IMG/VR virus record: IMGVR_UViG_3300046734_000026
Coordinates: 1-20,791 of that record
Length of the DNA stretch: 20,791 bases
Direction: 5' to 3' (one strand)
From: a virus
A model generated the notes under the pieces. That model did no database searches, was not told where the DNA came from, and saw only the letters and a list, made by a program, of their open reading frames with translations. Both the position numbers and the translations under genes were made by a program. This document shows, one piece after another, positions 1 to 20,791 of this stretch; position 1 is the first letter of the stretch, and every line of letters begins with the position of its first letter.

Positions 1-1037
1 GGCACGTCGAATTCCACGGCAAGACCACGTAACTCTTCAGCAATAGACTTGATATACGAATACGAGTTAATAGCACCACCCATCCCCTTCATACGTGCAC
101 TCGCACAGATATTCAAATAATCAATAAAGATCATATCTGGTACGAATTGCTTTTTAAGTTTCAATTCATTCAGTAACGCACGAAAGTGATTCGCGTGGGC
201 ACTGCCAGTAGGATATTCTTTGATGATCAGTTTACCAGTTGTCTTCTCTGCAATGTTCTGCACACGATTTGAGAACATGTCTTTGCTAAGATGCTCTAAC
301 TGATCTATCGGGACGTTGAGTAGATTCGCATCGATACGTTCTGCGATGCGCTCTTCAGCCATCTCCATAGTGATGTAAAGGACATTCTTTCCCTGTGATA
401 GGGCAGCACCAGCACTATGACACATGAAGAGAGATTTACCGACACCCGTACCTGCCAATGCGATGTTGAGGGTCTTATTAGGTAGTCCACCCTTAGTGAT
501 GCGGTTAAAGTAGTCCAGATCGAACGAAATGCGTTCTTCGTCAAGATGATAAAACTCCCAACGATCGTCGATATTTTCGAGATAGTCGTGACCAATGTTC
601 GTATCAAAAGAGACACCCAACGCTTTAGACAAAATATCTGGTATCGCATTCTTAGATAACTTTTGATGTTTGCCGTCAAGAATACTTATAGATTCCATGA
701 CCGCATTGAACACCGCACGATCTTGACACCACTTCTCGGTACGATTAACTAACCAGTCTGAGTCTTCTGCACTGTAGTTAAAGATGTCAGGCAGTATCTC
801 CATAGCGTGGCGATACTGTTCATCTGATAATCGGTCTTCTGAATCGATCTCGATCTTAAATGCTTCAAGTGTTGGCAACTTGTTGAACTTGGCAATATAA
901 GATGTGAATTCTCTGAAGAGACCATTGTAAGTCCCCTCAAAGTAATCAGGTGAGAGAAAGGCCGCAACCTTTCTCATGTAAGAATCGTTAGTCAGTAGAT
1001 TCCGTAGAATCGTCTGCTGTAGATTGATTTCTGTCAT
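1..1037 (-). CDS. 41: Replicative DNA helicase gp41 (DnaB-like), 3' end cut by window edge
   Basis: Hexameric 5'-3' replicative helicase of the T4-type replisome; unwinds the fork and works with the primase. I translated it by hand: 345 codons stay open from the ATG at 1037 to the left edge. The N-terminal domain (about residues 1-150) is followed by the RecA-like motor. Walker A is GTGVGKS (196-202), then YITMEMAEER (221-230), the stretch KEYPTG, LLNELKLKK and a Walker B region FIDYLNI. All match the T4 gp41 pattern closely, and the N-terminus also lines up with T4 gp41, which supports the 1037 start. A weak GGGAAG precedes the ATG. The first 50 nt overlap the end of the upstream small gene in another frame, which suggests translational coupling. 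C-terminal motifs lie outside the window. Confidence 0.95.
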   Translation of the reverse strand, partial: MTEINLQQTILRNLLTNDSYMRKVAAFLSPDYFEGTYNGLFREFTSYIAKFNKLPTLEAFKIEIDSEDRLSDEQYRHAMEILPDIFNYSAEDSDWLVNRTEKWCQDRAVFNAVMESISILDGKHQKLSKNAIPDILSKALGVSFDTNIGHDYLENIDDRWEFYHLDEERISFDLDYFNRITKGGLPNKTLNIALAGTGVGKSLFMCHSAGAALSQGKNVLYITMEMAEERIAERIDANLLNVPIDQLEHLSKDMFSNRVQNIAEKTTGKLIIKEYPTGSAHANHFRALLNELKLKKQFVPDMIFIDYLNICASARMKGMGGAINSYSYIKSIAEELRGLAVEFDV

Positions 1038-1335
1038 TTTCTTCCCGTGTAGTAATTGCAGCTTCTAGAATATCTTGCAACACATCTGCTGCAAATCTTT
1101 GCATTTCTAAATTCTCAAGCGTGTTCTCGGGATTCTCACTTTCGATGATATCGAAGTTGAACCTCATTGTTCCAGAGGTGCCGTCTAGTTGGACGTTATT
1201 GTATCGAATAGTCACATCTTCGTAAGGAGATCTCAAAAAACTTACGTTCCAGAATTCATTACCTTCTGTATCATACGCTGAAATTAGCTCGTAGTCAAGA
1301 TGTTCGGACGGTTTGTCTAGATTTAGTTCACTCAT
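988..1335 (-). CDS. Gene-40-like small protein between uvsX and 41
   Basis: A 115-aa acidic protein with no signal peptide or membrane segment. Its core (about residues 15-90) has a hydrophobic/beta-rich part with a FWNVSF..SPYEDVTIRY block, then a helix (AADVLQDILEAAI). The tail is a low-complexity run rich in Ser, Thr, Asp and Asn, probably disordered. Its start overlaps the uvsX stop as ATGA, and its 3' end overlaps gene 41 by 50 nt. In T4 the gene in exactly this position and of about this size is gene 40, linked to head-vertex (prohead initiation) assembly. Position and size are the main argument for homology; I cannot confirm it by alignment. It could equally be a replication-associated small protein. 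Confidence 0.75.
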   Translation of the reverse strand: MSELNLDKPSEHLDYELISAYDTEGNEFWNVSFLRSPYEDVTIRYNNVQLDGTSGTMRFNFDIIESENPENTLENLEMQRFAADVLQDILEAAITTREENDRNQSTADDSTESTD

Positions 1336-2387
1336 GCTTCCTCCAGCTCAGTGATTAGTTCCGCGTTCAACTCACTGGCATAACCAATTTTATAGGTCTT
1401 CTCCAAGAAGTCAGCGAAGTTAGTTGTTTCGAAAATAGGTTCCCAGAACTCTGCATTCAAGGTGTCTTTGGTGCGAACTTTAGTACCGACCATTTCACCC
1501 GTAGATGTGTCAACTTTCTGATACCAACCATTAGAAGGTTTTGCGACATATCCACCAAGAAGTGCGACATCGAGAAGACCAGAGTACTTCTGTACACCAC
1601 CTTCCCACGAGACGCCAATCGGAATCTTTGACTTCTCTTTGACATATCGAGACTTCTCTACATTGATCACAAAGTCATAACCAACGATCTCAGTACCCTG
1701 CTTCTCTTGACGACGACCGATAATCCAGATGTTGTCTGCAGAGTAATAGATGCCTGTGCCACCACTCACGATATCTTTCGGGAACAAACCAATCTCTTTG
1801 TACGTGTGATTGATCGCAATCATTGGAATGTTCTTCATCGCAAGATAAGGTGTTGACATGCGGAATAGACCCTTCAGTGCCTTCGCACGAGACATGTCTG
1901 CGACACCCTTCTCGTTCAGCGCATCTTCAAGTTCTTTCTTAGACGCAAGGTTACCGATCGAGTCAATCACGATAATAACGTCATCTTCACGATCTAACTG
2001 TTCTAACTGGTTGATCATGTCAAACTTCAGTTCTTCGACGTTTGCAATCGGTGTGTGTAACACACGACTCGTGTCAATACCAAACTGCTCAAAGTATGAC
2101 TGAGGCGAACCAAACTCTGAATCATAGAACAACATGACTGCGTCTGGTTTCGCGTTGAGATATGCACCCGCCATGAGTAAGGCAAATGATGTCTTAAAGT
2201 GTTTCGATGGCCCAGCGAGGACAGTCAGTCCAGGCGTCACACCACCATTGACAGATCCCGACAACGCAACGTTCACCATTGGAACGTCGGTCGGAACCAT
2301 GTCTTTATCTGTGAAGAACTTACTAGTGGAGAGTGTCGCTGTCTCCTTGATCTTGCTGTTCTTCTTCAGTTTGTCCATTATCGACAT
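1332..2387 (-). CDS. uvsX: UvsX, RecA-like recombinase
   Basis: ATP-dependent strand-exchange protein of the T4 recombination system; forms filaments on ssDNA and drives recombination-dependent replication. The chosen start is the ATG at 2387, preceded by GGAGG with a 5-nt spacer; an in-frame TTG at 2399 is less likely. This gives 351 aa, slightly shorter than T4 UvsX. Visible motifs include LSTSKFFTDKD near residue 20, the unusual Walker A GPSKHFKT (59-66) typical of UvsX, LFYDSEFG (87-93), Walker B IIVIDS (138-143), NLASKKE.EDALNEK, AINHTY, and VEKSR.VKEKSKIP. The acidic C-terminal tail fits the family. The 5' end overlaps the 3' end of the sugar-nucleotide dehydrogenase gene by 65 nt. A promoter-like sequence at 2448-2477 inside that gene could give uvsX its own transcript. 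Confidence 0.97.
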   Translation of the reverse strand: MSIMDKLKKNSKIKETATLSTSKFFTDKDMVPTDVPMVNVALSGSVNGGVTPGLTVLAGPSKHFKTSFALLMAGAYLNAKPDAVMLFYDSEFGSPQSYFEQFGIDTSRVLHTPIANVEELKFDMINQLEQLDREDDVIIVIDSIGNLASKKELEDALNEKGVADMSRAKALKGLFRMSTPYLAMKNIPMIAINHTYKEIGLFPKDIVSGGTGIYYSADNIWIIGRRQEKQGTEIVGYDFVINVEKSRYVKEKSKIPIGVSWEGGVQKYSGLLDVALLGGYVAKPSNGWYQKVDTSTGEMVGTKVRTKDTLNAEFWEPIFETTNFADFLEKTYKIGYASELNAELITELEEA

Positions 2388-3306
2388 TTTTGCCTCCAAA
2401 ATCTACAAATGTAATGTTGTTTACTTTTTCACGTTCATCGAGGTCATATTGTACACGATAAGCACTGTTGATGTCAAGCACTCTCTCAAGAAGATCAAAG
2501 CTATGTTCAAATCCATTTTCATCTATATGAGACGAAAATTGTAAAAACGCATTAGTGTCTTTAGGCAAACATGCGCCACCAAAACCGCGCTTGCCATCAA
2601 ACCCTGGAACACGAGTGTGACCCATGCCCACACGCTCATCTTTACCGGCAGCGCGAACAATGGTATTATAGTTGCAACCATACATATTGACCAAATCGTA
2701 CAACTGATTGAAGAACGTGATCTTGGTTGACAAAAACGAATTAATCGTATACTTAACAAACGAAGCTTCGTACGCACTCATTCGATGATAATCGTTCGAC
2801 TCACATGCACTGAAGATCTCATAGATGTCAATAGTTTCCATAACAGATTGAGGGGTTCCACCCACAACATGAAATTTAGCACTAACAAAATCTGCCTTCG
2901 CATTCTTCTCAGTTAAGAACTCGGGATTATATGCAAAACGGTCTACTTGTTCTTTCGTGATCTGTTGATAAATTCTATCGATCGCATCAGGAGTAATCGT
3001 AGACTTCACTATAACTAAAGACTCAGTTTGATTCAGACACGTCAAAACACTCTCTTCAACAATAGAAGAATTTACTGACCCATCATCGTTAGAAGGAGTT
3101 GGCGCACATATAAAGAAACACGTTGGTGTGTCTTTCGGTGAGGTTAGAGATAGACTCTCTAAACTATTGTTGTACTTTGGATCATAAAATGTAAAATCAA
3201 CCATCGGGTTAGTAAACGCATACTCGACCGCTTGACCCACAAAACCATGACCTACGATTCCTATTCGAAATCTAATTGGTTCGCCATCTGGCATTACTCT
3301 AGACAT
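2323..3306 (-). CDS. UDP-glucose/GDP-mannose dehydrogenase family protein, C-terminally short
   Basis: Predicted NAD-dependent four-electron oxidation of a nucleotide sugar at C6, for example UDP-glucose to UDP-glucuronate. A Rossmann motif GIVGHGFVG is at residues 16-24, followed by FICAPTP (65-71), VKSTITPDA (100-108), YNPEFLTE (126-133), the catalytic-helix lysine and asparagine in FVKYTIN (183-189), and the active-site Cys in GFGGACLPKD (C246). All core catalytic residues seem present. At 327 aa it is clearly shorter than most family members (about 390-440): the C-terminal sugar-nucleotide-binding domain is missing or minimal. The last residues, polar and acidic, are read from DNA that also encodes the start of uvsX. 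The start overlaps the epimerase stop as TAATG. Paired with that epimerase it would form a uronic-acid pathway. Exact substrate is inferred. Confidence 0.85.
   Translation of the reverse strand: MSRVMPDGEPIRFRIGIVGHGFVGQAVEYAFTNPMVDFTFYDPKYNNSLESLSLTSPKDTPTCFFICAPTPSNDDGSVNSSIVEESVLTCLNQTESLVIVKSTITPDAIDRIYQQITKEQVDRFAYNPEFLTEKNAKADFVSAKFHVVGGTPQSVMETIDIYEIFSACESNDYHRMSAYEASFVKYTINSFLSTKITFFNQLYDLVNMYGCNYNTIVRAAGKDERVGMGHTRVPGFDGKRGFGGACLPKDTNAFLQFSSHIDENGFEHSFDLLERVLDINSAYRVQYDLDEREKVNNITFVDFGGKNVDNGQTEEEQQDQGDSDTLH
2448..2477 (-). promoter_or_regulatory. Candidate sigma70 promoter for uvsX, inside the dehydrogenase gene
   Basis: On the minus strand TTGACA (2477-2472), 18-nt spacer, TACAAT (2453-2448): 11 of 12 consensus bases. 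The predicted start is near 2441, about 54 nt before the uvsX ATG. It lies in coding sequence, so chance is possible. Confidence 0.5.
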
Positions 3307-4247
3307 TAGCCTACTCCGTTATATTTTTTATACCATTCATAAAACCTCTCAACACCTTCTGCAATACTCACTTTAGGTTCATAACCAAGAGCGCCTAGTT
3401 TAGATGTATCAGACCAAGTCTCTTGTGTGTCTGCAGGGTGTTTCGGGGCTAAGTTTTTAATCGCTTCTTTACCAGTGTTCTTTTCGATCTCACCAATAAA
3501 GTCCATTAGAGCAACTTGTTCACCGCGACCAATATTAAAGATCTCACCAGAATCAATCTTAGTATTCTTCAAGACGATTTCAATGCCATCCAAAATATCA
3601 TCGACGTAGGTAAAGTCACGCTTCATATCGCCATAATTATACACGGTTATCTCTTTTTCGTCAAGTATATTCTTCGTAAAATCAAACAGTGCCATGTCAG
3701 GACGACCCCAAGGACCATAGACTGTGAAGAATCGCAGACCGACTGTGTTCAGACCAGATGACTGCATCTGACACTCGTTTGCCCACTTGGTATAACCATA
3801 CGCGTTAAGTTGTTTGCCGTGTTCTTTACCTTCTACCCAAGGCACTGGAGCGCCAGCATAGATGCAAGAAGTCGATGCATAAACAATTCGAACATCAGGC
3901 AGATGTGTTTTGCAGATATCAATTAGGTTTTGTGTTGCGTCGATATTGTTCTCATGGTAACTCTTCTCTTTACCTAGTGAGTCGCGCACACCTGCCATCG
4001 CACCTAAGTGCACGATAGTGTCTGGTTTAAAGTCTCGCAAAAGAGCTTCCAGTTTGATAGTATCTCTGAGATCACATCCCCAAACATCTAGTTCGAAGTG
4101 CTTCATGCGATCGACTTTGAGTTTGGGATTGTAAAGATGATTATTAAAATTGTCAATACCTTTGACAGTAAGACCATAATCCATTAAACGTCTCGACAAC
4201 TGTGATCCGATGAAACCGGCGGCGCCTGTAACTAAAACTCTATTCAT
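3306..4247 (-). CDS. NAD-dependent nucleotide-sugar epimerase, UDP-glucuronate 4-epimerase-like
   Basis: Extended short-chain dehydrogenase/reductase. With the start at the ATG at 4247 (313 aa) the protein begins directly with the fold, and the NAD motif GAAGFIG is at residues 8-14. An upstream in-frame ATG at 4256 is possible, but AGGA lies 9 nt before 4247 and abuts 4256. The catalytic Ser region YASTSCIYAG (123-132) and YGYTK (Y150, K154) are intact. The sequence FFTVYGPWGRPDMALF is characteristic of UDP-glucuronate 4-epimerases of the CapI type, and RDFTYVDDI and NIGRG follow as expected. Likely reaction: UDP-glucuronate to UDP-galacturonate. It follows the primase-like gene with a 1-nt gap and is coupled to the dehydrogenase by a TAATG overlap, which suggests the two act in sequence. 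Other epimerase or dehydratase specificities cannot be excluded. Confidence 0.88.
   Translation of the reverse strand: MNRVLVTGAAGFIGSQLSRRLMDYGLTVKGIDNFNNHLYNPKLKVDRMKHFELDVWGCDLRDTIKLEALLRDFKPDTIVHLGAMAGVRDSLGKEKSYHENNIDATQNLIDICKTHLPDVRIVYASTSCIYAGAPVPWVEGKEHGKQLNAYGYTKWANECQMQSSGLNTVGLRFFTVYGPWGRPDMALFDFTKNILDEKEITVYNYGDMKRDFTYVDDILDGIEIVLKNTKIDSGEIFNIGRGEQVALMDFIGEIEKNTGKEAIKNLAPKHPADTQETWSDTSKLGALGYEPKVSIAEGVERFYEWYKKYNGVG
3636..3664 (-). promoter_or_regulatory. Candidate internal sigma70 promoter in the epimerase gene
   Basis: Minus-strand TTGACG, 17-nt spacer, TATAAT (11 of 12). About 330 nt before the dehydrogenase start. Inside coding sequence; may be chance. Confidence 0.35.
4128..4156 (-). 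promoter_or_regulatory. Candidate internal sigma70 promoter near the epimerase start
   Basis: Minus-strand TTGACA, 17-nt spacer, TACAAT (11 of 12), about 100 nt inside the gene. It could only serve downstream genes; may be chance. Confidence 0.3.
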
Positions 4248-4248
4248 T

Positions 4249-5193
4249 TTATCCATTCCTGTAAATATATTCTAATGCTCGATCTGCTTCTACATGAAGA
4301 GGTCGATTCTCATACCAATTGCCTGTGTCTCGATCAAACTCTCGACACAGTTCTTCTATTTGCCTAGACGTTATCGGGTACCCTCTAGAGTATGCGTTGC
4401 CTGCAACAGCAACAGCAATTCGATACATCTTTGCATACCATCCAGAATCACTGATCATCTGATACTCGGATGCGAGCTTCTTTGGCCAAAACGGACAATC
4501 TCTGTAAGATGACCATTTATAATCCAGGTTATTTAGGCTACTTTTTCGATGCTGTATAACAGCTTGTTGTAATTCAAGTGGCAGTTTGTCCAAAAAGTCA
4601 TTACCAGTCTTCTCATGATAAGGATGTTTTGCAATCAACTCGGATACGTTGAGCGAAGATCCACCAGAGTTTACCATAAAGAACGAATTCGCTTTAGGGT
4701 ACTGTGCAGGAACATAATACATTCTCGCAAGGTCTTTTGTCTGAGGGTCACCAAGATCACCAAGTTCTGTGTTGAGTGCATACCAGAATGATTTGATGCG
4801 ATTGTTTTCGACATTCTCATCTAGACGAAATATGATTCGAAATTTTAAATGCTCTTCTGTACAACTTGCTGTGTTATAGACAACATAATCATATTGACCA
4901 TACTTGCGTTGCAGCCAAGTTCTCAGTGATTCGCTACTACTAACGCCATCAATAGGATCATCCACATCAACGCAGCACCAAGAACTCCAATACAAAACAG
5001 ATCGATTACTACGCGTCGTACCCACGTCGAACACAGCAGGAGTAAGAAGAGGAGAACTATTAGATCCACCTTTCTCTCCAGGTTTAGTGTAAGAATCACG
5101 AAGACACACAACGAAGTCCATCCACGACATAAACGTGGTGCGACGGTGTGTCTTGTTATCAAACTGATTTTTGAATAGAGTTAATTCATACAT
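4249..5193 (-). CDS. Unknown protein with archaeo-eukaryotic primase (Prim-Pol)-like motifs
   Basis: A 314-aa soluble protein that I do not recognise as a named T4 gene. Visible motifs resemble the AEP/Prim-Pol fold of plasmid and viral replication proteins: a hydrophobic strand ending in acidic CCVDVDDP (residues 73-80, DxD-like motif I), TEEHLKFRIIFRLDE (112-126, with an H-x-K-x-R pattern like motif II), and TKDLARMYYVPAQYP (152-166, the acidic-x-x-R and P pattern like motif III). The C-terminal third is helical (AVAVAGNAYSRGYPI..RQIEELCREFD) and could be a PriCT-like helical domain. No helicase motor is present. It has its own perfect promoter at 5201-5229 whose predicted +1 is the ATG, and no Shine-Dalgarno. 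A priming or DNA-repair role is inference from motifs and from location beside polymerase and methylase. Confidence 0.8.
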   Translation of the reverse strand: MYELTLFKNQFDNKTHRRTTFMSWMDFVVCLRDSYTKPGEKGGSNSSPLLTPAVFDVGTTRSNRSVLYWSSWCCVDVDDPIDGVSSSESLRTWLQRKYGQYDYVVYNTASCTEEHLKFRIIFRLDENVENNRIKSFWYALNTELGDLGDPQTKDLARMYYVPAQYPKANSFFMVNSGGSSLNVSELIAKHPYHEKTGNDFLDKLPLELQQAVIQHRKSSLNNLDYKWSSYRDCPFWPKKLASEYQMISDSGWYAKMYRIAVAVAGNAYSRGYPITSRQIEELCREFDRDTGNWYENRPLHVEADRALEYIYRNG

Positions 5194-5200
5194 GGGATGT

Positions 5201-5229
5201 ATTATACCACATCATGTGGCGTTTGTCAA
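5201..5229 (-). promoter_or_regulatory. Perfect sigma70 promoter for the primase-like gene, leaderless
   Basis: TTGACA, 17-nt spacer, TATAAT, then 7 nt (ACATCCC) to the ATG at 5193. The TGA stop of dam is bases 2-4 of TTGACA. The spacer holds a palindrome CCACAT-C-ATGTGG (5207-5219) that could be an operator. No Shine-Dalgarno is present. Confidence 0.85.
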
Positions 5230-6110
5230 ACAAAAAATTCTTCAAGTGTTTGTTGTGATATATTTTCTGGGACATCATAGTTCCAGATAAGCAACTCTTT
5301 CTTCAGATGCTCATTCTCACGATATGATGCGCTCGACACCATAGTGTATACTAGATCCCAGATCTTTTGATTCCAGTTCTTGTATGCTTCTTGCAGTGTG
5401 TCATTTGAGTTGTAAGTGATCATGACCATATTGTCCGACGCGTCAGTACACTCAAAAAATTCTTTGTGATCAAATGAGTTATGCATGTCACCACCCTTGC
5501 CATAAATGAAAGTGGCAATATCGTAGGGTGGATCTGCAAAGACAAACACGTCAGGATCGTCACAGAACATTGTGGAATAATCTTCATTCGTGATTGTCCA
5601 GTTCTGCATGAGTCGAGAATACTTGGGGAGTTTGCCTATCAGTCTGTGATGAAAGTGATCAAAGCAAGACCCCTTAGAAAATGACGCAGATAACTCTGTG
5701 AGACCAGAGAATGAACACCGATTGAGAATATAGAATGCCCATGCAGTCTCAAATTCATTCTTGGGATTTGCAAGGACGTCTGTCACAACGTGATAATAGT
5801 CATAGTGCGCTTGTTTGGTGTCAGACGCGCTGAGTAGTTCGTCTTTGATGTCGTGAAGTTTCTGAGTAAGCGCTTCACCTTCTTTCTGAAGAGTCAACCA
5901 AAAACAATACAGATTATAGTACTTGTCGTTGACTCGCACAGGAATGTCAGGAAACTTTTTAGTGAACGCAAATGCGCACGACCCACCACCAAGAAAGGGT
6001 TCGCGATACTCTTTGATGTTTTTGACAGGCAGGTTTTCACGCGAGAACAGAAAATCAACTGCTCTCGATTTGCCACCAGGATATCGTAAAGGCGTTCTTA
6101 GATCTTTCAT
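5226..6110 (-). CDS. dam: DNA adenine N6-methyltransferase, Dam/D12 class
   Basis: Transfers a methyl group from S-adenosylmethionine to adenine N6 in DNA. The D12-class motifs are complete: LRYPGGKSR (residues 8-16), EPFLGGGS (37-44, SAM-binding motif), NRCSFSGLTEL region near 130, and the catalytic FADPPYD (DPPY at 193-196). Because the SAM-binding block begins at residue 8, the ATG at 6110 must be the start; it lies 6 nt after a TATAAT box and has no Shine-Dalgarno. After the last catalytic-domain strand (ELLIWNY) there is a short tail ending QQTLEEFFV, nearly the same as the C-terminus of the adjacent polymerase. Expected target is GATC-like, as for T4 Dam, but specificity cannot be read from sequence. 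The TGA stop lies in the -35 box of the next gene. Confidence 0.95.
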   Translation of the reverse strand: MKDLRTPLRYPGGKSRAVDFLFSRENLPVKNIKEYREPFLGGGSCAFAFTKKFPDIPVRVNDKYYNLYCFWLTLQKEGEALTQKLHDIKDELLSASDTKQAHYDYYHVVTDVLANPKNEFETAWAFYILNRCSFSGLTELSASFSKGSCFDHFHHRLIGKLPKYSRLMQNWTITNEDYSTMFCDDPDVFVFADPPYDIATFIYGKGGDMHNSFDHKEFFECTDASDNMVMITYNSNDTLQEAYKNWNQKIWDLVYTMVSSASYRENEHLKKELLIWNYDVPENISQQTLEEFFV

Positions 6111-6116
6111 ACGAGT

Positions 6117-6145
6117 ATTATACTACAACAAGAGACGTATGTCAA
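6117..6145 (-). promoter_or_regulatory. Perfect sigma70 promoter for dam, leaderless
   Basis: TTGACA, 17-nt spacer, TATAAT, then 6 nt (ACTCGT) to the ATG at 6110. The gene 43 stop TGA lies inside the -35 box. No Shine-Dalgarno. Confidence 0.85.
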
Positions 6146-8616
6146 CCGAAAAAGTCCTCGAGTGTAGCTTTCGGTTCAGACTGCCACCCGACAGCGTCTA
6201 AAATAGGTTCGAGAGGATCAAGGAACGTCTTGTCAAACATCATACTATAGTCCACATATTTGTGCAGATCGAGTTCTGGTGGCAAATTCAGTGGATAACT
6301 TACAACATTCTGGCCGAGACTGTTGGGGACCTTGAGATAACAAAACTTGATTTTCTCACCCTGCTTCACGGTCTCGTATCGAGATTCTAGACTGTTCTCT
6401 TTTAGAGCATTGTTATAACACAGTGCACCACGAACGTGAATAGGAGTGCCTTTCTTGAAAATCGTTTCTCGCGAAGTCCACTTGATCAAGTCTGACACAC
6501 CACGAGGAAAAGAAACTTCTTCGGGAGGGAGTGTCTGAAATTCATTCTTGAAATTACGGATGAACGATTGAGTATCGTTCTCGGTGCCCTCGATGATCAC
6601 GCGGAAGATCTCTTTGAACTTATCACGGACGACCTGTGGAGTCGAAGACTTGATTGCCTCGATACCCATCATCTTGAGTTTGGGTTCTGCGTACTGGACA
6701 CCCTCGTTGTTGTGGACATTCAGGATGTATCGTTTCTTCGCCATCCAGATCCCACGGTCCGCGATAACCTCACGTCCCATCTCCATTCGGTTGACATATG
6801 CGCCTGTGACCTCTGCCATCTTTGCATATGATTTATCAAGTGATTTCTCGAAATGTTCGCGGCAGATCTTATCTAAGAACTTGACAGGATTGTTGGGACT
6901 AAAACGGTCGATAAGATCACCCATTCGAATATAAACGGAGTCTGTGTCAATCGCCACGACATAATCTTCATCTGTTTTGAGAATGTTTTGCATCTCATTG
7001 TTCACACATCTCTCTGCCCATTTGATCGCCAACTGACCAGCCATGGTGATAGACTCAGCGACTCGCTGATCGAAATAACGGAACCACTTGTTACCCAACG
7101 CACCATAAAGTGAGTTCATTAGGATCTTGATCGCCATCTGTTGATTGTTTAGTGATGTGATCTTGTACTGGAGTGACTTACTTGGGTTCTTCTGATACTC
7201 ACGGTCGAGTTCTAGCATCTTATCTTTGATGATGCGTCGATCTGCGTAATAGTGTTCAATGATTGTCGGGATCACGCCCTTGCGTTCGTGAGAGAATTGC
7301 ACACCCGTGGGTGCGAGCGAGTATTCAGAATCATTTACTGTTCTACCATCCAAGAAACTCTCGACAGAAACATCGGGAACAATACCATCGACCACAGTCT
7401 CTGGCGACATGTTGTATTGCACAATGATGTTGGGATACAGAGAGTTCAGGTCAAACGATGTCACCCAGTCGTGAGATCCGACTTGAGGATCTTTCACGTA
7501 ACCACCAGGATACGGAGTCTTGGGATTATCTGTCTTTGGTGGGATTACGATCTTCTGGTTGTTCAACATTCGGTAAATGATCGAGTCCCAGATCGCAGTC
7601 GTACCGAGAGTGTCTGTATAGTTGACACCGCCACGATACGCCATAGTGAGTACCAGAGAGATTAGGTCAAGCTTCTCATCGATCTTGTGCACCAACTCAA
7701 CGTCTTTCACGTTGTAGTCTATGAACTTCTGATAGTCTTCTCGGTACAATGTGTGCAGATTACCATGCTCTTCGTAAGAGAGTTTGCGCTCGCCGAGAAC
7801 GACGTGTGCGATGTGGTCAAGGCGATACGACTCTTGCTGTCCGAGTGTGTTGAGGGTGAACTTTTTGAAGATCTCAATATAGTCCAGATGCTCAATGCCT
7901 TCGATCACATACTCTTGGTTCTCGCGACCGTTGATCTTCTGGATTCTCTCGCGCACGAGACCCCATGGCGACAGACGTTTTACTAACGTGTCGTCACCAA
8001 AAATCTTGTAACATCGGTTGACGATGTAAGGAATATCAAAGAATCGTGTGTTCCATCCTGTGATAATATCAGGACCGTAGTTCTGCCAGTGGTCTACAAA
8101 CTTGCGAATCAGATCAATCTCATTGTCGCAACGAATAAACAGAACATCTTCACGAGAAGGTGTGTAGTCGTTGAGACCCCACACCCAGTAGTTGCCGTCA
8201 TTCTTACGAAGGGCAATAGAGATGATTGGATACTTTGCAGATCTGGGTTCTGGGAATCCGTCGTCAGACGCAACCTCGATATCGATATTCAGGACGCGGA
8301 CTTGATCACGTTCGAACTTAATATCGTTAGGCCAGTACTCAGATATAAACTGCGCAGTATAATTGTTCTGACCGAAGACTTCGAAGTTGTGAACATTACG
8401 ATACATCTTCACGAACTCCGTCGCATCTTTCATAGTCTCGAACTGCATTTCGACCATGGACTCTCCTTCGAGAGTTTTCCACTCAGATGGGGAGTCACCG
8501 GTTACATAGAGTTTTGGTTTAAAGGGAACGCGGGTCTTGATCTGTTGACCATTATCATAGCCGCGATATAGTATGTTGTTGCCGATATGGCGAACGTTCG
8601 TATAGAATTTAGTCAT
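6142..8616 (-). CDS. 43: DNA polymerase gp43, family B with 3'-5' exonuclease
   Basis: Replicative DNA polymerase, 824 aa (T4 gp43 is about 900). Exonuclease motifs: Exo I D112-I-E114, Exo [15 protein letters not shown] (N189, D194), Exo III YNVKD (Y301, D305). Polymerase motifs: [10 protein letters not shown] (D389), [14 protein letters not shown] (from K497), C AIDTDSVY (D557, D559), then KKRYILNV. The N-terminus MTKFY..IGNN aligns with the T4 protein start, which fixes the ATG at 8616. The C-terminus ATLEDFFG fits the known clamp-binding tail of T4-type polymerases. The gene is preceded by a promoter whose TATAAT ends 7 nt before the ATG, with CTCCTAC between and no Shine-Dalgarno, so a leaderless mRNA is predicted. 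This would differ from T4, where gp43 represses its own translation at a leader hairpin. Confidence 0.98.
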
Positions 8617-8623
8617 GTAGGAG

Positions 8624-8653
8624 ATTATATACCAATTTGGTGTATAGTGTCAA
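8624..8653 (-). promoter_or_regulatory. Sigma70 promoter for gene 43, leaderless
   Basis: TTGACA, 18-nt spacer, TATAAT, then 7 nt (CTCCTAC) to the ATG at 8616. The upstream TGA stop is inside the -35 box. No Shine-Dalgarno. Confidence 0.82.
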
Positions 8654-9501
8654 GCGAAAAACTCATCTAAATTATTTGAGTTGAGATCTTCATTTTTGCC
8701 TTTTGGCATGTGAGTATATTTGCGCCAGATCTTAGAGGGTTGTACTTTGATTCTGCCATACTGCTCTGTGATCTTGAACGCGCCAGGCCAGTACTTCTGT
8801 AGACCCTTTGATCTGACCATCCGCCATTCATCCGAGTTATCGTTGCCACCAGAGTTCGTACTAGTCGTCTCTTTACCAATCAAGAATGTATTGAGTAATA
8901 ATGTACAGTAAGACTGTTCAAGAACTTGCAAACTGTAATCTGTGTCTTCGACCACATCTGGACGCCACTCAATGTCTAGTGAATTATTGACAAGAACACA
9001 ACTATAGACTTGCTTGTTTACGTCAACCGCACTTGTCTTAGCAAATGCAAACCCCACATGACAGAAACCTAAGATGCCGATATTGTCATATTCTTTGATA
9101 TACTCAGCGGCAGCAGACATCAATGCGCGAGGATTGTCTCGAACGTTCTTATTGTTCTTACGAATACGAAAGTCATGGATGTTGTCATCTATCTGCCAGT
9201 GATAGTCAAAACCGAGACTGCGAGAATGTGATTTGCAGAAATTTCGGACATACTGAATGCCCATGTCATTCTGGTCTAGAACCAGAAGATTAGAAGAATC
9301 ATAAACAGATGCGTAATCATCACGATCTTGGGGTTCTACGACGACGTAGTAGTTTGAAATGCCAGAATCTTCTAGTGCTTTAGATGTGATCTTTCTTGCG
9401 CGATTCTTTGACGGTATGTAAATAGGAAAATCTATCGCATCATACTTATCGAGATCCGACAGTAATTTGTGCGCAAAATTTTCTAATACTTTATGAGTCA
9501 T
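8650..9501 (-). CDS. Glycosyltransferase resembling the TET-associated (TAGT) family
   Basis: A 283-aa protein. The first half has the look of a GT-A fold: FPIYIPSKNRA (residues 25-35), YYVVVEPQDRDDY (51-63), GIQYVRNFCKSHS (81-93), and FDYHWQIDDNI (98-108), whose DDN takes the place of a metal/sugar-nucleotide DxD. These are the hallmarks I associate with phage TAGT glycosyltransferases, which decorate hydroxymethylated pyrimidines in DNA. VVEDTDYSLQVL (near 184-195) fits the later ED acidic motif of GT-A enzymes. The protein ends NNLDEFFA, close to the C-termini of gp43 and Dam. It lies directly upstream of gene 43 with its own promoter and no Shine-Dalgarno; no alternative start exists because the fold begins by residue 25. 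Glycosyltransferase: likely. DNA as acceptor: inference. Confidence 0.82.
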   Translation of the reverse strand: MTHKVLENFAHKLLSDLDKYDAIDFPIYIPSKNRARKITSKALEDSGISNYYVVVEPQDRDDYASVYDSSNLLVLDQNDMGIQYVRNFCKSHSRSLGFDYHWQIDDNIHDFRIRKNNKNVRDNPRALMSAAAEYIKEYDNIGILGFCHVGFAFAKTSAVDVNKQVYSCVLVNNSLDIEWRPDVVEDTDYSLQVLEQSYCTLLLNTFLIGKETTSTNSGGNDNSDEWRMVRSKGLQKYWPGAFKITEQYGRIKVQPSKIWRKYTHMPKGKNEDLNSNNLDEFFA

Positions 9502-9507
9502 TCAGGT

Positions 9508-9536
9508 ATTATATACAAAACCTTATCGTTTGTCAA
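9508..9536 (-). promoter_or_regulatory. Perfect sigma70 promoter for the TAGT-like gene, leaderless
   Basis: TTGACA, 17-nt spacer, TATAAT, then 6 nt (ACCTGA) to the ATG at 9501. The upstream TGA stop is inside the -35 box. No Shine-Dalgarno. Confidence 0.85.
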
Positions 9537-10333
9537 TCAATAACATGAAAAAAGTTATGCCGAGTCCAAGGTTCTTTAATGTGTTGATCTTTATACCCAT
9601 GATGATCTTGCGTTACTGCAAGTCGTTTTGAAATCATCTGCGTTGTTGGAGTAGGGATTCCTGTCTTGTGACGATCGGGCTCATTGAAGTATATACCAAT
9701 GTCACGACCAACACCTATAGTATCACATCCATTCCAAGGATGTAAAGCTGTATTTTTAATCCCATAGTAATCGATTTCTGACCGTTCTAAATGTTGCGTA
9801 GTATATGTTCTGAAAAGACGTTGCAACACACAGTAAGGTCCGCAGTTAATTGGAAAGTTGTTGTTAGTCATCATGTGATGACTCCAGTGCGCGAAGTTTC
9901 GATCCATGCAGTACATGCCCATGAACAGACCTATGTTTGCGTAGAGCGTATTCTCTGCGTACTCAGCGAGCAGTTTGAACGCTTCGTACCGTTCCTCTAT
10001 CAACCAAGTATCGTGTTCTAGTATCCAGAACTTCTCATCTGACTCTCCTTGTTGACGCATGAGTTCCCAGTGAGAACACATTCCTGCTTTCTCTGTAGGT
10101 GAGTGATCGTCTTTGTCTTTACCAGATTTGGTGTCTAGAGTCATGAGACTTTTAGACCAAGTGTATCGATCCACGTGTTCTTGAAACGTATCAGACTGGG
10201 GAGTGATTGCGTCAAAGGTTTCGATAGAGTCGATGTAACCATCATCGATGGCGCGTTGAAAAGACTGACGGGAGAGTGCAGCGTACTCTTCAGACCGTTC
10301 GTCTCCTTTCATGACAATCTGTATTGCTTTCAT
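9533..10333 (-). CDS. Putative glycosyltransferase, family-25-like
   Basis: A 266-aa protein starting MKAIQIVMKGD at the ATG at 10333; an in-frame GTG at 10342 is the alternative. The pattern SPTEKAGMCSHWELMRQ (from about residue 78) followed by FWILEHDTWLI (102-112) matches the GT25 layout, in which a conserved E-x-A/G-x-x-x-S-H block precedes an ILE(D/H)D acidic motif. HHHWNG-like motifs are absent, but HPWNG and a C-terminal H-rich region (TQDHHGYKDQH) may contribute. No membrane segment. It stands immediately after a strong terminator, and its TGA stop is inside the -35 box of the next gene. The acceptor is unknown: phage DNA, a virion protein or host surface polysaccharide are all possible. 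Confidence 0.72.
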   Translation of the reverse strand: MKAIQIVMKGDERSEEYAALSRQSFQRAIDDGYIDSIETFDAITPQSDTFQEHVDRYTWSKSLMTLDTKSGKDKDDHSPTEKAGMCSHWELMRQQGESDEKFWILEHDTWLIEERYEAFKLLAEYAENTLYANIGLFMGMYCMDRNFAHWSHHMMTNNNFPINCGPYCVLQRLFRTYTTQHLERSEIDYYGIKNTALHPWNGCDTIGVGRDIGIYFNEPDRHKTGIPTPTTQMISKRLAVTQDHHGYKDQHIKEPWTRHNFFHVID

Positions 10334-10343
10334 ATTTCTCACA

Positions 10344-10374
10344 TAAAAAAAGGGGGATCACTCCCCCTTATTTA
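10344..10374 (-). terminator. Strong intrinsic terminator after the Hsp20 gene, probably bidirectional
   Basis: Minus strand: AGGGGG, loop AGTGAT, CCCCCT and a run of seven T in total. The opposite strand has a T-rich but interrupted tract. It would end transcripts coming from regA and hsp20 just before the GT25-like gene. Confidence 0.88.
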
Positions 10375-10376
10375 TT
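10369..10376 (-). promoter_or_regulatory. Possible late promoter overlapping the terminator
   Basis: Minus strand AATAAATA, one change from the T4 late box TATAAATA and matching the looser NATAAATA form. The predicted start, about 6 nt downstream, falls in the terminator loop or 3' arm, so such a transcript would escape the terminator. Confidence 0.35.
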
Positions 10377-10443
10377 AGACTAATTGCTGAACACAAACGG
10401 CTATCACAAACACACTTGATACCGATGCTACTGCCCAACACAT
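10375..10443 (-). CDS. Possible 22-aa hydrophobic peptide
   Basis: A short open frame between the small heat-shock gene and the terminator. It starts at the ATG at 10443, 10 nt after the upstream TAA stop, with AGAAG as a weak Shine-Dalgarno. The predicted product, beginning MCWAVASV and ending CVQQLV, is almost wholly hydrophobic and could form a single membrane helix. The stop codon lies just before the terminator stem, so the frame fills the interval neatly. No homolog is recognised; a chance frame is quite possible. Confidence 0.33.
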   Translation of the reverse strand: MCWAVASVSSVFVIAVCVQQLV

Positions 10444-10453
10444 TTCTTCTAGT

Positions 10454-10939
10454 TTAGAGCTGGCTCTGCTGACCTTCTCCTGCATCATTGTTACTCTCCT
10501 CGTTTAAAAGTTGCGGCCCTTCAGTATAGGACGCGTTAATTGCTACTTTACGAGGCTTCTGACTTTCAGGGATTATTACTTCCAATGAAATGGCTAGTAA
10601 TCCGTTCCTGAAATCAGCTCCCATTACTTCAACATACTCCGACAGACGGAACTGACGTTCAAATCTTTTCGTCGAAATGCCTTTGTGAATATACTCTCTA
10701 GTGTCGTCTACGGACCCTCGAATGGTAAGTGTACGGTTCTTTACTTCGATCTCAAGTTCGTCTTCCGTAAATCCGGCGACTGCTAACTCGATTAGGTATT
10801 GATCCTCTCCCGTCTTTAGAATATTATGCGGGGGGAACGTATCACCCGAGTGTCTTGCGACTCTGTCTAGTTCGTCGATCATGGTATCAAATCCGACGAA
10901 TGCTGAACGTGGGAACAGTTGTTTTGCTGTTAATGTCAT
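10454..10939 (-). CDS. Small heat-shock protein, Hsp20/IbpA-like
   Basis: ATP-independent holdase chaperone of the alpha-crystallin family, 161 aa. The N-terminal arm contains FPRSAFVGFDTMIDELDR, like IbpA. The alpha-crystallin domain runs from about residue 38 to 135 (PHNILKTGEDQYLIELAVAGFTEDELEIEV, then TLTIRGS, FERQFRLSEYVEV, ADFRNGLLAISLEV). It includes the conserved A-x-x-x-N-G-x-L block, here ADFRNGLLAI. The tail is acidic and Gln/Asn-rich. The I-x-I-type anchoring motif is not obvious (VIIP is nearest). AAGGAG lies 7 nt before the ATG, partly within a short AT-rich palindrome. Such chaperones are common in marine T4-like phages and are thought to help fold phage proteins. It is last in its unit apart from a possible tiny ORF, and is followed by a terminator. 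Confidence 0.93.
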   Translation of the reverse strand: MTLTAKQLFPRSAFVGFDTMIDELDRVARHSGDTFPPHNILKTGEDQYLIELAVAGFTEDELEIEVKNRTLTIRGSVDDTREYIHKGISTKRFERQFRLSEYVEVMGADFRNGLLAISLEVIIPESQKPRKVAINASYTEGPQLLNEESNNDAGEGQQSQL

Positions 10940-10946
10940 GTTGTGA

Positions 10947-10961
10947 CTCCTTAAATTTAAG
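10947..10961 (-). promoter_or_regulatory. Hsp20 ribosome-binding site within an AT palindrome
   Basis: AAGGAG 7 nt before the ATG partly overlaps the palindrome CTTAAATTTAAG. A weak 4-bp stem could hide part of the site at low temperature. Speculative. Confidence 0.3.
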
Positions 10962-10973
10962 CAAGTTTAAAAT

Positions 10974-10999
10974 GAGTGCCCGACCAATTCGGCACACTC
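10974..10999 (-). terminator. Imperfect hairpin in the Hsp20 leader, terminator-like
   Basis: Minus strand arms GAGTGTGCCGA and TCGGGCACTC (one bulge/mismatch), loop ATTGG, then ATTTTAAAC. The T-run is short, so it may be a weak terminator for the preceding gene or a leader structure. Confidence 0.45.
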
Positions 11000-11052
11000 G
11001 TTACTATATATACAAGTTATGTGTATAAAAGTAACATTAGGTTCGTGAATAT

Positions 11053-11271
11053 TCACTCATCTAAATTATATTCGTCATCTCCGATATGGATGACTTCATC
11101 ATTCTCGATCATCCGAATGATATCTTCAGTAACTTTCTTATCCATTAACAAGTAAGATAGTCTACTCTCAATCATGTCTAGGTGTCTTCGATACTGATTT
11201 AATTCTCTTTCTTTATTCTCTTTTTGCTTGATGACTTCTGTTAGAGATACTATCTTCGTTTCTTCAGTCAT
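11053..11271 (-). CDS. Small coiled-coil protein of unknown function
   Basis: A 72-aa charged protein, well predicted as coding by AAGGAG 8 nt upstream of the ATG and a 12-nt gap after the oxygenase gene. Residues 8-50 (VSLTEVIKQKENKERELNQYRRHLDMIESRLSYLL in sequence blocks) show heptad-like spacing of Leu/Ile and are likely a coiled coil. The C-terminus is acidic (GDDEYNLDE). No signal peptide or membrane segment. Similar short coiled-coil proteins sit near regA in marine T4-like genomes, but I know no function. It may act as a small adaptor or oligomerisation factor; that is a guess. Confidence 0.72.
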   Translation of the reverse strand: MTEETKIVSLTEVIKQKENKERELNQYRRHLDMIESRLSYLLMDKKVTEDIIRMIENDEVIHIGDDEYNLDE

Positions 11272-11283
11272 GTGGGCGACTCC

Positions 11284-11832
11284 TTAGTAATACAGCGACG
11301 GGTCTGGGTCTCCTTCAATACCAAACGAAAATGATACTCGTGAAACTCTAGGTAACACTTGGTGATGCGTACCCCTAGGCAAGTATACGTACATGCCTGG
11401 TTTAAAATCGAAGGGTTCGTTATTATTTATTCCTTCTACTCTAATACCAACAGTGCTAATAACCTGTACTAAAAACACGTCCATGGAATCTTTGTGCCAT
11501 GGATAAGAACCACTCTCTCGACCAAATCCGCTGAATGCGATGTTAGTTATATTTCTTTTATCAGCATGAAGAGAAAAAACTTCCTCTAATTCGCTATAAA
11601 TGTTCTTTGCAAACTCCGGTGAACTTCCGCGAGTGTGAAACTTGTTAAGACCTATACGCATCTTATCAGAGTTACGATCATATAGTTCGTCTGGATGAGA
11701 GTCCATCATTTCCATGTACTGGGCCCATCCGTAAGTATCTTCCATGTCAAACGGCAAGTTACCTACGAATGGAGTCTTAGTCCCAATATTCTCATCGCGA
11801 CCATCAAAAATACCATAATGTTCATTGACCAT
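11284..11832 (-). CDS. Putative 2OG-Fe(II) oxygenase, cupin/JmjC-like
   Basis: A 182-aa protein whose C-terminal half looks like a double-stranded beta-helix dioxygenase. YPWHKDSMDVFLVQV (residues 110-124) supplies the H113-x-D115 iron ligands, FKPGMYVYLPRGTHHQV (143-159) supplies the distal His (156 or 157), and SRVSFSFGI follows as the last strands. The H-x-D..DVFL.QV..PG..Y.P.G..H layout is that of JmjC/cupin-type ribosomal-oxygenase relatives and of phage 2OG oxygenases. A 2-oxoglutarate anchor is not certain (R165 or T127 are candidates). It overlaps the regA stop by 1 nt (TAATG), so it is translationally coupled to it. The substrate may be protein, nucleic acid or a small molecule. It does not look like a canonical TET/JBP enzyme. 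Confidence 0.75.
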   Translation of the reverse strand: MVNEHYGIFDGRDENIGTKTPFVGNLPFDMEDTYGWAQYMEMMDSHPDELYDRNSDKMRIGLNKFHTRGSSPEFAKNIYSELEEVFSLHADKRNITNIAFSGFGRESGSYPWHKDSMDVFLVQVISTVGIRVEGINNNEPFDFKPGMYVYLPRGTHHQVLPRVSRVSFSFGIEGDPDPSLYY

Positions 11833-12206
11833 TAATTATTACCGATATTGTACTTGGGCTTTAATTCCCAATTAGCCTTATCTTTGTATGAAATAATTTT
11901 AATCTGTCGCATAGGAGCACATTCACGTGCGACATCTTTATTGACTATTGCGACTAGGCCCCAATCTTGCAATAGTGTTGCGATTGTATTACGACGTTCC
12001 ATATCTGAAACTTCTAGGTTAGATTTTTTACCATCCAAAAGAAACAGCTCTTTAAAATGGACAATAAAATACCGACCCTGTTTGTGCAAGATATGGCACG
12101 ATTGAAATAGGGTATTGTCTCTACGAGAAGCAACACCTATTCTTGTTAGTGTTTCTCTGACTTTTAAAAAGTCATCTGGTTCTGCCAACGTGATCTCTAG
12201 CATCAT
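11832..12206 (-). CDS. regA: RegA translational repressor
   Basis: RNA-binding protein that represses translation of many T4 early mRNAs by covering their initiation regions. From the chosen start (ATG at 12206) it has 124 aa, close to T4 RegA (122), and reads MMLEITL..PDDFLKVRETLTRIG..., then QSCHILHKQGRYFIVHFKELF (central strands), LLQDWGLVAIV, and a final WELKPKYNIGN. These match the T4 protein along its length. A GTG at 12242 would add 12 residues with no counterpart in T4; I prefer 12206 on homology, with a TGGAA stretch 7 nt before it. It follows gp62 as in T4. Genes with leaderless mRNAs nearby would lack the usual RegA target upstream of their start codons. Confidence 0.95.
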   Translation of the reverse strand: MMLEITLAEPDDFLKVRETLTRIGVASRRDNTLFQSCHILHKQGRYFIVHFKELFLLDGKKSNLEVSDMERRNTIATLLQDWGLVAIVNKDVARECAPMRQIKIISYKDKANWELKPKYNIGNN

Positions 12207-12228
12207 GTCAGCGTTCCATTGAACTAGA

Positions 12229-12609
12229 TTATTCTCTTCCACCTCTGGATACCTTACTTTTAATTGTTGTTATTTGTGATTCTGACAAAAGACCTACCAC
12301 CTGTTTTGCTTTACTTTCACTATAACCGAAATACTTTTTCACGCATTCTATGTCGGTACGTTCTTCAGGTTTATCCCATTTAGAGAATCGTTTTTTCTTA
12401 CGTACAATATTTATAAGAAAGTCGTACTGCATCTTGTTATCTATATGATGCAAACGGTTCATTTCGTTAGACATAATTACCGTATCTGGGAAATATGACA
12501 GTGATCTATTCACAAGAAATGAGTTATATTTATTCTCATTATCCGCATCTTTATCCATTAAATTTATTTTAGTTGCATTAATACTAGTTACAAATTCAAA
12601 TGGATTCAC
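12229..12609 (-). CDS. 62: Clamp-loader small subunit gp62
   Basis: Small subunit of the gp44/gp62 clamp loader, which places gp45 on DNA. 126 aa, shorter than T4 gp62 (187) but in line with marine T4-like versions. Starts NPFEFVTSIN, followed by NSFLVNRSLSYFPDTVIMSNEMNR, MQYDFLINIVRKKKRFSKW and VKKYFGYS, blocks I recognise from cyanophage and marine gp62. The start is GTG at 12609, overlapping the gp44 stop as GTGA, with GAGG 7 nt upstream, so synthesis is coupled to gp44. The 3' end overlaps only a possible GTG extension of regA. Confidence 0.92.
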   Translation of the reverse strand: MNPFEFVTSINATKINLMDKDADNENKYNSFLVNRSLSYFPDTVIMSNEMNRLHHIDNKMQYDFLINIVRKKKRFSKWDKPEERTDIECVKKYFGYSESKAKQVVGLLSESQITTIKSKVSRGGRE

Positions 12610-13550
12610 GATTTGACCTCTACGTTTGCCATGACTTCAGTGAGGCAAGCGACAAGGTTCAACTCATGATCCGCAACGAAGGCATTCTTGTACTGATAAT
12701 CAGCAAGAATAAGAACAAGTTGCGGTATACTATTAGGAGAAACATGATCATACATACGATCATAGATTCCGCGAAAAATTGATGCGGGTTCAACGTCAAT
12801 ATTATTGACGACCCACGATCGCATTTTCTTAAAGTTTTTATCCCGTATAGATGTAAACAACTGGGTATATGGGTCAGATACGTCTTGACCTTGCGTAGGT
12901 GCGACGTTAAGCGTTCCCGAAATCGACCCCTTCTGCAACTCATTGAGTACACGGCGCCAGTCTGGTGCGTGTTTCATGATGACTTGCGCTAACACATCTT
13001 TGTGATATTCGACACCTTCGTCTCGAAGAATGTCCATCGCACGAGACATAAAGTCCGCCGATAAAGACTGTAAACCTTTCTTGGTCGTGTTAAACGCAAT
13101 CTTAGTACAACGAGAATGCAGTGGTTCAATGATTCTGTTCTCAAAGTTGCAGGTCATAATGAACCGACAGTTATTTGAGAACTCTTCGATGAATCCACGC
13201 AACGCAGGTTGCGTTGACTGTGGGTTAAGATAATCCGCTTCGTCTAGAATAACTACTTTGTAACCACCAGACAACGAAACAGAAGAGGCGAACTGCTTGA
13301 TCTTTCCACGTAGTGTGTCAATGTTGCCTTCTTCTGATCCATTGATTACGATATAATCGAGATCTAGTTCGTCACAGATTGCTCGTGCGACTGTGGTCTT
13401 ACCAGTACCAGCGGTACCTGCAAACATCATGTTGGGAATCTCTTCGCCATCCACGATGTTTTGAAAAGTAGTCTTTAGTTCTTTCTGTAAAATCGTCTCC
13501 GAGACTTTGCGTGGACGATATTTCTCAACCCATAAAAATTCATTGCTCAT
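12606..13550 (-). CDS. 44: Clamp-loader ATPase gp44 (RFC-like)
   Basis: AAA+ ATPase of the sliding-clamp loader, 314 aa. Begins with the WVEKYRP motif (residues 7-13) of RFC-type loaders. Walker A is AGTAGTGKTT (44-53), Walker B VVILDEADYL (99-108), sensor-1 region FIMTCNFENRI (130-140) and the SRC motif (146-148) that carries the arginine finger. The remainder is the helical collar domain. A good Shine-Dalgarno (GAGG, 5 nt spacer) precedes the ATG, and a TTTACA/TATAAT promoter lies at 13586-13614, giving a leader of about 30 nt. It is coupled to gp62 by overlap. Confidence 0.97.
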   Translation of the reverse strand: MSNEFLWVEKYRPRKVSETILQKELKTTFQNIVDGEEIPNMMFAGTAGTGKTTVARAICDELDLDYIVINGSEEGNIDTLRGKIKQFASSVSLSGGYKVVILDEADYLNPQSTQPALRGFIEEFSNNCRFIMTCNFENRIIEPLHSRCTKIAFNTTKKGLQSLSADFMSRAMDILRDEGVEYHKDVLAQVIMKHAPDWRRVLNELQKGSISGTLNVAPTQGQDVSDPYTQLFTSIRDKNFKKMRSWVVNNIDVEPASIFRGIYDRMYDHVSPNSIPQLVLILADYQYKNAFVADHELNLVACLTEVMANVEVKS

Positions 13551-13585
13551 TCAAACCTCATAATATAAGTAGTAATCAATCAGGT

Positions 13586-13614
13586 ATTATACACTAATAG
13601 ATCTTACGTGTAAA
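13586..13614 (-). promoter_or_regulatory. Sigma70 promoter for genes 44-62-regA
   Basis: TTTACA, 17-nt spacer, TATAAT (11 of 12), in non-coding DNA. Leader of about 30 nt with GAGG before the gene 44 ATG. Confidence 0.8.
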
Positions 13615-13650
13615 CACCCTCGGTAATAATATTTATCTAATACGAAACGC

Positions 13651-13666
13651 TCAGACGATAGTCTGA
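13651..13666. repeat. Small hairpin after the AOX stop codon
   Basis: TCAGAC-GATA-GTCTGA, a 6-bp stem with a tetraloop directly after the AOX stop. A T-run follows on the plus strand only, so it is a poor terminator for AOX; it may protect the mRNA 3' end. Confidence 0.4.
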
Positions 13667-14254
13667 TCATTTTTCTTCCGCATACTGATGATTCACCTTG
13701 GCGTGATGCATTTCGTCCTGTCGGACATATTTGATCATGTCAGATAATTTTGCATCAGGTAACAGACCGTAATATTCAATCGCAATATCTGGGGCAGGCA
13801 CATCTTCTATGTGACCAATTTCAATCAACTTCAAATAGTTGGTGTAACTGCGCACCGCTTCGTCTTCAAAATATCCAACCATACGATGTGCAGTTTTAGG
13901 AAACAACATGTATAATACAAGATAGTAATGCCAGAAGATAAATTGTGCGATGATGATTATTATACGTTCTAACAAAGACGGATGTACGACTTCCATAAAG
14001 AACATAAGATGTTTGCGTTCGTTCTCTGCTTCTGCGAGAAGTTCGTGAATCTTGTGCCCATTACCACGTTGCAGTTTACGCAAACTTTTTAGGTGGGTCA
14101 ACATACCGCCTATCATTCCAGGAACACCTGCGACGGTTTCTAGAACAAGGGCACGATGGCCGTATCGTTGACGAAAAAATGTGTCCGCAAATAATCTAAA
14201 GAAAGAAGTCATAGACTTAGCGAACCAATCTGAAATTTTTGTAGAAATGTTCAC
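13667..14254 (-). CDS. Alternative oxidase (AOX), ubiquinol type
   Basis: Membrane-associated di-iron quinol oxidase that passes electrons from ubiquinol to oxygen without pumping protons. 195 aa, near the size of bacterial AOX. The iron-binding motifs are all visible: LET (E39), NERKHL (E79, H82), FEDEA (129-133) and RQDEMHH (E181, H184). Flanking blocks (LETVAGVPGMIGGMLTHLKSLRKL, split in family alignments; PAPDIAIEYY) match mitochondrial and proteobacterial AOX much better than plastid/cyanobacterial PTOX. A hydrophobic stretch at about 98-117 is part of the monotopic membrane anchor. The start is GTG at 14254 with GGAG 5 nt upstream, only 15 nt past the tRNA 3' end. In infection it could keep electron flow or redox balance when host respiration fails. 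Host origin by transfer is inferred. Confidence 0.93.
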   Translation of the reverse strand: MNISTKISDWFAKSMTSFFRLFADTFFRQRYGHRALVLETVAGVPGMIGGMLTHLKSLRKLQRGNGHKIHELLAEAENERKHLMFFMEVVHPSLLERIIIIIAQFIFWHYYLVLYMLFPKTAHRMVGYFEDEAVRSYTNYLKLIEIGHIEDVPAPDIAIEYYGLLPDAKLSDMIKYVRQDEMHHAKVNHQYAEEK

Positions 14255-14268
14255 GATTTCTCCGAAAG

Positions 14269-14334
<66 letters not shown>

Positions 14335-14344
<10 letters not shown>

Positions 14345-14592
14345 AAATTATCGATATATTCTTGTCTCTTAGCTTTACGCTTTTCTGTGAGACTACGTAC
14401 TATGTATATACGTGTGAACGCTACAAATGAAATGCCTACTGTTAAAATAGTAGACAAAACTAACGGGTCTGTAATACCCCATTTAACAACTGCTAACCAT
14501 GTGTAGAAGATATTAAGGGGGTAGTTGATAACTGTTCCAAGCGCAACATGGACCGAAGTCTCTTTTGCAATTAAAGGATCATACAGTTTCAT
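14335..14592 (-). CDS. Small two-helix membrane protein
   Basis: 85 aa with two hydrophobic segments, at about residues 16-38 (VALGTVINYPLNIFYTWLAVV) and 44-66 (LVLSTILTVGISFVAFTRIYI, split here), followed by a basic tail (RSLTEKRKAKRQ) expected on the cytoplasmic side. Similar short membrane proteins are common in marine T4-like phages, but their function is not known to me. Its last codons TTG-CCG-CTA-TAG are also the first 10 nt of the tRNA-Thr gene; the stop codon is tRNA positions 8-10. Upstream, a long stem-loop (14600-14671) ends 7 nt before the start codon and covers the only G-rich stretch that might serve as Shine-Dalgarno. Confidence 0.75.
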
Positions 14593-14599
14593 ATAAAAG

Positions 14600-14671
14600 T
14601 CGACCCCCTGGGCATAACAAAATCATAATGTAGTTAACCAGTCGTATCTTAAAAAGAACCCAAGGGGTCGA
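14600..14671 (-). repeat. Long stem-loop before the membrane-protein gene
   Basis: Arms TCGACCCCTTGGG and CCCAGGGGGTCGA (minus strand) pair over 13 positions with one G-U, enclosing a 46-nt loop. It is followed by CTTTTAT and then the ATG at 14592. The pairing is perfect only in minus-strand RNA. Terminator or translational control element. Confidence 0.6.
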
Positions 14672-14681
14672 AAACTTTATA

Positions 14682-14915
14682 TTAAGAATCAGATTCTTCT
14701 GACTCAGCAGAAGATTCTGCATGTGCTTTAGCAAGTTGCTCGTATAAAGCAACAACTTGAATTGCTTGGTCTCGTAGCTGACCGATAGTCGTTAGTTCTT
14801 CGCCTTTAAAACCACCGCGAGTTACTACAGTATCGACGACAGCAACACAAGATCGTGCTACTCGATTTGACAAGTCATTGAAAGATGCTTGTTCTTGTGA
14901 CATAGGTTCTGACAT
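14682..14915 (-). CDS. Small hypothetical protein after the clamp gene
   Basis: 77 aa, not recognised. GGAG, located in the last codons of gene 45, lies 6 nt before the ATG at 14915, and only 1 nt separates it from the gp45 stop, so it is coupled to clamp synthesis. The middle part (FNDLSNRVARSCVAVVDTVVTRGG, then LRDQAIQVVALYEQLAKAH) looks helical and amphipathic. The tail is Ser/Glu-rich and acidic. It could be a small helical-bundle protein. Constant location beside gene 45 would suggest a clamp-related role, but nothing in the sequence proves it. Confidence 0.72.
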   Translation of the reverse strand: MSEPMSQEQASFNDLSNRVARSCVAVVDTVVTRGGFKGEELTTIGQLRDQAIQVVALYEQLAKAHAESSAESEESDS

Positions 14916-14916
14916 T

Positions 14917-15597
14917 TTATGCTCCGTATGTTGAAGATTTTTCTAGTGCAATAAAGTATTGCGTATCTGAAGTAAGTGATCGGAAATGAGAGATCAACTT
15001 AGTTGATGCCGATACATTATAATCTTCACCTAGAAGTTTCATGTTAGCAACACCCATGATAAAGTTGAAGTCTGTGTCTGCAGGGAAGTTACCCTCGACC
15101 AAAACTGAGAACGAGTTAGATGTAGGATTATCAACATCAATAACTCGAATTTCTATACTCCCATTTCCAGAAGGACGAATAGAAATAGTGTCATAACCAA
15201 GAGCAGCAGATGCTTTCTTGATCTTTGCCAGAGTTTCGTTAGTCAAAACGAATTGAACTTCACACTCAGGCATGACAATATCTTTCTTAGGAGCAGACAA
15301 CATCTCTGGGTCAGAGTAAAAATACTTGACCGATGATAGTCCACTACCATCTGAGACTGTGCAATACTCTTGATCGAATTCGATCCGAGGATTATCGACC
15401 AACGATAACACAGACAAGAATTCAGAAAGATCATAAATGCCGAAAGTGCTTGGAAAGTTTTCTTCTACTTCTGCACGAGACACGATGTTCTTTGCAATTG
15501 CCATAGTCTTCAGGACATTACCGCCATTGACTACAATGTTTGGGTTGATAGTCGAGAAGTTACGCAAGATCTCGACCGTGCGACTAGATAGTTCCAT
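14917..15597 (-). CDS. 45: Sliding clamp gp45
   Basis: Trimeric processivity clamp for gp43; also the mobile activator of late transcription through gp55. The chosen start is the ATG at 15597 (226 aa, close to T4 gp45 at 228), because MELSSRTVEILRNFSTINPNI aligns in blocks with the T4 N-terminus and AGGA lies 8 nt upstream. An in-frame ATG at 15612 would place that AGGA inside the gene. The internal pattern (FGIYDLSEFLSVLSL, DTISIRPSGNGSIEI, MKLLGEDYNVS) is clamp-like. Its own perfect promoter is at 15627-15655. Several proteins in this window (gp43, Dam, the TAGT-like protein, gp55) have C-termini that could bind it. Confidence 0.96.
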   Translation of the reverse strand: MELSSRTVEILRNFSTINPNIVVNGGNVLKTMAIAKNIVSRAEVEENFPSTFGIYDLSEFLSVLSLVDNPRIEFDQEYCTVSDGSGLSSVKYFYSDPEMLSAPKKDIVMPECEVQFVLTNETLAKIKKASAALGYDTISIRPSGNGSIEIRVIDVDNPTSNSFSVLVEGNFPADTDFNFIMGVANMKLLGEDYNVSASTKLISHFRSLTSDTQYFIALEKSSTYGA

Positions 15598-15626
15598 TGA
15601 TTGATTCCTCATTTGATATGTTGCAC

Positions 15627-15655
15627 ATTATATAATATTTGATCACGTCTGTCAA
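15627..15655 (-). promoter_or_regulatory. Perfect sigma70 promoter for gene 45
   Basis: TTGACA, 17-nt spacer, TATAAT. The gene 46 stop TGA is bases 2-4 of the -35 box. Predicted leader of about 23 nt contains AGGA 8 nt before the chosen ATG at 15597. Confidence 0.88.
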
Positions 15656-17376
15656 GTAATATCTCGCATTCGACTAAAGTTTTTATCTTTGACAAACGCC
15701 AACTTACGTTCGAAGTGTGCGTCTTCAAGCTCAGTCTTGTGTGAGATCACAAACACATTAGTGTCTTCTTTTAATGTATCGATGATCTTCATAAGATTAT
15801 CAACACCCTCACCGTCCAACGAAGAGTCGAACGTCTCATCCAGTATCAACAGATTAGTCGATACAGAATTTTTCATCTTGGCAATCTGTCGCCAAGTAAA
15901 TAATAATGATAGGTCAATACGCTGCTTTTCACCTTCTGAGAAAGAGTCGTACGAGAACGTGTCGCGGTATCGTGACCGAATGGTCTCACTAAAACTGTCG
16001 TCTAGTTCAAAGTGAACAAAAAAGTCCAACACTTGTAAGTATTTGTTAGTCAACTCATTAATGACTGGCACATACTGTCGAATGATTTTAGTCTTGATGC
16101 CAGTGTCGCGCAGTAACTCACTGGCGATTCTATTGTAAGAAGACTTCTCATTTAAAATGAATTTATGATCTGTCAGACCATGCAGCTCAGAATCTAGTTC
16201 TGTTAGATCTGAGTTCGCCTGACCCATATCACCATCACTGTCGGTCATAACTTGCAGATCTTGCTGAAGTTTTGCAATTGATCTTTGCAGACGATTAATA
16301 GTCTGATTGTTATTATTCAGCGTATTTTGGTCGGCAAGACAGTTTGACATTTGATCTTCTAAAGAATCAATCTCTGTCTGGTACTCTTGTTGTTTTTGTT
16401 CTGCTTGTACCATAGCAGACTTTAGTTCTTTCGCTTTATCAGTCGCAGCATCTTTCTTACTTTTTCGAAGTTCATCCCCGATGTCTTGGTCGCAAGTAGG
16501 ACAGTGTTCATTATCGTCAAAGAACTTTGCCTCTTTGACTACAGACTTCACCTGTGACTTGAACTGAGCATAATATTCATCCAACTTACTCTTATTTGCA
16601 CGAATATTGCTTAAACTATTAGTGATATTAGGCAACAAATTATTGACGCTTTCTGATAGATCAACGTTCGATTTATTAATATCTGCAATTTCACTTTGCA
16701 GTTCTTCTATCTCTCGTTCTTTGTCTTTTCGTTGTTGCGTATTGATAGCAGTTAGATCACGAATATACTTCTTTTGTGAGTTTATTCTAGTCTTTACCAT
16801 CTCAATAGAATGGTTGTTGTTCTCTAGCTCGCCTTTGAGGAGAGAGGTCTTCTCCTTGAGTATCACATTCATTTTAGAAAATATGTTAATATCAAGAAGG
16901 TCTTCGATTACGTCACGCCGAGAGGTTGAGTTGAGTTGCATGAACGGAACAAAAGACGACGAGCCGAGAACAACAATTTGGTGAAAACTCTTGTGAGACA
17001 TCTGTAAGACGTTCTTCTCAAGAATCTCTTGATATTCTCGTGCGTGTGAACTCTGGTTGACCATAGTGCCATCTTTCCAGATTTCAAACTTAGCGGGTTT
17101 GATGCCCCGCACTACGCGATACTGTATGCCGTTAACAGTAAAGGTTACTTCAGTGATACACCCTTTATTATTGATAGTGTTCACTAGTTGGTTCTTAGTG
17201 ATCTTACGGTGCGCTTTGCCAAACAATGCAAACGATAGTGCGTCCAACATTGTAGACTTACCAGCGCCGTTCTCACCAACGATAAGGTTAGTGGATCTGT
17301 CCAAGAAGTTTATTTCATTATAATAGTCACCCGTCGAAAGAAAATTCTTCCAACGTAACGTTTCAAATTTTATCAT
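15652..17376 (-). CDS. 46: Recombination endonuclease subunit gp46 (SbcC/Rad50-like)
   Basis: ATPase subunit of the gp46/gp47 end-processing nuclease. 574 aa. Walker A GENGAGKST (34-42), a long coiled coil either side of a zinc hook with CPTC (C292, C295), ABC signature FSEGEKQRIDLSLL (479-492), Walker B LLILDET (509-515) and the H-loop VISHK (near 543). The gene order 47-46 and the ATGA overlap with gene 47 are as in T4. The TGA stop sits inside the -35 box of the gene 45 promoter. A TTGACG/TATAAT sequence within gene 47 may provide an extra promoter. Confidence 0.97.
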   Translation of the reverse strand: MIKFETLRWKNFLSTGDYYNEINFLDRSTNLIVGENGAGKSTMLDALSFALFGKAHRKITKNQLVNTINNKGCITEVTFTVNGIQYRVVRGIKPAKFEIWKDGTMVNQSSHAREYQEILEKNVLQMSHKSFHQIVVLGSSSFVPFMQLNSTSRRDVIEDLLDINIFSKMNVILKEKTSLLKGELENNNHSIEMVKTRINSQKKYIRDLTAINTQQRKDKEREIEELQSEIADINKSNVDLSESVNNLLPNITNSLSNIRANKSKLDEYYAQFKSQVKSVVKEAKFFDDNEHCPTCDQDIGDELRKSKKDAATDKAKELKSAMVQAEQKQQEYQTEIDSLEDQMSNCLADQNTLNNNNQTINRLQRSIAKLQQDLQVMTDSDGDMGQANSDLTELDSELHGLTDHKFILNEKSSYNRIASELLRDTGIKTKIIRQYVPVINELTNKYLQVLDFFVHFELDDSFSETIRSRYRDTFSYDSFSEGEKQRIDLSLLFTWRQIAKMKNSVSTNLLILDETFDSSLDGEGVDNLMKIIDTLKEDTNVFVISHKTELEDAHFERKLAFVKDKNFSRMRDIT

Positions 17377-18431
17377 GCTATCTCTACGGCTTGCGCCTCT
17401 ACCATTAGTTCAGATACAACATTTTTAATTCTATCTTTATCCAGATCCGTTTCGACCTCTTGAATGTAATTATAGATTAAAGTTTCAGTGTCGTCAACCC
17501 TTAAGTCTTCATTTGAGACATTTTCACCACGAAATTCTTTAAAGTCTTCTGCGATCTTCAGTTCATGGATCTTCTGTTGTTGAAGTCGATCAACGTACCG
17601 TTCGAACTTTTGCATGTCAGAACGATTAGCGACAATCAACTTGACGAACTTACCATCAAGATATGAAAGATCTTCGAAATACTTTACAGTGTCTTCATCA
17701 TAATAAATCTTGTGAAACATCGTCACATTGTTTTGAACAGGTGATATCTCGCGAGTCTCTGTGTCGTAGATGTGGAAGTACTTGGGATCATGTGCGTCGT
17801 TCCAGAAGAACTCCATCTGTGCGCCCAAGTAATGAATGTTTTTTTGACTTGACTTAGTGTGAAAGTGTCCAGACAGAACAGTCTCGAACTTCTCTAAAGG
17901 TTTGGGATCCATGCCATCTTTACATACGATTCCTTTGTCCATCTCGAATCCAGCCAATTCAAAATGACCACCAATGACATCGGCGCCACAGTTGTTCAAA
18001 AACGTAGTCACTTCTTTTTCATTCTCTGGGCAGATCCAAGGGACAAGTCCGAACTTGACACCATCGTACTCACGAACGATAGGGTCCATCAAGATGTCAA
18101 CCTCGTTCATATAGTGACCCATCAACTCTTTAAGTGAGTTCAGACCGTTGGTGTTTTTGTAGTAGACATCGTGGTTGCCTGGGATAATGTCCATATGGAT
18201 ATTATACTCTCGCAACTTGTCTAAGAAAATTCTGCGGTTATGACTAAGCGCCTTGAGGTTGACCGTCTTACGATTGTCGTAATAGTCGCCAAGGTGCAAG
18301 ATCTGTGTGATGTCGTTTTCTAACAAATATGGAAAGAACACTTCACCATAGAATCGTTCTTGATAATCCATAAAAATGTCAGAAGAATTACGACACCCGC
18401 AATGAGTGTCGTTTAGGATAGCAATCTTCAT
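17373..18431 (-). CDS. 47: Recombination endonuclease subunit gp47 (SbcD/Mre11-like)
   Basis: Nuclease subunit that partners gp46 to resect DNA ends for recombination-dependent replication and host DNA breakdown. 352 aa. Calcineurin-type phosphoesterase motifs: NDTHCG (D8, H10), LHLGDYYDNR (GD at 48-49), IIPGNHDVYY (GNHD at 85-88), a VIGGHFE block and LSGHFHT. The start overlaps the stop of the preceding small gene by 1 nt (TAATG). The C-terminal part should bind the gp46 coiled-coil base. Confidence 0.97.
   Translation of the reverse strand: MKIAILNDTHCGCRNSSDIFMDYQERFYGEVFFPYLLENDITQILHLGDYYDNRKTVNLKALSHNRRIFLDKLREYNIHMDIIPGNHDVYYKNTNGLNSLKELMGHYMNEVDILMDPIVREYDGVKFGLVPWICPENEKEVTTFLNNCGADVIGGHFELAGFEMDKGIVCKDGMDPKPLEKFETVLSGHFHTKSSQKNIHYLGAQMEFFWNDAHDPKYFHIYDTETREISPVQNNVTMFHKIYYDEDTVKYFEDLSYLDGKFVKLIVANRSDMQKFERYVDRLQQQKIHELKIAEDFKEFRGENVSNEDLRVDDTETLIYNYIQEVETDLDKDRIKNVVSELMVEAQAVEIA
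17469..17497 (-). promoter_or_regulatory. Candidate internal sigma70 promoter for gene 46
   Basis: TTGACG, 17-nt spacer, TATAAT (11 of 12) within the 3' part of gene 47, about 90 nt before the gene 46 ATG. Inside coding sequence; may be chance. Confidence 0.42.
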
Positions 18432-18655
18432 TAATCAAACACCTCAGTAGTAAGGTATTCGTTCTCACTAAAGTGATATCCCATTGATTTCATAAAGACC
18501 TCTACAACTTCGAGCATATCGTCTCGACTCAGATCTTTCTGCATAACATCAATACAAATACGAGTGTTCACAGAGGTTTCGTGTTCGTATGGGTGACAGA
18601 TTAATTGTATGTACGGTTTGTCCAAGGACTTGTGGGAATATTCCATAACTGACAT
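18431..18655 (-). CDS. Small hypothetical protein between genes 55 and 47
   Basis: 74 aa, not recognised. It is compact, with alternating hydrophobic residues in the first half (YIQLICHPYEHE..TRICIDVM) and a likely helix in the second (SRDDMLEVVEVFMKSMGYHF), which fits a small alpha/beta fold. No signal peptide or membrane segment. It starts at 18655 (a second ATG is at 18646), about 30 nt after its own perfect promoter, with no clear Shine-Dalgarno. Its stop overlaps the gene 47 start, so it may serve to couple translation of 47. Confidence 0.72.
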   Translation of the reverse strand: MSVMEYSHKSLDKPYIQLICHPYEHETSVNTRICIDVMQKDLSRDDMLEVVEVFMKSMGYHFSENEYLTTEVFD

Positions 18656-18685
18656 AACTGACTCAACTCAATTTATATGACGACT

Positions 18686-18714
18686 ATTATACTACAAACC
18701 AAAAGGTATGTCAA
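18686..18714 (-). promoter_or_regulatory. Perfect sigma70 promoter for the 74-aa gene and 47/46
   Basis: TTGACA, 17-nt spacer, TATAAT in the gap after gene 55. The box begins 2 nt beyond the TAA stop of gene 55. Leader of about 24 nt. Confidence 0.88.
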
Positions 18715-18716
18715 GT

Positions 18717-19307
18717 TTAATCTTCAATCCAATCAGATAAGTCTGAGTCAACATTTACAGCGCGGCGTTTTCGCTTCTTCTCTTCTTTTGAGTATTCTTT
18801 AAATTCGTCATCTGCAGACTTTACTGCATCGATGCGCATACGAAGAGTATCAACGAATGGTGATGTGTGATTATAAAAAGAACCTGCTTCGTCGTCATCT
18901 AAGAATTCACTCACGTCAGCTTCGGAGATAAATTTCATCTTGATGTCTTGTTGCTTCTTCTCTTTTTGAATACGACGGAGAAACGCGTACCATGATATCT
19001 GTGTGAAGTATGCAAACGCATTTGGTTTACCCGAACGGGTTGCAGCTTCTATATTATAGTTTTCAACTGCCTTGAGACAATTCTCCACTGCGTCCATTAC
19101 CATTTCTTCACGATAGGTATATCTTACAAAATTTGCTTTGTGTGACAACCCTTCTGCGATCTTTAAAAAGCATGTTGCAATATAGTCCGGGACAATGGGC
19201 ATAGGATCCCCACCAGATTTTGCTTTCTGAACTTCTGTACAATACTCAACGACTGCATTAGAAAAGTCTTTATTGCTTACGTAATGAGGTTTTTCTTTAG
19301 GTTTCAT
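18717..19307 (-). CDS. 55: Late-transcription sigma factor gp55
   Basis: Phage sigma factor that directs host RNA polymerase to late promoters (TATAAATA-type), activated by the gp45 clamp. 196 aa (T4: 185). Reduced sigma70-family region 2: YREEMVMDAVENCLKAVENY, then FAYFTQISWYAFLRRIQKEKKQQ (about residues 98-120), which is the gp55 signature for -10 recognition. The C-terminus SDLSDWIED keeps the hydrophobic/acidic character of clamp-binding tails. A perfect minus-strand promoter lies at 19335-19363, giving a leader of about 20 nt with only a weak AAGTGG as ribosome site. Confidence 0.94.
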   Translation of the reverse strand: MKPKEKPHYVSNKDFSNAVVEYCTEVQKAKSGGDPMPIVPDYIATCFLKIAEGLSHKANFVRYTYREEMVMDAVENCLKAVENYNIEAATRSGKPNAFAYFTQISWYAFLRRIQKEKKQQDIKMKFISEADVSEFLDDDEAGSFYNHTSPFVDTLRMRIDAVKSADDEFKEYSKEEKKRKRRAVNVDSDLSDWIED

Positions 19308-19334
19308 AATCTATACCACTTAAAATTTAATCAA

Positions 19335-19363
19335 ATTATATCAAATTTCACACTAGTTGTCAA
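19335..19363 (-). promoter_or_regulatory. Perfect sigma70 promoter for gene 55
   Basis: TTGACA (19363-19358), 17-nt spacer, TATAAT (19340-19335). Leader of about 20 nt before the ATG at 19307. The spacer contains CACTAGTT, half of an inverted repeat shared with the divergent promoter. Confidence 0.88.
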
Positions 19364-19391
19364 TGGGGTTGACAGGATGCAAAAACTAGTG
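19351..19391. repeat. Inverted repeat CACTAGTT / AACTAGTG in the divergent promoter region
   Basis: Exact 8-nt arms at 19351-19358 and 19384-19391, one overlapping each promoter (beside the -35 of the gene 55 promoter, beside the -10 of the plus-strand promoter). Could be an operator for one regulator controlling both directions. Confidence 0.6.
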
Positions 19392-19397
19392 TATAAT
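19369..19397 (+). promoter_or_regulatory. Perfect divergent sigma70 promoter on the plus strand
   Basis: TTGACA (19369-19374), 17-nt spacer, TATAAT (19392-19397). The only full-consensus plus-strand promoter I found. It points into the 3' ends of the Sm-like gene and uvsW, where no plus-strand gene exists, so an antisense RNA is predicted. The -35 boxes of the two divergent promoters are 5 nt apart. Confidence 0.8.
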
Positions 19398-19429
19398 CTC
19401 TTTTAACAAAAGGGGAGGATAGTATATAC

Positions 19430-19867
19430 TCAATTCATGATCATTCCATTTGTATCAGAATCAATCTCTTCAATGTTCAACGATGATTGTGAAGCAGATT
19501 CCATCTCTTCAATGAAGTCTTCTAAGGACATATTGTCTTCGTCATAGTCTCCTTCAAGTTCTGAATTCGACATAAACGTTTCCATCTCTTTAATTGCATT
19601 CCCATACTGAGTCAACATCTCTTTTGTTGGCAACGCAAGAGAAACAATTTTGTCGGTGAATATCATAATCACATTTGTAGGAGTGTCTTGATATACCATA
19701 TATGTTTTAAACGCGTAAAACTTTGAACCATTCTCTAATGACTTTTCTGTGAGACTTAGTGCGTTATTGACAACAAGATTATCAGGAGATTCTTCTAAAA
19801 GATTGCATATGATCTCTTCACCTGTTATCAATTTCAAATGCTTAACTGAATAAATCGACTGAGTCAT
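19430..19867 (-). CDS. Small acidic protein, possibly Sm-like fold
   Basis: 145 aa located between uvsW and 55, where marine T4-like phages usually carry a small conserved gene. The N-terminal part (residues 8-75) alternates beta strands: VKHLKLITGEEIICNLLEE resembles the Sm1 motif of LSm/Hfq-type proteins (hydrophobic-x-L-x-x-G-x-x-hydrophobic), and NVIMIFTDKIVSLALP could be the Sm2-like strand pair. Residues 85-145 are acidic and helical or disordered. The ATG at 19867 is preceded by AAGGA (6-nt spacer) and overlaps uvsW by 26 nt. Fold is an inference; RNA binding would fit but is not shown. A plus-strand promoter at 19369-19397 points antisense into this gene. Confidence 0.78.
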   Translation of the reverse strand: MTQSIYSVKHLKLITGEEIICNLLEESPDNLVVNNALSLTEKSLENGSKFYAFKTYMVYQDTPTNVIMIFTDKIVSLALPTKEMLTQYGNAIKEMETFMSNSELEGDYDEDNMSLEDFIEEMESASQSSLNIEEIDSDTNGMIMN

Positions 19868-20791
19868 CGGTTGTCCTTATTGGTTTTAGGTCGATAGGGT
19901 AAATCTTATATTTGAACCCTTCTTTAGTATATATCTTAATCCTTTCAGCACTATGTTTCAGAGTAAAATTTTTATGAGACTTGACATGGAGATCATCAGC
20001 GATATCAATAAGCTTAGTAGTCCGACCATCGTCAGACTGGCGCAAGCCACGACCAATCGATTGGAGAACTTTAACCTGTGATTTCGACGGAGTCGCAAAT
20101 ATAATATTATGCAGGTTGCGGATGTTGATGCCAGTGCTGAAAGTGCCAAGAGAAGCAACAATAATAGCGTCATTTTCTTTTTCTACGATTCCTCGTATCT
20201 GTTCTCGATCAGAAGCGGCTACTTCTCCAGACACGTAAAATACTTTACGTCCTTCTGGTGTTAAGCCTCTAATCATATCGTACAACACTTTACCATGTTT
20301 CTCTACAAACTGAAACATTACTAGAGTGTTGCCCCGTTGATCCAGCGCAATCTTACTGATAAATCGATTACGTGGTTCGTATGTGACAATATAATCAAGT
20401 TCGTCTTGATACTTTTTGTCTTTCATCATATTACAGATATCGTTGTGGTATCGTAACAGAAGAATTGAAATATCCAACTCTGCCAGTTCTTTTGACTTTT
20501 GCAGTTCAACTGTACGGGTAACAGTGAATGTTGGACCAAATAGTCCTTCTAAGACTAGTTTGTTTGTTTCGGTACCGTCAAGGGTACCTGTAAGACCAAA
20601 TCTATATTTGGCGTTAACGCACTTGTCCATCATAGTGGTGAGGGACTTTGCTTTGAAAAGATGTACTTCATCACCAAAGACGGTATCGAATTGTTCGAAC
20701 CACTCTTTACCGAATTTGTAGATTGATTGCCATGTAGAAATTATGACACGCTTGTCTGTGACTTTTTCTTTGCCCGAGTAGATGCGGTGAC
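19842..20791 (-). CDS. uvsW: UvsW superfamily-2 helicase, 5' end cut by window edge
   Basis: ATP-dependent DNA/RNA helicase that unwinds R-loops, promotes branch migration and helps switch from origin-dependent to recombination-dependent replication. The frame is open from the right edge (315 codons seen). I read VIISTWQSIYKFGKEWF (from about residue 15 of the fragment), motif II DEVH (40-43; normally DEAH or DECH, so V is a small deviation), FGLTGTLDG (motif III region), then the C-terminal RecA-like domain with VASLGTFSTGINI and motif VI QSIGRGLRQ. It ends in DDSVDLFS. Walker A is outside the window. In T4 the gene is expressed late; see the antisense promoter near 19380. Confidence 0.95.
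   Translation of the reverse strand, partial: HRIYSGKEKVTDKRVIISTWQSIYKFGKEWFEQFDTVFGDEVHLFKAKSLTTMMDKCVNAKYRFGLTGTLDGTETNKLVLEGLFGPTFTVTRTVELQKSKELAELDISILLLRYHNDICNMMKDKKYQDELDYIVTYEPRNRFISKIALDQRGNTLVMFQFVEKHGKVLYDMIRGLTPEGRKVFYVSGEVAASDREQIRGIVEKENDAIIVASLGTFSTGINIRNLHNIIFATPSKSQVKVLQSIGRGLRQSDDGRTTKLIDIADDLHVKSHKNFTLKHSAERIKIYTKEGFKYKIYPIDLKPIRTTDDSVDLFS

Follow-up and report, generated by a model that had tools for sequence, protein, structure and literature searches.

C-terminal tails resembling that of gp43 on DNA-modifying enzymes of T4-like phages: putative docking peptides for the sliding clamp gp45

Introduction

Why do a DNA polymerase, an adenine methylase and a glycosyltransferase of one phage end in nearly the same peptide? 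The question is raised by a T4-like phage fragment of 20.8 kb (IMG/VR record IMGVR_UViG_3300046734_000026, positions 1 to 20,791), the whole of which is called here the window. A preliminary description had noticed the peptide and proposed that DNA-modifying enzymes ride on the sliding clamp gp45. In T4, the SLDFLF peptide of gp43 forms a single helical turn that fits into a hydrophobic pocket where the two domains of a gp45 subunit meet; the polymerase no longer associates with the clamp when its last six residues are removed (PMC12746103). The clamp tails of gp43, gp55 and gp33 can replace one another, and that of gp55 is a conserved C-terminal peptide carried by a linker divergent in sequence and length (PMC2988020). 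DNA ligase also has a clamp-binding motif (PMC7892883). The known T4 clients are polymerase, transcription factors and ligase, whereas the carriers described below are DNA-modifying enzymes and nucleases.

Results

A C-terminal peptide shared by Dam, gp43 and TAGT

The minus strand of the window carries a replication block with gp41, UvsX, a UDP-glucose dehydrogenase-like gene, an epimerase-like gene, primase, Dam, gp43, TAGT, RegA, gp62, gp44, gp45, gp46, gp47, gp55 and UvsW. All window features given below are on this strand. The Dam-type adenine methylase (294 aa, 5226..6110) was identified by alignments and by a match to PF02086 (E=4e-26, aa 10-256). With 92.8 bits for a cut-off of 22 and an invariant DPPY motif, it belongs to the D12 class of N6-adenine methylases. 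The neighbouring gene encodes the family B DNA polymerase gp43 (824 aa, 6142..8616; PF00136/PF03104, phrog_262). The third protein is a TET-associated glycosyltransferase, TAGT (283 aa, 8650..9501), matching PF20691 over residues 25-219 (E=5e-35); its score of 121.9 bits, for a curated cut-off of 27.5, makes it a member of that family. Just upstream, a 269 aa protein (9533-10342) has no Pfam or PHROG family match; its relatives adjoin gp43 in many loci and end in ..FFHVID.

The shared ending was confirmed as TLEEFFV in Dam (5229..5249), TLEDFFG in gp43 (6145..6165) and NLDEFFA in TAGT (8653..8673). The gp43 peptide stands at the position of T4 SLDFLFG, whose clamp role is established (PMC12746103, PMC2988020), and the window tails match the SLDFLF clamp-interacting peptide. 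Like the ends of T4/RB69 gp43, gp55 and gp33, they are short hydrophobic and acidic peptides with a leucine and an aromatic residue as anchors, at the extreme C-terminus. The hydrophobic core L-x-x-F/L-F and the acidic residues are conserved. The tails also lie outside the catalytic domains, as had been proposed: the Pfam domains stop at residue 256 of 294 in Dam and 219 of 283 in TAGT. Among close relatives the tail is conserved in all three families; TAGT relatives carry ALSEFFN, DLSEFF, TLEQFF or NLLDFL at the same place.

The presumed docking partner, gp45, is encoded at 14917..15612 (PF09116, phrog_223), and its only sequence matches in the PDB are T4/RB69 gp45 structures. The large subunit of the clamp loader, gp44 (12606..13550), was assigned as an open reading frame whose ortholog, at the corresponding position in C48C1, is annotated, and the small subunit, gp62 (12229..12609), as the adjoining frame, annotated as clamp loader at the same position in C48C1. 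Near these genes, within the replication block, a protein encoded at 13667-14254 strongly matches alternative oxidase (PF01786, E=3e-70).

Two further proteins had been listed as carrying weaker versions of the tail. The DLSDWIED end of gp55 (18720..18743) turned out to be conserved across its own family as DSDL[SGT][DE/A][FWY][ILMF] and is a sliding-clamp-binding motif of the gp55 type, with a role known for T4 gp55 (PMC2988020). For UvsW, SVDLFS (19845..19862) is indeed weak, a partly conserved candidate: three relatives end in DTLFD, DELFD and DEFFS and the others are tail-less. This UvsW (19842-20789) and its orthologs in C48C1, G001 and G002 have a short extra end that is shared by a few close relatives and lacking in others, possibly a weaker clamp motif.

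The Dam tail has the features of a linear motif on a flexible linker

Conservation of the Dam tail was studied in relatives from 80 IMG/VR loci (51-96% identity). Intact relatives end like [STN]L[DE]x[FW][FLMW], and the two most distant ones (L081 and L083) have degenerate versions. When 55 distinct tails were anchored on the motif, the leucine and the first phenylalanine were invariant (0 bits of entropy). The S/T and D/E positions showed about 1 bit and the preceding linker 2.1-2.8 bits; a variable linker hence precedes fixed L and F. The catalytic core ends around residue 278 (...LIWNY) and is followed by the linker, then by the tail. In an AlphaFold2 model of Dam alone, built from 33 relatives, mean pLDDT was 88 for residues 271-280, 54 for residues 281-290 and 42 for residues 291-294, the model being confident up to about residue 278. 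Within the tail of this free model, a short helix at residues 289-292 was predicted with low confidence (pLDDT <50). The combination of fixed L and F, a variable linker and AlphaFold2 confidence that drops after about residue 278 is characteristic of a short linear docking motif joined to the domain by a flexible linker.

The window Dam has a glutamine where a PIP box (QxxhxxFF) would have one (QQTLEEFF). This residue is not conserved in relatives (PTPPSLDDFF, QGVSTLDAFF), so that the tail does not qualify as a PIP box. In the S-PM2 genome, the Dam match (L153, 673-1451) is annotated as two separate coding sequences, suggesting a frameshift or a broken gene.

A C-terminal LxxFF could also be structural, packing on its own domain or mediating oligomerisation. 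The baseplate protein gp26 gives a seeming precedent, since there LDDFF can be integral to a domain. In Dam, TAGT, TET, Mom and ADDT, on the contrary, the Pfam domains stop 38-81 residues short of the C-terminus; moreover, the Dam tail is of low confidence in the model, the linkers are variable and one tail type is found on many unrelated folds. A structural role for the tails is therefore extremely unlikely. As to gp26 itself, we rejected it as a tail carrier and regard it as a false-positive family, with LDDFF inside its own domain and no linker. In gp26-type proteins (L172 15098-15805 and orthologs), the LDDFF ending often comes directly after a zinc-finger-like segment, within the Pfam domain. 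Given this look-alike, the motif alone is no proof of clamp docking.

The tail recurs on unrelated DNA-acting enzymes

A six-residue profile trained on gp43 tails only was applied to 6476 unique proteins in 3171 families. Among families with at least three members, 11 of 326 were tailed in 50% or more of their proteins. The loci had been collected around gp43, Dam, Mom, TET and the SinI-like gene, so that these families have inflated member counts, which leaves the fractions within families unaffected. The same test at internal positions gave a mean of 0.54 families and a maximum of 3, and the recurrence of the tail is consequently not due to chance. The profile also recovered T4 gp33, a known clamp client.

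Hits were obtained for 109 of 112 gp43 and 52 of 65 Dam proteins. The TET/JBP dioxygenases (PF12851) gave 14 of 15, and a hand count found the tail in all 14 full-length TETs. For Mom (PF25680), 20 of 36 proteins passed the profile threshold, and by hand count about 46 of 55 intact loci have a tail of this kind. The tail was further found in the amino acid:DNA transferase ADDT (PF18724; 6/12), a GNAT protein beside TET (11/11), a SinI-like nuclease (13/13), a phrog_799 methylase (3/3), an HNH nuclease (3/4), a PP-loop protein resembling Asn-synthase/QueC (8/12) and a family of 287 aa proteins (2/3). Similar endings were seen in N6_N4 methylases (L136, L351), a BglII-like nuclease (L141), an EndoVII-like nuclease (L130) and PD-(D/E)XK nucleases (L041, L071). 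Leaving aside the PP-loop and 287 aa families, the carriers are, as predicted from their sequences, DNA polymerases, DNA-modifying enzymes or nucleases.

Two of these groups deserve description. The PP-loop protein (L117 4535-5401, L147 9082-9951, G005 17-883) ends in DLSDFMS/TLSDFFS and adjoins gp43 in several loci; its substrate may be DNA or a modified base. A TET-linked operon (L395 6870-9743, corresponding to 26870-29743 of contig G045) includes ADDT and GNAT genes, both tailed, together with P-loop kinase-like and class II amidotransferase-like genes recognised by eye, both untailed. The gene content of this operon resembles that of a pathway for base hypermodification.

Three cultured phages were reached by homology searches that started from the tailed enzymes. 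In Stenotrophomonas phage DLP6, which has gp45, a profile scan of all 862 six-frame open reading frames gave five hits: gp43 (TLDSFFA), TET (TLGDFFV), TAGT (DLSSFFN; PF20691 E=1e-9) and two that are probably spurious. Caulobacter phage Cr30 also has gp45. Its gp43 ends in DLSSLFD and, in parallel, a TAGT-like protein (E=8.5e-4, a weak match that falls short of the Pfam cut-off) ends in DLSKLF, while its TET has a shortened ending, ATLF; of these three, only gp43 passes the profile. In Methylophilales phage Melnitz, Mom ends in TLEGFF and gp43 in TLEDFFG.

A search with the DLP6 TAGT defined a second TAGT subtype, in which 13 of 13 relatives are tailed, all beside T4-like genes. Among relatives of the window-type TAGT (about 48% identity or more), 8 of 9 have some version of the tail, with weak forms such as NLLDFL (three cases) and ITEFYG. 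The tail is missing from all of some 70 TAGTs that are more distant and for the most part have no T4-like genes nearby. A window-type homolog on a Mom contig (G026, 37% identical) was considered as a further example and rejected as tail-less; the contig carries a second TAGT, of the DLP6 type, ending in NLENFLND.

Many tailed genes, among them Dam, Mom, the SinI-like nuclease and other nucleases, lie directly beside gp43. The tails could accordingly be functionless by-products, if genes inserted there had captured the 3′ end codons of gp43 by recombination. Several arrangements speak against such an origin. The C48C1 TET is about 16 kb from gp43, the TET and TAGT of DLP6 are more than 10 kb from it, and the window TAGT lies upstream of gp43. 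In addition, L and F are fixed while the linker varies. Within one genome, synonymous sites differ between the codons for the gp43, Dam and TAGT tails, so that recent copying of the 3′ end of gp43 was rejected as their source. A by-product origin thus appears highly improbable.

Relation of the tail to the presence of gp45

If the tails serve gp45, they are expected to be missing where gp45 is missing. The gene for gp45 is present in the window and in the complete tail-bearing records that were checked (C48C1, DLP6, Cr30, Melnitz). Conversely, tail-less homologs were found in records where a search for gp45 was negative: TET of S-CBWM1, HTVC112P and P12024L; Mom of Psychrobacter phage Y8A (52% identical), Mu and G019; TAGT of Vibrio phages 1.124 and 1.076, Tenacibaculum phage PTm1 and P12024L. 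This expectation held. Several homologs, however, are tail-less despite gp45. This is the case for T4 Dam and cyanophage Dam, the latter stopping directly after its domain, for the Mom proteins of S-SSM7 and Phynn, and for most Straboviridae TAGTs (Aeromonas phages 65 and Aeh1, POP12, henriette, Kuja). The tail is lineage-specific, and the presence of gp45 alone does not predict it. For the same reason, the arrangement of clamp and tail is not a required one. One group of Mom proteins (L315-L321) ends in SSRLPGY, with no clamp-type tail, yet is 73-74% identical to tailed Mom. We rejected it as a clean gp45-negative control, the contig being a fragment that carries T4-like genes.

Bacterial Dam relatives carry a beta-clamp-type motif

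The bacterial beta clamp is bound by peptides of the consensus Q[LM]xL(x)[FLM]. We searched for this motif in Dam relatives from 80 bacterial loci (L538-L617, 32-44% identity), 70 of which have tails of at least 5 aa. It was found in 24 of the 70, a count that does not represent independent events because the loci contain clusters of related cyanobacteria. Shuffled tails gave a mean of 0.77 matches and a maximum of 4. The motif follows the same ...N-[YF] domain boundary and a variable linker, with endings such as QQLSLF, KQMDLF, KQLDLF, EQLTLF and QLELF (e.g. L544, L548, L565, L579); QQLSLF is, for instance, the end of a Spirulina Dam. In contrast, 0 of 59 tails of the phage Dam family have the beta-clamp motif, and the gp45-type tail occurs in 54 of these 59 as compared to 1 of the 70 bacterial relatives. 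Overall, the type of Dam tail follows the clamp of its replicon. This fits clamp docking and is predicted neither by a structural role nor by a by-product origin. No report of a beta-clamp-type motif on bacterial Dam relatives was found in the open PMC subset.

These results also bear on the partner. What ties the phage tails to gp45 in particular is solely their resemblance in sequence to the gp43 tail, and hydrophobic and acidic peptides can be promiscuous. Another shared partner might thus be bound, for instance the host beta clamp, the host RNA polymerase or another replisome protein. Given that the beta-clamp motif is absent from the phage Dam tails though frequent in the bacterial homologs, and that the tail is missing from homologs in phages lacking gp45, we consider such a partner very unlikely.

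Discussion

The shared tails are very probably gp45-docking peptides that would tether DNA-modifying enzymes to the replication clamp. The idea that such enzymes ride on gp45 is supported by the recurrence of the tail on unrelated enzymes, by its absence where gp45 is lacking and by the switch of motif in bacteria. In this T4-like lineage, unrelated enzymes that act on DNA by modifying it, or in some cases by cutting it, would have acquired tails of the gp43/gp55/gp33 kind on flexible linkers. Since motif, position and linker are identical, the pocket used by gp43 is most likely also where the tails of Dam, TAGT, TET, Mom and the other carriers dock. As a helix of one turn, the tail would place its leucine and phenylalanine in that hydrophobic pocket, between the two domains of a gp45 subunit.

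Binding to gp45 and action at the fork are both steps that we infer. As gp45 offers three pockets, a modifying enzyme could share the ring with the polymerase and act just behind the fork. Alternatively, it could make use of clamps that stay on the DNA once the fork has passed. The preliminary description had coupled modification either to the fork or to late transcription; replication is the simpler proposal and nothing specific in the present data supports late transcription. Modification of new DNA would be fast and phage-selective, and would precede cutting by host defences. For the tailed nucleases, recombination, repair or attack on competing DNA may be envisaged.

Part of this picture has a precedent. 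T4 alpha-GT, also a phage DNA-modifying enzyme, was shown to bind gp45 (Sommer 2004, as cited in PMC13216743), and a pull-down in PMC13216743 confirmed the contact. According to the same work, this contact is not the main cause of the alpha/beta glucosylation ratio. Unlike the tailed enzymes, T4 alpha-GT (NC_000866) ends in CFKEQFDIITK, without such a tail, and its fold is GT-B whereas that of TAGT is GT-A (PMC13216743). PMC13216743 describes no motif common to several enzymes, in contrast with the present data. A search for the T4 alpha-GT family (PF11440) gave no match in the phages tried, the T4 strain 147 record included.

In eukaryotes, the DNA methylase DNMT1 is held at the fork by a PCNA-binding peptide, an N-terminal PIP box. 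The likeness lies in a methylase being kept at the fork via a clamp-binding peptide. However, DNMT1 is an unrelated methylase and the PIP-box glutamine is not conserved in the phage tails. The bacterial QL[SD]LF motif has the same post-domain position in Dam relatives but is not carried by phage Dam tails. The preliminary description was aware of no account of such tails on Dam or TAGT enzymes. Indeed, searches of the open PMC subset yielded no description of clamp tails for Dam, TET, Mom, ADDT or TAGT, whereas contact of a modifying enzyme with gp45 was already on record for T4 alpha-GT. What appears to be new here is the presence of such tails on DNA-modifying enzymes; the clamp peptides themselves and one modifying enzyme held by gp45 were known.

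A phage has to modify each new genome before restriction or CRISPR cutting, and should spend no effort on the DNA of its host. Both problems would be solved by a tail that docks on the phage's own clamp. Such a tail would also account for the targeting of unrelated methylases, oxygenases, glycosyltransferases and Mom enzymes to new phage DNA. A gp43-like tail on a linker would be a simple predictor of DNA-acting enzymes among phage genes of unknown function. The parallel beta-clamp motif indicated on bacterial Dam-like methylases raises a broader proposal, which we hold at even balance: clamp tethering may be a general, repeatedly evolved strategy of DNA modification, with phage tails for gp45 and bacterial methylase tails for the beta clamp, and with selectivity between self and non-self provided by the clamp of each replicon. 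If so, each enzyme would modify the newly made DNA of its own replicon, riding its own clamp.
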